Of a stretch of 64,000 nucleotides of DNA, positions 1 through 64,000 are shown piece after piece. The translations under genes and the position numbers were made by a program. Under the pieces are notes generated by a model. It saw nothing but the letters and a program-made list of their open reading frames with translations, was not told the origin of the DNA and ran no database searches. Location: the NCBI RefSeq assembly GCF_000949385.2, contig NZ_JYKO02000001.1:1946620-2010619 (forward strand), read 5' to 3'. The first letter of the stretch is position 1. Every line of letters starts with the position of its first letter. This DNA comes from Pseudomonas sp. LFM046. Lineage in GTDB: Bacteria > Pseudomonadota > Gammaproteobacteria > Pseudomonadales > Pseudomonadaceae.

Positions 1-2
1 AC

Positions 3-896
3 CGCTTGGGCTACCGCAAGCAGGGTGACGTCTGGCGGCACCCGCAGCGGATGGCGCTGTTCCTGGGCGACATCATCGATCGCGGCCCACGTATCCGCGA
101 GGCGCTGCATCTGGTTCACGCCATGGTGGAGGCTGGGCAAGCCCGTTGCATCATGGGCAACCACGAATTCAACGCCCTGGGCTGGAGCACGCCGGCGCCG
201 CCTGGTAGCGGCCGTCACTTCGTCCGCGAGCACACGCCGCGCCATGCCCGCCTGATCAAGGAAACCCTGGAGCAGTTCGAAGGCCATCCGGCGGACTGGC
301 GGGACTTCCTCGGCTGGTTCTACGAACTGCCGCTGTTCCTTGATGGCGGCCGCTTCCGCATGGTCCACGCTTGCTGGGACGGCGAGATGATCGCCGCGCT
401 GCGGGACATGCATCCGGACGGTCGTATCAACGAGGCGTTCCTCAAGGCCGCCGCCGAGCCCTCCAGCTTCGCCACGCGGGTGTTCGACCGGCTGCTGCGT
501 GGTACCGACCTGCCGCTGCCCGGCGGCATGACCCTGACGGGCAGCGACGGCTTCACCCGCTCGGTGTTCCGCACCAAGTTCTGGGCCGAGGACCCGCAGA
601 CCTACGGCGATGTGGTCTTCCAACCGGACGCCCTGCCGGAGCAGGTGGCCAGCCAGCCGCTGTCCCAGGCCCACAAATCGCGTCTGCTCAGCTACGGCCC
701 GCAGGAACCGATCCTGTTCGTCGGCCACTATTGGCGGCGTGGCCGCCCGGCGCCGATTCGCGGCAACCTGGCTTGCCTGGACTACAGCGCGGTGATGTAC
801 GGCAAGCTGGTGGCGTATCGGTACGACCAGGAAACCCGCCTGGACCCGGACAAATTCGTCTGGGTGGAAGTCGAGCGCCCCGAGGAGTCCAGATGA
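3..896 (+). CDS. Calcineurin-like metallophosphoesterase, 5' end outside the window
   Basis: The frame is open to the left edge, so the true start and the first metal-binding motif (usually DxH) are missing. The visible part holds the second and third family motifs: GDIIDRG about 20 residues in and GNHE about 52 residues in, both typical metal-binding segments of the calcineurin-like phosphoesterase fold. A later GHYW histidine motif fits the C-terminal metal ligands. Substrate unknown; serine/threonine phosphatase-like and nucleotide hydrolase members look alike here. Its TGA overlaps the ATG of the rhomboid gene (ATGA), so the two are probably co-translated. Family call confident, function open. 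Confidence 0.82.
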   Translation, partial: RLGYRKQGDVWRHPQRMALFLGDIIDRGPRIREALHLVHAMVEAGQARCIMGNHEFNALGWSTPAPPGSGRHFVREHTPRHARLIKETLEQFEGHPADWRDFLGWFYELPLFLDGGRFRMVHACWDGEMIAALRDMHPDGRINEAFLKAAAEPSSFATRVFDRLLRGTDLPLPGGMTLTGSDGFTRSVFRTKFWAEDPQTYGDVVFQPDALPEQVASQPLSQAHKSRLLSYGPQEPILFVGHYWRRGRPAPIRGNLACLDYSAVMYGKLVAYRYDQETRLDPDKFVWVEVERPEESR

Positions 897-1759
897 GCGC
901 GGTCGAAGTATTGCGGCTGCCCTTGACGGTGGACCTTTCCGGTTTCATCGCCTTGCTGCGGCGGCTGGAAGTGCCTTACCGCGTTAGCGAGGAATCCGGC
1001 GAGCAGGTGCTCTGGGTGCCGGGGCCGCAGTTGGCGGAACAGGTGCGCGGGCTGTACGAGCGCTACCCCGATGGCGATCCGCACTTCCAGTTGTCGGAGG
1101 ATACGCCGAAGGAGGCGCCGCGCGCCGGTCTGCTTGCCCAGCTCAAGGCCCGCCCCATTACCAGCCTGGTGCTGTTACTGACCCTGGTGGTGGCTGGGCT
1201 GACCAACCTGGGAGACAACTTTTCGGTCATTCGCTGGCTGAGTTTCCAGGACTTCGAAATCCAGGGCGACTTCATCTATTTCCTGCCCGTGGCCGATGGT
1301 CTGGAAGCCGGACAGTGGTGGCGCCTGGTGAGCCCCATGCTGATCCACTTCGGCATCCTGCACCTGGCGATGAACGCCATGTGGTTCTGGGAACTGGGGC
1401 GGCGTATCGAGTCGCGCCAGGGCGGACTCATGCTGCTGGCGCTGACCCTCGGCTTTAGCCTGGTGTCCGATGTCGCCCAGTTCTTCAGCAGCGGCCCAAC
1501 GCTGTTCGGCGGGCTTTCCGGCGTGCTCTACGGCCTGCTCGGCCATTGCTGGGTGTTCCAGCGCCTGGCGCCGTGCCCGGCCTACCGGCTGCCGCCGGGG
1601 GTGATGGCGATGATGCTGGTCTGGCTGCTGGTCTGCCTGTCCGGGCTGATCACAGCACTGGGCTTTGGCGCCATCGCCAATGGCGCGCACGTCGGCGGGC
1701 TGGTCGCGGGCTGTGCCACCGGACTGATTGGGGGTGCCCTGGCTCGTCTACGCCGTTAG
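893..1759 (+). CDS. glpG: GlpG-type rhomboid intramembrane serine protease
   Basis: 288 aa. The start is the ATG at 893, in a 4-base ATGA overlap with the upstream gene; the frame stays open further upstream but that part is shadow. Residues 1-80 form a soluble cytoplasmic domain like the GlpG N-terminus, followed by about six hydrophobic segments. The catalytic dyad is visible: Ser209 in GLSG and His266 in NGAHVGG. The HxxxN segment HLAMNAMWFWELGRR belongs to the oxyanion/L1 region. The enzyme cleaves transmembrane helices of membrane proteins within the inner membrane; natural substrates in this genus are not established. Total length and domain order match GlpG. Confidence 0.92.
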   Translation: MSAVEVLRLPLTVDLSGFIALLRRLEVPYRVSEESGEQVLWVPGPQLAEQVRGLYERYPDGDPHFQLSEDTPKEAPRAGLLAQLKARPITSLVLLLTLVVAGLTNLGDNFSVIRWLSFQDFEIQGDFIYFLPVADGLEAGQWWRLVSPMLIHFGILHLAMNAMWFWELGRRIESRQGGLMLLALTLGFSLVSDVAQFFSSGPTLFGGLSGVLYGLLGHCWVFQRLAPCPAYRLPPGVMAMMLVWLLVCLSGLITALGFGAIANGAHVGGLVAGCATGLIGGALARLRR

Positions 1760-1795
1760 AATGCGCAGCCTGTTCCATTTCCCTGCGAGGGGCCC

Positions 1796-2056
1796 ATGTC
1801 GTCTTTTGCCCAACTGATCAGCAACATCACCCAGGATGTCTACGAGAGCCTCAAGCTGGCCGTGGAACTCGGCAAGTGGCCGGACGGCCGCAAGCTGACC
1901 CAGGAGCAGAAGGAGCTGTCGTTGCAGGCGGTGATCGCCTGGGAAATGAAGAACCTGCCCGAGGAAGAGCGCACTGGCTACATGGGCCCGCAGGAGTGCA
2001 GCTCCAAGTCCGAGCCCATCCCCAACATTCTGTTCAAGTCGAATTCGGTTCACTGA
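1796..2056 (+). CDS. YeaC-like DUF1315 protein
   Basis: 86 aa, cytoplasmic, no signal or membrane segment. The sequence has the DUF1315/YeaC pattern: a helical N-terminus (YESLKLAVELGKWPDGRKLT), then QAVIAWE and a C-terminal SKSEPIPNI stretch. Function is unknown in the literature I know. It starts 36 bases after the rhomboid stop, behind a weak gcgagggg Shine-Dalgarno. Its TGA overlaps the next ATG by one base (TGATG), tying it to the DUF2797 gene, so the two proteins probably act together or are made in fixed ratio. Confidence 0.85.
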   Translation: MSSFAQLISNITQDVYESLKLAVELGKWPDGRKLTQEQKELSLQAVIAWEMKNLPEEERTGYMGPQECSSKSEPIPNILFKSNSVH

Positions 2057-2886
2057 TGCTGGAACTAGGACGCGGCACACTGAGCAAGATGTCGGTGCGC
2101 CTAGAAGCTCCCGTGCAATACGGCTTTCGCCTGGGCGAAGCGGAAGTTGCGGCAAACCCGCTGATCGGCAAGCAGCTGCGCCTGGAGTTCCTCGGCGCCA
2201 TCCACTGCATCCACTGCGGGCGCAAGACAAAAAAGAGCTTCAGCCAGGGCTACTGCTACCCCTGCTTCACCAAGCTGGCGCAGTGCGACAGCTGCATCGT
2301 TAGCCCGGAGAAGTGCCATTACGACGAGGGCACCTGCCGCGAGCCGGAGTGGGGCGAGCGCTTCTGCATGACCGACCACGTCGTCTACTTGGCCAACTCC
2401 TCGGGCGTCAAGGTGGGCATCACCCGTGCCAGCCAGGTTCCGACCCGTTGGATCGACCAGGGCGCCAGCCAGGCGCTGCCGATCTTCCGTGTGGCCACCC
2501 GCCAGCAATCCGGCTTCGTCGAGGACCTGCTGCGCAGCCAGGTGGCCGACCGCACCAACTGGCGCGCCATGCTCAAGGGTGATGCGCCCCCGCTGGACCT
2601 GCCGGTCATCCGTGACGAGTTGTTCGATCACTGCGCCGAGGGCATTCGCGCCCTGCAGGATCGCTTCGGCCTGCAGGCGATCCAGCCGGTCATGGACCTG
2701 GCGCCCATCGAGATCAGCTATCCGGTGGATGCCTATCCGACCAAGGTCGTCAGCTTCGACCTGGACAAGACGCCGGTGGTGGAAGGTACGCTGCGGGGCA
2801 TCAAGGGCCAGTACCTGATCCTCGATACCGGCGTGATCAACCTGCGCAAGTACACCGCCTACCAGTTGGCCATCAGCGCCGCGTAG
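2056..2886 (+). CDS. DUF2797 protein: Cys-rich zinc-binding region plus GIY-YIG-like segment
   Basis: 276 aa starting at the ATG that overlaps the YeaC stop. Residues 51-104 carry nine cysteines, mostly as CxxC pairs (C51/C54, C67/C70, C77/C80, then C87, C94, C104), which strongly suggests two or more bound zinc ions. Directly after this, residues 109-131 read VVYLAN...VKVGITR...TRW, resembling the core strands of GIY-YIG nucleases (a Y-L/I-A strand, then a V-G-I/T strand, then Arg). The final third is beta-rich and ends without a membrane anchor. The family is annotated only as DUF2797. A nucleic-acid role is my inference from the zinc and GIY-YIG-like pattern. Confidence 0.85.
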   Translation: MLELGRGTLSKMSVRLEAPVQYGFRLGEAEVAANPLIGKQLRLEFLGAIHCIHCGRKTKKSFSQGYCYPCFTKLAQCDSCIVSPEKCHYDEGTCREPEWGERFCMTDHVVYLANSSGVKVGITRASQVPTRWIDQGASQALPIFRVATRQQSGFVEDLLRSQVADRTNWRAMLKGDAPPLDLPVIRDELFDHCAEGIRALQDRFGLQAIQPVMDLAPIEISYPVDAYPTKVVSFDLDKTPVVEGTLRGIKGQYLILDTGVINLRKYTAYQLAISAA

Positions 2887-2905
2887 CTCACGTCATCAAG
2901 TAGTC

Positions 2906-2938
2906 AGGTCGGCAGGGGAATAGTCCATACTCCGACCT
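2906..2938. other. Inverted repeat between DUF2797 gene and pepN
   Basis: Perfect 7-base arms aggtcgg (2906-2912) and ccgacct (2932-2938) enclose 19 bases. No T-run follows on either strand, so it is a poor intrinsic terminator. It could be a weak terminator, a leader hairpin of pepN (start 62 bases downstream) or an operator. Confidence 0.35.
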
Positions 2939-2999
2939 TGCCCCATTCATCAGGCGCGGCCCAGGGTTATGGGGCCGCCCCGCAATCGAAGAGACGACC

Positions 3000-5657
3000 A
3001 TGCGCACCGAGCAACCGAAAGTCATCTACCTCAAGGACTATCAGGCCCCCGAGTACCTGATCGACGAGACCAACCTGACCTTCGAGTTGTACGAGGACCA
3101 CACCCTGGTCCACGCCCAACTGGTGATGCGCCGCAATCCGGAGCGCGGCGACGGCCTGCCGCCCCTGATGCTGGACGGCCAGCAACTGGAGCTGCTGTCG
3201 CTGTCCATGGACGACCGCGAGCTGACCGCCGCCGACTACCAGCTGGATGACAGCCACCTGACCCTGCAGCCGAAGTCGAAGTCCTTCACCCTCGACAGCA
3301 CCGTACGCATCCACCCGGAAACCAACACCGCGCTGGAAGGCTTGTACAAGTCGGGCAAGATGTTCTGCACCCAGTGCGAGGCCGAGGGTTTCCGCAAGAT
3401 CACCTATTACCTTGATCGCCCGGATGTGATGAGCAAGTTCACCACCACGGTGAGCGCCGAACAGCATCGCTACCCGGTACTGCTGTCCAACGGCAACCCG
3501 GTGGCCAGCGGGGCGGAGGAGGGCGGCCGGCACTGGGCCACCTGGGAAGACCCCTTCAAGAAACCCGCTTACCTGTTTGCCCTGGTGGCGGGTGATCTGT
3601 GGTGTGTGGAAGACAGCTTCACCACCATGACCCAGCGTGAAGTGGCCCTGCGCATCTACGTCGAGCCGGAGAACATCGACAAGGTCCAGCACGCCATGGA
3701 CAGCCTGAAGAAGTCCATGCGCTGGGACGAGGAGGTCTACGGTCGCGAGTACGACCTGGACATCTTCATGATCGTCGCGGTCAACGACTTCAACATGGGC
3801 GCCATGGAGAACAAGGGGCTCAACATCTTCAACTCCAGCTGCGTGCTGGCCAAGGCGGAAACCGCCACCGATGCCGCCCATCAGCGTGTCGAGGCCGTGG
3901 TGGCTCATGAGTACTTCCACAACTGGTCGGGCAACCGTGTGACCTGCCGCGACTGGTTCCAGCTGTCCCTCAAGGAAGGCTTTACCGTATTCCGCGATGC
4001 GGAGTTCTCGGCCGACATGAACTCCCGCACCGTCAAGCGCGTCGAGGACGTGGCTTTCCTGCGCACCAACCAGTTCGCCGAAGATGCCGGCCCCATGGCC
4101 CACCCGGTGCGCCCGGACTCCTTTATCGAGATCTCCAACTTCTACACCCTGACCGTCTATGAAAAGGGCTCGGAAGTGGTGCGCATGATTCACACCCTGC
4201 TGGGTGCCGAAGGGTTCCGCAAAGGCACCGACCTCTATTTCGAGCGCCATGACGGCCAGGCCGTGACGTGCGACGACTTCGTCAAGGCCATGGAAGACGC
4301 CAACGGCGTCGACCTGACCCAGTTCAAGCGCTGGTACAGCCAGTCCGGCACCCCGCGCGTGACCGTGGAAGAGGTGTTCGACGCCACCGCGAAAACCTAC
4401 AGCCTGACCTTCCGCCAGAGCTGCCCGGCCACTCCCGGCCAGAAGGAAAAGCAGCCTTTCGTCATTCCGGTGGAGCTTGGCCTGCTGGACAGCAACGGCC
4501 GCGAACTGCCCCTGCGCCTGCAGGGTGAGGCGGCGGCCCAGGGCACCAGCCGCGTGCTGGCGCTGAATGAGGCCGAGCAGCGCTTCACCTTTGTAGAGGT
4601 GCCGGAACGTCCGCTGCCTTCGCTGCTGCGCGGGTTCTCGGCGCCGGTGAAACTGGCGTTTCCCTACAGCCGTGACCAGCTGATGTTCCTGATGCAGCAC
4701 GATTCGGACGGCTTCAACCGCTGGGAAGCTGGCCAGCAACTGTCGGTGCAGGTGCTGCAGGAGCTGATCGGCCAACATCAGCGTGGCGAGCCGTTGGTGC
4801 TGGACCCGCGCCTGATCACTGCCTTGCGCACCCTGCTGGAAGACGCGTCCCTGGACCAGGCCATGGTGGCGGAGATGCTGTCGCTGCCGAGCGAGGCCTA
4901 TCTCACCGAAATCAGCGAAGTGGCGGATGTGGATGCCATCCACGCCGCCCGCGAATTCGCCCGCCAGTCCATCGGTGATGCCCTGTTCCAGCCGCTGCTG
5001 GCGCGCTACCAAGCCAACCGCGCGGCGTCCCGTGACACCGCCTATGTGGCCGAGGCCGCGCACATCGCCCGCCGTACCCTGCAGAACATCGCCCTGTCCT
5101 ACCTGATGCAGAGCGGCAAGGCGGAAGTGCTGGAAGCCTGCCTGGAGCAGTTCAACGATTGCGACAACATGACCGAGCGCTTGTCCGCCCTGGCCGTGCT
5201 GGTCAACTCCAGCTTCGAGACGGAGAAGGCCGACGCCCTGGCGCGCTTCGCCGAGCACTTCAAGGATGACCCGCTGGTGATGGACCAGTGGTTCAGCGTG
5301 CAGGCCGGGTGCAGTCTGCCGGGTGGGTTGGAGCGGGTTCAGGCGCTGATGCAGCATCCGGCGTTCACGCTGAAGAACCCGAACAAGGTGCGTGCGCTGA
5401 TCGGTGCCTTCGCCAACCAGAACCTTGTGAACTTCCACCGCGCCGATGGAGCGGGCTATCGCTTCCTCGCCGATCATGTGATCACGCTGAATGCGCTCAA
5501 CCCGCAGATTGCCTCTCGCCAACTGGCACCGCTGACTCGCTGGCGCAAGTATGACGCCAGCCGTCAGCAGCTCATGAAAGCGGAGCTGGAGCGCATCCTC
5601 GCGTCCGGCGAGCTGTCCAGCGACGTCTTCGAAGTGGTTAGCAAGAGCCTCGCCTGA
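3000..5657 (+). CDS. pepN: Aminopeptidase N (M1 zinc metallopeptidase)
   Basis: 885 aa, the usual length of bacterial PepN. It removes N-terminal amino acids from peptides in the cytoplasm and is a main enzyme of peptide turnover. Visible signatures: the substrate-recognition motif GAMEN at residues 267-271, the zinc motif HEYFH at 303-307 and the third zinc ligand Glu326 in LKEGF, spaced exactly as in HExxH-x18-E peptidases. The C-terminal half is the alpha-helical PepN domain. No signal peptide. The start at 3000 follows agagacg. Probably monocistronic, with a hairpin after the stop. Confidence 0.97.
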   Translation: MRTEQPKVIYLKDYQAPEYLIDETNLTFELYEDHTLVHAQLVMRRNPERGDGLPPLMLDGQQLELLSLSMDDRELTAADYQLDDSHLTLQPKSKSFTLDSTVRIHPETNTALEGLYKSGKMFCTQCEAEGFRKITYYLDRPDVMSKFTTTVSAEQHRYPVLLSNGNPVASGAEEGGRHWATWEDPFKKPAYLFALVAGDLWCVEDSFTTMTQREVALRIYVEPENIDKVQHAMDSLKKSMRWDEEVYGREYDLDIFMIVAVNDFNMGAMENKGLNIFNSSCVLAKAETATDAAHQRVEAVVAHEYFHNWSGNRVTCRDWFQLSLKEGFTVFRDAEFSADMNSRTVKRVEDVAFLRTNQFAEDAGPMAHPVRPDSFIEISNFYTLTVYEKGSEVVRMIHTLLGAEGFRKGTDLYFERHDGQAVTCDDFVKAMEDANGVDLTQFKRWYSQSGTPRVTVEEVFDATAKTYSLTFRQSCPATPGQKEKQPFVIPVELGLLDSNGRELPLRLQGEAAAQGTSRVLALNEAEQRFTFVEVPERPLPSLLRGFSAPVKLAFPYSRDQLMFLMQHDSDGFNRWEAGQQLSVQVLQELIGQHQRGEPLVLDPRLITALRTLLEDASLDQAMVAEMLSLPSEAYLTEISEVADVDAIHAAREFARQSIGDALFQPLLARYQANRAASRDTAYVAEAAHIARRTLQNIALSYLMQSGKAEVLEACLEQFNDCDNMTERLSALAVLVNSSFETEKADALARFAEHFKDDPLVMDQWFSVQAGCSLPGGLERVQALMQHPAFTLKNPNKVRALIGAFANQNLVNFHRADGAGYRFLADHVITLNALNPQIASRQLAPLTRWRKYDASRQQLMKAELERILASGELSSDVFEVVSKSLA

Positions 5658-5672
5658 CGCCCCCCCTCTCGG

Positions 5673-5692
5673 CAGCCCGCGAGAGCGGGCTG
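5673..5692 (+). terminator. Hairpin terminator candidate after pepN
   Basis: Arms cagcccgc (5673-5680) and gcgggctg (5685-5692) with a gaga tetraloop, 15 bases after the pepN stop. The stem is strong but the following bases (tcatccc) lack a good U-run, so termination may be partial or factor-assisted. Confidence 0.55.
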
Positions 5693-6182
5693 TCATCCCT
5701 TCGAAATCGTTCCTTCATGAAGTGTTACTGGTTAGTTCCGGTAACACTTTTTTGTTACTCAACGAAATATCCCCGACCACAACTATGCGCGATCGGTCTT
5801 AAAAGCCCATAAAAGGCTTGACCAGGCAGCCATTAGTATGAACGTTCATCGTCAGTAAGTGTGATCTTGAGTGACAAATCGTGCCAGATCGTCCGACAAG
5901 ATCGGACAGAAAATCTGGATTTGATCAGTGGATGATCAGTCACTTGTTTGACAATTTTCTGTCGGACGACCTGCGGAACTTTTCTGACAGCTATTTCTGA
6001 ATTGGCACCATGGTTGCAAAGTCGGTGCTGGTTTGGCCCTGTTTCGGTGCATACGAAGCGGGGTGCGCTCTGCGCTGGGGATTTCCTGCCGAAGCAAAAA
6101 AAGCCGCCAAGAGCGGCTGGACAAACAAGCCCGCCTGACGGGCAGCCAATAACAAAGTGATCAGTCCACGGAGTAAGACTCA
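5693..6182. promoter_or_regulatory. 490-bp intergenic region with direct and inverted repeats upstream of the DUF1302 gene
   Basis: No convincing gene. The region is noticeably more AT-rich than its surroundings. It contains: a hairpin gtccga-caaga-tcggac (5891-5907); a 10-base inverted repeat gacagaaaat (5905-5914) / attttctgtc (5954-5963); the 8-mer tgatcagt three times, at 5922-5929, 5933-5940 (start-to-start 11 bases, about one helical turn) and 6158-6165, just before the gene; and hairpin gcccg-cctga-cgggc (6129-6143). These look like regulator-binding sites for the DUF1302-DUF1329 operon. No promoter hexamers stand out enough to call. The Shine-Dalgarno ggag lies at 6169-6172. Confidence 0.5.
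6096..6118 (-). terminator. Terminator-shaped hairpin facing the minus strand, with no minus-strand gene beside it
   Basis: Arms agccgc (6102-6107) and gcggct (6113-6118) with a five-base loop, preceded on the + strand by seven A residues. Read on the minus strand this is a hairpin followed by a run of seven U. The nearest gene to the right is on the + strand, so the signal would end an antisense transcript from the start of the DUF1302 gene or is a relic. Confidence 0.5.
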
Positions 6183-8252
6183 ATGGAGCTCAAGTCCCGT
6201 AAGCCCATGTTGCGTTTCGCACCGGCCAAGGCAGGTTTCGCCTTCGCCGGCATTCTGCCGCTGCTGGTAGCCGCCCAGGCCCAGGCAGTGGAATTCAGCT
6301 TCGCCAACGATGAAATTTCCGGCTCCATCGACACCACCGTGTCGTATGGCCAGTTGTGGCGCGTCCAGGGTCGCGACAAGACCAACGACGACATCAACAC
6401 CAACGACGGTAACCGCAACTTCGATACCGGCCTGGTCTCCGAGGTCTACAAGATCACTTCCGACCTGGAAGCGACCTACAAGAACTACGGCATGTTCGTC
6501 CGTGGCACCGCTTTCTATGACACCCAGATCATGGACAAGCGCAATGACTACCTGGACAACAACAATCCGCCCCAGCCGAGCCAGAATTTCCCGAAGGATG
6601 ACAGCTTCACCGACGCGACCCGCGACAAGGCCGGCAGTGACGCGCAGATCCTCGACGCCTACCTCTATGGCAACTGGGACGTGGCCGACATGCCGGTCAC
6701 CGGCCGTGTGGGCAAGCAGGTGTTCAACTGGGGCGAGGGCATCTTCTACCGCGGTGGCGTGAACACCACCAACCCGGTGGACGCCGCCAAGTTCCGCCTG
6801 CCGGGCTCCGAGCTGAAGGAAGTGCTGGTACCGGTGGAAGCCCTGAGCTTCAACCTCGGTCTGACCGAGAACCTGTCGATGGAAACCTTCTACCAATGGA
6901 ACTGGAAGGAATCGGCCATTGACCCGGTGGGCACCTACTTCTCCGAGACCGACCTGTTTGCCGAGGGCGGGAACACCGCCTATTCCACCCAGCCGCGCCT
7001 TACGCCCCTGGCCGGCGCGTACTCTGCGCTGAGCGCCCGAGGGGTGGGTGGCCTGGCCGGTGGTCCTACCGTGAACAGCGACGGCGTGATCAAGGTTGCT
7101 TCCATCCGTCCGGATATCAACGCCAAGAACGATGGTCAGTTCGGTGTGGCTTTCCGCTATATCGCCGAAGAACTGAACTCCACTGAGTTCGGCTTCTACT
7201 TCGTCAATTATCACGCCAAGGAACCCACCATCCAGGCTGATCTGGGCAGCTACGCGGGCCTGAACCTGCAGCAGGTCGCTCAAGGCGTGGTGACTGGGCA
7301 GACCGTTCAGCAGCTGATGCAGGCCGGCTTCACCCAGCAGCAGATCGCCCAGGTCGCCGCAGGCGGCACCACGGGTGTTCCGGCCTTCGACGCCGCCATC
7401 GGCGGTGCCTTAGCCAACATTCCCAACCTGGTGAGCGCTGGCCTGTCTGATCCGACCTCGCAGCTGTCCCAGGCCGTTGGCGGCCTAGCCACCATCGACG
7501 TGGCGAACCAGGTCGATGCCCGTCGCGAATACGCCGAAGACATCCGCATGTACGGCCTGAGCTTCAACACCACCATTGGTGAAGCCTCGGTCTTTGGTGA
7601 GCTGGCCTACCGCCCGAACCTGCCGATCGGTGTCGCCACCACCAACGACCTGCTGGGCGATCTGCTGCTCCAGGCTCCGCAGTTGGCTTCGGGCCAGACC
7701 GTCAACATCGGCGGCCAGGACGTCCACCTGGGCGACTCAATCCACAACGTCGAGCGCGTAGAGGCTTACAACAGCTCCCTGGGCACCATCTACAACTTCG
7801 GTCCCGGGCTGACTTTCGACTCTCTGATCGGCGTTGCCGAACTGGCTTCCGAGCACCTGCGCGGCAGCTCCCTGCAGTACACCGCGTTCAACGGTGAGAA
7901 CCGCTACTTCTCCGGCCGTGGCAACAACTCCTACGTCTCCGGTGGCGATCGTGACGATCAGGTCAACAAGAACGCCTACGGCTACACCCTGCTGGTGTCC
8001 GGTACCTGGAACGACGTCTACGCCGGTGTGAACATTTCGCCCTATGCCGTCTACAAGGACGACTTCGAGGGTAACTCCTTCCAGACCGGCAACTTCATCG
8101 AAGGTCGCAAGGCCTACACCCTGGGCGTGAAGGCGACCTACCTGAACAGCCTGGAGGCCGAGCTGCAGTACACCGAGTTCTACGGCGCTGGCCAGAACAA
8201 CTCGGCTCGTGATCGCGACAACATCGGTTTCAACGTCAAGTACTCCTTCTAA
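6183..8252 (+). CDS. DUF1302 outer-membrane protein
   Basis: 689 aa. An N-terminal signal region (basic start, hydrophobic core near residues 15-30, cleavage likely after AQAVE-type AxA) leads into a long beta-rich chain that ends in aromatic Phe (VKYSF), as expected for a BAM-inserted outer-membrane barrel. Family DUF1302 is common in Pseudomonas and in alkane- and steroid-degrading bacteria and nearly always sits beside DUF1329. Residues about 353-440 form an unusual Gln/Ala-rich, apparently helical stretch within the barrel-like pattern. An alternative ATG is at 6210. Followed after 63 bases by the DUF1329 gene, so one operon. Substrate unknown; lipid or other hydrophobic compound is inferred. 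Confidence 0.88.
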   Translation: MELKSRKPMLRFAPAKAGFAFAGILPLLVAAQAQAVEFSFANDEISGSIDTTVSYGQLWRVQGRDKTNDDINTNDGNRNFDTGLVSEVYKITSDLEATYKNYGMFVRGTAFYDTQIMDKRNDYLDNNNPPQPSQNFPKDDSFTDATRDKAGSDAQILDAYLYGNWDVADMPVTGRVGKQVFNWGEGIFYRGGVNTTNPVDAAKFRLPGSELKEVLVPVEALSFNLGLTENLSMETFYQWNWKESAIDPVGTYFSETDLFAEGGNTAYSTQPRLTPLAGAYSALSARGVGGLAGGPTVNSDGVIKVASIRPDINAKNDGQFGVAFRYIAEELNSTEFGFYFVNYHAKEPTIQADLGSYAGLNLQQVAQGVVTGQTVQQLMQAGFTQQQIAQVAAGGTTGVPAFDAAIGGALANIPNLVSAGLSDPTSQLSQAVGGLATIDVANQVDARREYAEDIRMYGLSFNTTIGEASVFGELAYRPNLPIGVATTNDLLGDLLLQAPQLASGQTVNIGGQDVHLGDSIHNVERVEAYNSSLGTIYNFGPGLTFDSLIGVAELASEHLRGSSLQYTAFNGENRYFSGRGNNSYVSGGDRDDQVNKNAYGYTLLVSGTWNDVYAGVNISPYAVYKDDFEGNSFQTGNFIEGRKAYTLGVKATYLNSLEAELQYTEFYGAGQNNSARDRDNIGFNVKYSF

Positions 8253-8315
8253 GCCCAACAAGAACAAGACGGGCGCCTTCGGGCGCCCGACGCAGACCCA
8301 TCACGGAGAACCCAC

Positions 8316-9683
8316 ATGCTGAAGAAGCTTTCGCTGATTAGCGCCGCGGTCGCCCTGGCGCTCTCCGCCAGCAGCGCCATGGCGTCGGTTTCGGCCCAGG
8401 ACGCCGCCAAGCTCGGCACCAGCCTGACCCCCTTCGGCGCCGAGAAGGCCGGCAACGCCGCCGGTACCATCCCGGCCTGGACCGGCGGTATCACCCAGGC
8501 TCCAGCGGGCTACAAGTCCGGCCAGCACCATCCTGACCCGTTCCCGGAAGACAAGCCGCTGTTCACCATCACCAAGGCGAACCTGGACAAGTACAAGGCC
8601 AACCTGACCCCGGGTCAGATCGCCCTGTTCAACGCCTACCCGGACAGCTTCCAGATGCCGGTGTACCAGACCCGTCGCTCCGGCTCCGCGCCGCAGTGGG
8701 TGTATGACAACACCGTCAAGAATGCCACCAGCGCCAAGCTGCTGGACGGCGGTAACGGCTTCGCCGATGCCTACGGCGGTATCCCGTTCCCGATCCCGCA
8801 GAACGGCGTCGAGGCCGTGTGGAACCACATCACCCGTTATCGCGGCTCCTACATCGTGCGCCGCGCCTCGGAAGTGGCTGTGCAGCGCAATGGCGACTAC
8901 TCCCTGGTGACCTCCCAGCAGGAAGCCCGGTTCAAGTACTACAACCAGCAGGGGTCGTACGCCGACCTGAACAACATCCTCTTCTACTACCTGTCCTTCA
9001 CCAAGAGCCCGGCTCGCCTGGCCGGTGGTGCGACCCTGGTCCACGAGACCCTGGACCAGGTGAAAGAGCCGCGTCAGGCCTGGGGCTACAACGCCGGCCA
9101 GCGCCGCGTGCGCCGTGCGCCGAACCTTGCCTACGACACCCCGATCGCTGCGGCCGACGGCCTGCGTACCGCCGACGACACCGACATGTTCAACGGTGCT
9201 CCGGACCGTTACGACTGGAAGCTGGTGGGCAAGAAGGAAATCTACATCCCGTACAACAACTACAAGGTTTCCAGCCCTGAAGTTAAGTACAAGGACCTGC
9301 TGCAGCCCGGCCACCTGAACCCGGCCTTTACCCGCAACGAACTGCACCGCGTGTGGGTCGTGGAAGGCACCTTGAAGGCGGGCGCCCGCCACATCTACTC
9401 CAAGCGCACCCTGTTCCTCGACGAGGACAGCTGGCAGGCCGCTGTGGTGGACCAGTACGACGGCCGTGGCGAGCTGTGGCGCGTATCGGTGGCTTACCTG
9501 AAGAACTACTACGACCTGCCGACCACCTGGTCCGCGCTGGACGTGTTCCACGACCTGCAGGCCCGCCGCTACCACGTGCAGAACCTGGACAACGAAGAGC
9601 CGACCACCATCGACTTCACCCAGGCTGTGCCGGACGATGGCTACTTCAAGCCTTCCGCCCTGCGTCGCCGCGGTACTCGTTGA
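8316..9683 (+). CDS. DUF1329 periplasmic protein (LolA/LolB-like family)
   Basis: 455 aa with a clear signal peptide (MLKK start, hydrophobic core, AMA-S cleavage near residue 24). The mature protein contains the family's repeated Trp/Tyr-rich strands and RRAPNLAYDTP-type segment. Databases often describe DUF1329 as outer-membrane lipoprotein-sorting-like, which suggests a half-barrel able to carry a lipid across the periplasm; this is family knowledge, not visible proof. Cotranscribed with the DUF1302 gene and followed by a strong terminator, so the pair forms its own transcription unit even though the YCF48/MMPL partners follow. Confidence 0.88.
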   Translation: MLKKLSLISAAVALALSASSAMASVSAQDAAKLGTSLTPFGAEKAGNAAGTIPAWTGGITQAPAGYKSGQHHPDPFPEDKPLFTITKANLDKYKANLTPGQIALFNAYPDSFQMPVYQTRRSGSAPQWVYDNTVKNATSAKLLDGGNGFADAYGGIPFPIPQNGVEAVWNHITRYRGSYIVRRASEVAVQRNGDYSLVTSQQEARFKYYNQQGSYADLNNILFYYLSFTKSPARLAGGATLVHETLDQVKEPRQAWGYNAGQRRVRRAPNLAYDTPIAAADGLRTADDTDMFNGAPDRYDWKLVGKKEIYIPYNNYKVSSPEVKYKDLLQPGHLNPAFTRNELHRVWVVEGTLKAGARHIYSKRTLFLDEDSWQAAVVDQYDGRGELWRVSVAYLKNYYDLPTTWSALDVFHDLQARRYHVQNLDNEEPTTIDFTQAVPDDGYFKPSALRRRGTR

Positions 9684-9700
9684 TCCCGTAACGCTCCACG

Positions 9701-9732
9701 AAAAGGCCGCTCTCCGTAGCGGCCTTTTTTTT
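9701..9732. terminator. Bidirectional intrinsic terminator after the DUF1329 gene
   Basis: Arms aaggccgct (9703-9711) and agcggcctt (9718-9726) with a 6-base loop, then eight T (9725-9732). Preceded by aaaa, so it can also work on the minus strand. Confidence 0.9.
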
Positions 9733-9994
9733 GCGGTGTCTCTCGCTCCCCACGCCGGGGTGTCCAGTCGGTGGGTAATGCATCCACCTGCCTCGCACTG
9801 ATCGCCATGTGACAGGTAGTGAAGGAAAGTGATACGGCGGCCCGTGACCGCTCGGTCAGTTATCAGTTACGAAGCGGCTTTCTTGCTTAACAAAACATAA
9901 CGTCCCGCTGATTGTGCGTGCTTTCCAAAGCTGGCTAGGATTAGGGCGCTGCCTACCAGGGCAGTTTCACCTATAACAATAAGGGGAAAGGTGT
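9733..9994 (+). promoter_or_regulatory. Upstream region of the YCF48-MMPL operon
   Basis: After the terminator there are about 260 bases without a gene. A tandem 7-base repeat tcagtta/tcagtta lies at 9856-9869, and an AT-rich stretch at 9885-9902 could hold a promoter; no hexamer pair is clear. The Shine-Dalgarno aagggg precedes the ATG at 9995. Confidence 0.35.
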
Positions 9995-11083
9995 ATGAGT
10001 GAGCCCGTCATGCGGCGCACCCCGTCCGGCCTCTCCGTGGATGCCCTCCACAAGCCGACGTTCCGCTTCCACTCGCCGCTGGCCAAAGCGCTCTCGCTGT
10101 TCAGTGTGCTCTCCGTCCTTGCTGCTGCCGCTGCGCCCATTCCCGCGTCCGCGCTGGCTGCTGATGCTCCTGTCCTCTCCATCGAATCGCCCAAGGCCGT
10201 GAGCAGCCTGCTGCTCGATGTCGCCCATGCCGGCAAGCGCCTGGTGGCCGTTGGCGACCGTGGCCACATTCTCTATTCCGACGACAACGGCAAGTCCTGG
10301 ACCCAGGCCAAGGTGCCGACTCGCCAGATGCTCACCGCTGTCTATTTCGTCGATGACAAGAAAGGTTGGGCCGTGGGCCATGACGCCCAGATCCTCGCCA
10401 GCGAGGATGGCGGCGCCACCTGGACCCTGCAGTTCGAAGACCTGAAGCGTGAAGCGCCGCTCCTCGACGTCTGGTTCAAGGACGCCAGCACCGGTTTCGC
10501 CGTTGGCGCCTACGGTGCCCTGCTGACCACCCAGGACGGTGGCAAGAACTGGGAAGACGTCAGCGACCGCCTGGATAATGAAGACCAGTACCACCTCAAC
10601 TCCATCACCGCCGTGAAAGACTCCGGCCTGTTCGTGGTGGGTGAGGCGGGCAGCATGTTCCGTTCCGCCGACTGGGGCGAGACCTGGGAACGCCTCGAGG
10701 GCCCCTACGAGGGTTCCCTGTTCGGCGTTCTCGGTACTGCCGAGCCTGGCGTGGTGATCGCCTACGGCCTGCGCGGCCACCTGTTCCGTTCCGCCGACTT
10801 CGGCAACACCTGGGAAACCGTGCCGCTGAAGACCAGCCACGGCGAACTGGAGTTCGGCCTGTCCGGCGGCGTCCTGCTGCCCGATGGCAGCCTGGTGGTG
10901 GTCGGTCACGGCGGCAGCGTGCTGAAGAGCACCGACAACGGCCGCAGCTTCGCGGTGGTGAACCGCAGCGACCGGATGTCTCTCGCCAGTGTCATCGCCG
11001 ACGAGAAGGGTAACCTGATCCTGGTGGGACAAGGCGGTGTGCGCGTAGCGTCGCCGACCGGCGCCGAGCTGGGCCAACTATAA
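9995..11083 (+). CDS. YCF48/BNR-repeat beta-propeller protein, exported
   Basis: 362 aa. A long N-terminal region with a hydrophobic segment near residues 38-55 (SLFSVLSVLAAAAAP, then ASALA) looks like a signal peptide after an extended N-region. The remainder repeats BNR/Asp-box-like units such as SDDNGKSW, SEDGGATW, TQDGGKNW, SADWGETW, SADFGNTW and STDNGRSF, roughly every 40 residues, giving a six- to seven-bladed propeller. Relatives include HCF136/YCF48, a photosystem II assembly factor, but here the neighbour is an MMPL transporter 18 bases downstream, so a periplasmic accessory role for that pump is the better inference. Confidence 0.88.
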   Translation: MSEPVMRRTPSGLSVDALHKPTFRFHSPLAKALSLFSVLSVLAAAAAPIPASALAADAPVLSIESPKAVSSLLLDVAHAGKRLVAVGDRGHILYSDDNGKSWTQAKVPTRQMLTAVYFVDDKKGWAVGHDAQILASEDGGATWTLQFEDLKREAPLLDVWFKDASTGFAVGAYGALLTTQDGGKNWEDVSDRLDNEDQYHLNSITAVKDSGLFVVGEAGSMFRSADWGETWERLEGPYEGSLFGVLGTAEPGVVIAYGLRGHLFRSADFGNTWETVPLKTSHGELEFGLSGGVLLPDGSLVVVGHGGSVLKSTDNGRSFAVVNRSDRMSLASVIADEKGNLILVGQGGVRVASPTGAELGQL

Positions 11084-11101
11084 GAAGGGCGGAGAGTTTC
11101 G

Positions 11102-13477
11102 ATGAGTACCCATCACCAGGACAAGGCGACCTTCCTGGAGCGCCTGATCTTCAACAACCGGCCGGCCGTGATCGGCATCTGCCTGCTGGTCAGCGTCTTC
11201 CTCTTCTGGCAGGCCATGCATGTGCGGCCGTCCACCAGCTTCGAGAAGATGATCCCGCTGCATCATCCGTACATCCAGAAGATGCTGGAACACCGCAATG
11301 ACCTGGCCAACCTGGGCAACACCGTGCGTATCTCGGTGGAAGCGGTCAACGACGACATCTTCAGCAAGGAGTACATGGAGACCCTGCGTCAGATCCATGA
11401 CGAGGTCTTCTACATCTCCGGCGTCGACCGTTCCGGCCTGAAGTCCCTGTGGAGCCCGAGCGTTCGCTGGACCGAAGTGACTGAAGAAGGCTTCGCCGGT
11501 GGCGAGGTCATTCCGCAGACCTACGACGGTTCCGCTGCCAGCCTGGAAGAGCTGCGCAACAACGTGCTCAAGTCCGGCCAGATCGGCCGTCTCGTGGCCA
11601 ACAACTTCAAGTCCAGCATCATCGACGTGCCGCTGCTGGAGTCCTACCCGGACCCGAACGACCAGGGCAAGCTGCTGAAGCTCGACTACCGCCAGTTCTC
11701 CCACGAGCTGGAAGAGAAGATCCGCGACAAGTACCAGGCTCAGAACCCCAATGTGAAGGTCCACGTGGTGGGCTTCGCCAAGAAGGTGGGTGACCTGATC
11801 GATGGCCTGATCATGGTGGTGATGTTCTTCGGCATCGCCTTCCTCATCACCCTGGTGCTGCTCTACTGGTTCACCTGGTGTATCCGCAGCACCATCGCCG
11901 TGCTCATCACCACCCTGGTGGCGGTGGTCTGGCAGCTGGGCCTGATGCACTCCGTAGGCTTCGGTCTGGACCCCTACTCGATGCTGGTGCCATTCCTGAT
12001 CTTCGCCATCGGCATTTCCCATGGCGTGCAGAAGATCAACGGTATCGCCCTGCAATCCAGTGACGCCGACAACGCCCTGACCGCAGCCCGGCGTACCTTC
12101 CGCCAGTTATTCCTGCCGGGCATGATCGCGATCCTCGCCGACGCCGTGGGCTTCATCACCCTGCTGATCATCGACATCGGCGTGATCCGCGAGCTGGCCA
12201 TCGGCGCCTCCATCGGTGTGGCGGTGATCGTCTTCACCAACCTGATCCTGCTGCCGGTCGCCATTTCCTACGTCGGCATCAGCAAGAAGGCCATCGAGCG
12301 CAGCAAGCGGGACGCCAAGCGCGATCATCCGTTCTGGCGCCTGCTGTCCAACTTCGCTCATCCGGTGGTGGCCCCCATCTCCGTGGTGATCGCCCTGATC
12401 GCCTTCGGCGGCGGCCTCTGGTATGGCCATAACCTGAAGATCGGTGACCTCGACCAGGGCGCTCCGGAACTGCGTCCGGACTCCCGCTACAACCAGGACA
12501 ACAACTTCATCATCAACAACTACTCCACCAGCTCCGACGTGCTGGTCGTCATGGTCAAGACCGGCCCCGAAGGCTGCTCCACCCATGACGCCCTGGCGCC
12601 GGTGGATGAGTTGATGTGGAAGATGGAGAACACGCCGGGCGTGCAGTCCGCCATCTCCATGGTCACTGTCTCCAAGCAGGTGATCAAAGGGATGAACGAA
12701 GGCAACCTGAAGTGGGAAACCCTGTCCCGCAACCAGGACGTGTTGAACAACTCCATCAGCCGTGCCGAAGGCCTGTACAACTCCGACTGCTCGCTGGCCC
12801 CGGTGCTGGTGTTCCTCAACGACCACAAGGCCGAGACCCTGTCCCGCGCCGTGGCCGCAGTGGAGGAGTTCGCCAAGGAAAACAACAAGGACGGCCTGCA
12901 GTTCCTGCTCGCCGCAGGCAACGCCGGCATCGAAGCGGCCACCAACGAGGTGATCGCCCAGGCCGAGCTGACCATCCTGATCCTGGTGTACATCTGCGTC
13001 GCCGTGATGTGCCTGATCACCTTCCGCTCCATCGCCGCCACCCTGTGCATCGTGCTGCCGTTGATCCTCACCTCGGTGCTGGGCAACGCACTGATGGCCT
13101 GGCTCGGCATCGGCGTGAAGGTGGCGACCCTGCCGGTGATCGCCCTGGGCGTGGGTATCGGTGTCGACTACGGCATCTACATCTACAGTCGCCTGGAGAG
13201 CTTCCTGCGCGCCGGCCTGACCCTGCAGGAGGCCTATTACGAGACCCTGAAGTCCACCGGCAAGGCCGTGCTCTTCACCGGTCTGTGCCTGGCCATCGGC
13301 GTCGCCACCTGGATCTTCTCGGCCATCAAGTTCCAGGCCGACATGGGGCTGATGCTGACCTTCATGCTCCTCTGGAACATGTTCGGCGCCCTGTGGCTGT
13401 TGCCGGCCCTGGCGCGCTTCCTGATCAAGCCCGAGAAACTGGCGGGCAAGGTCGGAGGTTCCCTGCTGGCCCACTAA
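11102..13477 (+). CDS. MMPL-family RND transporter
   Basis: 791 aa. One N-terminal transmembrane segment, a large periplasmic domain, a block of about five helices (near residues 235-400), a second periplasmic domain and a second block of helices (near 615-780): the duplicated RND/MMPL plan. The second block holds ALGVGIGVDYGIYIYSR, the family's Gly/Asp-rich helix that carries proton-relay residues. MMPL proteins export lipids and other hydrophobic molecules. The gene is cotranscribed with the YCF48 protein and sits with DUF1302/DUF1329, a recurrent set in Pseudomonas and hydrocarbon degraders. Substrate not known. Confidence 0.9.
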   Translation: MSTHHQDKATFLERLIFNNRPAVIGICLLVSVFLFWQAMHVRPSTSFEKMIPLHHPYIQKMLEHRNDLANLGNTVRISVEAVNDDIFSKEYMETLRQIHDEVFYISGVDRSGLKSLWSPSVRWTEVTEEGFAGGEVIPQTYDGSAASLEELRNNVLKSGQIGRLVANNFKSSIIDVPLLESYPDPNDQGKLLKLDYRQFSHELEEKIRDKYQAQNPNVKVHVVGFAKKVGDLIDGLIMVVMFFGIAFLITLVLLYWFTWCIRSTIAVLITTLVAVVWQLGLMHSVGFGLDPYSMLVPFLIFAIGISHGVQKINGIALQSSDADNALTAARRTFRQLFLPGMIAILADAVGFITLLIIDIGVIRELAIGASIGVAVIVFTNLILLPVAISYVGISKKAIERSKRDAKRDHPFWRLLSNFAHPVVAPISVVIALIAFGGGLWYGHNLKIGDLDQGAPELRPDSRYNQDNNFIINNYSTSSDVLVVMVKTGPEGCSTHDALAPVDELMWKMENTPGVQSAISMVTVSKQVIKGMNEGNLKWETLSRNQDVLNNSISRAEGLYNSDCSLAPVLVFLNDHKAETLSRAVAAVEEFAKENNKDGLQFLLAAGNAGIEAATNEVIAQAELTILILVYICVAVMCLITFRSIAATLCIVLPLILTSVLGNALMAWLGIGVKVATLPVIALGVGIGVDYGIYIYSRLESFLRAGLTLQEAYYETLKSTGKAVLFTGLCLAIGVATWIFSAIKFQADMGLMLTFMLLWNMFGALWLLPALARFLIKPEKLAGKVGGSLLAH

Positions 13478-13494
13478 GGCGAGTTGATTGAAGA

Positions 13495-13524
13495 AAAACC
13501 GCGGCCCTGGCCGCGGTTTTTTTT
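13495..13524. terminator. Intrinsic terminator after the MMPL gene
   Basis: Perfect arms ccgcggcc (13499-13506) and ggccgcgg (13509-13516), flanked by AAAA and followed by eight T (13517-13524). Strong in + orientation and plausible in the other. Confidence 0.92.
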
Positions 13525-13592
13525 ATGGGCTGTTCCGGGGACGGTGCCTACGGACTGCGGGAGAGGGAAGCCGTGCCTCGCTCGGAATTCAA

Positions 13593-13637
13593 AGGGCAGC
13601 CCTGCGGCCTGCTTGGCGAATGAATTCGCCCCCACAG
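13593..13637 (-). repeat. REP-like element, agggcagc...ggcgaatgaattcgccc type
   Basis: 45 bases with core ggcgaatgaattcgcc and end cccacag. It matches, in inverse orientation, the element at 48536-48578 and both halves of the pair at 58543-58641. It lies between the convergent MMPL and batD genes; the remaining bases up to 13750 hold no gene I can support. Confidence 0.65.
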
Positions 13638-13750
13638 GAAGAGCACCACTGCCCAGCGCGCGCCCGGACTGCCCCCCTTTTCATTTCAGGGAGAGGGCAA
13701 CCATGGCCTGCGCGGACCTCGAAGGCACAGGAGAAGCACCACAGCTCATC

Positions 13751-15391
13751 TCACCGTGGGTACAGCGGCGGCAGCTGGCTCGCCTCGCTGGTCGTCTGCT
13801 GCTGGGCTTGCGGAGCAGGGAGGGCGCGGATGGCTTTCCAGAGGTCTTCGCCCTGCCAGTGCTGGCCGGCTTCGCTGTAGAGGGCGCCGTTCAGACCGTC
13901 CATGGCGTCGGACAACGGCACGAAGCGGGCGGCCATGTCGGCCAGGGTTTCCGGTTGCTGGCGCGCCCAGTTGTCCAGGGCCTGGCGCGTCGCGTGGGGA
14001 TCGTTGGACTGGCAGGCGCGGCGCAGGTCGTCCAGCAAGGTACGTGGGCTCGGGCCGGCCTGGACCGTGGGCAGGATCGCCGGCTGGCGGCGGGCACGCC
14101 ACCAGAGGCCGAAGCCCAGGAGCGTGGTGCAGGCGAGCAGGGCGCTGGCGAGTTGCCAGGGCCAGAGTCGCGCGCGGGTGGCTGCGTTGTCGACCTGAGC
14201 GTCACCGGCAGGAGTGGTGCTGGCTTCCAGTTCCGGGTTGGTGGCCACTTCCAGGGTGCGGGCCGGAATCTCGCTGTGCTCCAGGCGATTATCCCGGGTG
14301 TTCCACCAGGTCACCGTCACTGCCGGCAACTGCAGGTGACCACTGGCGGTGGGCACCAGCGCCTCGCGCTCTTCGCGGCTGCCAATCAGGCCGCGCTCGT
14401 CGATCTGGTTGCTCAATTGCGGCTGGTCCGGATAGCGCCGCAGCCCCTGGGCCTGGGTCGCGGGCATCGGTGGAATCTGCGCGCTGGACAACCCTTCCGC
14501 CCTCAGCATGAGGCTGCGGGTCAGCGAATCGCCTGTCAGAACCGCATTGGGATCGGGGCTCCAGGATTCGGTCAGGGTCAGGCTGCGTGCCGGCAGCCAG
14601 GGGGCGTCGGACGGGTATTCGGCCGGCTTGGGCAATACCGTCAGGGGAATGCGCGGCGAGTTCACACGGGTCAGCTTGCCGGGGCGAGGGCCGAAGGGCT
14701 GGAAACTGTTCTGGCTGCCGGCGTCCACCAGGGTGGCGCTGAACACCTGCGGGGGAATGTTCAGCACGCCGCTCTTCTGTGGGAAGACGGCATAGCGCAC
14801 TTCGATCACCCCGTGGCGAACGCCGTTGATCTCCTTCTCGTAGGTGCGCGGCTCGCCCAGTTGCTCGACCCGGGCATCGTCCATCTGCAGCGGGCTGAGG
14901 CTGCTGTCGTCGTAGAGGGAAACCGAGTGGTAGATGCGCAGGGTGAGGATGGCCTGGGCCTGCACGTAAACGCTTTCCTGGTCGAGGCTGGCATCGATGA
15001 ACACCGGAGCCAGATTGCCATTGCCGGCCTTTTCCGCCTTCTCGACGTTCAGGGTAATGGGCGCGCTGTGGACTTCTCCCAGCTTGATCGACGGGATGGT
15101 GACGAAGCCGCTCTGCTTGGGTTGCAGGGTGATGATCCAGCGGGTGGCGCGGTCGTTCCGGCCATTGAAGGTGCCCAACTGGTTGATCTGGCGAGTGGCG
15201 AGCACCTCGAACTGGTCATTGAGGGGCGTCAGGTCGGGCTTGCCGAAGAGCGTCGGGTCGGAGGATTCGAGGGTCAACTCCACGGTCTCACCCTCGCTCA
15301 GGCGCGTGCGGTCGACGGAGGCGGTGAAGCCTGCGGCCTGGGCGACCATGGCCAGCAGGCTGAGGAGGAGGGTGCATAGCAGGCGCGTCAT
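13751..15391 (-). CDS. BatD-like protein (oxygen tolerance family)
   Basis: 546 aa. A signal peptide (MTRLLCTLLLSLLAMVAQA) is followed by BatD-type beta-sandwich repeats starting with the VDRTRLSEGETVEL motif, a transmembrane segment late in the chain (LASALLACTTLLGFGLWW) and a cytoplasmic tail. The ATG at 15391 overlaps the batB/C stop (TGATG), which fixes the start; the open frame upstream is shadow. BatD proteins belong to the Bacteroides aerotolerance family and accompany MoxR ATPases and VWA proteins in envelope-stress or complex-assembly modules. Last gene of the operon. Confidence 0.87.
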   Translation of the reverse strand: MTRLLCTLLLSLLAMVAQAAGFTASVDRTRLSEGETVELTLESSDPTLFGKPDLTPLNDQFEVLATRQINQLGTFNGRNDRATRWIITLQPKQSGFVTIPSIKLGEVHSAPITLNVEKAEKAGNGNLAPVFIDASLDQESVYVQAQAILTLRIYHSVSLYDDSSLSPLQMDDARVEQLGEPRTYEKEINGVRHGVIEVRYAVFPQKSGVLNIPPQVFSATLVDAGSQNSFQPFGPRPGKLTRVNSPRIPLTVLPKPAEYPSDAPWLPARSLTLTESWSPDPNAVLTGDSLTRSLMLRAEGLSSAQIPPMPATQAQGLRRYPDQPQLSNQIDERGLIGSREEREALVPTASGHLQLPAVTVTWWNTRDNRLEHSEIPARTLEVATNPELEASTTPAGDAQVDNAATRARLWPWQLASALLACTTLLGFGLWWRARRQPAILPTVQAGPSPRTLLDDLRRACQSNDPHATRQALDNWARQQPETLADMAARFVPLSDAMDGLNGALYSEAGQHWQGEDLWKAIRALPAPQAQQQTTSEASQLPPLYPR

Positions 15392-17118
15392 CACTGTTCT
15401 TCCTGGCGCTGTTGCTGTTCGTACCAGAACTTGCGGCGCAGCAGTTCGGCGGGGTCGTCCGGGATCTGCCGCAGCCATTGTTCGAGGGCCTGGCGGCGTT
15501 CGTCGCCCAGGGGCTCGGCTCTGGCGGTCTGGGCCTGGGCGGCATCCGTGGGCGTGGCCTCTTCGGCCGTGCCACCTGTGGCAGGCCGTGCCTGGCCGTG
15601 TTGCTGGACCTCGCCAGCGCCCTGCTGCTGGGCATTGGGGCTGTCGCTCTGATCGCCGGATTGCTGCTGTTGCTGAGCCGCGCTCTGCTCGGCGGTCTGG
15701 CCAGCCTCTTTCTGCTCGCCGGTCTGTTGGTCCTGGCTGTTGGCAGCGGCCTTGGCCTCACGCTGGCGCAGCAGTTCTTCCACCAGCGCCTTGTTCTTCT
15801 GGGCGGCGGCCAGGTCAGGCTGGCGTTGCAGGGCTGAGTCGTAGGCGTCGATCGCCGCCTCCAGTTCGCCCGCCTGGGCCAGTGCGTTGCCGCGATTGTA
15901 GTGATCCGCCGCACTGTCGCCCTGGGCGAAACGGGCGGCGGCCTCGGCGTAGTCGCCCGCCTGGTAGAGCGCCATGCCTTGCCAGCGCGGATCGGAGAAG
16001 TGCCGGGCGGCCTCGGCGGGGCGCTGCTCCTCCAGCAGGCGCCGGCCCTGCTGGTCGGGGCGCAGCCAGAGGTCTTCGAAGCTCATGGCGTAACTGGAGG
16101 TCGGCAGGGCCAGCAGCAGCGGCAGGCAGAAGAGCCAGCCACGGCGGCCGGCGCAGGCGGCGATCAGCAGCAGGGGCAGAAGCAGCCAGTGGCCCTGGTC
16201 GGCCCAGGCGGCCAGACGAGCGATTTCGCCGCTCTCTCGCAGCCTGTGGGGGCCATCCAGCAGTTGCAGGCTGCGCAGGTCGCTTTCATCGAGCTGGACA
16301 CTGGTGTAGCGACCGCCCAGGTCGGAAGCGAAGCGTCGCAGCTGGGCGCTGTCGAGCTTGGGCAGGAGGATGGCGCCGGTGTCGTCCTTGAGGAAGCCGC
16401 CATCTTCCTGGGCGATGGGGGCGCCGGCGGCCGTGCCGATGCCGAGGATGGCCAGGCGGTCACCACGGGAACGGAGTGCCTTGCGGATGCCTGCCTGTTC
16501 CTGTTCGCCAAGGCCGCTGGTGATCAGCAGCAGCCGGCCCTGGCCCTGGGCGCCCTGGTCGAGCAGCGTGAGGGCTTTTGCCACGGCTAGGTCGGCGCGC
16601 TGGCCGTGCTCGGGCATGATCGAGGGCTTGAGGGCTTCGATCAGGTTGAGGCTGGTCATCAGGTCATCGGACAGCGGCACCAGGCTGTGGGCGCTGCCGG
16701 CGTAGACCACGATCGCTGTCTGGGCGTCGCGGCGAGCGTCAAGCAGGTCGCGGAGTTTGCGCTTGGCCTGTTCCAGGCGGCTGGGCACGACGTCGGTGGC
16801 GAGCATTGACGGGGTCAGTTCCAGCATGACCACCAGTGGGTCGGCGCGCTTCTGGGTGTTTTGTTCCACTGGCTGCCAGCTCGGGCCGAGCAGGGCCAGC
16901 AGGCCGAGGAGCCAGGCCAGGCACAGCGCGACCCAGGGCAGGCGCGTGGCGCGCTGGCGGCCGCCACTCAGCAACCAGGGCTGGAACGCGCGAGGCAGCA
17001 GTTGCTCCCAGCGGCCGCTGCGGCGTTCACGGTGCCAGAGCTGCCAGAGCAGCCAGCCCAGTAGTGGCACCAGCAGCAGCCAGGCGGGACGCAGCCAGTG
17101 GGGCCAGAGTTCGATCAT
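15391..17118 (-). CDS. BatB/BatC fusion: VWA domain plus TPR and Gln-rich tail
   Basis: 575 aa. Two N-terminal membrane segments (near residues 12-28 and 61-80), a von Willebrand A domain (about 93-290), another hydrophobic segment (about 310-345), then TPR-like repeats (YNRGNALAQAGELEAAIDAYDSAL) and a Gln/Glu/Ala-rich low-complexity tail. Bacteroides has separate batB and batC; here both are in one chain. The VWA metal site is degenerate: where DxSxS is expected the chain reads E100-L-T102-P-S104. Start set by the ATGA overlap with batA. Probably a membrane-bound periplasmic scaffold with the neighbouring Bat proteins. Confidence 0.88.
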   Translation of the reverse strand: MIELWPHWLRPAWLLLVPLLGWLLWQLWHRERRSGRWEQLLPRAFQPWLLSGGRQRATRLPWVALCLAWLLGLLALLGPSWQPVEQNTQKRADPLVVMLELTPSMLATDVVPSRLEQAKRKLRDLLDARRDAQTAIVVYAGSAHSLVPLSDDLMTSLNLIEALKPSIMPEHGQRADLAVAKALTLLDQGAQGQGRLLLITSGLGEQEQAGIRKALRSRGDRLAILGIGTAAGAPIAQEDGGFLKDDTGAILLPKLDSAQLRRFASDLGGRYTSVQLDESDLRSLQLLDGPHRLRESGEIARLAAWADQGHWLLLPLLLIAACAGRRGWLFCLPLLLALPTSSYAMSFEDLWLRPDQQGRRLLEEQRPAEAARHFSDPRWQGMALYQAGDYAEAAARFAQGDSAADHYNRGNALAQAGELEAAIDAYDSALQRQPDLAAAQKNKALVEELLRQREAKAAANSQDQQTGEQKEAGQTAEQSAAQQQQQSGDQSDSPNAQQQGAGEVQQHGQARPATGGTAEEATPTDAAQAQTARAEPLGDERRQALEQWLRQIPDDPAELLRRKFWYEQQQRQEEQ

Positions 17119-18134
17119 GTGCGCCTCCGCAGCCATTGCGGGCGCTGTTGCAGGGCATGGGGCCAGAGCACGCGACCGACCAGGGCGATGCTCAGCAGCA
17201 GGGCGCCGGCCAGGGGCCAGCTATAGAGCGCGTACGCCGGGCGTGCCTGGCTGGCGCGTTGGGTGACCGGTTCCAGGCGATCCAGGCTCTGCTCGATTTC
17301 CTCCAGTTCCGCGCTGCTGCGGGCACGGAAGTAGCGGCCGCCGGTCTGCTCGGCGATGGCGGTGAGGGTGGGCTCGTCCAGGTCCATGCTGGGGTTGAGG
17401 CCGAGGATGCCGAGGGCGTCGCCCTGCTGCGGGTCGGCGCCGATGCCGATGGTGTAGACCTTGACCTTCTCTTCGGCGGCGAGCCGGGCGGCGGTCAGCG
17501 GATCGATCTCGCCGCCGGTGTTGGCGCCGTCGGTGACCAGGACCAGGACGCGGCTGTCCGCCGGGCGCTGGCGCAGGCGTTTCACGGCCAGGCCGATGGC
17601 ATCGCCGATGGCGGTGTTCTTGCCGGCGATGCCGATCAGCGCTTCATCGAGCCAGGTGCGCACGGTCTGGCGGTCGAAGGTCAGTGGCGCCTGCAGGTAG
17701 GCCTGGCTGCCGAAGAGGATGAGGCCGATGCGGTCGCCGCGGCGGCCTTCGATGAACTGGCCCATCAGGTGCTTCACCAGGGTCAGGCGGCTGACGTCCT
17801 CGTCGTTCCATTGCATGTCGGCGTAGTCCATCGAGCCGGACACATCCACCGCCAGCAGCAGGTCACGGCCGCTGGTGGGCAGGGGCTGCGGCTCGCCCAC
17901 CCATTCCGGTCGCGCGGCGGCGCAGATCAGCAGCAACCAGAGCAGGGCGAAGGGCGCCTGTTGACGCCACGCCGGGAGGTTGGCGCGGGCGCGGCGGCCC
18001 ACCAGGCCTTCGAGGTCGGCCAGGAAACTCACCTTCAGCGCCGCTTCCCCGCTGTCCGCGGGCGGCAGCAGCAGGCGCAGCACCCAGGGCAGTGGGGTGA
18101 GGAGAAAGATCCAGGGCCAGGTGAACTCAAACAT
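17115..18134 (-). CDS. BatA-like VWA domain membrane protein
   Basis: 339 aa. Starts MFEFTWPWIFLLTPLPW with a first membrane segment, a second near residues 55-75, then a VWA domain with an intact metal-ion motif DVSGSM, and a last membrane segment near the C-terminus (SWPLAGALLLSIALVGRVLW). The topology puts the VWA domain between the second and last helices. The start overlaps the upstream DUF4381 gene by 8 bases. The intact DxSxS suggests this is the ligand-binding VWA protein of the operon, while its partner BatB has lost key residues. Confidence 0.9.
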   Translation of the reverse strand: MFEFTWPWIFLLTPLPWVLRLLLPPADSGEAALKVSFLADLEGLVGRRARANLPAWRQQAPFALLWLLLICAAARPEWVGEPQPLPTSGRDLLLAVDVSGSMDYADMQWNDEDVSRLTLVKHLMGQFIEGRRGDRIGLILFGSQAYLQAPLTFDRQTVRTWLDEALIGIAGKNTAIGDAIGLAVKRLRQRPADSRVLVLVTDGANTGGEIDPLTAARLAAEEKVKVYTIGIGADPQQGDALGILGLNPSMDLDEPTLTAIAEQTGGRYFRARSSAELEEIEQSLDRLEPVTQRASQARPAYALYSWPLAGALLLSIALVGRVLWPHALQQRPQWLRRRT

Positions 18135-18618
18135 GCTTGCGAATCCAGATCTCGACGGACTGGTAGAGGCCGCCGATGGCCCTGTCGTCCAGCTTGCACT
18201 GGGGGCGATAGGCACCTTCCACCAGGATCATCCAGCGCGTCAGGCCGGCGGCCGGGCAGCGGTTGTCCAGGTAGGCCAGCCAGGCACGGCCGCTGAGGGT
18301 GTGGCTCTGGTCGCCGGGGTAGTGCATGCGACACAGGCGCTTGAGCAGGCCGTTGAGCTCCTGCAGCCAAGGGCCGGCGGGCGCACCGTCGTAGGGTTTG
18401 GGCAGGCGCGCCAGTTCCTCCAGGGCGGCCTGGCGCAGCGGGTCCAGCGGTTGTTCGGGCTCGGTGGCGGCCTGGCGCGAGTGCAGTCGCCACCAACGCC
18501 AGCAGGCCCAGGCCAGCAGCGCGGCCAGGGGCGGCAGGCTCCACCAGCCGGGGGCGGGGGGCCACCAGGAGATGGCCGCCGGGGCGATCAGCGGTTCCAG
18601 GCCGTCCAGCGGGTTCAT
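18127..18618 (-). CDS. DUF4381 membrane protein of the bat operon
   Basis: 163 aa with one Trp-rich transmembrane helix (WWSLPPLAALLAWACWRWW, about residues 24-42) near the N-terminus and a cytoplasmic helical domain. DUF4381 proteins are found almost only between DUF58 and batA genes in MoxR operons. ATGA overlap with DUF58 upstream and an 8-base overlap with batA downstream. No enzymatic motif; likely a structural link of the Bat membrane complex. Confidence 0.85.
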   Translation of the reverse strand: MNPLDGLEPLIAPAAISWWPPAPGWWSLPPLAALLAWACWRWWRLHSRQAATEPEQPLDPLRQAALEELARLPKPYDGAPAGPWLQELNGLLKRLCRMHYPGDQSHTLSGRAWLAYLDNRCPAAGLTRWMILVEGAYRPQCKLDDRAIGGLYQSVEIWIRKHV

Positions 18619-19615
18619 CGTGCGCCGCCCTTGTGCTGCAGGTAGTCACGCAGTTGCTCGATCATGCCTTCCTGGGTGGAGAGCGGCAGCAGCAGCACGC
18701 CGAGCCGCTTGGCCAGGCGTTCCCAGCGGGCGGTGCGCGCTTCGCCCTGTTCCCGATAGGCCTGGCGCAGGTCGCTGGCGTGGGTGTCCAGCTCCAGTTG
18801 GGCGCCGTGCTGGGCAAAACGCAGCAGCCCGGCGGCGGGCAACGCGTGGTCCAGTGGGTCGGAAACCGGCAGCAGGATCAGGTCGGTGTGGCGGGCGAGC
18901 AGGGCGATCTGCTGCTCCGAGGTGTCGGACAGGGTGCGTTCGTCGCAGAGGATCACCACCAGGCTGCCCGGGCGCAGCACTTCACGGGCTCGGCGCAGGG
19001 CCAGGCTGAAGCCCTCGCGCTGGGTGTCGCCGGGGCTGCCGAGGGCCTGGTTGGCGCGGGCCAGGCGGCTGAGCAATTGCAGGAGACTCTGCTTGCTGCG
19101 CCTGGGCTTGATCTCGTGGTGCTCCAGATCGCTGAACACCAGGCCGCCAACCCGGTCGTTGTGCGCCAGGGCGGCCCAGCCAATAAGGCTGGCGGCCTGG
19201 GCGGCGAGCACCGACTTGAACACCAGCCCGGTACCGAAGAACAGGCGCTGGCTCTGTTCGACCATGATGAATACCGGTCGCTCCCGCTCTTCGTGGAAGA
19301 GCTTGGTGTGCGGCTCCTGGGTGCGGGCGGTGACGCGCCAGTCGATGGTGCGCACGTCGTCGCCGGCCTGGTAGATGCGGACCTGGTCGAAGTCCACGCC
19401 ACGTCCGCGCAGCTTGGAGTGATGCAGGCCGATCAGCGGGCTGCGCCGGGCGGGACTGGAGAAGATCTGGACTTCCCGTACCCGGTGGCGCATGTCGATC
19501 AGCTCGGCGAGGCCGACATGCACCCCTTCCGCGCTGGCAGCCGGCGGGGCGAAGCCGGGCGTCACCGGACGGCGTTTCATGACCCGGAATTTCCAGGCCG
19601 CCGCTTTCAGGCGCA

Positions 19616-19616
<1 letters not shown>
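18615..19616 (-). CDS. DUF58 protein of the MoxR/Bat operon
   Basis: 333 aa from the ATG at 19616, whose A is shared with the moxR stop (TGATG); an alternative ATG lies 12 codons in, at 19580. The DUF58 signature TIDWRVTART is present near residue 105, followed by a VWA-like fold (VFIMVEQSQ), again with a changed metal motif. No signal peptide or clear membrane span. DUF58 proteins partner MoxR ATPases and probably receive their chaperone action. Coupled on both sides by overlapping start and stop codons. Confidence 0.88.
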
Positions 19617-20575
<959 letters not shown>

Positions 20576-21008
20576 TGATGGACTCGTCGAACTGGGGAAA
20601 AGAGAGCTGTAAGCCCTCCGGTATTGGGGCATAACTTTAATCCAGACCAGGGTAGGCGGCCTAGAAGAGCCTGTGACCGGGGTATTGGTTCCGTGACGCG
20701 AGCAGGTTTTACACCAGCCTTACACAGGGCGCCGGTGCTTGCTTGTGGACGCGAATTCATTCGCGACGGGAACTTTCTGCACTGGCATCGGGGCGGACTC
20801 TGATTGAACGAATATGTCGCAGCTCCGTAAGCGCTTCGCCTCGCTCCCTCGTTAAGCTTTCGCGGCAATGGTGACCGCCGGGTCGCAGTTGTTCCCCCGG
20901 CGTTCGCCCGGAGCGGGGCCACACTGCCCGGATCGACCTGTGGCCCTCCCTCCGCACGTAGGCGTTCTACGCTTAACCCCAACAAAACGAGCCCAGCGGA
21001 GCACAACC
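20576..21008. promoter_or_regulatory. 433-bp divergent intergenic region between moxR and gdhB
   Basis: It must contain the promoters of both the bat operon and gdhB; I see no convincing hexamer pair. A single REP-like palindrome gcgaattcattcgc is at 20751-20764. Close to gdhB there is the Shine-Dalgarno agcggag (20995-21001). No gene is supported; the longer open frame running into gdhB is continuation of its frame without a better start. Confidence 0.4.
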
Positions 21009-24000
21009 ATGACGTCCTTCACCGCAGCCAGCAAAGCCGACTTCCAGCACCAACTGCGAGCGGCCCTGGCGCAGCACGTCAGCGAAAAGGCGTTGCCACA
21101 AGTAGCGCTGTTCGCCGAGCAATTCTTCGGCATCATCGCGCTCGACGAACTGACCCAGCGCCGTCTGTCCGACCTGGTCGGCTGCACCCTGTCGTCCTGG
21201 CGCCTGCTTGAGCGCTTCGACGCCGCCAGCCCGGAAGTCCGGGTGTTCAACCCCGACTACGAGAAGCACGGCTGGCAGTCCACCCACACGGCTGTGGAAG
21301 TGCTGCACCCGGACATCCCCTTCCTGGTGGACTCGGTTCGCATGGAACTGAACCGCCGCGGCTACAGCATCCATACCCTGCAGAACAACGTCATCAGCGT
21401 GCGCCGCGGCGCCAAGGGCGAGCTGCTGGAAGTGCTGCCCAAGGGCGCCCAAGGCAAGGATGTGCATCACGAATCGCTGATGTACCTGGAGATCGACCGC
21501 TGCGCCAGCAATGGCGCCATGAAGACCCTGGAGAAGGCCCTGCTGGAAGCGCTGGGCGACGTTCGCGTGGCCGTGGCCGACTTCAAGCCGATGAAGGCCA
21601 AGGCCCAGGAACTGCTGGCCTGGCTGGACAAGGCCAAGCTCAAGGTCGATGGCGAAGAGCTGGCGGAAGTGAAGGTGTTCATCGAGTGGCTGCTGGACGA
21701 CCACTTCACCTTCCTGGGGTATGAAGAATTCACCGTTGCCGACGACAAGGACGGCGGTCATCTGGTCTATGACGAGAAGTCCCTGCTGGGTATCTCCAAG
21801 CTGCGCCGCGCAGGCCTGAAGAAAGAAGACCTGCACATCGAGACCGAGGCGCTGAACTACCTGCGCGAGTCCACCCTCCTGTCTTTCGCCAAGGCCGCCG
21901 AGCCGAGCCGCGTGCACCGTCCCGCCTACCCGGACTTCGTGTCCATCCGTGAGCTGGATGCCAAGGGCAAGGTGATCAGAGAGTGCCGCTTCATGGGCCT
22001 CTACACCTCCGCCGTCTACGCCGAAAGCGTCGGCCGCATCCCCTACATCCGCCGCAAGGTGGCGGAAATCCAGCGCCGTTCCGGCTTCGACGCCAAGGCC
22101 CACCTGGGCAAGGAACTGGCCCAGGTGCTGGAAGTGCTGCCCCGTGACGACCTGTTCCAGACACCGGTGGACGACCTGTTCACCACCGCCATGTCCATCG
22201 TGCAGATTCAGGAACGCAACAAGATCCGCCTGTTCCTGCGTCGCGATCCCTATGGCCGCTTCGCCTACGCCCTGGCCTATGTGCCGCGTGACGTCTACTC
22301 CACCGAGACCCGCCTGAAGATCCAGCAGATCCTGATGGAGCGCCTGCAGGCCAGCGACTGCGAGTTCTGGACCTTCTTCTCCGAGTCGGTGCTGGCGCGC
22401 GTGCAGTTCATCCTGCGCCTGGACCCGAAGATCAAGCTGAACGTCGATACCGTCATGCTGGAGAAGGAAGTCGTCCAGGCCTGCCGTTCCTGGAAGGACG
22501 ACTACGCCAGCCTGGTCAACGAGACCTTTGGCGAGGGGCAGGGCACCCGCGTGCTGGCCGACTTCCCGAAAGGCTTCCCGGCCGGCTACCGCGAGCGTTT
22601 CGCCCCGCACTCGGCGGTGGTGGACATGCAGCACCTGTATAGCCTGTCCGAAGAGCGTCCGCTGGTGATGAGCTTCTACCAGCCGCTGGCCCAGGGCGAG
22701 CAGCAGCTGCACTGCAAGCTGTACCACGCCGACACCCCGCTGACCCTTTCCGACGTGCTGCCGATCCTGGAAAACCTCGGCCTGCGCGTGCTGGGTGAAT
22801 TCCCGTACCGCCTGGTGCGTCAGGACGGCCGCCAGTACTGGATCCATGACTTCGCCTTCACCAGCGCCCTGGGCGACGAAGTCGACCTCCAGCAACTCAA
22901 CGACACCCTGCAGGACGCCTTCGTCCACATCGTGGGTGGCCATGCCGAGAACGATGCCTTCAACCGCCTGGTGCTGACCGCTGCCATGCCCTGGCGCGAC
23001 GTCGCGCTGCTGCGCGCCTATGCCCGCTACCTGAAGCAGATCCGCCTGGGCTTCGACCTGTCCTATATCGCCAGCACCCTGCTGAACCACGCCAACATCG
23101 CCAAGGAGCTGGTGCGTCTGTTCAAGACCCGCTTCTACCTGGCGCGCAAGATGGCGTCGGGCGACCTGGACGACAAGCAGCAGAAGCTGGAGCAGGCCAT
23201 CCTCGGTGAGCTGGACAACGTTGCCGTGCTCAACGAAGACCGCATCCTGCGTCGCTACCTGGACCTGATCAAGGCGACCCTGCGCACCAACTTCTACCAG
23301 CCGGATGCCGCTGGCCAGAACAAGGCCTACTTCAGCTTCAAGCTGAGCCCGCGCCTGATCCCGGATATCCCGCGACCGGTGCCCAAGTTCGAGATCTTCG
23401 TCTACTGCCCGCGGGTGGAAGGCGTACACCTGCGCTTCGGCGACGTGGCGCGTGGCGGCCTGCGCTGGTCCGACCGCGAGGAAGACTTCCGTACCGAAGT
23501 GCTGGGTCTGGTGAAGGCGCAGCAGGTGAAGAACGCCGTGATCGTGCCCATGGGCGCCAAGGGCGGCTTCATCCCGCGTCGCCTGCCGGTGGGCGGTTCC
23601 CGTGACGACATCCAGGCCGAAGCCATCGCCTGCTACCGCATCTTCATCTCGGGCCTGCTCGACGTCACCGACAACCTCAAGGAAGGCAAGGTGGTGCCGC
23701 CGGCCAACGTGGTGCGCCACGACGCCGACGACCCCTATCTGGTCGTGGCCGCCGACAAGGGCACCGCGACCTTCTCCGACATCGCCAACGGCATCGCCCA
23801 GGAGTACGGCTTCTGGCTGGGTGACGCCTTCGCCTCCGGTGGTTCGGCCGGTTACGACCACAAAGGCATGGGCATCACCGCCAAGGGCGGCTGGGTGTCG
23901 GTGCAGCGTCACTTCCGCGAGCGCGGCATCGACGTGCAGAAGGATCACTTCACCGTGATCGGCATCGGCGACATGGCTGGCGACGTGTTCGGCAACGGCA

Positions 24001-25871
24001 TGCTGCTGTCGGACAAGCTGCAGCTGGTGGCCGCCTTCAACCACATGCACATCTTCATCGACCCGAACCCGGACGCGGCGTCCAGCTTCATCGAGCGCAA
24101 GCGCATGTTCGACCTGCCGCGTTCCTCCTGGGCTGACTACGACACCAAGCTGATCTCCGAAGGCGGCGGCATTTTCCTGCGCAGCGCCAAGAGCATCGCC
24201 ATCACCCCGCAGATGCAGGAACGCTTCGGCATCGAGGCGGACAAGCTGACCCCCACCGAGCTGCTCAACGCCCTGCTGAAGGCTCCGGTTGACCTGCTCT
24301 GGAACGGCGGCATCGGCACCTACGTCAAGGCCAGCAGCGAAAGCCACGCCGACGTGGGCGACAAGGCCAACGACGCCCTGCGCGTGGACGGCCGCGAACT
24401 GCGCGCCAAGGTGGTGGGCGAGGGCGGCAACCTCGGCATGACCCAGCTGGGTCGCGTCGAGTACGGCCTCAACGGTGGCGCCAGCAACACCGACTTCATC
24501 GACAACGCCGGCGGCGTGGACTGCTCGGACCATGAGGTCAACATCAAGATCCTGCTCAACGAGATCGTGTCCAACGGCGACATGACCAGCAAGCAGCGCA
24601 ACAAGCTGCTGGCCGACATGACCGACGACGTGGGCAACCTGGTGCTGGGCAACAACTACAAGCAGACCCAGGCGCTGTCCCTGGCGCAGCGTCGCGCACG
24701 GGAGAAGATCGGCGAATACAAGCGCCTGATCGCCGCCCTGGAAGCGGCCGGCAAGCTGGATCGCGGCCTGGAGTTCCTGCCCTCGGACGAGGAACTGAAC
24801 GAGCGCATCGCCGGTGGCCAGGGCCTGACCCGTCCGGAGCTGTCGGTGCTGATCTCCTACAGCAAGATCGACCTCAAGGAAGCCCTGCTGAAGTCCCTGG
24901 TGCCGGACGACGACTACCTGGCCCAGGAAATGGAAACCGCCTTCCCGGCGCGCCTGGCCGAAACCTTCGGCGACTCCATGCGCCGCCATCGCCTGAAGCG
25001 CGAGATCATCAGCACCCAGATCGCCAACGACCTGGTCAACCACATGGGCATCACCTTCGTGCAGCGCCTGAAGGAGTCCACCGGCATGAGCGCAGCCAAC
25101 GTGGCTGGCGCCTACGTGGTGGTGCGGGACATCTTCCGCCTGCCGCACTGGTGGAAGCAGATCGAGTCCCTGGACTACAAGGTGCCGGCCGAGCTGCAAC
25201 TGACCCTGATGGACGAGCTGATGCGCCTGGGCCGCCGTGCGACCCGCTGGTTCCTGCGCAGCCGTCGCGAGGACCAGGACGCCGCCCGTGACGTCAAGCA
25301 CTTCGGCCCGCGCGTGGCGGCACTCGCCGGCCGCCTGGACGAGCTGCTGGAAGGCCCGTCCCGCGAGCAGTGGCTGGCGCGCTACCAGGCGTATGTCGAA
25401 GCGGGCGCCCCTGAGGACCTGGCGCGTGTCGTGGCGGGTACCACCCACCTCTACACCCTGCTGCCGATCATCGAGGCCTCGGACGTCACCGGCAAGGACA
25501 CCGCCGAAGTCGCCGCCGCCTACTTCGCCGTCGGCGGTGCGCTGGACCTGTCGTGGTACCTGCAGCAGATCACCAGTCTGCCGGTGGAAAGCAACTGGCA
25601 GGCCCTGGCGCGGGAAGCCTTCCGCGACGATCTGGACTGGCAGCAGCGGGCGATCACCGTCTCCGTGCTGCAGATGAACGAAGGCCCGGCGGACATCGAG
25701 CAGCGCGTGGCCTACTGGCTCGACCAGCACCGTGCGCTGGTTGAGCGCTGGAAAGCCATGCTGGTGGAACTGCGCGCCGCGACCACCACCGACTACGCGA
25801 TGTATGCCGTGGCCAACCGCGAACTGATGGACCTGGCCCAGAGCGGCCAGCACGGCGTGTGCATCCCCTGA
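21009..25871 (+). CDS. gdhB: NAD-specific glutamate dehydrogenase, large 180-kDa class
   Basis: 1620 aa, the exact size class of the Pseudomonas GdhB/Streptomyces-type enzyme. It oxidises glutamate to 2-oxoglutarate and ammonium with NAD, mainly for arginine and glutamate catabolism. The N-terminal half holds regulatory ACT-like regions; the catalytic domain lies near residues 800-1300 and shows RGGLRWSDR, VPMGAKGGF (with the catalytic-type Lys) and GIGDMAGDVFGNGML. The start at ATG 21009 follows AGCGGAG, and homologues begin similarly with MTxFTAASK. Monocistronic, with a strong terminator. Family members are allosterically controlled by arginine and other amino acids; nothing in the DNA shows the transcriptional control. 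Confidence 0.97.
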   Translation: MTSFTAASKADFQHQLRAALAQHVSEKALPQVALFAEQFFGIIALDELTQRRLSDLVGCTLSSWRLLERFDAASPEVRVFNPDYEKHGWQSTHTAVEVLHPDIPFLVDSVRMELNRRGYSIHTLQNNVISVRRGAKGELLEVLPKGAQGKDVHHESLMYLEIDRCASNGAMKTLEKALLEALGDVRVAVADFKPMKAKAQELLAWLDKAKLKVDGEELAEVKVFIEWLLDDHFTFLGYEEFTVADDKDGGHLVYDEKSLLGISKLRRAGLKKEDLHIETEALNYLRESTLLSFAKAAEPSRVHRPAYPDFVSIRELDAKGKVIRECRFMGLYTSAVYAESVGRIPYIRRKVAEIQRRSGFDAKAHLGKELAQVLEVLPRDDLFQTPVDDLFTTAMSIVQIQERNKIRLFLRRDPYGRFAYALAYVPRDVYSTETRLKIQQILMERLQASDCEFWTFFSESVLARVQFILRLDPKIKLNVDTVMLEKEVVQACRSWKDDYASLVNETFGEGQGTRVLADFPKGFPAGYRERFAPHSAVVDMQHLYSLSEERPLVMSFYQPLAQGEQQLHCKLYHADTPLTLSDVLPILENLGLRVLGEFPYRLVRQDGRQYWIHDFAFTSALGDEVDLQQLNDTLQDAFVHIVGGHAENDAFNRLVLTAAMPWRDVALLRAYARYLKQIRLGFDLSYIASTLLNHANIAKELVRLFKTRFYLARKMASGDLDDKQQKLEQAILGELDNVAVLNEDRILRRYLDLIKATLRTNFYQPDAAGQNKAYFSFKLSPRLIPDIPRPVPKFEIFVYCPRVEGVHLRFGDVARGGLRWSDREEDFRTEVLGLVKAQQVKNAVIVPMGAKGGFIPRRLPVGGSRDDIQAEAIACYRIFISGLLDVTDNLKEGKVVPPANVVRHDADDPYLVVAADKGTATFSDIANGIAQEYGFWLGDAFASGGSAGYDHKGMGITAKGGWVSVQRHFRERGIDVQKDHFTVIGIGDMAGDVFGNGMLLSDKLQLVAAFNHMHIFIDPNPDAASSFIERKRMFDLPRSSWADYDTKLISEGGGIFLRSAKSIAITPQMQERFGIEADKLTPTELLNALLKAPVDLLWNGGIGTYVKASSESHADVGDKANDALRVDGRELRAKVVGEGGNLGMTQLGRVEYGLNGGASNTDFIDNAGGVDCSDHEVNIKILLNEIVSNGDMTSKQRNKLLADMTDDVGNLVLGNNYKQTQALSLAQRRAREKIGEYKRLIAALEAAGKLDRGLEFLPSDEELNERIAGGQGLTRPELSVLISYSKIDLKEALLKSLVPDDDYLAQEMETAFPARLAETFGDSMRRHRLKREIISTQIANDLVNHMGITFVQRLKESTGMSAANVAGAYVVVRDIFRLPHWWKQIESLDYKVPAELQLTLMDELMRLGRRATRWFLRSRREDQDAARDVKHFGPRVAALAGRLDELLEGPSREQWLARYQAYVEAGAPEDLARVVAGTTHLYTLLPIIEASDVTGKDTAEVAAAYFAVGGALDLSWYLQQITSLPVESNWQALAREAFRDDLDWQQRAITVSVLQMNEGPADIEQRVAYWLDQHRALVERWKAMLVELRAATTTDYAMYAVANRELMDLAQSGQHGVCIP

Positions 25872-25903
25872 CACCCGTGAAGCGGTAAGTTTTTAGTGCT
25901 CTC

Positions 25904-25930
25904 AGCCCCGCCTCGGCGGGGCTTTTTTTT
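25904..25930 (+). terminator. Intrinsic terminator of gdhB
   Basis: Arms agccccgcc (25904-25912) and ggcggggct (25915-25923) followed by T through 25930. Thirty-two bases after the gdhB stop. Confidence 0.92.
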
Positions 25931-26035
25931 GCCCCCGGCAACAGGAGCAGCGCGATGCGTGGATCGGGTTTCTGGAGGGGCTCGGCGAGATGGGCTTCGC
26001 TTCGCTCTAGCGCCTCCTGCGAAAGTTTCTCCAGT

Positions 26036-26157
26036 GCGGGGATCGAATTTATTTGAACGTGGGAATTCACGTCCTTGGGACGTGGTCATGCGTTACCGGC
26101 GCTGCCTGTGACGATTCGACTGCCCGGGCTGGCAGGATAAAGCCGATCCGGTAGGGT
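26036..26157 (-). repeat. About 120-bp interspersed repeat, copy 1
   Basis: Its reverse complement begins accctaccggatcggctt and aligns along its whole length with 54803-54920, about four fifths identical by eye. The shared blocks include cagtcgaatcgtcacaggcag, atgaccacgtcc, ggacgtg and cacgttcaaat. An internal palindrome around cacgtcc-ggacgtg could form a hairpin. It sits between gdhB and the next minus-strand gene and codes for nothing evident. Confidence 0.75.
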
Positions 26158-26177
26158 CAGGCGAAAGGGGCTACCGC

Positions 26178-26203
26178 AAGTCCACGTTCTACGAACGTGG
26201 ATG
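26178..26203. repeat. Small palindromic repeat ccacgttc-tac-gaacgtgg, copy 1
   Basis: Arms ccacgttc and gaacgtgg around tac form a tight hairpin. Nearly the same string, starting aagtccacgttctac, recurs at 44412-44435. Located 20-45 bases past the stop of the minus-strand gene, so it may act as its transcript end. Confidence 0.5.
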
Positions 26204-26224
26204 TTTACTCGCGAAAGGCGCGAT

Positions 26225-27094
26225 TTACCCCAATGCCTTCAGGTACCGCACCACGTCTGCCGCACCGGCCAGGCGCAGGCCTTCGCCCAGGGCGGTGGCG
26301 TCGGCGTGCTTCTTTGGTAGCAGGATGAACTCCGGGGCGCCGGTATGGCGCAGGAAGGTCAGGCGCGAATAGGGAATGCCGCCGTCCAGCAGCAAACCCA
26401 TGAAGGCCGGGTCGTTCCAGGCCTGCACCGGCATGGCCAGCACGTGGTAGCGCTCGCCCAGGAGCTCCAGGCCCGCCGGATCGAGGTGATAGTCGGTGAT
26501 CTCGGCGGGGAGGGTGGCTTCCAGCTTGCGCAACCGCGCGTAGGCGATGGAGGCGGCAAAGGCTTCGGCGTGCTGTTCGCCGCTCCAGAACAAGCGTCTG
26601 CCGTACCAGTTCGCCCGGCAGAGGCTGATGGGCTCACCGGCGAGGAAGCGCGGCAGGGGCTGGCTGATGGCCTTGACGAAGTCCTTGTAGCTGATGATCC
26701 GCACCATGCGACTCTGCAGGCCGGCCAGGTAATCCTCGAAACTGGGAACGGGCGCCGCGTTGATGTCGGTGCCGCAGAGACCATCGACCTGGCGCAGGTC
26801 GAAACTGTCGAGGCGCTGCTCGCTCCGTTTCACCACGCCCACCAGCACGGCATGGGCTTCCGCCTTGTCCTCCTGGACAGGGCCGGACAGGGCGCCGCGA
26901 CGCAGTTCTACCAGGCGTTGCAGGGGCGGGCCGGCCTGCCACCAGATGGTTTCCTGGGGGAGGGGCAGTGGCTGGAAGGGCAGTCGTAGCTGGCTGGCTC
27001 GCTCCAGTATCCGGCGCGACGCCTTGCCGATACCGAAGCGCTGGGCGATCGCAGCCAGGCGGGCGGTCAAGGGTGGTGGCTGCGTCGGACTCAT
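26225..27094 (-). CDS. Conserved Pseudomonas protein of unknown function
   Basis: 289 aa, cytoplasmic by appearance: no signal peptide, no membrane segment, no motif I recognise. The N-terminus (RFGIGKASRRILERASQL) is basic and helical; the middle is mixed alpha/beta (SFEDYLAGLQSRMVRIISYKDFVKAI) and the C-terminus carries GGIPYSRLTFLRHTGAPEFILLPKKHADATALGEGL. I have a weak memory of a DUF6685 label for such proteins, which should be checked. The upstream neighbour is divergent (DUF2835), with about 150 bases between the starts. Confidence 0.75.
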   Translation of the reverse strand: MSPTQPPPLTARLAAIAQRFGIGKASRRILERASQLRLPFQPLPLPQETIWWQAGPPLQRLVELRRGALSGPVQEDKAEAHAVLVGVVKRSEQRLDSFDLRQVDGLCGTDINAAPVPSFEDYLAGLQSRMVRIISYKDFVKAISQPLPRFLAGEPISLCRANWYGRRLFWSGEQHAEAFAASIAYARLRKLEATLPAEITDYHLDPAGLELLGERYHVLAMPVQAWNDPAFMGLLLDGGIPYSRLTFLRHTGAPEFILLPKKHADATALGEGLRLAGAADVVRYLKALG

Positions 27095-27241
27095 GGCCTG
27101 AATACTCCCCGGTCATGGGTGGCAGTGTGGCAGAGGGTTGCCGGCTGCGCACGCCGGGCATCGCTCATTTCCGCCTGGCGGGGAGGGAGCGCAAGTGGAC
27201 GCTGTGGCAGAATTCCACGGTTCATTGACGAGGATGCCTCC

Positions 27242-27463
27242 ATGCCCAGCCTGGTGCTGGATATTTCCCTGACTGCCGACGAATTCCTGGCAGTCTATCA
27301 AGGTCGGGCCAACCGCGTGTTGCTGCGCAGTCGGGATGGCCGCAAGGTCAGCCTCCCGGCTCAGCACCTGCGACCCCACCTGGGTCATGGCGGGGTGCGC
27401 GGCACCTTCCAGCTGGATTTCTCCGCCGAAGGCAAGCTGTTGCGCCTGCGCCGCCTCGCGTGA
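27242..27463 (+). CDS. DUF2835 small protein
   Basis: 73 aa. The start ATG at 27242 follows gacgagga, a good Shine-Dalgarno. The pattern LVLDISLTADEFLAVYQGRANRVLLRSRDGRKVSLPAQHLRP...GVRGTFQLDFS is characteristic of DUF2835, a small beta-rich, possibly PilZ- or Tudor-like domain; function unknown. Located 57 bases before pyrD and may share its transcript. Confidence 0.88.
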   Translation: MPSLVLDISLTADEFLAVYQGRANRVLLRSRDGRKVSLPAQHLRPHLGHGGVRGTFQLDFSAEGKLLRLRRLA

Positions 27464-27520
27464 CGGGGGCGGCGCAGCTATAATCGCCGGCCCATCCCGC
27501 CTATCGATGCCCGACCGACC

Positions 27521-28546
27521 ATGTACAAACTGGCCCGCGAGCTGCTCTTTTCCCTCTCCCCGGAAACCTCCCACGAACTCTCCATCGACCTGATCGGAGC
27601 TGGTGGCCGTCTCGGCCTCAACCGACTGCTGACCAAAGCGCCGGCGAGCCTGCCGGTGAAAGTGATGGGGCTGGAGTTTCCCAATCCGGTGGGGCTGGCC
27701 GCTGGCCTGGACAAGAACGGCGACGCCATCGATGGATTCGCCCAGCTGGGCTTCGGCTTCGTCGAGATCGGCACCGTGACCCCGCGGCCGCAGCCGGGCA
27801 ATCCGAAGCCGCGCCTGTTCCGCCTGCCGGAAGCCGAGGCCATCATCAACCGCATGGGCTTCAACAACCACGGCGTCGACCACCTGCTGGCGCGGGTTCG
27901 CGCAGCCAAGTACGACGGCGTGCTGGGCATCAACATCGGCAAGAACTTCGACACCCCTGTCGAGCGCGCGGTGGACGATTACCTCATCTGCCTGGACAAG
28001 GTTTATGCCCACGCCAGCTACGTGACCGTGAACGTCAGCTCGCCGAACACCCCCGGCCTGCGCAGCCTGCAGTTCGGCGATTCGCTGAAGCAGCTGCTGG
28101 AGGCCCTGCGCGTCCGTCAGGAAAGCCTGGCCGCGCAGCATGGCCGGCACGTGCCGCTGGCCATCAAGATCGCCCCGGACATGAGCGACGAAGAAACGGC
28201 AATGGTTGCCAAGGCGCTGCTGGAGTCCGGCATGGACGCGGTGATCGCCACCAACACCACCCTTGGCCGCGAAGGCGTCGAAGGCCTGCCCTATGGCGGT
28301 GAAGCGGGCGGCCTTTCCGGTGCCCCGGTCCGTGACAAGAGCACTCACACGGTGAAAGTGCTGGCGGGAGAGCTGGGCGGCCGACTGCCGATCATCGCCG
28401 TCGGCGGCATCACCGAAGGCCAGCACGCAGCGGAAAAGATCGCCGCTGGCGCGAGTCTGGTGCAGGTGTACTCGGGCTTCATTTACAAGGGACCGGCGCT
28501 GATCCGCGAAGCGGTGGATGCCATCGCCGGTCTGCCGCGTAGCTGA
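27521..28546 (+). CDS. pyrD: Dihydroorotate dehydrogenase (quinone), class 2
   Basis: 341 aa, the normal length. It oxidises dihydroorotate to orotate in de novo pyrimidine synthesis, passing electrons to the quinone pool at the inner membrane. The N-terminal [19 protein letters not shown] is the amphipathic membrane-binding extension that defines class 2. The FMN-binding barrel shows [11 protein letters not shown], the [11 protein letters not shown] segment with the catalytic serine, and IAVGGI near the end. Start supported by homologues. Confidence 0.97.
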
Positions 28547-28554
28547 GGGGAAAT

Positions 28555-28580
28555 AAAAAGGGCTCCCTCGAAGGGAGCCC
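28555..28580. terminator. Shared terminator between convergent pyrD and rmf
   Basis: Arms gggctccct (28560-28568) and agggagccc (28572-28580) with a three-base loop. On the minus strand the hairpin is followed by five U (from aaaaa at 28555-28559), so it is a good terminator for rmf; for pyrD it is a hairpin without a U-run. Confidence 0.8.
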
Positions 28581-28639
28581 CTGGGCTTGCGCCCGCCGCC
28601 CGGATGGGGCGTGCTTGGTGAAGTCGGTGTGATCCAGTG

Positions 28640-28855
28640 TCAGCCGACAGCGTGGAGTTCGTTCAGACGGTGAATACCGGCGGTGCCGGTGAGGCCATCC
28701 CAGTTATCGCCACGGCCCTCGCGCCAACCGTTGATCCAGGCTTGCCGTGTGGTGGGATGGGTGAAAGGACAAAGGTCGCGGGATTTGCCGTTGATGCCGT
28801 GCTGATAGCCGCGCAAGAATGCTCGTTCCATCGGATCACGCTTAAGTCTTCTCAT
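28640..28855 (-). CDS. rmf: Ribosome modulation factor
   Basis: 71 aa, basic. It contains the Rmf core AFLRGYQHGINGKSRDLCPF and RQAWINGWREGRGDNWDGLTG. In stationary phase Rmf binds the 30S subunit and dimerises 70S ribosomes into inactive 100S particles. Convergent with pyrD. Upstream, on its own leader side, two small hairpins are visible: ggtcc-aagtcg-ggacc (28893-28908) and ggcagaa-aaag-ttctgcc (28910-28927). They may belong to a structured 5' untranslated region. Confidence 0.96.
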   Translation of the reverse strand: MRRLKRDPMERAFLRGYQHGINGKSRDLCPFTHPTTRQAWINGWREGRGDNWDGLTGTAGIHRLNELHAVG

Positions 28856-29286
28856 AGGGTGTAGCCCTCATTTGTTGACTGTTATGTCCATTGGTCCAAG
28901 TCGGGACCAGGCAGAAAAAGTTCTGCCTTCGAGGACTCGTTGCCGGCGTGACGAGCCCTCAACCGGCGCCATTGCGGCGGCGGGTTAAGCTGAGTTCTAA
29001 CCAATGCCCCTTGGCCTGTGAATGATCGTTTTGTCATAAGGACGTAACTTCTTGGTGGCAACGGCCATAAGGTGAAGGAAACGTTTTTTGCAATTTTTCG
29101 GTCTAAGCCCCGTGGCTTGGGGCTCGGCCGAATCACTGATGTCGCAGTGCCGCAGCCATTGGCGAGCGAGTCAGGGACTTTTTCATTCCGACGAAGGGCC
29201 GTTCTGCGACCTCGCGTCACACACTTTGTTACCGCACAGCTTGAGTTCTGTGCCGCTGATCGCCTCTGAAGGCCCTGGATTGCCCC
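28856..29286. promoter_or_regulatory. 431-bp divergent region between rmf and rlmKL
   Basis: No gene supported. It contains the two hairpins near rmf (28893-28927) and an AT-rich tract at 29070-29100 (aaacgttttttgcaatttttcgg) that could hold a promoter for rlmKL. No paired hexamers are clear enough to name. Confidence 0.4.
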
Positions 29287-31464
29287 ATGTCGGACCTCTA
29301 CGAACTTTTCCTCACCTGCCCGAAGAGCCTGGAAGGCCTGCTGGTCGAAGAGGCCACGCGCCTCGGCCTCCAGGAGGTGCGCGAGCAGGTAGCTGCGGTG
29401 CGTGGCCAGGGTGACCTGGAAACCGCATACCGCCTCTGCCTCTGGTCCCGCCTGGCCAACCGGGTGCTGCTGGTGCTCAAGCGCTTCCCGGTGCAGAACG
29501 CCGAGGACCTCTACCAGGGCGTGCTGGCGGTGGACTGGCATGACCACCTGATGCCCAGCGGCAGCCTCGCCGTCGAATTCAGCGGCCATGGTTCAGGTAT
29601 CGACAACACCCACTTCGGTGCACTCAAGGTCAAGGACGCGGTGGTGGACAAGCTGCGCGGCGCCGACGGCGTACGCCCGTCCATCGACAAGGTGAACCCC
29701 GACCTGCGCATCCACCTGCGCCTGGAAAAGGGCGAGGCCATCCTCTCCCTCGACCTCGCCGGCCACAGCCTGCACCAGCGTGGCTACCGCCTGCAGCAGG
29801 GCGCCGCGCCGTTGAAGGAGAACTTGGCCGCCGCCATCCTGATCCGTGCCGGCTGGCCGCGCATCGCCGCCGAGGGTGGGGCGCTGGCGGACCCCATGTG
29901 CGGTGTCGGCACCTTCCTGGTGGAAGCGGCGATGATGGCCGCTGACATCGCCCCCAACCTCAAGCGCGAGCGCTGGGGCTTCACCAACTGGCTGGGCCAT
30001 GTGCCGGCGCTGTGGAAGAAGCTCCACGAAGAGGCTCGCATCCGCGCGGAAGAGGGTCTGGCGAAGCCACCGCTGTGGATTCGCGGCTACGAAGCTGACC
30101 CGCGCCTGATCCAGCCTGGCCGCAACAACATCGAGCGCGCCGGGCTGAGCGACTGGGTGAAGATCTACCAGGGCGAACTGGCCACCTTCGAGCCGCGTCC
30201 GGACCAGAACCAGAAGGGGCTGGTCGTCAGCAACCCGCCGTACGGTGAGCGTCTGGGCGATGAGGCCAGCCTGCTGTATCTCTACCAGAACCTCGGCGAA
30301 CGCCTGCGCCAGTCCTGCCTGGGCTGGGAAGCGGCGGTTTTCACCGGCGCGCCGGAACTGGGCAAGCGCATGGGCATCCGCAGCCACAAGCAGTACGCCT
30401 TCTGGAACGGCGCCCTGGCGTGCAAGCTGCTGCTGCTGAAGGTGCTGCCGGAACAATTCGTCACCGGCGAACGACGCCAAGCCGGGGAGGGCGAACGCGC
30501 CACTCTGCGCAGCGAGCCGGCACGCCTCTCCGAAGGCGGCCAGATGTTCGCCAACCGCCTGCAGAAGAACGTCAAGCAACTGGGCAAGTGGGCGCGAAAG
30601 GAAGGCATCCAGTGCTACCGCCTGTATGACGCCGACATGCCCGAATACGCCCTGGCCGTCGATCTCTATGGCGACTGGGTGCACGTGCAGGAATATGCGC
30701 CACCGCGCTCCATCGACCCGGAGAAGGCCCAGGCGCGCCTGCTGGACGCCCTGGCGGCGATTCCCCAGGCCCTGGATGTGGACCCTGCCCATGTGGTGGT
30801 CAAGCGCCGCGAGCGCCAGAGCGGCACCCGCCAGTACGAGCGCCAGGGCACCGAGGGTCGCTTCATGGAAGTCAGCGAAGGTGGCGTGAAGCTGCTGGTG
30901 AACCTCACCGACTACCTGGACACCGGCCTCTTCCTCGACCACCGGCCGATCCGCCAGCGCATCCAGCGCGAGGCCGCCGGCAAGCGCTTCCTCAACCTGT
31001 TCTGCTACACCGCCACCGCCAGCGTGCACGCAGCCAAGGGTGGCGCCCGCAGCACCACCAGCGTCGACCTGTCGAAGACCTACCTGGACTGGGCGCGGCG
31101 CAACCTGTCGCTGAACGGCTTCTCCGACAAGCACAAACTGATGCAGGGCGATGTGATGGCCTGGCTGGCCGAGGACCGGGGCGAGTACGACCTGATCTTC
31201 ATCGACCCGCCGACCTTCTCCAACTCCAAACGCATGGAAGGGGTGTTCGACGTCCAGCGCGACCACGTGGAACTCCTGGACCTGGCCATGGCTCGCCTGG
31301 CGCCGGGTGGCGTGCTGTATTTCTCCAACAACTTCCGCAAGTTCCAGCTGGATGAGGGCCTGGCCGCCCGTTACTCGGTCGCCGAGATCAGTGCCGACAC
31401 TGTCGACGCGGACTTCGCCCGTAACCCGAAGATTCACCGCGCCTGGCGCCTCGGCACCCGCTGA
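29287..31464 (+). CDS. rlmKL: Bifunctional 23S rRNA methyltransferase RlmKL (G2069 m7G / G2445 m2G)
   Basis: 725 aa. Three parts are visible: an N-terminal THUMP RNA-binding region (about residues 1-160), a first SAM-dependent methyltransferase with DPMCGVGTFLVEAA and the NPPYGERLG catalytic motif (about 160-390, the RlmL function giving m2G2445), and a second methyltransferase in the C-terminal third with NLFCYTATASVHAAKGG and DPPTFSNSKRM (the RlmK function giving m7G2069). The fusion is standard in gammaproteobacteria. ATG at 29287. Confidence 0.96.
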   Translation: MSDLYELFLTCPKSLEGLLVEEATRLGLQEVREQVAAVRGQGDLETAYRLCLWSRLANRVLLVLKRFPVQNAEDLYQGVLAVDWHDHLMPSGSLAVEFSGHGSGIDNTHFGALKVKDAVVDKLRGADGVRPSIDKVNPDLRIHLRLEKGEAILSLDLAGHSLHQRGYRLQQGAAPLKENLAAAILIRAGWPRIAAEGGALADPMCGVGTFLVEAAMMAADIAPNLKRERWGFTNWLGHVPALWKKLHEEARIRAEEGLAKPPLWIRGYEADPRLIQPGRNNIERAGLSDWVKIYQGELATFEPRPDQNQKGLVVSNPPYGERLGDEASLLYLYQNLGERLRQSCLGWEAAVFTGAPELGKRMGIRSHKQYAFWNGALACKLLLLKVLPEQFVTGERRQAGEGERATLRSEPARLSEGGQMFANRLQKNVKQLGKWARKEGIQCYRLYDADMPEYALAVDLYGDWVHVQEYAPPRSIDPEKAQARLLDALAAIPQALDVDPAHVVVKRRERQSGTRQYERQGTEGRFMEVSEGGVKLLVNLTDYLDTGLFLDHRPIRQRIQREAAGKRFLNLFCYTATASVHAAKGGARSTTSVDLSKTYLDWARRNLSLNGFSDKHKLMQGDVMAWLAEDRGEYDLIFIDPPTFSNSKRMEGVFDVQRDHVELLDLAMARLAPGGVLYFSNNFRKFQLDEGLAARYSVAEISADTVDADFARNPKIHRAWRLGTR

Positions 31465-31631
31465 GGCGTCACTTCCAAATCCTTTCGCAAAGCCCGCCGG
31501 CCGCTCCGGCTGTCCGGCGTTTGCCTGGGACAGTCGCCTGCCGGCGGCTGCTTCTAGGCAAAGTGCCACCACTCTGACTATGTTGATGCTCACAGGGACG
31601 GTATTTCCAACACCGATTTCGAGAAGTGAGC

Positions 31632-34409
31632 ATGCGGTCGCTTGCGAAGGAAAAACTGAACCTGTCGGCGCTGTTGTCCGGCCGCCCCCTGGTGTGGCTG
31701 GTCTGCGTCCTGACCCTCTTCGGCGGGGTGGGTCTCACCCTACTGCTCAGCGAGGCCGTGCGCAGCGCGGAAGAGGAGCAATTGCGCGAACGCTTCAACC
31801 TGGCCGCCAGTGAGCGCATCAGCCGTATCCAGGATCGACTGGACGGGCAACTCAGAGAGCTGGATGCCGTCCAGCGTTTCTTCAGTAATTCCCAGGTCGT
31901 CACCCTCGGCGAGTTCCAGGGCTTCGTCGGCCCCCTGCTGGGGGACACCCTGGTCTATTCCTGGGTGCCCCGTGTGCCGGGTAACGAGCGGGAGCGCTTC
32001 GAGGCCCGGGCCCGCGCCGAGGGCATGGCCGGTTACGCCATCCGCGATCTCAAGGGCGAGGATCTGGTGCCCAGTCCGCCGCGGCGCGAGTACTTCCCCG
32101 TCTACTACAGCGTGACATCGCGAATCGAGCAGGTACCCCTGGGCATGAACCTCGACTCCGATCCTGCGCGACACGCCGCCATCGCCAAGGCGCGCCGTAC
32201 CTACGGGGTCACCGTCACCGAACGGCTGCGGGTGATCAGGGTGGCCGATCGGGAATCCAGTGGCGTGGTGATCATGGCGCCGGTCTATCAGGGCGGGGTG
32301 CCCGACGATGCCGGCCTGCGTGGCTTCGTGGTCGCGGCGCTCAGCCTGAACCTGGAGATGGAGGCTGACATCGCCCAGCGCAACCTGAAAAGCCTGGTGA
32401 TGCGGGTCAGCGACGTCAGTCAGGACGACAAGGAGCAGATGATCTACCAGAGCGGTGAAGCGCCACGAAGCGATTTGCGCCAGATTCGCGTGGTGCCTTT
32501 CGCCGACCGCCGTTATCTGCTGGAAGTGATGCCGAGCGAAGACTTCCTGGCCGGGCCGCCGTTGTCCACCGCCAACCTGGTGGCGGTCAGCGGGCTGGCT
32601 TTCACCCTATTGCTGGCCGGCTACCTGCTGCTGATGGTCAACCAGCGCCAGAGCGCCCTGAGCCTGGTGGCTGAACGCACCCTGGAGCTGCGCGAGCGCG
32701 AAATCGAGTTGCAGCTCAGTGAGGAACGCTGGAGCTTCGCCCTGGATGGCGCCGGGCACGGGGTCTGGGACTGGGAGCCGCAGGTTGGGCGCCTGTTCCT
32801 CTCCCGTGGCTGGAAGACCATGCTCGGCTACGCGGAAAACGAGGTGGAGGACAGCTTCGAGGCCCGCAATCGGCTGATTCACCCGCAGGATCAGCCATTG
32901 GCCCGGGCCGAGCTGGAGCGCCACCTGCGCGGCGCCACCGCTGCCTACCAGAGCCAGCACCGCATGCTGCACAGGGATGGTCGCTGGGTCTGGGTGCTCG
33001 ATCGCGGCAAGGTGGTGGAGCGGGGCGCCAACGGATCGCCCCTGCGCATGATCGGCACCCAGACCGACATCAGTTCCAGCAAGGCCGTGGAGCTGCAATT
33101 GGCCATGGCTCATGGCCAGTTGCGCGGCCTACTCAATGCTGCGACCCAGGTGGCCATCATCAGTACCGACCTGCACGGCGCCATCCTCCAGTTCAATGTC
33201 GGCGCCGAGCGCATGTTCGGCTATCGCGCCTTGGAAATGATCGGACGTCATCCGGTGGTGCTGCACCTGGAAAGCGAGGTAGCGGCACGTTGTCGAGAGC
33301 TGGGACGGCGCCTGGGCAAGCTGATCCCGGACTACCAGGCCTATGTGGAGGAGGTCACCGCTGGCGACCGCTACGACGAGAGTGAGTGGACCTTCCTGCG
33401 CCGCGACGGCAGCCAGCTCATCGGCAGCCTGATCCTCACCGGCGTGCGCGACGAGCGCAACCTGCTCGTGGGGTATCTGGGAGTAGCCATCGATATCACC
33501 GAGCGCAAGCATGTGCAGCAGGCCCTGGAGGCGAGGGACCGGCTGCTGGAGAAGCTCAGCGGACGGGTGCCTGGGATGCTCTACCAGTTCCGCATGGAGC
33601 CGGACGAGCGATTCAGCTTCCCCTACACGAGCGCCGGAATCGTTGAAGTCTTCGAGGTGGAGCCGGAGTCCGTGCGGGATGATGCCCGTGGGCTGCTGGA
33701 GCGCGTCCATCCCGATGATGTGGATCGGGTGCAGGCCTCGATCCGTCGTTCCGCCGAGCTGCTTACTACCTGGCGCGAGGACTTCCGTGTGTTGCTGCCG
33801 CGTCAGGGCCTGCGCTGGCTTCGAGGGGAGTCGGTGCCCGAGCGCAGCGAGGACGGCGCGGTGCTCTGGCACGGCTACATCACGGATATCACCGGGCTGA
33901 AACTGGTCGAGCAGGAGTTGCGGGCGCTGTCCGTCACCGATGCCCTGACCGGCGTCTACAACCGGCGCTATTTCCAGGAGCGCCTGGACCTGGAAATCGC
34001 CCGTGCCGAGCGCCGAGAGGGGCCGCTGGCGCTGGTGATGCTGGACGTCGACCACTTCAAGCAGATCAACGACCGCCACGGCCACGAGGCGGGCGACCGG
34101 GTGCTCAAGGCCCTGTGCGTGCGGGTCGGCGAACGCCTGAGGCGTATCGACGTGCTGTGCCGGCTGGGTGGTGAGGAATTCGTCGTGCTGTGCCCGGACA
34201 CCAATGTGGAACAGGCCGTTTCACTGGCCCAGGCACTCTGGCAGGCGGTGGCGCGGGAGAGTGTGGCGGGCGTCGGCCAGGTCACGGCCAGTTTCGGTTG
34301 TGCCGCGTGGCGGGAGGGGGAGAGCGCCGATGACTTGCTGCGGCGGGTGGATGCGGCGGTCTATGCGGCCAAGCAGGCAGGCCGCAATCAGATCCGTGTT
34401 GCCGACTGA
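31632..34409 (+). CDS. Membrane diguanylate cyclase: CHASE - PAS repeats - GGDEF
   Basis: 925 aa from ATG 31632, preceded by gagaag at good spacing; a GTG two codons upstream overlaps that site and is less likely. TM1 lies near residues 18-40, then a CHASE-type periplasmic sensor domain (about 45-315), TM2 (LVAVSGLAFTLLLAGYLLLMV), three PAS domains (about 355-760) and a C-terminal GGDEF domain. The active-site motif is G846-G847-E848-E849-F850 and an intact RxxD inhibitory site (R837 to D840) sits five residues before it, so it is probably an active, product-inhibited c-di-GMP synthase. No EAL domain. The sensed signal is unknown; CHASE domains bind small ligands. Monocistronic. Confidence 0.92.
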   Translation: MRSLAKEKLNLSALLSGRPLVWLVCVLTLFGGVGLTLLLSEAVRSAEEEQLRERFNLAASERISRIQDRLDGQLRELDAVQRFFSNSQVVTLGEFQGFVGPLLGDTLVYSWVPRVPGNERERFEARARAEGMAGYAIRDLKGEDLVPSPPRREYFPVYYSVTSRIEQVPLGMNLDSDPARHAAIAKARRTYGVTVTERLRVIRVADRESSGVVIMAPVYQGGVPDDAGLRGFVVAALSLNLEMEADIAQRNLKSLVMRVSDVSQDDKEQMIYQSGEAPRSDLRQIRVVPFADRRYLLEVMPSEDFLAGPPLSTANLVAVSGLAFTLLLAGYLLLMVNQRQSALSLVAERTLELREREIELQLSEERWSFALDGAGHGVWDWEPQVGRLFLSRGWKTMLGYAENEVEDSFEARNRLIHPQDQPLARAELERHLRGATAAYQSQHRMLHRDGRWVWVLDRGKVVERGANGSPLRMIGTQTDISSSKAVELQLAMAHGQLRGLLNAATQVAIISTDLHGAILQFNVGAERMFGYRALEMIGRHPVVLHLESEVAARCRELGRRLGKLIPDYQAYVEEVTAGDRYDESEWTFLRRDGSQLIGSLILTGVRDERNLLVGYLGVAIDITERKHVQQALEARDRLLEKLSGRVPGMLYQFRMEPDERFSFPYTSAGIVEVFEVEPESVRDDARGLLERVHPDDVDRVQASIRRSAELLTTWREDFRVLLPRQGLRWLRGESVPERSEDGAVLWHGYITDITGLKLVEQELRALSVTDALTGVYNRRYFQERLDLEIARAERREGPLALVMLDVDHFKQINDRHGHEAGDRVLKALCVRVGERLRRIDVLCRLGGEEFVVLCPDTNVEQAVSLAQALWQAVARESVAGVGQVTASFGCAAWREGESADDLLRRVDAAVYAAKQAGRNQIRVAD

Positions 34410-34445
34410 CCCGGCGGCCGCCCGTGCGGGGCGACCGCCATGGCC

Positions 34446-35903
34446 TCAGTTGGTGTCGGCGACGGCCTTCGGCTGGCGGTAGAGGTCTACCAGCACCTGG
34501 TCGAGGATGGCCGAGGCACCCCAGGGGCGCGGATCGTTGAGGATGGCCACCACTGCCCAGGTGTTGCCGTTGCTGTCGCGGCTGAAGCCGGCGATGGCAC
34601 GCACGGTGTTCAGGGTGCCGGTCTTGATATGGGCTTCGCCTTCCAGTGCGGTTCGGCGCAGGCGCTTGCGCATGGTGCCGTCCATCGCCACCAGCGGCAG
34701 CGAGGAGATGAACTCGGCGGCGTAGGGGCTCTGCCAGGCGGCCTGAAGGATGGCGGCCATCTCCCGTGCGCTGACGCGCTCGTTGCGGGACAGGCCCGAG
34801 CCGTTCTCCATCACCAGGTGCGGCGCCGTGATGCCCTTCTTCGCCAGCCAGTTGCGGATCACCCGTTGGGCGGCCCTGGCGTCGTCGCCGTCAGCCTCGG
34901 TGCGATAGCGCGCGCCGATGCTGAGGAACACCTGCTGGGCCATGGTGTTGTTGCTGTACTTGTTGATGTCACGGATGACTTCAACCAAGTCCGGGGAGAA
35001 GGAACGGGCCAGCAGCTTGGCGTCCTTGGGCACGTCGCCCAGGCGGTCCTTGCCGTCGATGGTGCCGCCCAGCTCCTTCCAGAACGCGCGCACGGCGCCC
35101 GCGGCGTAGCCGGGATGGTCCAGCAGGGACATGTAGGTCTGCGCGCTGCAGCCTTCCGGCAGTTGGCCGCTGGCGATCAGCGTGGTGCCGTCGAACTGGG
35201 TGACCGGGTTGTAGCGCACGTCCGGCCAGGACGGGCATTTGCCGGCCTTGGTCACCTTCAACCGATTGTCGATGCGGATGCTCTCGATGGGCGGCTCCAT
35301 GGCCAGGTTGACCTGGCCGCCCTCAGCGCGGGCGATCAGGCGCACGGCCTTGAGGTTGACCAGCAGCGAGTCGGGGCCCACGAGGAAGGGCTTGTTGTCG
35401 TCGCCGCCGTCATCGTTGAAGGACGGCAGTTGCGGGTGCACGAAGTAGCTGCGGTCCAGCACCAGGTCGCCGGTGACCTGGCGCACGCCGTTGGCGCGCA
35501 GGTCGCGCATCATCAGCCACAGCTTCTCCATGTTCAGCTTGGGATCGCCGCCACCCTTGAGGTAGAGGTTGCCGTTCAGCACGCCGTTCTTCAGGGCGCC
35601 GTCGGTGTAGAACTCGGTCTTCCACTGGTAAGTGGGACCGAGCAGTTCGAGGGCCGCATAGGTGGTGATCAGCTTCATGGTGGACGCCGGGTTCACCGAG
35701 ACATCGGCATTGGCCAGGGTCTGGGCGCCGGGGCCGGTCAGCGGCAGTGTCACCAGGGACAGCGAGGTGGGGGCGATCTTGTTGGCGGTCAGTGCCTTCT
35801 GCACTTTGGCAGGCAGATTGGTGTTGACCTGTGCAGCCTGCAGCGGCAGGGCACAGGGCAGGATCAGGGCGGCGACGGCGAAGGTACGAATGGACTTGAA
35901 CAT
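34446..35903 (-). CDS. dacB: D-alanyl-D-alanine carboxypeptidase/endopeptidase (PBP4 type)
   Basis: 485 aa from ATG 35903, with a signal peptide (RTFAVAALILPCALPLQAA). The three penicillin-binding motifs are present: S74-T-M-K77, SNN in KYSNNTMAQ (SxN) and KTG in HIKTGTLN. The large domain inserted between SxxK and SxN is typical of class C PBP4/DacB. In the periplasm it trims and cuts peptidoglycan peptide cross-links; in Pseudomonas, loss of this PBP can induce AmpC (family knowledge). Convergent with the GGDEF gene; a GC-rich imperfect hairpin near 34413-34438 may end both transcripts. Confidence 0.96.
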   Translation of the reverse strand: MFKSIRTFAVAALILPCALPLQAAQVNTNLPAKVQKALTANKIAPTSLSLVTLPLTGPGAQTLANADVSVNPASTMKLITTYAALELLGPTYQWKTEFYTDGALKNGVLNGNLYLKGGGDPKLNMEKLWLMMRDLRANGVRQVTGDLVLDRSYFVHPQLPSFNDDGGDDNKPFLVGPDSLLVNLKAVRLIARAEGGQVNLAMEPPIESIRIDNRLKVTKAGKCPSWPDVRYNPVTQFDGTTLIASGQLPEGCSAQTYMSLLDHPGYAAGAVRAFWKELGGTIDGKDRLGDVPKDAKLLARSFSPDLVEVIRDINKYSNNTMAQQVFLSIGARYRTEADGDDARAAQRVIRNWLAKKGITAPHLVMENGSGLSRNERVSAREMAAILQAAWQSPYAAEFISSLPLVAMDGTMRKRLRRTALEGEAHIKTGTLNTVRAIAGFSRDSNGNTWAVVAILNDPRPWGASAILDQVLVDLYRQPKAVADTN

Positions 35904-36127
35904 CAAGCATTGCCCTCCTGGCGAGGGCAGATGGCAACAACAGATGGCATGGTGAAAGTTCCCATAGGGGGTCGGGAAATCGGCGCATTATGCCGCAACC
36001 CTGTACCGACTGTGCGAGTTGTCCGTTCATTTCGTCCGCCACCAGCCCCTGGCAGCGGCTCTGGACGGGCAAGTTGCTCCGGAAGCTGCTAGAGTGCCGC
36101 CCGTCATTTATCCCGAGGATCCGCCTT

Positions 36128-36469
36128 ATGGCCACCAACCGCTCCCGCCGCCTGCGCAAGAAGCTCTGTGTCGATGAATTCCAGGAACTGGGCTTCGAGA
36201 TCACCCTGAACTACAAAGAGGGTCTGGATCTGGACGCAGTGTCGGCATTCTTCGAGCGTTTCATGACTGAAGCGATCGAAGGCGTTGGCCTGGGCTTTAT
36301 CGGTTCCGAGGACTACGGCTTCGTCTGCCTCGGCAAGCGCGGCTCGGTCAGCGCCGAACAGCGCGCCCAGGTCGAGGCCTGGCTGAAGAAGGGCCACGCC
36401 GAGTTGGCCGGCTCCACCATCAGCCCGCTGATCGACGTGTGGTACCCGGAGAATCCCGTCAACGCGTGA
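36128..36469 (+). CDS. yggL: YggL-like 50S ribosome-binding protein (DUF469)
   Basis: 113 aa. Starts MATNRSRRLRKKLCVDEFQELGF, the hallmark of YggL/DUF469, and ends in an Asp/Trp/Tyr motif DVWYPENP. Relatives bind the large ribosomal subunit; the exact role is not settled. ATG 36128, with weak aggatccgcc upstream. Monocistronic, with a terminator 18 bases after the stop. Confidence 0.92.
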   Translation: MATNRSRRLRKKLCVDEFQELGFEITLNYKEGLDLDAVSAFFERFMTEAIEGVGLGFIGSEDYGFVCLGKRGSVSAEQRAQVEAWLKKGHAELAGSTISPLIDVWYPENPVNA

Positions 36470-36486
36470 CGGGCTTCGGATGAAAG

Positions 36487-36512
36487 AAGGGCGCCTTGAC
36501 GGCGCCCTTTTT
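36487..36512 (+). terminator. Intrinsic terminator of yggL
   Basis: Arms aagggcgcc (36487-36495) and ggcgccctt (36501-36509), five-base loop, T through 36512. It also lies 160 bases past the end of the convergent HD-GYP gene but lacks a clean U-run in that direction. Confidence 0.88.
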
Positions 36513-36672
36513 CATGCCTGGCCGTTTCTTTTCTGCGATTTCATCCGGGCGCGGGAAACCACGTCGTCTGGACGGAGCAACGACACCAAACATGTAGAGT
36601 GCGCCGCGCGCACCGGTGGTCAGGCGTTGCGCGGTCCTGACCCCGTTATCGGTGCGTGTAGGCACCCGCCAG

Positions 36673-39627
36673 TCAGGCCAACCCCGCCTTGGCCAGCACC
36701 GCCGCTTCGTCCACCGGGTCGATCTGCTCCGGCTTCAGAAAGCGCCTTGCATAGTCCCTGTAGACGCCCGAACGGACGAACAGGCCAAACAGGTCCGGAT
36801 CGATATGGGCGCCACGGCACATGCCGGTCATGATGCCCAGGGCCTCGGAGAGGGTCTTGCCCTTCTTGTAGGGACGGTCCACCGCCGTCAGCGCTTCGAA
36901 GATGTCGGCGATGGCCATCATTCGCGCCGGCAGGCTCATGTCGTCCCGCGTCAGGCGCTTCGGATACCCGGTGCCGTCCATCTTCTCGTGGTGCCCGCCT
37001 GCGATTTCCGCCACGTTCGCCAAGTGCGGCGGGAAGGGCAGGTGATTGAGCATCAGGATGGTCTGCACGATGTGGTGGTTGATGATGTAGCGCTCCTCTT
37101 CCGTCAGGGTGCCGCGGCCGACGGAGAGGTTGTGCAACTCGCCCCGGTTGAACTTGAACTCGGGCACCTGAAGCTTGAAGCCCCAGGGGTTGTCCGGAGG
37201 TATCAGGTCGCTGGCGGGGCGTTCGAAGAGGTGGTCGGGGCGGTCGGCCAGCAGCTTCTCCTCCACTGGCAGCGGTTGCGGCGGTGTGCGCGCAAAGCGC
37301 TGGGCTTCCTCCCACGACACGCCCTGACGGTTATCCAGGGTGCGGGTCCAGGTGCGCGCGGCAATTCGTTTCAGGCGTTCCTGGTCGGCTTCGGCCATGG
37401 CCTCTCCGCCCAGGTTGCAGTGGGCGACGAAGGCGAAGTCATCGTCCAGGGCGTTCAATTCCTCGTCCCGCTGGCGGGCTTGCTCGCTTTCTTCCGCGCC
37501 CTGGGCCAGGGCCTGCCAGTAGCGCACCCAGGCGTCGCGCTTGAGCACCTCGAATCGGGTGCGGATCTCATGGATGCGGTCGTTCAGGGTTTCCAGCTTG
37601 GTGGCCTTGTCCACCACGTACTCCGGGGTCGTGACCTTGCCGCAGTCATGCAGCCAGGCCGCGATGTGCAGGGCTTCCCACTCCTCGTCGCTGGGGTTGA
37701 AACCCCGGAAGGCCGGTTCATTGCTGGCTGCGGCGGCCCGGGCGAGCATCAGGGTGATTTCCGGTACGCGCTGGCAGTGGCCGCCCGTGTAGGGGCTCTT
37801 GGCGTCGATGGCGCCTGCCATCAATTGGATGAAGGCATCCAGCAGCTGCTTCTGCTTCTCCAGCAGGCGCTGGCTTTCGATGCACAGCGCGGCAACGCCG
37901 GAGATGGCCTCGACGAAGGCAACGCGTTCAGGCCGGAGGAGGGCGGGGCGTGAATCCGCGCCCGTATCCCGGTGCAGTAGGACGAGCACGCCGATGGTGA
38001 CGCCATGGCGATTGTGCAGCCCGGTGCTCACCAGGTGCACCCGCGGACTGTCCAGCGTCTTCAGCAGGTCCTTGTAGGCGCCGGCCTGGTCATAGCCGAA
38101 GGAGCACAACTGGCTGGGGCCACCGTGGGAGGGCAGGTCCAGCCAGCGTGGCATGGCTGGGCTTTCCAGGCCGAAGCCCCGGATGCCGTGGGCGTCGAGG
38201 TCCTGCTCGCTGTCGTTGAGGAACAGGCCGTGGGGCTCCAGCCGGCCCTTCTGATTGTCGATCAGGTAGATGAGGCCGCCGGAGGCTTCGCTGATGTCGA
38301 TGGTTTCGTCGAGGACGCGGCGCAGCAGGTGGTCGAAGCGGGTCTCTGCGGACAGGCTGGAGGCAATTTCGAGGAAGCTGGAAATCGTTTCCTTCATCCG
38401 TGCCATGGCGACCGCCAACTGGTCCACCTCAAGCACCGGCGAGTGACCCATGGCGGGCAGGCTGAAGTTGAAGCTGCGAATGGCCTCGGCCTGGACCACC
38501 AGCGCCTTGAGCGGTTTGACCACGATGCGCGAAAGCAGGAAGCCGACCGGGATGCACAGCAGCAGGATGGCCAGGGTCAGTACCGCGCCCTGCCAGCGGA
38601 TGCGGTAGGCATCGTCCAGCAGTTCGTCCTCCGGCACCAGGATGGCCAACTGCAGGCCTTTCGGGCCGCCTTCCGCGAGATGCTGTCGGGTCACCACCCA
38701 ACGGCGCTGATCGATCTCCAGGCTGGTGCGCAGATTACCGTCGCCCTTGAGGTCGACCAGGGCGGCCAGCGCCGGGCTGAAGTCCTTTATCTCGCCCAAT
38801 TCGGGCGCACCGTCGATCCGACGAATCAGCTTGCTGGCGTCCGGGTAGGCCACGGCACGGCCGTCGGATTGATAGAGCACCACTTCGGTGGAAGGCGTGA
38901 CCCGGTGGCTGGCCAGGGTTGCGGAGAGGTCCTGCAAGGTCAGGTCAGCGCCTATGACGGCGTCGACGCCACTGGGGCGGGCCAGGGTCGTTCCGACCAC
39001 GCCGCTTGAGAAGAAAATGTAGGGTGCGGTGGTGATCGCTCCATCCTGCTCCAGCGCCCGGTAGAACCAGGGCCGGTTTCGAGGGTCGTAGCGTTCCTTG
39101 AGGTTCTGGCGGCGGACGATTTCGTTGAGCTGGTCATCGAAGAAGAACGTCAGCGAACGGGCCCGGGTCAGGTTGTCACGTTCGATGCTCCAGACCTGAT
39201 AGGCCGCATTTGGCGGGGCATCGAAGGCCTTCTTCAGCGTTTCGTTGCGCAGGGGGCGGACCATGAAGAAGTCGCCGTCGTCGTAGCCGAGATAAAGGGC
39301 GGCCAGCTTGGGGTTGTCCTTCAGTGCCTGGGTCAGGGGTTTGAGCAGACCGTCCACGCGGTCGAAGCCGTCCTGTCGCTGGTCCATGCCGCCCAGCGCG
39401 AGCAGGTTCAGCAGGCGATGGATGGGCTGGTAGGTGTGCTCCAGGTCGGTTTCCACGTCCTCGCTGATCCGGCCGAAGAGTTCATTGCTGCTGGAGAGGA
39501 TGATCTGGCTGGTCTGGTGGTAGTTGAACAGCCCAAGCACCACTCCGGTGAACAGCAGAAGCAGGGTGAACAGCGCGCTGATATGCACGTGCAGCGGAAA
39601 GCGACGCTCAGCGAACTTTTGCGGCAT
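36673..39627 (-). CDS. Membrane HD-GYP phosphodiesterase with dCache sensor, HAMP and GAF domains
   Basis: 984 aa. TM1 near residues 15-34, a dCache-type periplasmic domain (about 40-345), TM2 (QGAVLTLAILLLCIPVGFLL), a HAMP-like linker, a GAF-like domain (about 430-610), and an HD-GYP domain with H660-D661-C-G-K and H879-H880-E-K-M-D-G-T-G-Y-P. These residues predict an active c-di-GMP phosphodiesterase. The distance of about 220 residues between the HD and HHExxDGxGYP motifs is larger than in compact HD-GYP proteins such as RpfG, implying an insertion. Divergent from the NarL-type regulator gene, so possibly under its control. Confidence 0.92.
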   Translation of the reverse strand: MPQKFAERRFPLHVHISALFTLLLLFTGVVLGLFNYHQTSQIILSSSNELFGRISEDVETDLEHTYQPIHRLLNLLALGGMDQRQDGFDRVDGLLKPLTQALKDNPKLAALYLGYDDGDFFMVRPLRNETLKKAFDAPPNAAYQVWSIERDNLTRARSLTFFFDDQLNEIVRRQNLKERYDPRNRPWFYRALEQDGAITTAPYIFFSSGVVGTTLARPSGVDAVIGADLTLQDLSATLASHRVTPSTEVVLYQSDGRAVAYPDASKLIRRIDGAPELGEIKDFSPALAALVDLKGDGNLRTSLEIDQRRWVVTRQHLAEGGPKGLQLAILVPEDELLDDAYRIRWQGAVLTLAILLLCIPVGFLLSRIVVKPLKALVVQAEAIRSFNFSLPAMGHSPVLEVDQLAVAMARMKETISSFLEIASSLSAETRFDHLLRRVLDETIDISEASGGLIYLIDNQKGRLEPHGLFLNDSEQDLDAHGIRGFGLESPAMPRWLDLPSHGGPSQLCSFGYDQAGAYKDLLKTLDSPRVHLVSTGLHNRHGVTIGVLVLLHRDTGADSRPALLRPERVAFVEAISGVAALCIESQRLLEKQKQLLDAFIQLMAGAIDAKSPYTGGHCQRVPEITLMLARAAAASNEPAFRGFNPSDEEWEALHIAAWLHDCGKVTTPEYVVDKATKLETLNDRIHEIRTRFEVLKRDAWVRYWQALAQGAEESEQARQRDEELNALDDDFAFVAHCNLGGEAMAEADQERLKRIAARTWTRTLDNRQGVSWEEAQRFARTPPQPLPVEEKLLADRPDHLFERPASDLIPPDNPWGFKLQVPEFKFNRGELHNLSVGRGTLTEEERYIINHHIVQTILMLNHLPFPPHLANVAEIAGGHHEKMDGTGYPKRLTRDDMSLPARMMAIADIFEALTAVDRPYKKGKTLSEALGIMTGMCRGAHIDPDLFGLFVRSGVYRDYARRFLKPEQIDPVDEAAVLAKAGLA

Positions 39628-40003
39628 TACGGCAGCTCCTTAGCCCCTGTCCCTGAGGGGCTACAGGAGCATAGATGAGGCGTGTGACGGTCGTCGTGCA
39701 AATTGCCATGGGCAGCGGAATGCGGGGAGTGGACCTTGGTCCGGAGAGGCGCTGACAGGGTCGATGAATGCCTTGAGTCCATCTGCTGCCTCCCCTCGTT
39801 TGACCTTTCCTGGCCGTGGATGGGGCTGTCGGGACCACTGAATCGGGATAACGCTCCAGTGGAAATGAATCCTGGATTGTAGGACGGGGCCCAACGTCAA
39901 GTAGGTGCCTTCCTGAATCCACCTGCCGGGCCGTTCGAGGGGTCGACAGTGCACCGGGCTTCACTATCTTGGCAGCCTCCAAACGCGCCAAGGGAGAGCC
40001 GCC
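39628..40003. promoter_or_regulatory. 376-bp divergent region between the HD-GYP and response-regulator genes
   Basis: No gene supported. A 6-base inverted repeat ccactg (39835-39840) / cagtgg (39857-39862) with 16-base spacing lies mid-region and could be a regulator site. The Shine-Dalgarno agggagag is at 39990-39997 before the GTG start at 40004. Confidence 0.4.
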
Positions 40004-40681
40004 GTGAGCAAACTGGTCAATCTGGATGATTTTCTAGAACCCGGAAACGAGTCCGCCTACAAGGTAATGGTTGTCGACGATCACCCGGTGATTCGCCTCG
40101 CCGTGCGACTCCTGCTGGACCGGGAGGGCTACTCGACCGTGGCGGAGACGGACAATGGCGTGGATGCCATCGCCCTGGCCCGGGAACACCAGCCGGACCT
40201 GGTGATCCTCGACATCGGCATTCCCAAACTCGGCGGTCTGGATGTCATCGCCCGACTGCAGGCGCTCGATCTGCCGATGCGGGTGCTGGTCCTGACCGGC
40301 CAGAACCCCAGCCATTACGCCACGCGCTGCATGCAGGCCGGGGCAGCAGGCTTCGTCCGCAAGGAAGGTGACCTTGCCGAAGTCACCTCAGCGGTGCGGG
40401 CCGTTCTATCGGGCTACAGCTACTTCCCCAGTGAGGTGATCAAGTCGGGCAAGCGCCAGATGGGGCTTTCCAACGAGGTGGAGATGGTCGGGCGCCTGTC
40501 CGATCGCGAACTGGTGGTGCTGCGGTTCCTGGCCAATGGTTACAACAACCAGAGCATCGCCGATGAAATGTTCATCAGCAGCAAGACGGTCAGCACCTAC
40601 AAGACCCGCCTGATGCTCAAGCTCAATGCCCGCTCGCTGATCGAGTTGGTGGAATTCGCCAATCGCAACGCCCTCGTGTAA
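40004..40681 (+). CDS. NarL/LuxR-type response regulator, BvgA/EvgA/RocA2-like
   Basis: 225 aa starting with GTG (Shine-Dalgarno agggagag 6 bases upstream). The receiver domain (about residues 20-140) shows VVDDHPV acidic pocket, phospho-acceptor Asp in [13 protein letters not shown] and Lys in FVRKEG. The HTH domain (about 160-222) shows [43 protein letters not shown]. Eight bases before the hybrid kinase gene, so one operon. By position next to dacB, yggL and dgt it corresponds, from memory, to P. aeruginosa RocA2 (PA3045), a regulator linked to fimbriae and efflux control; not verified. Confidence 0.93.
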
Positions 40682-40689
40682 GCCCAACC

Positions 40690-43600
40690 ATGCGCCTATT
40701 CGCCCTGCTGGCATGCCTCCTATTTGGAGGCCTGCTGCTGCCGTCATTCTGCGTGGCGGAGCACGTCGCTTCCCTGCAACTGTTGGGGCGTTCCCAATCC
40801 CACGACCTCAAGGTCCAACTGGAAGATGCGGATTGGCGCTGGCTACGGGACAAGGGCGTATTGCGCATCGGTACCAGCGAGCCCGACTTTCCACCTTTCG
40901 ATATCACCGCCAGCGGCCGCGACTACGAAGGCATCACGGCCGACTACCTGCAGTTGGTGACCCAGGCGCTTGGGGTGAAAACCGAGGTGCTGCGATTCCA
41001 TGACCGGCAGGCTGCGCGGGACGCCCTTCGTGCTGGGAGGATCGATCTGCTGGGTAGCGGCATGGAGGCTGACATCGGCAGCTCCGGACTGATCCAGACC
41101 AAGCCCTACCTGCCACACCAGCCAGTGATGGTGACCCGCATCGACGATCGCCGCGCTGCCGGCGGCGATCTCACCGGCCTGCGGTTGGCCTTTTCTGCAG
41201 AAGGGCCGGGTCTGGACCTGATCCGCCAACTCTACCCCGACGCTATCCCCAGCCTGCACGGTTCGGTGCGCGGCGCTCTGCAATCGGTGGCGTTCGACCA
41301 GAGCGATGTGTTCATTGGCGATGCCATCGTCGCCAACTACCTCATCAGCCAGGGCTACCTGATCCACCTGCGCATGACCAACTTCGCCGGTTTCGACGGA
41401 GCAGGCGTCAGCTTCTCCCTGGCGGCAGGAAATGAACGCCTGCGCCGCATCCTCGACAACGCCATCGCCGCAATCCCGGAAGCGGATGTGGCCGGCATCC
41501 TGCGCCGTTGGGGCGGTGGGGCCGGCATGTTTCTGGACAACGCCCGGCCCAAGCTGACCGAGAGGGAGCAGCGCTGGCTCAAGGCGCACAGCCCAGTGCG
41601 GCTGGTGGTCGATGGCACCTACGAGCCGCTGACGTTCTTCAACCGTCAGGGCAACGTTCGCGGCATGGTGCCTGACCTGCTGGAGCTGATCCGGCAGAAG
41701 ACCGGCCTGGAGGTCGAAGTCATCGCCGGGACCTCCATCAATCAGTTGCTCAATGACCTGAGGGCGGGCAGGGCCGATATGGCCGCAACCCTGCTCCCCA
41801 CGACGGAGCGCCGCCAGTACCTGGGATTCAGCCGGCCCTATTTCAGCAACAGCACCGTCCTGGTGGCGCGCAGTTCCGAGCCGGGCCTGCAAGGCCTGGC
41901 GCAGCTCGATGGACGTACCCTGGCAGTGCCAGCGGGGCACGCGATGCGGGACTACATCCGCCAGCACCACCCCAAGGTGCGACTGGAAGAGGTGGACAGC
42001 GGTCTCCAGGCCCTGGCCCGTGTGGCGGATGGCAAGGCCGATGCGGCCATTCACTCCATGGCGTCCACCATCTTCCTGATCAATCGCTATTACGCGGGCC
42101 GACTCCGCATCATCGATACGGTCGGGCGGGACCCAGGGCGCTTCGCCTTTGCCGTGTCCCGCAGCGAACCCGAGCTGCTGAGCATTCTCGACAAGGCCCT
42201 GCTGTCCATCTCCCCCGATGAACTGGGCAACATCATCAATCGCTGGTACACCAACGGCGAGCTGGCCGAGAGCAGCTGGGACGACTACCGGTCGTGGGTT
42301 ATCCAGGGGGGAGGTGTCCTGCTGGTCCTGGCGTTGTTCTGCATCGGCTGGGCGCTCTGTCTGCGTCGCCAGGTCAGGCGCCGGGAGCGGGAGCAGCGCC
42401 GGTTGAACGACCAACTGGCGTTCAAGCGATCCCTGATCGACGGCATCCCCTTTCCCCTGTCCGTGCGGGGCCTGGACGGGCGCACCATCACCTGCAACCT
42501 CAGCTTCGTCGAGGCCATCGGTGTCAGCCTCGACGCGTTGCTCGATCGGTCACTGGAGGCGGTGGACGGCCTCCGGGGAGATGCCCTGGCGGAGCTGGAA
42601 AGACTCAGCCGGTGCGCCCTGGAGCAGGGCGAGGCCCTGTTCAGTGATCAACAGCTGCACCTGCGCGACTGCACCCTGATGGTGTCCTACTGGGCGAATC
42701 CCTACCGCAACGCCCGCGGCGAAATCCTCGGACTGATCTGCGGCTGGGTGGACATCACCGAGCGCAACCGGCTGATGGACGAACTACGCCAGGCCAAGGA
42801 ACAGGCCGAGTCCGCCAGTGTCGCGAAGAGCCGCTTCCTCGCCACGATGAGCCACGAAATCCGCACGCCCCTGAACGCCATCACCGGCATGCTGGAACTG
42901 GCGCTGAAGCGCGAGCGTCTGGATCGGGAGGCGGTCAAGATCGCGCGGGATTCCGCCGACTCCCTGCTGGCGTTGATTGGTGACATTCTCGATATCGCCA
43001 AGATCGAGGCCGGGCGCATGGTCCTGGAGCCCCGCCGTGCATCGCCCCGGGCCCTGACCGAATCCGTGGTGCGGGTGTTCGAGGGACTGGCCCGGCAGAA
43101 GGGACTGGACCTGGTGCTGCGGCTCGACTTGGTTGCCCCGGACGACGTGATGGTGGACCCGTCCTGCTTCAAGCAGATTCTTTCCAACCTCATCAGCAAC
43201 GCCATCAAGTTCACCGACCGGGGCAGGGTGAGCGTCACCTTGCAATCCACTCGCCAGGGCACGGAGCTGCTGGAGCTGACCGTGGTGGTGGCGGACAGCG
43301 GTATTGGCATCGACGAAGAAGACCTGAAGCGGATCTTCCAGCCGTTTGCCCAGGTCACCACGGGTGCAACGGCCGAGCGGGGCGGCACCGGACTGGGGCT
43401 GAGTATCTGCCGCCGGTTGGTGAAACTGATGGATGGCCGCCTGGAGCTGTGGAGCGAGCCGGGTGCTGGCACAAGGATTTCGGTGAACCTTCTCCTGCCG
43501 AGGCTGGAGCCAGAACCGCAGGTGGCGGACGTACCCGTGGTGCCGCTGAAAGCTGTCAGGGCCCTGCGGGTGCTCGTGGCAGACGACCACCCCGTGAACC

Positions 43601-44313
43601 GGATCATGCTGGTGCAGCAACTGGAGTTCCTCGGTCATCTCCCCGAGCACGTGGAGAATGGCGAGGTCGCGCTGCGCGCCTGGGTCGGATCAGCCTTCGA
43701 CTTGCTCATCACCGACTGCAACATGCCGGTCATGGATGGTTACCAGCTGGCGCGGCGCATACGCGAATGGGAACGCGAGACGGGGGCCAGCCCGAGCCTG
43801 ATTCTCGGCCTGACCGCCAATGCCCAGCCGGAGGAATTGGCGCGCTGCCGCGAGGCCGGTATGGACGATTGCCTGTTCAAACCCATCGGCCTGGACGGGT
43901 TGCAGCGATACCTGCGTCGTCTGGCACCGACCAATGCCGTTCCTGAACCTGGCGTGGACGAGCTGCCGATGTGCCTCGACCTCGATTTGCTGGAGCGCAC
44001 CACGGGCGGTTCCCCGGCGGCGGCGCGCCTGCTGCTCACCGAGCTGCACCGGGCCAACGAGGCGGATGCCCAGGCGCTGGATGACTTGCTCCGCGAGGAG
44101 CACTGGGACGCACTCGGGCATCTGATCCACCGAGTCAAAGGGGCAGTGGAGTTGGTGGGGGCTCAGCAATTGCTGGACCAGTGCACGGCCTTTGGCGACG
44201 CCCTCGACGAGGGGGCGGAAGCGGAGCAGCTGGGCCCGTTGGCCCATGCGGTGAAGAGAAGCCTGGCCGACCTGCAGGATGAGCTGGCGCAGCGCCTCGA
44301 CGCTGAGTCATAA
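40690..44313 (+). CDS. BvgS/EvgS-type unorthodox hybrid histidine kinase (RocS2-like)
   Basis: 1207 aa. A signal peptide is followed by two tandem periplasmic substrate-binding (Venus flytrap, SBP_bac_3) domains (about residues 50-275 and 290-520), one TM (about 535-555), PAS (about 575-690), HisKA with phospho-His in [10 protein letters not shown] (about 720), HATPase with [17 protein letters not shown] and GGTGLGLSI, a receiver domain with [13 protein letters not shown] (from about 958) and a C-terminal Hpt domain with [10 protein letters not shown]. The full His-Asp-His relay is intact, so phosphate can pass to the NarL-type regulator upstream. The ligand is unknown; in relatives, small metabolites or pH act on the flytrap domains. 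Confidence 0.95.
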
Positions 44314-44411
44314 GGGGCCCGTTCCGAGCGACGGAGCCGGCCGGGTAGGTCGGCAATACGCCGGATTGTGTGACGGGGAGAATGAACCCACCTCTTCGTA
44401 GGAGCATCCGG

Positions 44412-44435
44412 AAGTCCACGTTCTACCAACGTGAA
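44412..44435. repeat. Small palindromic repeat cacgtt-ctac-aacgtg, copy 2
   Basis: Shares aagtccacgttctac-aacgtg with 26178-26203. It lies between the convergent hybrid-kinase and FUSC genes, as expected for a hairpin at transcript ends. Confidence 0.5.
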
Positions 44436-44438
44436 TCG

Positions 44439-45503
44439 CTATTCGCCCTGGTGTGCCTGCACCATCGCGGGGGCCGGTGTGGCCCAGCGCAGGCGTGCGC
44501 GATGGGCGAGGTAGGCCACCAGCAGCGCCAGCGCAGCGCCGAGCAGGGTGTTGTAGAGGCGCAACTGTGGCAGGTGCCAGTCGAGGGACAAACACTCGGC
44601 CAGCAGCACGAAGCACACAGTGGTTTGCACCACGAACAGCCCGTAATGCTGGGCAATGAACGCGCGGCTGAAGACGATCAGCGGCAGCATGCAGGCCACC
44701 AGCAGCGCAGGGCTCTGCAGCCAGCTTCCCAACCCGATGAGGATCAGCGCGCCCACCAGGCTACCCAGGCAACGCTGAATGCCGCGCTCCAGGCTGCCGT
44801 TGAAGTCCATCTGGATGGTGGTCATCACCGTCATGGTCAGCCAGTAGCCCCGTGGCAGGCCGGAAAGATTGACCGCCAGGCCGGCCAGGGCAGCCGCGGT
44901 TACGCAGGCCATGGCGTGGATTACCCAGAGCCGCTGGGGCAGGCGCCGGGCATGGCGCCGCATCACCTTGGCGAAGTTGCCAAGGCGCGGCATCAGCGGC
45001 CACAGCCGCATCCCCTGCGATGCCCTCAGCGCAAAGGCCAGGAGCATCACCCAGAGCCCGCCGATGGCGAACAACGCCCCCACGGCCAGCCCGTTGTGCA
45101 GGTTTCCCAGACCCGCCTGACCCTGGCCCAGGCAAAGGCAGGCTGCGAGGCCGGCGCCCAGCTTGCCCAGCTCGGTGCCATAGCGTTGCAGCAGGGCCAG
45201 CAGCAGGCCCATCAGGGCGAAGCTGGCCAGGCTCGGCAGCGGGTGGCTGGCGGCCCAGAACCCCAGGCCGGCGCTGATCGCCCCGAGTCCGGTGAGCAGG
45301 GTCATGCGCAGCATGCCGAGGCGGTGGAAGGGATTTGCCAGGCCGGCCTGAAAGGCACCGGTCGCCGCCCAGAGAAAGCCGCTGTGGCTGGTGAACAGAC
45401 CCAGCATCAGCGGCAGCCCGCAGCCCAGACCCGCCATCAGCGCCGCGCCCCAGGCAGGGGGGCCGGCATGCCAGCGCAGGCTTCGTCTGAACAGAGTTCG
45501 CAT
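44439..45503 (-). CDS. FUSC-family inner-membrane protein
   Basis: 354 aa, almost entirely hydrophobic with about ten transmembrane helices in two blocks: residues about 20-160 and 205-335. The repeated motif GYWLTMTVMTTIQMD followed by an Arg-rich GLERGIQRCLGSLVGAL-type segment is the FUSC signature (aromatic acid exporter / fusaric acid resistance-like, YccS/AaeB relatives). The usual large cytoplasmic domain is nearly absent, so it is a short member. Thirty bases downstream of dgt on the same strand, probably one transcript. Substrate unknown. Confidence 0.83.
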   Translation of the reverse strand: MRTLFRRSLRWHAGPPAWGAALMAGLGCGLPLMLGLFTSHSGFLWAATGAFQAGLANPFHRLGMLRMTLLTGLGAISAGLGFWAASHPLPSLASFALMGLLLALLQRYGTELGKLGAGLAACLCLGQGQAGLGNLHNGLAVGALFAIGGLWVMLLAFALRASQGMRLWPLMPRLGNFAKVMRRHARRLPQRLWVIHAMACVTAAALAGLAVNLSGLPRGYWLTMTVMTTIQMDFNGSLERGIQRCLGSLVGALILIGLGSWLQSPALLVACMLPLIVFSRAFIAQHYGLFVVQTTVCFVLLAECLSLDWHLPQLRLYNTLLGAALALLVAYLAHRARLRWATPAPAMVQAHQGE

Positions 45504-45533
45504 CGGCGCTACTCCTTTCCTTGGGGGCCTGGG

Positions 45534-46865
45534 TCAGATGGGGCTGGAGCGGCCGGTCATTTCACGGGCCATTTCGGTGGCGTAGCTGTCGGTCATTCCG
45601 GCGATGAAGTCGATTACGCGGACGAACGACCGGTAGAGTGGCCAGCCCGGATCGGGCGCGTTGTTGCCCAGCAGATCGAGGATGCGCCGGTGCTTGAACG
45701 ACGGCGTGCGCCCGCCGTGCTGCTCCAGGGCCGCACCGCAGAAAGCGTTCAGGAGGATTTCCAGCGTGGTGTAGGCGCCGATCTCGTGGAGGGTCTTGCG
45801 CTTGTCCTGGAAAATCTTCTCTCGGGCGATGGCCTTGGCCTTGAGCACGCAGCGCTTGGCCGGGCCGTGCATGTGCTCCACCAGGTCGCCTTGCAGGGTG
45901 CCGGCCAGCAGGGCGTCCTGCTGCTCGACGAAGGCGCGGGCCGCCGCGTTGGTCAGGTGCTCGATGGCCTTGCCGCGGAGAATCGCCAGCTTGCGTCGAC
46001 GCGAATCCTTCGGACCCAGCTGGCGGTAGGTTTCCGGCAGGTCGTCTCCCACCAGGCCGAGGAGTAGGGCTTCCACTTCCTCGTAGTCCAGCAAATCCAT
46101 CTCCAGCCCGTCTTCCAGGTCGATCAGGCCGTAGCAGATGTCGTCGGCTGCCTCCATCAGGTAGACCAGCGGGTGGCGGCCCCAGCGGTGCTCGTCGATG
46201 CGCGGCAGCTCCAGTTTGGCGGCGATCTGCTCCAGCAGCGGCAGTTCGCTCTGGTAGCAGCCGAACTTGTGCTTCTTGTAGCCCAGGGCCTCGGCGTGAC
46301 GGGACGTCCAGGGGTATTTCAGGTAGGTGCCGAGTGTGGCGTAGGTCAGGCGCATGCCGCCGTCGAACTGGTGGTACTCCAGTTGGGTCAGCACGCGCAG
46401 ACCCTGGGCGTTGCCCTCGAAGCTGAGGAAGTCCGCCCGCTCGGTGTCGCTCATGGCGTCCAGCCAGCCCCGGTTGGCGGCCTGCTCGAACCAATGGCGG
46501 ATGGCGTCTTCGCCCGAGTGGCCGAAGGGCGGGTTGCCGATGTCGTGGGCCAGGCACGCCGACTGGACGATGACACCCAGGTCCGAGGGCTCGCACCAGT
46601 CCGGCAGCGCATCACGCAGGGTTTCTCCGACGCGCATGCCCAGGGAGCGGCCCACGCAGCTCACTTCCAACGAGTGGGTGAGGCGGGTGTGGATGTGATC
46701 GTTGCTGGAAACCGGATGAACCTGGGTCTTGCGTCCCAGGCGGCGGAACGCGCCGGAAAAGATGATGCGGTCGTGGTCTTTGTGGAAGGGGCTGCGGCCC
46801 AGCTCATCGGTGCTGTGCACCGGTTTGCCGAGGCGTTCGCGGGTGAGCAGGGTCTGCCAGTCCAA
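45534..46865 (-). CDS. dgt: Deoxyguanosinetriphosphate triphosphohydrolase-like protein
   Basis: 443 aa. HD-domain residues are visible: [28 protein letters not shown] and the later [16 protein letters not shown]. dGTPases cut dGTP into deoxyguanosine and triphosphate and so shape dNTP pools; some family members are dNTPases with different specificity. I place the start at TTG 46865, because homologues begin MDWxTLLxRERLGK and this TTG codes for that Met, 2 bases after a gaggacagg Shine-Dalgarno region; the frame is open 29 codons further upstream but poorly supported. Neighbour of the BvgS-like kinase as in P. aeruginosa (PA3043, from memory). Confidence 0.92.
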
Positions 46866-47245
46866 GGCCTGTCCTCGCCGTTCAGTGGCCGAAGTCCCTA
46901 CTCTAACCCAAGCCTCCGAGGACGGCTCGGCCCTTCGCTGGCCACCAGGCAACCCGACTCCCTAGACCACTGGTACAGCGCTTGCATCGGCCTGGTGCGC
47001 GGTTGTGATTCGCTGCGCTGGTTCGGGGCGTCCGGGATGGCCCTTCCGAGCCGGCGATCAGCGGACAACCCAATGAAAAACAAAGAGAAAGGCTGTTTCG
47101 GACAAGTCCAGCACCGACCGGCATGCACCAAATCGGGATCGTGGTCCGATCCGTTGCGGTGCGGCATGGCTTCAGGATGGTGCGTGCCGGGCTTGGCTTG
47201 AACCGCTTTGGTGCTTTTTCCTCGCTGCCGGAGCTGTCTTCGCCA
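46866..47245. promoter_or_regulatory. 380-bp divergent region between dgt and the ammonium transporter gene
   Basis: Holds the promoters of both genes. No gene, no repeat and no convincing sigma-54 -24/-12 element or NtrC palindrome is visible despite the Amt neighbour; a short tgcacca at 47121 lacks its inverted partner. Confidence 0.35.
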
Positions 47246-48454
47246 ATGGAAAACCTCAACAGCGCCGTGGAAACCCTGATCCACGGCTCGAACACCCTGT
47301 TCATCCTGATGGGCGCCGTCATGGTGCTGGCCATGCACGCCGGCTTTGCCTTCCTCGAAGTCGGCACCGTGCGGCAGAAGAACCAGGTCAACGCCCTGTC
47401 GAAGATCCTCTCCGACTTCGCGGTGTCGACCCTGGCCTACTTCTTCATCGGCTACTGGGTCGCCTATGGCGTGACCTTCCTCCAGCCGGCCAGTGTCCTG
47501 GCGGCCGATCACGGCTACGGTCTGGTGAAGTTCTTCTTCCTGCTGACCTTCGCGGCGGCGATCCCGGCCATCATCTCCGGCGGCATCGCCGAGCGCGCCC
47601 GGTTCTATCCGCAGCTCTGCGCCACCTTGCTGATCGTGGCGTTCATCTATCCCTTCTTCGAGGGGCTGATCTGGAACGGCAATTTCGGCCTGCAGGACTG
47701 GCTGAAGAACGATTTCGGCGCCAGCTTCCATGATTACGCGGGCTCCGTGGTGGTGCATGCGGTGGGCGGCTGGCTGGCGCTCGGCGCGGTGCTGCTACTG
47801 GGCCATCGCAACGGCCGCTACCGGGACGGTCGCCTGGTGGCCTTCGCGCCGTCGAACATTCCGTTCCTGGCGCTGGGCTCCTGGATCCTGATCGTCGGCT
47901 GGTTCGGCTTCAACGTGATGAGCGCCCAGACCTTGCAGGGTGTCAGCGGCCTGGTGGCAGTGAATTCGCTGATGGCCATGGTCGGCGGCACGGCCGCTGC
48001 GCTGCTGGTGGGCCGCAACGACCCCGGCTTCCTGCACAACGGCCCGCTCGCCGGCCTGGTGGCCGTGTGTGCGGGCTCCGACCTGATGCATCCGGTTGGC
48101 GCCCTGGTCACCGGCGCTGCGGCCGGCGGCCTGTTCGTCTGGGCCTTCACCGCGACCCAGGTGAAATGGCGGATCGATGACGTCCTCGGTGTCTGGCCGC
48201 TGCACGGCCTGTGCGGCGTCTGGGGCGGCATCGCCTGCGGCATCTTCGGCCAGGAAGCCCTGGGCGGCCTGGGGGGCGTCAGCCTCGTGAGCCAACTGAT
48301 CGGCACCGGGCTGGGCGTGTTGATTGCGCTGGTGGGCGGGCTCGCCGTCTACGGCCTGTTGAAGTCCACCGTGGGCATCCGCCTCAGCCAGGAAGAGGAG
48401 TACTACGGCGCCGACCTGTCGGTGCACAAGATTGGTGCCACGTCGCAGGATTGA
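47246..48454 (+). CDS. amt: Ammonium transporter (Amt family)
   Basis: 402 aa from ATG 47246; the frame is open further upstream, but MENLNSAVETLIHGSNTLF is the natural N-terminus. Eleven or so hydrophobic helices. The pore twin histidines are seen in DYAGSVVVHAVGGW and VWPLHGLCGVWGG, and the family signature DLMHPVGALVTGAAAGG is present. It conducts NH3/NH4+ across the inner membrane. Unlike many amtB genes it has no adjacent glnK, so PII control, if any, comes from elsewhere. Confidence 0.93.
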   Translation: MENLNSAVETLIHGSNTLFILMGAVMVLAMHAGFAFLEVGTVRQKNQVNALSKILSDFAVSTLAYFFIGYWVAYGVTFLQPASVLAADHGYGLVKFFFLLTFAAAIPAIISGGIAERARFYPQLCATLLIVAFIYPFFEGLIWNGNFGLQDWLKNDFGASFHDYAGSVVVHAVGGWLALGAVLLLGHRNGRYRDGRLVAFAPSNIPFLALGSWILIVGWFGFNVMSAQTLQGVSGLVAVNSLMAMVGGTAAALLVGRNDPGFLHNGPLAGLVAVCAGSDLMHPVGALVTGAAAGGLFVWAFTATQVKWRIDDVLGVWPLHGLCGVWGGIACGIFGQEALGGLGGVSLVSQLIGTGLGVLIALVGGLAVYGLLKSTVGIRLSQEEEYYGADLSVHKIGATSQD

Positions 48455-48535
48455 GTCGCTGTAATTCGCGAATGAATTCGTTCACAAATGCGCTGCTCGA
48501 TTTGCTGTCGCTTTGGCTGCAGGGGGCGGCAGAAC

Positions 48536-48578
48536 CTGTAGGGGCGAATTCATTCGCCAAGGGCGGCGAAGCTGCCCT
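48536..48578 (+). repeat. REP-like element, ggggcgaattcattcgcc type
   Basis: 43 bases from ctgta to gctgccct, the inverse of 13593-13637. A second half-site gcgaatgaattcg is at 48468-48480, so the 110 bases may form a degenerate REP doublet between amt and the porin gene. Confidence 0.65.
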
Positions 48579-48602
48579 ATGAGGCCATTCACACCAGAAC
48601 GA

Positions 48603-48630
48603 GAAAGCCCGCCGAATGGCGGGCTTTCTT
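48603..48630. terminator. Bidirectional terminator between amt and the OprD-family porin gene
   Basis: Perfect arms gaaagcccgcc (48603-48613) and ggcgggctttc (48618-48628) with a gaat loop. T-runs on both strands, matching the convergent genes. Confidence 0.88.
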
Positions 48631-48641
48631 CTTCAGGCCGC

Positions 48642-49910
48642 TTACCAGAGCGGCACCACGTAGCTGAGTATCAGACGGTTTTCGTCGATATCGTTGCCGA
48701 AGTTGGTGGAGCGTACCGTGGCGTTGCGCCACTTGACGCCGAAGTTCTTCAGCGCGCCTTCCTGGAACACGTAGGCGATGTCGGTGTTGCGTTCCCATTC
48801 CTTGCCTTCTTCGCGGTTGGCGCCCAGGTCGATGTTGTCGCCGGACAGGTAGCGGGTCATGAAGGTCAGGCCGGGAATGCCGATGTCGGCGAAGTTGTAG
48901 TCGTAGCGCGCTTGCCAGGACTTTTCATCCTTGTTGGCGAAGTCGCCGATCTGCACGTAGTTCACCAGGAAGGGATCGGTGCCGTTGATGTAGGCGAAGC
49001 CCGTGTCGCCGCTCATGCTCTGATAGCCGAGGCCGAAGGCGTGGCCGCCGAGGGCGTAGGTGAACATGGCGCCGAAGGCCTTGTTGTCGACGTTGCTGCT
49101 GCCTTCATCGGTGGAGCGGGCGAAGCGAATGTCACTCTTGAGGGACTGCTTGTCACCCAGCGGCAACTGATGCACCAGGGTCAGGTAGTGCTGCTTGTAG
49201 AACTCGTCCAGTTCGCCGTAGTGGTAGCCGGTGGTAAGGCTGTCGTTCCACTTGTAGCTGGCGCCGGCGAAGTTGAACTCGTCGCTGGTGGTGCCGGGGC
49301 GGACGACAATGGCGCGGGCGGCGCCCGTGGTGATCGTCATGTCCTCGTAATCGGAGGAGTCACGCTGGTTGACCTCCTTGAGCTGGCCGCCATCGAAGGT
49401 CAGGCCGGCGAGCTCCATGGAGTTCAGGTGGCCGCCCTTGAAGGTCTGGGGCAGCAGGCGGGAGTCGTTGTACTGGACGACCGGGAGCTTGGGCAGCAGC
49501 GTGCCGATCTTGAGCACGCTCTTCGAGGCGCGCAGCTTGGCGGTGAGGCCGAGCTCGCCGTACTCATCCTGGGCGCGGCCGGTTTCGCGGTCGCGCTTGA
49601 GCAGGCCGGTGTTGCTGCGATCGGGGCTGGAGTCGAGCTTGACGCCCAACAGGCCGAGGGCGTCCACACCCACGCCGACGGTGCCTTCGGTGAAGCCGGA
49701 CTCATAGCGCAGGAGGAAGCCCTGGGCCCATTCCTCGGCCTTGGACTGTGGAGCGTTGTCCTGGCGGAAGTCGCGGTTGAAGTAGAAGTTGCGTAGCTCC
49801 AGGCTGGCCTTGCTGTCCTTGATGAACTCCGCCTGGGCGATGCCCGGCAGGGTGACACTGGCGCCAAGCGTGGCGAGGGCCACGGCTTGCGCAAGCGAGG
49901 TTTTGCTCAT
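48642..49910 (-). CDS. OprD-family outer-membrane porin
   Basis: 422 aa. Signal peptide (AVALATLGASVTLPGIAQA-E) and beta-rich mature chain beginning FIKDSKASLELRNFYFNRDFR, the OprD family start; it ends with aromatic Trp (YVVPLW) for BAM recognition. OprD-family channels take up amino acids, peptides or organic acids with substrate selectivity. By position it could be OpdQ of P. aeruginosa (PA3038, from memory), but the subfamily cannot be proven here. Good gaggaga Shine-Dalgarno. The upstream 49950-50000 stretch is AT-rich and probably holds its promoter. Confidence 0.92.
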   Translation of the reverse strand: MSKTSLAQAVALATLGASVTLPGIAQAEFIKDSKASLELRNFYFNRDFRQDNAPQSKAEEWAQGFLLRYESGFTEGTVGVGVDALGLLGVKLDSSPDRSNTGLLKRDRETGRAQDEYGELGLTAKLRASKSVLKIGTLLPKLPVVQYNDSRLLPQTFKGGHLNSMELAGLTFDGGQLKEVNQRDSSDYEDMTITTGAARAIVVRPGTTSDEFNFAGASYKWNDSLTTGYHYGELDEFYKQHYLTLVHQLPLGDKQSLKSDIRFARSTDEGSSNVDNKAFGAMFTYALGGHAFGLGYQSMSGDTGFAYINGTDPFLVNYVQIGDFANKDEKSWQARYDYNFADIGIPGLTFMTRYLSGDNIDLGANREEGKEWERNTDIAYVFQEGALKNFGVKWRNATVRSTNFGNDIDENRLILSYVVPLW

Positions 49911-50016
49911 TGTTATTGTCTCCTCGTTGGATTGCAGGTCGGTCGGATCGTCCTGTTACAACAATTTGACTAAAGCATTACGTTACAAATTTGTCCTCTA
50001 GACGATAGTCGGCAAC

Positions 50017-50883
50017 TCACTGCACCCAGTGCGGGTAATAGCCGAGCTTGTCCTGCACCTTGGCATCGTGGGCCGGAATCACGGTGAGCCCGGGCTCCCG
50101 CTGAAGCAGATCGTGGACTTTCTGCAACTGGGCGCGGGTGCCCGCGCGGTCGTTGTCGACCATGTTCCGGCTGATCCAGAACTTCTCCCGCAGGCCGGTG
50201 AACCCTTCCAGGCGCCAGCTCGTGTCGCCGGTGAAGAAGAAGCGGCGACCGTCGTCCAGGGTCAGGAACAGGCCAACTGATCCCGGTGTGTGGCCCTCGA
50301 GCGGGACCAGTACGAGGCTGCGGTCGCCGAACAGGTCGAGGCTTTCCTCGAAGCCCATGAACGGCACGGGCAAGAACAGGTAGGGCCGCCACTTCACGCC
50401 GTGGGCGAACTGGCTGGGCAGCACCGCCGGCGGAGTCCCGACTTCCGAAAACTCGATTTCCTCGTAGGGCGCCCAGACGGTGACGTCGGGGAAGTCCGCC
50501 AGCGCCGAGGCGTGGTCCCAATGGGCGTGGCTGAGGTAGATGCGGTCGATGCGGATGCCGTCCCGGTCCAACTGGTCCCGAGCGGGCGTCACGGGGCCGT
50601 ACTTCATCAGCGGCTTGTCCCACCAGGGCATTTCGTTGTCGAACTGGCTGTCCACCTGGCGGCCGAGCCCGGTGTCGAAGAGCAGGGTTGCGGCATGGTG
50701 CTGGATCAGCACGGCCACGTGGTTGGCCGTCACCTTCTCCGTCCAGCTACCGTCGGCCAGGGTGAAGGCTTCCAGGGTTTCGGTCTGGGACGTCTTCACC
50801 AGGGCGAAGCGCAGCCCCTCTGCCTGGGCGGCGAGGCTGCAGGTGCTGAACAGGAACAACAGGAATAACGAACGCAGGCGCAT
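50017..50883 (-). CDS. Exported metallo-beta-lactamase-fold hydrolase
   Basis: 288 aa with signal peptide (LFLLFLFSTCSLAAQA). The zinc motif is HAHWDH (HxHxDH), followed by GHTPGSVG and FTGDTSW and a final HD (PAHDA), giving a full dinuclear zinc site. It resembles the AHL-lactonase/arylsulfatase-like MBL branch, but periplasmic location makes a lactonase, phosphodiesterase or general esterase equally possible. Five bases downstream of the PNPOx-like gene, so last gene of the TetR-linked GST operon. Confidence 0.88.
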   Translation of the reverse strand: MRLRSLFLLFLFSTCSLAAQAEGLRFALVKTSQTETLEAFTLADGSWTEKVTANHVAVLIQHHAATLLFDTGLGRQVDSQFDNEMPWWDKPLMKYGPVTPARDQLDRDGIRIDRIYLSHAHWDHASALADFPDVTVWAPYEEIEFSEVGTPPAVLPSQFAHGVKWRPYLFLPVPFMGFEESLDLFGDRSLVLVPLEGHTPGSVGLFLTLDDGRRFFFTGDTSWRLEGFTGLREKFWISRNMVDNDRAGTRAQLQKVHDLLQREPGLTVIPAHDAKVQDKLGYYPHWVQ

Positions 50884-50887
50884 GGAG

Positions 50888-51814
50888 TCAGTGTCCTTGG
50901 GGCAGGAAGGGGGAGGGATGTACGTCGCCGAAACCCAGCGGCAGCCGGCTGCGGCGCAGGCGCCAGCGACTCGGGGTGAGGGCCACCAGGCGTTCGGCGC
51001 CGGGCAGGGCCGGCAAGCCGTGGGTACCGGCCTGATCCGGCCAGAGGATTTCCGCCCGGGCTTCCAGTTGCAGCAGGTCGCCGCTGGCGAAGTCGATCCA
51101 GAGCAGGCCGCAGCGGGGCTCCAGCAGCAGGTTGCCGAGGGTGTTGAACATCTGGTTGCCGCTGTAGTCCGGTAGCCAGAGACGGCCGTCGTCGCCTAGC
51201 TGCACGAAGCCCGGCGCCCCTCCGCGATGGGAGATGTCCACGCCGCCGGTTTGCGGATCGAGGTGCTGGCTGGCGATGAACAGCGTGTCGCTGCGGTTCA
51301 CCAGTTCCAGCCAGCGTGGGTCCAGGCCGACGCCCTGTTCCAGGGCTCCGGCCGGTCGGGCTTCCCAGTGCCAGTCGCGTGCCTGGATGTACTTCGGGCA
51401 GTTGCCGAAGGACTGCTGCACCGCGAGGGTGAGTCCTTCGCCATCGCGTTCCACCAGCGGGCCGTTCATGCGGTTGCGCCGCCGCGTGGGCAGCTCCAGC
51501 CCGAGCACGCCCAGGCGGGCCGTGCTGTGCAGGTTGGCGGCGAGCGGGTCGTCCACCTCCGGGCGGGCGTTGATCCTGAGCAGGGTCGCTTCCGGCGAGT
51601 GGGCAAAGCCCGGTTTGCCCCACAGCACTGAAGCCTGGGGCTGGCCGTCGCTGTCCTGGCTGCCCACCAGCAGCCAGGGCAGTTGGGCGAAGAACAGCCG
51701 GTGCTGCTCCGGCATGTAGTCGCGGATCATCCGGCTTCCGATGGGCTCCATCTGTTCGCGGACACCCGCGCGGGCCTGGATCGCTTGTTCACCGGGATGG
51801 AATGGGCTGTTCAT
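50888..51814 (-). CDS. Pyridoxamine 5'-phosphate oxidase-family flavin-binding protein
   Basis: 308 aa from ATG 51814. The split-barrel FMN-binding pattern is visible: RLFFAQLPWLLVGSQDSDGQPQASVLWG in the first third, GNCPKYIQ in the middle and NTLGNLLLEPRCGLLWIDFASGDLLQLEARAEI in the last third, i.e. a duplicated split barrel. Such proteins are often FMN reductases or detoxification enzymes rather than true PdxH. It lies 16 bases after the GST gene in the same orientation, and the three genes are likely one detoxification operon. Confidence 0.85.
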   Translation of the reverse strand: MNSPFHPGEQAIQARAGVREQMEPIGSRMIRDYMPEQHRLFFAQLPWLLVGSQDSDGQPQASVLWGKPGFAHSPEATLLRINARPEVDDPLAANLHSTARLGVLGLELPTRRRNRMNGPLVERDGEGLTLAVQQSFGNCPKYIQARDWHWEARPAGALEQGVGLDPRWLELVNRSDTLFIASQHLDPQTGGVDISHRGGAPGFVQLGDDGRLWLPDYSGNQMFNTLGNLLLEPRCGLLWIDFASGDLLQLEARAEILWPDQAGTHGLPALPGAERLVALTPSRWRLRRSRLPLGFGDVHPSPFLPQGH

Positions 51815-51830
51815 GCGGCCTCCGGGCCCC

Positions 51831-52421
51831 TTAGCGAGGCAGGTCCACATAGCCGGGCAGGGCGTGGATGCGCGCGAACCAGGCGTCGAGGTGGGGGTAG
51901 GGCGCCAGGTCCAGGCCGCCTTCGTCGGCCAGCGCCAGGTAGGGGTAGACCGCCACATCGGCGACGGTGGGCTGGTCGCCGACCAGCCAGGCGCGGTCAG
52001 CGAGGTGCGCGTTGACCAGCTCCAGCACCTGCCGGGCGCGGCCCTGCGCTTCTTCCAGGTCGATTTCGCGGCCGAACTTCAGGCCCACCCGTGCCCGCGC
52101 CGCGCCGTGGTGGACCTCGTTGGCGGCCAGGCTCAGCCAACCGGCGATAAGCCCCACGGACAGAGCGTCCTGCGGATACCAGTGCTCGTCCCCGTAGCGT
52201 CGCGCCAGGTAGACCAGGATGGCCTGGGAGTCGACCAGCGGCTGGCCGTCATCCACCAGCACCGGCACCTGGCCGCGTGGGTTGAGGGCGAGGAACTCAG
52301 GGCGCTTCTGGGCGCCGTGGGCAAGGTCTACGGTCACAATTTCCGCGCGCTGGCCGATCAGGCCCAGGAAGAGGCGGACCTTGTAGCAATTGCCGGAAAG
52401 GTAGAAGTCGTGAAGTTGCAT
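51831..52421 (-). CDS. Glutathione S-transferase family protein
   Basis: 196 aa, the common bacterial GST size. An N-terminal thioredoxin-like domain (MQLHDFYLSGNCYKVRLFLGL, with NPRGQVPVLVDDG and the conserved cis-Pro, then DSQAILVYLARRYG) is followed by the helical C-terminal domain with ADVAVYPYLALADEGG. It conjugates glutathione to electrophiles or reduces them. ATG 52421 confirmed by the position of the promoter. Divergent from the TetR gene, with an operator in the shared region. Confidence 0.93.
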   Translation of the reverse strand: MQLHDFYLSGNCYKVRLFLGLIGQRAEIVTVDLAHGAQKRPEFLALNPRGQVPVLVDDGQPLVDSQAILVYLARRYGDEHWYPQDALSVGLIAGWLSLAANEVHHGAARARVGLKFGREIDLEEAQGRARQVLELVNAHLADRAWLVGDQPTVADVAVYPYLALADEGGLDLAPYPHLDAWFARIHALPGYVDLPR

Positions 52422-52451
52422 GGCGAATCCCTCGCGTTGAATAGTGAATTG

Positions 52452-52481
52452 ATAGTAGACAGACCTGTCTGTATATTTCAA
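52452..52481 (-). promoter_or_regulatory. GST operon promoter with embedded TetR-type operator
   Basis: On the minus strand TTGAAA (52476-52481) and TACTAT (52452-52457) are separated by 18 bases. Between them lies the palindrome acagac-ct-gtctgt (52459-52472), extended by ta/ta to 52456-52475. A repressor bound here would block RNA polymerase directly. The adjacent divergent TetR gene is the obvious candidate repressor and would also control itself. Confidence 0.72.
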
Positions 52482-52573
52482 GCACGAACCTTGCCTTTCT
52501 CCAAGGTCCGCGTCCCGCGCGGTTTGAGCCGGCTATGGCGGATGCGCATAATGCGCCGGTTCAGGAGGCTGCA

Positions 52574-53131
52574 ATGGCATCAAGCAAACGCGAACATCTG
52601 GTCAACACCGCCCTCGGTCTCTTTTATCGCGAGGGATTCCACGCCACCGGCATCGACCGCATCCTGGCCGAATCCGGTGTGGCCAAGATGACGCTCTACA
52701 AGCACTTCAAGTCCAAGGACGATCTGATCATCGCCGCCTTGGAGTCCCGCTTTGCGCCGGCTGCCGAGAGGATGGCCTGGGCGTTCACGCACTTGCCGCC
52801 GAGGGACGCCATCCTGCGGGTATTCGATGGGCTCCACGCCTGGATTAGTGACCAGGAATTCTGCGGCTGTGCCTTCATCAATGCCGCAGCCGAATTCCAT
52901 GACCGCGATCACCCGGTGCACCGCATCGCCGCGTCCTACAAGGCCGGCACCCAAGCGTATTTCCGGGGCGCCCTGGAGCGCCTGGAGGCGGCGGAGCCCG
53001 AGCGCCTGGCGCGTCAGTTGCAATACCTGATGGAAGGGGCGATCAGCATGGCCCACATCGAAGGGCCGAGTGACCAGGCGTTGGAGGCCCGGGACGCCGC
53101 CGACCGACTGATGCGCGCCGCCGGCATCTGA
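52574..53131 (+). CDS. TetR-family transcriptional repressor
   Basis: 185 aa from ATG 52574, preceded by a perfect aggagg (52563-52568); an ATG at 52535 has no such site. N-terminal HTH (TGIDRILAESGVAKMTLYKHFKSKDDLI) and a helical ligand-binding C-terminal domain with Cys residues in EFCGCAFINAAAEF, which might sense electrophiles. Likely controls the divergent GST-PNPOx-MBL operon through the palindrome at 52456-52475. Inducer unknown; the GST suggests electrophilic or quinone compounds (inference). Confidence 0.92.
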   Translation: MASSKREHLVNTALGLFYREGFHATGIDRILAESGVAKMTLYKHFKSKDDLIIAALESRFAPAAERMAWAFTHLPPRDAILRVFDGLHAWISDQEFCGCAFINAAAEFHDRDHPVHRIAASYKAGTQAYFRGALERLEAAEPERLARQLQYLMEGAISMAHIEGPSDQALEARDAADRLMRAAGI

Positions 53132-53218
53132 CGTTGCGCTCCGCTCGTCTGGAGCGGCTCAAGTTCTTCGGCTGCCGGCCGCAACAGAGGGGACACCGCT
53201 GACTCCGGATGCCCCGTC

Positions 53219-54370
53219 ATGAATGCCCTGGCCTCGCTCGCTTCCTCCGCCCAACGCTCGGCTTTCCCCGGCCTTGCCTCCGCCTTTGCGCGCAAGCAGG
53301 TGGATGCCCAGGAAACACTGGCCGGGCGTCTTGGCGAGCGTCTCGGCCTTGAGCCGGGCGCGCTGAAAGGCAAGGCTGCCGACTACAGCCCGGAAAAGGT
53401 CGCCGACCGTGTGGTGGACGCAATCGACCAGCGACTGCGCAAGGAAGCGGCCAACGGTGCTGACAAGGCGACACTGCAGGGGCTCCTCGACCAGGCTCGT
53501 GCCGGGGTGCAGAAGGGCTTCGACGATGCGCGCAAGACCCTCGACGGGCTGGGCCTGCTGGGCGGCAAGGTGGCCGAGGATATCGACGACACCTTCAACC
53601 GCATCCAGAGCGGCCTCGATCAGCTCCAGAAGACCCGGATCCAACCCGACCAGGCCGTGCAGCCCGGTGCGGTCGTCGCGGCGGCCGGCTACAGCGAACG
53701 CTTCGCCGCCCAGGCCGAGACCTTCGACCTGGAGGTGAAGACTCGTGACGGCGACAAGCTGCGCATTTCCATCGCCCAGGCGTCGGCCAACTGGTCCCGC
53801 AACAGCGTGGCAGCGGCGAGCGACGGGACGACCTCCCTGGTCGCGGCCAGCAGCCAGTCCTCCTCCTTGCAGATCGGCGCCTGGCAGATCCAGGTGGACG
53901 GTGAGCTGGACGACGAGGAGAAGGCCGCCTTGAGCGATCTGCTCAGCCAGGTCCAGGACATTTCCAGCAGCTTCTACTCGGGTGACCTGGCCGGCGCCTT
54001 CGACCGCGCCATGGACCTGGACATGGATGGTGAACAGCTGGCTTCCATGTCGCTGCGTCTTACTCAGACGCGGGTGATGCAGGCCACCGACGCCTATGGC
54101 GCCGTCGCCCAGCAGGGCGGGCAGGCGGCCAGTGCGGTCAATGGTTCCCTCAAGGACTACGCGAACGGCCTGCTGGACGCCCTGCGCAAAGCCAGCGAAC
54201 TGGCTGAGGACGGCCGTGGCACCCTGGAGAAATTGCTCAAGGGCGGGGCCTCCCTGGACGAGCGTTTCTCCCCGGCGCAACTGGCCAAGGCCGATGCCTT
54301 CAACGAGCGCCTGCTGGATGGTCTGGAGCCCTTGCTGGGCGAGGCTCACAGCCAGTCCACCGACGACTGA
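53219..54370 (+). CDS. DUF5610 protein
   Basis: 383 aa, hydrophilic and helix-rich, rich in Ala, Asp, Gln and Ser. No signal peptide, no Cys in the visible sequence and no enzymatic motif. The region SPEKVADRVVDAIDQRLRKEAANGADKATLQGLLDQARAGVQKGFDDARKTLDGLG fits the DUF5610 domain; a beta-rich middle (FDLEVKTRDGDKLRISIAQ) follows, then coiled-coil-like helices. Role unknown. It stands alone between TetR and the glutaredoxin-like gene, 46 bases from the latter. Confidence 0.82.
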   Translation: MNALASLASSAQRSAFPGLASAFARKQVDAQETLAGRLGERLGLEPGALKGKAADYSPEKVADRVVDAIDQRLRKEAANGADKATLQGLLDQARAGVQKGFDDARKTLDGLGLLGGKVAEDIDDTFNRIQSGLDQLQKTRIQPDQAVQPGAVVAAAGYSERFAAQAETFDLEVKTRDGDKLRISIAQASANWSRNSVAAASDGTTSLVAASSQSSSLQIGAWQIQVDGELDDEEKAALSDLLSQVQDISSSFYSGDLAGAFDRAMDLDMDGEQLASMSLRLTQTRVMQATDAYGAVAQQGGQAASAVNGSLKDYANGLLDALRKASELAEDGRGTLEKLLKGGASLDERFSPAQLAKADAFNERLLDGLEPLLGEAHSQSTDD

Positions 54371-54416
54371 CCCCGTGGTAGACTTCGGCCCTCGCTGATC
54401 TTCGAGGCGCGTCTCC

Positions 54417-54656
54417 ATGCTTCCTGAATGCCAACTCTTCGGCACCCTCGGCTGTCACCTGTGCGAGGTGGCGGAAGGTGTGCTCATGCCCTTCGTCGAA
54501 CGTGGCCTGTTGGTGGAGCTGGTGGACATCGCCGACAGCGAAGAGTGGGTCCAGACCTATGGCCTGCGCATTCCCGTCCTGCGCCGCTGCGACACCGGCA
54601 GCGAACTGAACTGGCCCTTCGATGCCGGTTCGGTGGCGTCCTTTCTCTCCAGCTGA
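54417..54656 (+). CDS. Glutaredoxin-like DUF836 protein
   Basis: 79 aa with the thioredoxin-fold redox motif C13-H-L-C16 and the IPVLRR cis-Pro segment, then a short C-terminal strand. This is the glutaredoxin-like DUF836 (YtfI-type) family: small cytoplasmic thiol proteins of unsettled role. ATG 54417 is preceded by gaggcgc. Confidence 0.87.
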   Translation: MLPECQLFGTLGCHLCEVAEGVLMPFVERGLLVELVDIADSEEWVQTYGLRIPVLRRCDTGSELNWPFDAGSVASFLSS

Positions 54657-54682
54657 GACTTCAGCTCGCGCTGACTTTTTGT

Positions 54683-54700
54683 GGTGGGCTGAAGCCCACC
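54683..54700. repeat. Palindrome ggtgggct-ga-agcccacc
   Basis: Eight-base arms with a two-base loop, 27 bases after the glutaredoxin-like gene. The same type of string is scattered in Pseudomonas genomes (from memory); may act as a transcript-end hairpin. Confidence 0.55.
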
Positions 54701-54730
54701 CTACCTCCTAGCCTTCGCGTGGTCTGGACC

Positions 54731-54809
54731 GTAGGGTGCGCTGTGCGCACCGCTTCCGGGATCGGCTTCGGCACCCCGTCAAACCGCCGGTGCGCACGGC
54801 GCACCCTAC
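54731..54809. repeat. Large inverted repeat with 22-base arms
   Basis: Arms at 54731-54752 (gtagggtgcgctgtgcgcaccg) and 54788-54809 differ at one position when aligned as inverse complements; spacer 35 bases. Each arm is itself partly palindromic (tgcgc/gcgca). The right arm abuts the 118-bp repeat copy. A mobile or REPIN-like origin is likely. Confidence 0.75.
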
Positions 54810-54920
54810 CGGATCGGCTTCATCTTGCTGGCCCAGCCAGTCGAATCGTCACAGGCAGAGTCGGTGACTCATGACCACGTCCTCAGGACGTGGTTTCTCA
54901 CGTTCAAATGAATTCGCTCC
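54803..54920 (+). repeat. About 118-bp interspersed repeat, copy 2
   Basis: Inverse-orientation partner of 26036-26157. It ends just before the stop side of the small minus-strand gene and directly follows the 22-base-arm palindrome. Internal palindrome ccacgtcc-tcag-gacgtgg at 54876-54893. Confidence 0.75.
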
Positions 54921-54933
54921 CGCAAGGGCGGGC

Positions 54934-55209
54934 CTAGGCGCCTGCCCGGAGCGCCGCCTTTCGCGCGGCCGCGAACAGGTCGCTGGCGTCCGCAAGCAGC
55001 AAGTGAGCCGCGTTGGCCACGCTTACCAGGTCTCGGCTTTCCGCGATGTCGATCTTCATGCAGGTGAATCTGAGCAGAAGATTCTTGGCGGCATGCAGAC
55101 GCTGCTCGGCGCAGTCCTGCAGGTCGTCGTAGGAACAGCTGGAATCCAGCAGCAACACGGGCGCCTTGATGGCATTTTCGGAAAGGGGAATGAAGCGGGA
55201 ATCGTCCAT
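54934..55209 (-). CDS. Small Pseudomonas-type protein of unknown function (DUF3077/DUF6124-like)
   Basis: 91 aa from ATG 55209, with an ideal ggag Shine-Dalgarno seven bases upstream. Acidic N-terminus (MDDSRFIPLSENAIKAP) and two helices with CAEQRLHAAKNLLLRF and LVSVANAAHLLLADASDLFAAA, resembling the many short Pseudomonas proteins labelled DUF3077 or DUF6124; the family name is from memory. Function unknown. Its 5' leader contains a long hairpin and a possible SD-masking hairpin, so translation may be controlled by RNA structure. Confidence 0.8.
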   Translation of the reverse strand: MDDSRFIPLSENAIKAPVLLLDSSCSYDDLQDCAEQRLHAAKNLLLRFTCMKIDIAESRDLVSVANAAHLLLADASDLFAAARKAALRAGA

Positions 55210-55215
55210 GGTGAA

Positions 55216-55270
55216 ACTCCTTTTATCGGAGTCGCCACCGTTCGCGGCCAAGCGAATGAGGGTGGCGACT
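55216..55270 (-). promoter_or_regulatory. Structured 5' leader with two competing hairpins
   Basis: Minus-strand RNA: a 10-base-pair stem formed by 55261-55270 with 55230-55239 (agtcgccacc/ggtggcgact), with an inner ttcgc/gcgaa stem. Three bases of its 3' arm (55230-55232) also belong to a second hairpin in which 55228-55232 pairs with the Shine-Dalgarno ggagt (55216-55220) across a 7-base loop. The two folds exclude each other, so the long stem would free the ribosome site. Confidence 0.5.
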
Positions 55271-55528
55271 GTACGCGGGTTGGCCGACCGGGTAAGGAGG
55301 ACCCGGCACACCCGAAGGTGTCCCGCGCACAGCCGCCATGAAGCGCAGGCAGCAAAAAAGCGCCTGCACGGACATGGGCGCTTGTGCGCCTCCTTAAACG
55401 CGACCGGCCAAGGTCGGCCACGGGATTGACCGCGGCGCGCGGACTATAGGCGGGCCTGCAATGGGATGGCAAGGATTCGGGGGGAGGGGAGTGCCCGATG
55501 AGGGGCGATGGCAAAAATCGCAGGCAAT

Positions 55529-55556
55529 AAAAAACCCGCCTTTAAGGCGGGTTTTT
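55529..55556 (-). terminator. Intrinsic terminator of tRNA-Pro
   Basis: Arms aaacccgcc (55532-55540) and ggcgggttt (55546-55554), with U-run on the minus strand from the A-run at 55529-55534. Ten to thirty bases past the tRNA 3' end. Confidence 0.85.
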
Positions 55557-55563
55557 CGGGATT

Positions 55564-55640
55564 TGGTCGGAGCGACTGGATTCGAACCAGCGACCTTCTC
55601 GTCCCGAACGAGACGCGCTACCAAGCTGCGCTACGCTCCG
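55564..55640 (-). tRNA. tRNA-Pro (anticodon CGG)
   Basis: 77 nt including an encoded CCA. On the minus strand it reads cggagcg (acceptor) ... agcgcagcttggtagcgc (D arm) ... ctcgtTCGGGAcgag (anticodon arm; anticodon CGG) ... ggttcgaatcc (T arm) ... cgctccgACCA. All four stems pair. Two long frames across it give the well-known false translations of tRNA-Pro and should not be annotated. Confidence 0.97.
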
Positions 55641-55653
55641 TTGTGTGGCGCGC

Positions 55654-55681
55654 ATTCTACAGAAAAACTTTTGGCCTACAA
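55654..55681 (-). promoter_or_regulatory. Promoter of tRNA-Pro
   Basis: On the minus strand TTGTAG (55676-55681), 16-base spacer, TAGAAT (55654-55659), then a GC-rich discriminator gcgcgcc before the tRNA. A GC-rich discriminator is typical of stable RNA promoters under stringent control. Confidence 0.65.
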
Positions 55682-55811
55682 GGGGTTAGCGAAAATTTTT
55701 TTGAATTATTTTGCGCTGGGAAGGGGTGGGGGCGGGAAGCTGCGGATGGCGCGGGGTTGCCGGGGAGGGGGAGGGCCCGTTCCGGCCCGGCGGCGGGAAC
55801 GGGCTGTTCGA

Positions 55812-56033
55812 TCAGAGCTCCTGGATGGTGCGCACCTGGTCCTTGTTCACCTTGGCGTGCCTGCCGTCCAGTTGTTCGAATTCGTAGAAGCCCGTGTCTT
55901 CGTCGAATTCGGGTTTATCCACGGCCTGGATCTCACGCCCGTCATTGAGGGTGATCAGGGACGGCGAGGAGCAGCCGGCCAGAGTGACAAGGCCCATGGC
56001 GAGCAGGAAAGCGGGGACGATCCGCTGGTTCAT
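55812..56033 (-). CDS. YgdI/YgdR-type small lipoprotein
   Basis: 73 aa. Signal sequence with lipobox LAGC and Cys21 as the acylated residue; +2 is Ser, which predicts outer-membrane sorting. The mature domain SLITLNDGREIQAVDKPEFDEDTGFYEFEQLDGRHAKVNKDQVRTIQEL is the DUF903 SH3-like fold of YgdI/YgdR. Function unknown. Upstream of it lies about 80 bases to the divided mobA end; downstream is tRNA-Pro. Confidence 0.92.
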   Translation of the reverse strand: MNQRIVPAFLLAMGLVTLAGCSSPSLITLNDGREIQAVDKPEFDEDTGFYEFEQLDGRHAKVNKDQVRTIQEL

Positions 56034-56111
56034 CGATATCTCCTTGATGAGTACGCTGGTTGTGTGGCCCTTCTGACGAGAATCTTCCCGTCAAAGTTCC
56101 TGCAATCCGGC

Positions 56112-56699
56112 TCAATCCTTCAGCCGATTGCCACTTAACAGTTCAGGCGTATTGAGGTTGGCCAGGCGCGGGTCGCCTTCAGGGCAGTCCACGGCCACCG
56201 GGTCGAGCTGGCGCAGGATGCGTTGAGGGCTGCGCTCTCCGGCCTGCCAGCCGGCTTCCAGCACGGGCAGCAGCGCCCGGGGCAGGATGCAGAACAGCGG
56301 CTCCCAGAACTTGCCCTGACGCACCATGACCGGCCGCTCGCAGGCGGCGGCGAGCAGGCTGGCGATCAGGGTGTCGTCCACCTGCGGGGCGTCGCAGGGC
56401 AGGATCAGCACCTGCTCGTGGCGGGCTACCGCCAGGCCGGCGCGCATGCCCGCCAGCGGCCCGTGGAAGTCGGGGGTGTCATCCCGCACCAGTTGATCGG
56501 CCCAGGCCGCGTAGCGGTCTTCATTACGGTTGCAGGAAATGATCAGGTCGTCGGTGAGGGGGCGCACGCGCTCGTGCAGCCAGGCGATCAGGGGGCGGCC
56601 CCGCCACTCCACCAGGCCCTTGTCGCGACCACCCAGACGATGCCCGCGCCCACCGGCGAGCAGCAGGACGGAGCAGGGCGGTAAAGGCGTGTCGGACAT
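56112..56699 (-). CDS. mobA: Molybdenum cofactor guanylyltransferase
   Basis: 195 aa from ATG 56699. The nucleotide-binding motif [17 protein letters not shown] (canonical LAGGxxxRxGGxDK) and the PCDAPQV metal motif are present. MobA transfers GMP to molybdopterin, giving the bis-MGD cofactor of the DMSO-reductase family (nitrate reductase, formate dehydrogenase). Divergent from moaB-moeA with only about 67 bases between starts, so a shared promoter region controls all three cofactor genes. Confidence 0.95.
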
Positions 56700-56766
56700 G
56701 GCACGGTCTCCGGGGCGGCGCTGTGATATAACACCGGTCATTCACTCCTACAACTGGAAGCCTGCC

Positions 56767-57306
56767 ATGAGTCACAAGGCCGAGGCGGTGTTCGTGCCGC
56801 TCAATATTGCCGTTCTTACCGTCAGCGATACCCGCAGCCTGGAGACCGACACCTCCGGCCAGCTCTTCGTCGATCGCCTCACCGCCGCCGGCCACAACCT
56901 GGCGGCGCGGGTGCTGCTGAAAGACGACCTGTACAAGATCCGCGCCCAGGTCGCTACCTGGATCGCCGACGACGAGGTGCAGGTCGTGCTGATCACCGGC
57001 GGCACCGGCTTCACCGGCCGTGACAGCACCCCCGAAGCGGTGGCGTGCCTGCTGGACAAGCAGGTGGATGGTTTCGGCGAGTACTTCCGGCAGATTTCCG
57101 TTACCGACATCGGCACCTCCACCATGCAGTCCCGCGCCCTGGCCGGCCTGGCCAACAACACACTGGTCTGCTGCCTGCCGGGCTCCACCAATGCCTGCCG
57201 TACCGCCTGGGACGGCATCCTCGCCGAGCAGCTGGACAACCGTCATCGCCCCTGCAACTTCGTCCCGCATCTGATGCAGGCCAATGCCTGCGAGAGTCGC
57301 GGGTGA
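56767..57306 (+). CDS. moaB: Molybdopterin adenylyltransferase-like protein MoaB
   Basis: 179 aa from ATG 56767. The MoCF-biosynthesis domain shows NIAVLTVSDTRS, LITGGTGFTGRD and LPGSTNACRTAWDGILAEQLD. It is thought to adenylate molybdopterin before metal insertion; MoaB may replace MogA in some bacteria. Its TGA overlaps the GTG start of moeA (GTGA). Confidence 0.95.
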   Translation: MSHKAEAVFVPLNIAVLTVSDTRSLETDTSGQLFVDRLTAAGHNLAARVLLKDDLYKIRAQVATWIADDEVQVVLITGGTGFTGRDSTPEAVACLLDKQVDGFGEYFRQISVTDIGTSTMQSRALAGLANNTLVCCLPGSTNACRTAWDGILAEQLDNRHRPCNFVPHLMQANACESRG

Positions 57307-58517
57307 GCGGTTGCGACCATCCCGGCCTGATGCCGGTGGAAGATGCCCTGGCGCGCCTCCTGGCGCTGGCCGGGGCCGCGCAGATCACAGACAGCGAAAC
57401 CGTCCCCCTGGCCGAGGCCGATGGCCGCGTGCTGGCCGAGCCACTGGTGGCTGGCCTGGACCTGCCGCCGTGGGACAACAGCGCCATGGACGGTTACGCC
57501 CTGCGCCTGGGCGATCTTTCGGGGGAGCCGCTGGTGGTGAGCCAGCGCATCCTCGCCGGCAGCGCCCCTCAGCCTCTCCAGCCGGGCACCTGCGCGCGCA
57601 TCTTCACCGGTGCGCCGCTGCCGGACGGCGCGGATGTGGTGGAGATGCAGGAAAACGTCGAGGTTCTGGAAGATGGCCGGGTGCGTTTCCTGGAGCCGTT
57701 GAGGGCTGGCCAGAATGTGCGCCCCCGTGGCCAGGAAACCCGCGTTGGCGATACCGTGCTGCCCGCCGGCACCCGTTTGGGGCCCATCGAGATGGGCCTG
57801 TGCGCCTCCCTGGGCGCCGCCGAACTGGTGGTGCGCCGCCGTCCGGTGGTGGCGGTGATCTCCACGGGCGATGAGCTGGTACCGCCCGGCCAGCCGCTCG
57901 GCCCGGGGCAGATCTACAACAGCAACCGCAGCCTGCTGATTGCCTGGCTCAAGCGCCTGGGTTGTGCGGTGCTGGATGCCGGCATCCTTGCCGACGACCT
58001 GGAGCTCACCCGCACGGCCCTGGCCGGCCTGGCGGAGGTGGACCTGATCCTCTCCACCGGCGGGGTTTCCGTGGGCGAGGCGGACTTCCTCGGCGCGGCC
58101 CTGCGCGAGGAGGGCGAGCTGGCGTTGTGGAAGCTGGCGATCAAGCCGGGCAAGCCGCTGACCTTCGGGCACTTCCGTGGGGTGCCGGTAATCGGCCTGC
58201 CGGGCAATCCGGCCTCCACCCTGGTGACCTTCGGCCTGCTGGCGCGACCCTACCTGCTGCGCCGCCTCGGCGTGGAAGAAGTGGAGCCGCTGGGCTTCGT
58301 GGTGCCGGCCGGCTTCCTCTGGAAGAAACCCGGCAACCGCCGTGAGTACCTGCGCGCACGCCTGGAGCACGGCCGTGCGGTGATCTACCCGAACCAGAGC
58401 TCCGGCGTGCTGCGCAGCGCGGCCTGGGCCGAGGGGCTGGTGGAGGTGCTGGAAGGCACCACATTGGCCGAGGGGGATTCCGTGCGCTTCATTCCCTTGA
58501 GCGAGTTGCAGGCTTAG
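57303..58517 (+). CDS. moeA: Molybdopterin molybdenumtransferase
   Basis: 404 aa starting at GTG 57303 inside the moaB stop. MoeA inserts molybdate into adenylated molybdopterin. Visible: the N-terminal PPWDNSAMDGYAL motif, STGDEL, STGGVSVGEADF, KPGKPLTFG and LPGNPAS in the central MoCF domain, and a C-terminal beta barrel with YPNQSSG. Full length. With mobA it forms a compact molybdenum-cofactor locus, the second such set in Pseudomonas by memory (moaB2/moeA2). Confidence 0.96.
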   Translation: MSGCDHPGLMPVEDALARLLALAGAAQITDSETVPLAEADGRVLAEPLVAGLDLPPWDNSAMDGYALRLGDLSGEPLVVSQRILAGSAPQPLQPGTCARIFTGAPLPDGADVVEMQENVEVLEDGRVRFLEPLRAGQNVRPRGQETRVGDTVLPAGTRLGPIEMGLCASLGAAELVVRRRPVVAVISTGDELVPPGQPLGPGQIYNSNRSLLIAWLKRLGCAVLDAGILADDLELTRTALAGLAEVDLILSTGGVSVGEADFLGAALREEGELALWKLAIKPGKPLTFGHFRGVPVIGLPGNPASTLVTFGLLARPYLLRRLGVEEVEPLGFVVPAGFLWKKPGNRREYLRARLEHGRAVIYPNQSSGVLRSAAWAEGLVEVLEGTTLAEGDSVRFIPLSELQA

Positions 58518-58542
58518 CACCTGCGAGGCATCTGCCTCACCA

Positions 58543-58641
58543 TGTGGGGGCGAATTTATTCGCTAAGGGCAGCGCAACTGCCCCTTGCAAGCCGCTAGGG
58601 CAGGACTGCGTCCTGCTTGGCGATTGAAATCGCCCCCACAG
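58543..58641. repeat. REPIN: inverted pair of REP-like elements
   Basis: The left half (58543-58584, gtgggggcgaatttattcgc...) and right half (58597-58641, ...ggcgattgaaatcgcccccac) are inverse complements with changes, so the whole can fold into one long hairpin. Same family as 13593-13637, 48536-48578 and 20751-20764. Lies between convergent moeA and the AraC gene. No RAYT transposase gene is in the window. Confidence 0.72.
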
Positions 58642-58668
58642 GTTTCCCCCCAAGGCGAGTTCCGATAT

Positions 58669-59691
58669 TCAGCCTTGCCGCTTAGCTTCCCGATACTCCC
58701 CCGGCGTCTGCCCGGTCCAGGCCTTGAAGCTGCGGTGGAAGGAGCGGGATTCGGTGAAGCCCAGGTAGCAGGCGATGTCCTGGATCGGCAGGTCGCTGCG
58801 CAGCAGGTAATGCTCGGCCAGTTCGCGGCGCAGTTCGTCGAGGATCTGCTGGTAGCTGGTGCCGGCCTGCTGCAGGTGACGCTGCAGGGTCCGCACAGTC
58901 ATGTGGAATTTTTCCGCCACCCGTTCCTTGCGCGGCAGGCCGTCCTTGAGCAGCAGGCGCAAGGCATTCTTCACCCGTTGCGGCAGCGGCTCGTCGTCGT
59001 CCAGCCCGGCCATCAGCGACAGCGCGTGTTCTTCCAGGGTGCGCAGCAGGTTGGCGTCGGCCTGGCGCAAGGGCACAGCCAGATAGTCCAGCGGCACCAG
59101 CAGGGCACTGCAGGTTTGCTCGAACCGTACCGGGCAGCCGAACACCGCTTCATAGTCATCGGTCCGCGCACCCTCGGGCTGGGCATGCTCGAACCACACC
59201 TCCCGAGGTGAACGCTGCATGTCCGCGATCCAGCGTGCATAGAGCAGCCAGGACGCCAGCACGTTCTCCACCATGTGGCGGCGGATGGTCGGGTCCTGAT
59301 GGCGGCAACTCCAGATCATCCGCACCACATCGCCTTCGGCTTCAATACGGCTGACGCCCATGTCGCCCACCAGCTTCTCGTAGGGGGCGATGCGGCTCAT
59401 GGCTTCGCCCAGGGTCGCGCAGTTCATGGTGATGTAGCCCAGCACGCTCCAGGAGCCCGGCTGCACGTAGCGGGCGGAATGCAGGCCGAAGAGGGCGTCG
59501 CCGGAAACACGGATCAGATGGGCCAGCAGGCGCTCATGGGCTTCACTGGGCAGACGCTTGCTGTTGTCCGCCAGGTCCTCGGGACGGATGCCGACAGCAG
59601 CCAGCGTGCTGGCCTGGTCGAGGCCGAGCTGTTCGGCGTGACGCAGGTACTTGATGAGGGCGGGAACCGAGGTGTAGCCGAGCGAATGCAT
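58669..59691 (-). CDS. AraC-family transcriptional regulator
   Basis: 340 aa from ATG 59691. The long N-terminal region (about residues 20-205) is of the Arabinose_bd (PF12625-like, OruR/ArgR-type) kind. The C-terminal AraC HTH has VRTLQRHLQQAGTSYQQILDELRRELAEHYLLRSDLPIQDIACYLGFTESRSFHRSFKAWTGQTPGEYR, both helices intact. Divergent, by 126 bases, from the AGPS-like operon, which it most likely activates. Inducer unknown. Confidence 0.92.
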   Translation of the reverse strand: MHSLGYTSVPALIKYLRHAEQLGLDQASTLAAVGIRPEDLADNSKRLPSEAHERLLAHLIRVSGDALFGLHSARYVQPGSWSVLGYITMNCATLGEAMSRIAPYEKLVGDMGVSRIEAEGDVVRMIWSCRHQDPTIRRHMVENVLASWLLYARWIADMQRSPREVWFEHAQPEGARTDDYEAVFGCPVRFEQTCSALLVPLDYLAVPLRQADANLLRTLEEHALSLMAGLDDDEPLPQRVKNALRLLLKDGLPRKERVAEKFHMTVRTLQRHLQQAGTSYQQILDELRRELAEHYLLRSDLPIQDIACYLGFTESRSFHRSFKAWTGQTPGEYREAKRQG

Positions 59692-59724
59692 GGGGTTTCT
59701 TGTTATGTCCTGATTGGCGAAGGC

Positions 59725-59770
59725 CACTGTCCCGATTCGACAGTGACGCCCTGGAGCGGCTGGCTAGTAT
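59725..59770 (+). promoter_or_regulatory. Palindromic regulator site and possible promoter of the AGPS-like operon
   Basis: A perfect inverted repeat cactgtc (59725-59731) / gacagtg (59739-59745) with a seven-base spacer. It overlaps a possible -35 gtgacg (59743-59748); the -10 tagtat is at 59765-59770 with a 16-base spacer. Position next to the AraC gene suggests binding by that regulator or another dimer. Confidence 0.5.
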
Positions 59771-59817
59771 AGGCAGCCATCAAGAGCCTTCGAAATAACC
59801 CGAACAAGGAGAATGGC

Positions 59818-61413
59818 ATGCGACGCTGGAACGGCTGGGGCGATGAAGCGACGGTGGTGGAACTGCCCGACAATGGGGCGGCTTTCCTGGCCGAACGCAT
59901 AAGTGCTGGCCAACCCCTGCCGGACGCCAGCCTGGAACAGGTGCTGGCCCGAGTGCCCGCTTCGCGGCTGGACGCCCACCCGCTGATCAGCCTGGATGCC
60001 GAGACCCGTGTGCGCCACGCCCGTGGCCAGAGCCTGCCGGATTGGCTGGCGATGCGCGAAGGTGATTTCGGCCAGTTCCCCGACGGCGTCGCGTTTCCGG
60101 AAACCGCCGAGCAGATTCGCCAGTTGCTGGCCCTGGCCGCCGAGCGCGATCTGGTGCTGATTCCCTACGGCGGCGGCACCTCGGTGGCGGGCCATATCAA
60201 TCCCCAGGCGGGCGACCGGCCGGTGCTGACCCTGTCGCTGGAACGCATGAACCGTTTGCTGGAGCTGGACGAGGAAAGTCTGATCGCCACCTTCGGTCCC
60301 GGCGCCAATGGCCCACAGGTGGAAAGCCAGCTTCGTGCTCGGGGCTACACGCTGGGGCATTTCCCGCAGTCCTGGGAGTTGTCGACCCTCGGTGGCTGGG
60401 TGGCCAGCCGTTCCAGTGGCCAGCAGTCCCTGCGCTATGGGCGGATCGAGCAGCTGTTCGCGGGCGGGACCCTGGAAACCTTCGCCGGCCCCATGGCGCT
60501 GCCCACCTTCCCGGCTTCGGCGGCGGGGCCCGACCTGCGCGAGCTCGTGCTGGGTTCCGAAGGCCGTTTCGGGGTGATTTCCGAAGTGCGGGTGCGGGTC
60601 ACCCGGCTGGCGGAGCAGGAGTCCTTCTACGCGGTCTTCCTGCCCAACTGGAACCAGGCGCTCCAGGGCATCCGCAGCCTTGCCCAGGCGCGCGTCCCGC
60701 TGTCCATGCTGCGTTTGTCCAACGCCATCGAAACCGAGACCCAACTGGCCCTGGCCGGACACCCCGGGCAGATCGCGCTGCTGGAGAAGTACCTGGCCCT
60801 GCGCGGCGCGGGCGCCGGCAAGTGCATGCTGACCTTCGGCGTCACCGGCAACCGCGCCCAGAACGCCGCGTCGCTGAAGCAGGCCCGGCGCCTGTTGAAG
60901 CGCTTTGGCGGGGTGTTCACCGGCACCTTGCTGGGCAAGAAGTGGGCGCACAATCGCTTCCGCTTCCCCTACCTGCGCCATGCCCTGTGGAGCGCCGGCT
61001 ATGTGGTGGATACCCTGGAAACCGCCACCGACTGGGTCAACGTCGACAGCCTGCTCGGCAAGATCGAAGCCAGCCTGCGCAATGGTTTGAAGGACGAAGG
61101 CGAGCGGGTGCATGTATTCACCCACCTGTCCCACGTCTATGGCGAGGGATCGAGCATCTACACCTCCTACGTCTATCGCCCAGGCAGCAGCTACGCCGAG
61201 GCGCTGGCGCGCTGGCGCAAGTTGAAGTCCGCCGCCAGCGATGTAATCGCCCAGAACCGCGGCACCATCAGCCACCAGCACGGCGTCGGCCGTGACCACG
61301 CGCCCTGGCTGCCGGCGGAAAAGGGTCCGCTGGGCATGGCCGCGCTGCGCAACCTTGCGCGGCATTTCGATCCCGAGGGGCGCCTGGCTCCCGGCGTGCT
61401 GATCGAGGATTGA
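59818..61413 (+). CDS. FAD-linked alkyldihydroxyacetonephosphate synthase (AGPS)-like protein
   Basis: 531 aa. Motifs along the chain agree with eukaryotic AGPS: SLPDW (72-76), IPYGGGTSVAGHINP (115-129) for FAD binding, STLGGWVASRSSG (189-201), GSEGRFGVISE (246-256), R299 in SMLRLSN matching the SIRLMD arginine of the human enzyme, SSIYTSYVY (445-453) near the active-site tyrosine, and SHQHGVGRDH (485-494). AGPS swaps the acyl chain of acyl-DHAP for a fatty alcohol, forming the ether bond of ether lipids. In bacteria the reaction is unproven for most members; D-lactate/glycolate oxidases are distant relatives. Two bases before the GlpD-like gene. Confidence 0.86.
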   Translation: MRRWNGWGDEATVVELPDNGAAFLAERISAGQPLPDASLEQVLARVPASRLDAHPLISLDAETRVRHARGQSLPDWLAMREGDFGQFPDGVAFPETAEQIRQLLALAAERDLVLIPYGGGTSVAGHINPQAGDRPVLTLSLERMNRLLELDEESLIATFGPGANGPQVESQLRARGYTLGHFPQSWELSTLGGWVASRSSGQQSLRYGRIEQLFAGGTLETFAGPMALPTFPASAAGPDLRELVLGSEGRFGVISEVRVRVTRLAEQESFYAVFLPNWNQALQGIRSLAQARVPLSMLRLSNAIETETQLALAGHPGQIALLEKYLALRGAGAGKCMLTFGVTGNRAQNAASLKQARRLLKRFGGVFTGTLLGKKWAHNRFRFPYLRHALWSAGYVVDTLETATDWVNVDSLLGKIEASLRNGLKDEGERVHVFTHLSHVYGEGSSIYTSYVYRPGSSYAEALARWRKLKSAASDVIAQNRGTISHQHGVGRDHAPWLPAEKGPLGMAALRNLARHFDPEGRLAPGVLIED

Positions 61414-61415
61414 AC

Positions 61416-62990
61416 ATGGCCACCTGGAACGCCGAGTGGCGCGTGGCAGCGTTGCCGGAACTGGCCCGCCGCGACTGGGACCTGATCGTGGTCGGCGGCG
61501 GTATCTGCGGCGCCGGCATCCTGCGTGAGGCCGCTCGGCGGGGGTGGAAATGCCTGCTGCTGGAGCAGCGGGACTTCGCCTGGGGCACGTCCAGTCGCTC
61601 GTCGAAGATGGTCCATGGTGGCTTGCGCTATATCGCCAAGGGTCAACTGGCCCTGACCCGTGCTTCGGTACGCGAGCGCCAGCGCCTGCTGGCCGAGGCA
61701 CCGGGGCTGGTGGACCCGCTGAGTTTCGTCATGCCCCACCGCGGTGGCTTTCCGGGGCCAAGGGTGTTCGGCGGCCTGCTATCCCTCTACGACGCCCTGG
61801 CCGGGCGTCGCAACCATCTCTATTACCCGCTGCAGCAGTTGCGCTATCTGGTGCCCGGTCTTGCCGAAGGCGGCCTGGAGGGCGGCACTCGGTTCTTCGA
61901 TGCGGTGACCGATGATGCGCGGCTGGTGCTGCGGGTGTTGGGCGAGGCTCGCGCTGAAGGTGGCGAGGCGCTGAACGGCATGCGCGTGCTGACGCTGAAA
62001 CGGGAGCAGGGCAGGGTGACCGGCCTGGAGGCTGAAGATACCGAGAGTGGCCAACGTTGCGCCTTCCGCACCCGTGCCGTAGCCCTGGCGACCGGCGCCT
62101 GGGCCGATCGACTGCGCACGGTCGACGGTGCGGAACATATCCGCCCGCTGCGTGGCAGCCATTTGCTGCTGCCGGGCTGGCGCCTGCCGTTGGCCCACGC
62201 CGTCAGTTTCATGCACCCGGCGGATGGTCGACCGGTGTTCGTCTTCCCCTGGGAGGGCGCCACCGTCATCGGCACCACGGATCTCGACCACGACCAGGGG
62301 CTGGACCAGGACGCGAGCATCAGCGAGGCCGAGGTGGATTACCTGCTGGAGGCCTGCTACCTGCAATTCCCGGCGGCCGGCATCGGTCGGGGCGACGTGC
62401 TCTCCACGTGGGCGGGTGTGCGCCCTGTGGTGAGTGACGGCGAAGCGCAGCTGAAGCCTTCGGACGAAAAGCGCGAGCATGCGCTCTGGACTGAACCCGG
62501 TTGCGTGACCCTGGCCGGCGGCAAGCTGACCACCTTCCGCCTGCTGGCCCTGGACGTGCTGCGAGCGTGCGCCGGATTCGTCGGTCGCAGCCTGGAAGAC
62601 CATGGCAGCGCAGTCTTCGAGCCCTGCGCCGAACAGGCACTACCGGCCTTGTCTCCGGCCCAGCGTCTGCGCCTGGCGGGCCGTCATGGCCGCGCCCTGG
62701 CGGAGCTGGCGCCCTGGGTCGAATCGCTCGGCAATGAGCGAATCGGCGCCACCGACACGCTCTGGGCCGAGCTGGCCTGGGCGGCGGAAGGCGAACTGGT
62801 GCTGCACCTGGATGATCTGCTGCTGCGCCGCACGAGGATCGGCCTGCTGCTGCCCCGGGGCGGCCGGGACGAGCTGCCGCGCATCCGCGCACTGTGCCAG
62901 CCATTGCTGGGCTGGAGCGACGCCCGCTGGGCGCGCGAAGAGGCCGCTTACCTGGCCCTCTGGCAACGCTGTTACAGCCTGCCTGCATAA
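61416..62990 (+). CDS. GlpD-like FAD-dependent glycerol-3-phosphate dehydrogenase
   Basis: 524 aa from ATG 61416. Rossmann FAD motif VVGGGICGAGILREAARRG (residues 27-45), then SKMVHGGLRYIAKGQLALTRAS, typical of the GlpD/GPO family, PLRGSHLLLPG, VFPWEGATVIGTTD and the late LAGGKLTTFR. It oxidises G3P to DHAP, passing electrons to quinone. Pseudomonas normally has glpD beside glpFKR; this is a second copy in a different setting, next to the AGPS-like enzyme, so supply of DHAP to that enzyme is a reasonable inference. Lies between the synthase and the FGGY kinase in one operon. Confidence 0.93.
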   Translation: MATWNAEWRVAALPELARRDWDLIVVGGGICGAGILREAARRGWKCLLLEQRDFAWGTSSRSSKMVHGGLRYIAKGQLALTRASVRERQRLLAEAPGLVDPLSFVMPHRGGFPGPRVFGGLLSLYDALAGRRNHLYYPLQQLRYLVPGLAEGGLEGGTRFFDAVTDDARLVLRVLGEARAEGGEALNGMRVLTLKREQGRVTGLEAEDTESGQRCAFRTRAVALATGAWADRLRTVDGAEHIRPLRGSHLLLPGWRLPLAHAVSFMHPADGRPVFVFPWEGATVIGTTDLDHDQGLDQDASISEAEVDYLLEACYLQFPAAGIGRGDVLSTWAGVRPVVSDGEAQLKPSDEKREHALWTEPGCVTLAGGKLTTFRLLALDVLRACAGFVGRSLEDHGSAVFEPCAEQALPALSPAQRLRLAGRHGRALAELAPWVESLGNERIGATDTLWAELAWAAEGELVLHLDDLLLRRTRIGLLLPRGGRDELPRIRALCQPLLGWSDARWAREEAAYLALWQRCYSLPA

Positions 62991-63008
62991 CAAGAACAAG
63001 GACGCATC

Positions 63009-64000
63009 GTGAGCGAAAAAAGCTATCTGCTGGCTATCGATAACGGCACCCAGAGCGTGCGTGCCCTGCTGTTCGACCTGGAAGGCAACCTGGTGGGCAA
63101 GGGCAAGGTCCCGCTGGAGGCCTATTACTCCAGCCAGCCCGGCTGGGCGGAGCAGGACCCGGAATACTACTGGGCCAGCCTGGGCGAAGCCTGCCGGCTG
63201 CTGTGGGCGTCAGTGGACATCGACCGGAGTCTGATTCGCGGCGTGTCCCTCACCACCCAGCGCGGCACCGTCATCAATGTGGACGAGCAGGGCACGCCGT
63301 TGCGCCCGGCCATCCTCTGGCTGGACCAGCGCCAGGCCGAGGTGCGGGGGCGCATCAAGGGTCCCTGGGGCTGGCTGTTCAAGGCGATCGGCCTTGAGGG
63401 CACGGTGGACTACTTCCGCGCCCAGGCCGAGGTCAACTGGGTGGCGCAGAACCAGCCCGAACTCTGGGGCCGGACCCACAAGGTGCTGTTGCTCTCGGGC
63501 TTTCTCAGTCACCGGCTATGCGGGCGATTCGTCGACTCGGTGGCCTGCCAGGTGGCCTATCTGCCGTTCGATTACAAGCGCCTGCAATGGGCCGCGCCAC
63601 GGGACTGGAAGTGGCAGTCCATGCCGGTGCGCCGTGAGCAGCTGCCGGAGCTGTTCAAGCCCGGTTCGCGGCTCGGCAGCATCACCGCCGAGGCCTGCCG
63701 GCATACCGGCATTCCGGAAGGGCTGCCACTGATTGCCGCCGGTGCCGACAAGGCCTGCGAGGTGCTTGGCGCCGGTGGGGTGGAGCCGAGCGTCGCCTGC
63801 CTGTCCTACGGCACCACCGCGACCATCAACACCACGCGGCGCAAGTACCTGGAAACCATTCCGCTGATCCCGCCCTATCCGGCGGCCGTGCCTGATCACT
63901 TCAATACCGAGGTGATGATTTATCGCGGGTTCTGGATGGTCAGCTGGTTCAAGCAGGAGTTCGGCCTGCGGGAAATTCAGCGGGCGAAAGAGTTGGGGGT
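63009..64000 (+). CDS. FGGY-family carbohydrate kinase, 3' end outside the window
   Basis: Starts at GTG 63009 (aagga seven to eleven bases before it) and runs to the right edge without a stop, 330 codons visible. The N-terminus YLLAIDNGTQSVRALLFD is the DxGTxxxR phosphate motif; SLTTQRGTVINVDE, LWLDQRQAE and GADKACEVLGAGGVEPS...SYGTTATINT continue the FGGY pattern. Relatives phosphorylate glycerol, dihydroxyacetone, xylulose or ribulose. Beside a G3P dehydrogenase and an AGPS-like enzyme, a triose or glycerol substrate is most likely, but the sequence alone does not decide. Third gene of the operon. Confidence 0.9.
   Translation, partial: MSEKSYLLAIDNGTQSVRALLFDLEGNLVGKGKVPLEAYYSSQPGWAEQDPEYYWASLGEACRLLWASVDIDRSLIRGVSLTTQRGTVINVDEQGTPLRPAILWLDQRQAEVRGRIKGPWGWLFKAIGLEGTVDYFRAQAEVNWVAQNQPELWGRTHKVLLLSGFLSHRLCGRFVDSVACQVAYLPFDYKRLQWAAPRDWKWQSMPVRREQLPELFKPGSRLGSITAEACRHTGIPEGLPLIAAGADKACEVLGAGGVEPSVACLSYGTTATINTTRRKYLETIPLIPPYPAAVPDHFNTEVMIYRGFWMVSWFKQEFGLREIQRAKELG

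What the first reader, a model, noticed from the sequence alone, without database searches (positions are those of the whole stretch)
59818..64000. Possible bacterial ether-lipid operon: AGPS-like synthase, GlpD-like dehydrogenase and FGGY kinase under an AraC regulator
The first gene matches eukaryotic alkyl-DHAP synthase at the FAD motif, the STLGGWVASR segment, the SMLRLSN arginine, the SSIYTSYVY tyrosine segment and HQHGVGRDH. The two partners could make its substrate backbone: kinase to G3P or DHAP, dehydrogenase to DHAP. Ether lipids are hardly known in Pseudomonas. Set against this: no acyltransferase or fatty-alcohol source is visible in the window, and FAD-linked oxidases of other function share part of these motifs.
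Basis: partly seen in the sequence, partly recalled or inferred. Interest (0 to 1): 0.72.

Follow-up and report, generated by a model that had tools for sequence, protein, structure and literature searches.

The report
Ether-lipid enzyme trio, probably breaking down
Three neighbouring genes, kept together in the same order in bacteria of several phyla, look like a small pathway that strips the fatty chain from ether-linked glycerol lipids, using a relative of the enzyme animals use to build them; this direction is inferred, not yet tested.

Summary
The genes are as described. Gene 1 belongs to the alkyl-DHAP synthase (AGPS) superfamily: AGPS structures are its closest solved relatives, it lies outside the lactate/glycolate-oxidase clade, and three mutagenesis-tested residues (published R352/R447/Y508) are kept in 105 of 105 trio-type rows. 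The operon and regulator GliR are in print as PA3027-PA3024 (PMC8151288), with a glycerol-to-alkyl-DHAP proposal and no growth phenotype on deletion. I think the direction is more likely reversed. In 94 of 105 loci the unit is AGPS-like, GlpD-like, FGGY kinase, with few shared flanks. Four of nine other bacterial AGPS loci carry acyltransferase, reductase or SDR genes, as in myxobacteria. The trio has a kinase and a GlpD-type (oxidising) dehydrogenase instead: alkylglycerol to alkyl-G3P to alkyl-DHAP, then AGPS backwards. The kinase keeps the catalytic Asp but never has glycerol kinase's Glu84 (0 of 94); 20 of 23 trio genomes searched have a separate GlpK. My searches of open-licence papers showed no report of such a cleavage route.

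The parts
58669..59727 (-). gliR, AraC-type regulator (orthologue of PA3027); real start probably the ATG at 59691, where the NCBIfam model begins (residue 13)
   Evidence: NF050186 676.4 bits, cut-off 570; PF12625 and HTH_18
59725..59745 (.). inverted repeat CACTGTC-CCGATTC-GACAGTG, candidate GliR operator
   Evidence: sequence; a TGTC-N6..8-GACA repeat in 14 of the 16 loci whose upstream side was read; published motif A matches here only with 3 mismatches, not above chance in itself
59765..59770 (+). TAGTAT, possible -10 element of the trio promoter (inference)
   Evidence: inside GGCTGGCTAGTATAGGCA, present in 15 of the 16 readable loci
59818..61413 (+). AGPS-superfamily flavoenzyme (orthologue of PA3026)
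61410..62990 (+). GlpD-like FAD dehydrogenase (orthologue of PA3025), divergent from the housekeeping GlpD
   Evidence: (260.2 bits, cut-off 360)
63009..64000 (+). FGGY-family kinase (orthologue of PA3024), 5' part; ends at window-equivalent 64568 (L005 5629-7188)

Best explanation
The three genes encode a catabolic module for 1-O-alkylglycerols (glycerol ethers). FGGY kinase: 1-O-alkyl-sn-glycerol to 1-O-alkyl-sn-glycerol-3-phosphate. GlpD-like enzyme: oxidises C2 to 1-O-alkyl-DHAP, electrons to the quinone pool. AGPS-like enzyme: opposite direction to AGPS; the flavin N5 captures the DHAP carbon, fatty alcohol leaves, and a fatty acid (giving acyl-DHAP) or water (giving DHAP) takes its place. 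Alcohol and DHAP feed beta-oxidation and glycolysis. Transcription follows lipid cues: GliR in many Pseudomonadota, a FadR-type regulator in many Chloroflexota loci. Shown: gene unit, family memberships, conserved or changed residues, regulator families. Inferred: substrate, direction, second substrate, regulator ligands.
For: (1) Trio in the same order and strand: 23 of 25 unnamed loci (in L066 an opposite-strand ATPase gene is inserted) and 71 of 80 named loci. Among ORF clusters of 4 or more loci, few flanks cross lineages, and those scanned belong to generic families. (2) The three families chemically chain: kinase product is the dehydrogenase substrate, whose product is the AGPS product. 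(3) Bacterial AGPS loci L082-L085 carry acyltransferase, FAR-like and/or SDR genes, and L083/L085 resemble MXAN_1676-1674 (PMC9131029); genome G259 has both kinds (L065, L085). GlpD enzymes oxidise via quinone (established knowledge), opposite to the reductase of synthesis. (4) Kinase: R83, W103, D245 kept 94/94; E84 never E (57 G, 28 A, 5 S, 2 Y, 1 N, 1 D), Y135 replaced in 93/94, F270 to T in 94/94 (residue roles recalled). 20 of 23 trio genomes searched also have a GlpK over cut-off. (5) AGPS: R419/R515/Y578 kept 105/105. (6) FadR_C domain in 11 of 11 scanned upstream regulators; two of two over NCBIfam's NF003444 FadR cut-off. (7) Published: GliR excess activates the phospholipase C gene plcA; a lipolytic enzyme gene lies in the R. 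ferrireducens cluster; operon deletion had no growth phenotype on glycerol (PMC8151288).
Against: No activity, growth or lipid data. AGPS is known in the ether-forming direction (PMC3509576); reverse flux is only inferred. Changed kinase residues show it is no ordinary glycerol kinase, not that it takes alkylglycerol; its best NCBIfam score is XylB, below cut-off. Six loci have AGPS and GlpD-like but no FGGY (L067, L127, L161, L175, L176, L179), one has AGPS alone with room downstream (L149). An SDR, a possible reductase of the synthetic direction, lies beside the FadR gene in L152 and near gliR in four Janthinobacterium loci; SDR was not among the BLAST seeds. PlcA family PF04185 was not found in the own genome, and the cloned plcA promoter was not activated by GliR in E. 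coli (PMC8151288). FadR can also govern synthesis genes; 3 of 13 Chloroflexota loci lack it. PA3026 protein was lower on octadecane than hexadecane (ratios 0.5 and 0.57), uninformative on direction.
Confidence: 0.47

Rival explanations
1. Ether-lipid synthesis without a DHAP acyltransferase: kinase phosphorylates 1-monoacylglycerol to lyso-phosphatidate, GlpD-like oxidises it to 1-acyl-DHAP, and AGPS-like swaps acyl for a fatty alcohol, giving alkyl-DHAP.
For: Also uses all three enzymes in sequence and explains the missing acyltransferase; AGPS in its known direction with catalytic residues kept; an SDR that could reduce alkyl-DHAP lies near the trio in 5 of 80 named loci (L137, L142, L152, L154, L181).
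Against: In most loci neither a reductase nor a fatty-alcohol source recurs near the trio (SDRs not searched for systematically); ether lipids are not known to me in these genera (recalled). FAR absence in the own genome is unproven.
Confidence: 0.18
2. Published proposal: glycerol to G3P to DHAP by the kinase and dehydrogenase, acylation by an enzyme elsewhere, then alkyl-DHAP by the AGPS-like enzyme (PMC8151288; also the first reader's view).
For: Family names fit; 3 of 23 trio genomes (G002, G018, G184) show no GlpK over cut-off; the paper reports no glpD or glpK homologues in its cluster-bearing strains outside Pseudomonas.
Against: DHAP is already supplied by GlpK/GlpD and glycolysis; the kinase lacks GlpK's Glu84 and Phe270 in 94 of 94; no growth phenotype on glycerol; 20 of 23 genomes keep a separate GlpK.
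Confidence: 0.1
3. Catabolism or salvage of a non-ether glycerolipid, such as monoacylglycerol or another 1-substituted glycerol; the AGPS-like enzyme removes the substituent from the DHAP derivative.
For: Gln replaces AGPS His616 in 103 of 105 and Asp303 in 105 of 105, so the second half-reaction may differ; PLC and FadR links do not need ethers.
Against: Ordinary lipases would free monoacylglycerol chains without flavin chemistry; AGPS chemistry is chiefly useful for an ether (inference).
Confidence: 0.15

Closest known systems
P. aeruginosa PA3027 (GliR) - PA3026-PA3023 (PMC8151288)
   Same: Same regulator family (NF050186) and same divergent AGPS-like, GlpD-like, FGGY order; YegS-like kinase further right.
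   Different: Here a pirin-like gene on the other strand lies between kinase and YegS; the paper reports a pirin-domain gene at that place for P. mendocina. PlcA family PF04185 not found in this genome. My reading reverses the pathway direction.
Eukaryotic alkyl-DHAP synthase (AGPS; 2uuu, 4bby)
   Same: Superfamily, RWNGWGD N-terminal motif (Dd: KWNGWGD), Arg/Arg/Tyr catalytic residues, two of three His.
   Different: His616 is Gln, Asp303 is Gln; gene partners are a kinase and an oxidising dehydrogenase.
Myxobacterial MXAN_1676-1674 ether-lipid operon (PMC9131029, passages read)
   Same: Also a bacterial AGPS relative in a three-gene operon.
   Different: Partners there are FAR plus GNPAT-like acyltransferase and an epimerase/dehydratase; my loci L083 and L085 look like that type, the trio does not. 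Disrupting MXAN_1676 lowered ether lipids only slightly, per that review.
Alkylglycerol monooxygenase (AGMO) breakdown (PMC7911779, abstract and passages)
   Same: Same proposed substrate class, alkylglycerols.
   Different: AGMO is a tetrahydrobiopterin-dependent membrane oxygenase (oxygen use recalled); the trio would need neither.
Animal alkylglycerol kinase activity, EC 2.7.1.93 (named in a passage of PMC9131029)
   Same: Same reaction as proposed for the FGGY kinase.
   Different: There it feeds synthesis; no sequence compared here.
GlpK/GlpD glycerol catabolism
   Same: Kinase then FAD dehydrogenase; catalytic residues conserved.
   Different: Residues at the glycerol site changed in the kinase; canonical copies elsewhere.

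Membership tests
AGPS superfamily | Sequence kinship closer to AGPS than to other FAD_oxidase_C enzymes | tested here: met
   Searches (243.5 against 71.3 bits; 397.9 against 127.4 bits), tree (51 AGPS-side rows apart from 5 FAD oxidases, 100/99)
AGPS superfamily | Catalytic Arg, Arg, Tyr (Dd R352, R447, Y508 in PMC3509576) | tested here: met
   105 of 105 rows; the three own-genome FAD oxidases L001-L003 have Glu, non-Arg, His
AGPS superfamily | HHH motif near the flavin (role recalled) | tested here: not met
   HQH in 103 of 105, HHH in L069 and L077; HHH in 9 of 9 other bacterial AGPS relatives
AGPS (enzyme, EC 2.5.1.26) | Makes alkyl-DHAP from acyl-DHAP and fatty alcohol | not testable with these tools
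   needs assay
Ether-lipid biosynthesis operon | Acyltransferase or fatty-acyl reductase neighbours | tested here: not met
   0 acyltransferase and 1 weak FAR-like hit in 105 loci against 4 of 9 other AGPS loci; five BLAST seeds at E 1e-6, so not exhaustive
Ether-lipid biosynthesis operon | Alkyl-DHAP reductase (SDR) neighbour | tested here: inconclusive
   not searched systematically; SDR in L152 and L137 by Pfam, similar ORFs in L142, L154, L181
Glycerol kinase GlpK | Score over NCBIfam cut-off; Glu84, Tyr135, Phe270 (roles recalled) | tested here: not met
   150.6 bits against 590.35; residues changed
Aerobic G3P dehydrogenase GlpD | Score over cut-off; R54, Y55, H233, R317, R332, K354 (roles recalled) | tested here: inconclusive
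   260.2 bits against 360, so cut-off not met; residues kept in 101-102 of 102 rows, but Tyr246 absent in 102 of 102
GliR | Over NCBIfam cut-off, divergent to the trio | tested here: met
   geometry
FadR (12 distant loci) | FadR_C domain and FadR equivalog score | tested here: met
   FadR_C in 11 of 11 scanned (L179 not scanned); 217.4 and 199.4 bits against 189 for NF003444 in the two scanned, both below the stricter TIGR02812 cut-off 249.2

The most novel reading that the evidence does not exclude
An oxygen-independent bacterial pathway cleaves glycerol-ether lipids by phosphorylation, oxidation and AGPS chemistry run backwards, the mirror image of ether-lipid synthesis, with the His616-to-Gln change tuning the flavin adduct for fatty-alcohol release. 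It would include a bacterial alkylglycerol kinase and a 1-O-alkyl-G3P dehydrogenase, and occur in at least three phyla.
Probability: 0.43. Interest if true: 0.78.

Novelty: new variant of a known kind. Interest (0 to 1): 0.55.

Why it matters
A 2021 review calls AGMO the only known enzyme that breaks down alkylglycerols (PMC7911779 abstract). A widespread bacterial route that needs no oxygen for the cleavage would help explain how ether lipids from animals, protists and bacteria are recycled, and would give a function to a conserved Pseudomonas operon whose deletion showed no growth phenotype in the conditions published. It makes a simple growth and enzyme test available.

Tried and rejected
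Grouping with D-lactate, glycolate or 2-hydroxyglutarate dehydrogenases: rejected.

Kinase as replacement for a lost GlpK: rejected as a general explanation (20 of 23 have GlpK over cut-off; of the 24 trio genomes whose regions I fetched, the incomplete G185 was left out); open for G002, G018, G184.

Conserved flanking genes that would name the pathway: I scanned one or a few examples of the recurrent clusters. Lineage-specific ones: aminotransferase and P450 in Burkholderiales, HAD hydrolase and a tRNA-synthetase-like gene in Nevskiales, starch-synthase-like gene in four Chloroflexota loci, one scanned. Clusters that cross lineages (4 or more loci) were GGDEF/EAL signalling proteins, a type II/IV secretion ATPase (4 Burkholderiales and 4 Marinobacter kin), a peptidase S9-like gene, and genes shared by Nevskiales and one gamma MAG.

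Chloroflexota loci without FGGY: I looked for a substitute kinase next door among the genes scanned and found none; L127 has a separate FGGY gene on the other strand. Why FGGY is missing in L176 (Massilia) was not followed up.

Published GliR motifs A and B: in the gliR/AGPS gap (L005 2312-2437) the only listed match is motif A with 3 mismatches, which coincides with the inverted repeat.

FAR in the own genome: PF07993 hits are weak and ring in all 14 controls, PF03015 rang nowhere, so absence is not shown.

Literature for bacterial alkylglycerol catabolism or reverse AGPS: searches (open-licence PMC only). I saw listings and abstract starts of 20 of 197, 20 of 536, 20 of 574, 12 of 39 and 12 of 541 papers; none of those rows reports it. 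Of the 19 papers naming PA3023-PA3027 I opened three; PMC4412052 lists PA3025 among genes changed by cis-2-decenoic acid (one passage).

Errors corrected: the Dd positions were indexed 3 residues off the published numbering (R352/R447/Y508 are chain positions 349/444/505), checked by the aligned gp columns. In one search the own-GlpK row was read in the wrong frame and discarded; redone. My notebook says 26 unnamed trio loci; the count is 25.
Full report
Observation. The window ends inside the operon. The AGPS-like gene (59818-61413), the GlpD-like gene (61410-62990) and the FGGY kinase (63009 to window-equivalent 64568) lie on one strand with a 4-base overlap and an 18-base gap, opposite an AraC-type gene. 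To the right come a pirin-like gene on the other strand and a YegS-like lipid kinase (both names come from recall and PMC8151288, YegS also from its orthologue PA3023). Locus L005 position p equals window p + 57380. The regulator is NCBIfam GliR. Kotecka et al. 2021 (PMC8151288; I read the abstract, passages and sections 2.5 and 3) studied the P. aeruginosa orthologues: excess GliR raises PA3026-PA3023 and plcA mRNA strongly and GliR binds those promoters; the cloned PA3026 promoter, but not the cloned plcA one, is activated in E. coli. Deleting PA3026-PA3024 gave no growth phenotype on L broth, citrate, glycerol, osmotic media or the Biolog plates used. They already propose glycerol to alkylglycerone phosphate.

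Is it AGPS? By sequence yes. AGPS structures lead by far. In a tree of 56 rows (40 trio, 9 other bacterial AGPS relatives, 2 eukaryotic AGPS, 5 FAD oxidases) the AGPS side is separated from the FAD oxidases at 100/99 and the trio enzymes form one group at 100/99; five other bacterial relatives (L086-L090) join them at 97/77, and three (L083-L085) group with guinea-pig AGPS at 100/100; L082 and Dd AGPS are unplaced. The tree warns of long branches (L002, L067_X, L003, L069, Dd). The residues reported as important for catalysis (R352, R447, Y508; PMC3509576, passages) are present in 105 of 105 trio-type rows; gp His615 and His617 too; His616 is Gln in 103 and Asp303 is Gln in 105. At least one pair of rows is a duplicate (L091 and L182), so counts are of loci, not of independent lineages.

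How widespread. Matches at E up to 1e-60 in 54 of 148 Pseudomonadaceae genomes; the own genome and the 17 same-genus genomes listed all match, 74 genomes without a match being unlisted. At 1e-50, 12 of 369 genomes of the class sample and 19 of 398 of the phylum sample match (these include the remote AGPS group and the own genome). The first sequence of the query was from another member of the class, so the 80 are biased to its kin; MAG labels are as deposited.

The conserved unit. Full trio in 23 of 25 unnamed loci (L063 cut by contig end, L067 without FGGY) and 71 of 80 named loci (5 with GlpD-like but no FGGY, 3 cut, 1 without GlpD-like). Few neighbours outside the trio recur between lineages, and those that do are of large generic families. 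A gliR-like gene is divergent and adjacent in 40 of 80 named loci. In 12 named loci (11 plus L146: 10 of the 13 Chloroflexota, one Bacillota and one Acidobacteria MAG) a FadR-type gene lies upstream on the same strand; FadR_C was found in all 11 that I scanned (L179 was not scanned), and the two scanned against NCBIfam exceed the FadR cut-off of NF003444 but not that of TIGR02812. FadR_C binds long-chain acyl-CoA in E. coli (established knowledge).

An internal control. The nine other bacterial AGPS relatives have no GlpD-like or FGGY neighbour in the stretches fetched. Four of them, L082-L085, have acyltransferase, FAR-like and/or SDR genes next door, or an acyltransferase-like part in the same ORF (L084); the other five, L086-L090, show none among the genes scanned or with the seeds. 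The L083 and L085 layouts resemble the myxobacterial operon MXAN_1676-1674, AGPS with FAR-GNPAT and an epimerase/dehydratase (PMC9131029, passages). With five such seeds, 105 trio loci gave no acyltransferase and one weak FAR-like hit (L065, 23% identity, 1e-7). SDRs were not seeded: one lies beside the FadR gene of L152, and similar ORFs lie near gliR in L137, L142, L154 and L181 (L137 is an SDR by Pfam). These could serve either direction: alkyl-DHAP reduction, or fatty-alcohol oxidation. Genome G259 carries both AGPS types, trio L065 and biosynthesis-like L085.

The partner enzymes. Canonical GlpK and GlpD are present elsewhere in the own genome. In 23 trio genomes searched, 20 have a GlpK over the curated cut-off; G002, G018 and G184 do not. 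Among 94 trio kinases, Arg83, Trp103 and Asp245 (GlpK numbering) are invariant, but Glu84 is never Glu (one Asp), Tyr135 is Tyr once, Gln246 is Lys in 92 and Phe270 is Thr in 94 (comparators were only the own GlpK and 2zf5). I recall that Glu84 and Tyr135 contact the glycerol hydroxyls. Among 102 GlpD-like proteins the active-site residues I recall from E. coli GlpD are kept (one gap each at three of them), while Tyr246, invariant in four GlpD/GlpO references, is never Tyr and mostly Ser or Thr; where Tyr246 sits relative to substrate I could not check.

Mechanism. In known ether-lipid synthesis alkyl-DHAP is made from acyl-DHAP by AGPS, then reduced to alkyl-G3P (PMC9131029). The trio pairs AGPS chemistry with an enzyme family that oxidises glycerol-3-phosphates into the quinone pool, and with a kinase. 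The economical reading is the mirror image: alkylglycerol is phosphorylated, oxidised to alkyl-DHAP, and split by the AGPS-like enzyme into fatty alcohol and (acyl-)DHAP. AGPS is ping-pong with a flavin-DHAP intermediate (PMC3509576), so the reverse half-reaction is chemically reasonable. The lipid-linked regulators and the published PLC target fit. All of this is inference from genes; a synthesis route from monoacylglycerol would use the same three enzymes and is my main rival.

Regulatory site. The gap holds a perfect inverted repeat CACTGTC-N7-GACAGTG at 59725-59745. In one search only 16 of 30 loci were read on the correct side (the other 14 lay in the opposite orientation and were dropped); 14 of the 16 have the repeat. 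It overlaps the GTG that the ORF listing took as gliR start, which favours the ATG at 59691.

Verdict. A real, widely conserved three-gene module; AGPS kinship right; operon already described; direction probably catabolic. Interest is moderate because direction and substrate are untested.

Noticed in passing
L005 7268-8035 (-) and 8163-9065 (+), i.e. window-equivalent 64648-65415 and 65543-66445: Pirin-like gene convergent between the kinase and a YegS-like lipid kinase; a YegS hit follows in 7 of 10 unnamed Pseudomonadaceae loci and in 0 of 15 other unnamed trio loci.
   Followed up: partly
window 56112-58517: Genes that look like mobA, moaB and moeA (molybdenum cofactor, named from recall of the sequences) lie left of gliR.
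   Followed up: no
L084 286-2763 (-): AGPS relative whose 822-aa ORF also matches acyltransferase seeds, so probably an AGPS-acyltransferase fusion.
   Followed up: partly
L105 8001-9689: Locus titled Endozoicomonas sp. G2_2 groups with Salinisphaera kin in the tree, so the name may be wrong.
   Followed up: no
G127:C1:2288628-2290221: In one same-genus genome the AGPS-like gene gives two overlapping matches in different frames.
   Followed up: no
L153 5426-7120 (-): GMC oxidoreductase divergent from the FadR gene of a Chloroflexota trio; the family includes long-chain alcohol oxidases (recalled).
   Followed up: no
L137 5924-6721 (-) and L142, L154, L181: SDR gene just beyond gliR and on its strand in four Janthinobacterium loci; might be an alkyl-DHAP reductase or a fatty-alcohol dehydrogenase.
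   Followed up: partly
L147 4235-5710 and 8 related loci: Cytochrome P450 (one scanned) about 3.6 kb upstream of the trio in Duganella and relatives.
   Followed up: no
L086-L090: A second remote AGPS group, joined to the trio enzymes at 97/77, with Gln at position 303 but an HHH motif and no shared partners seen.
   Followed up: partly
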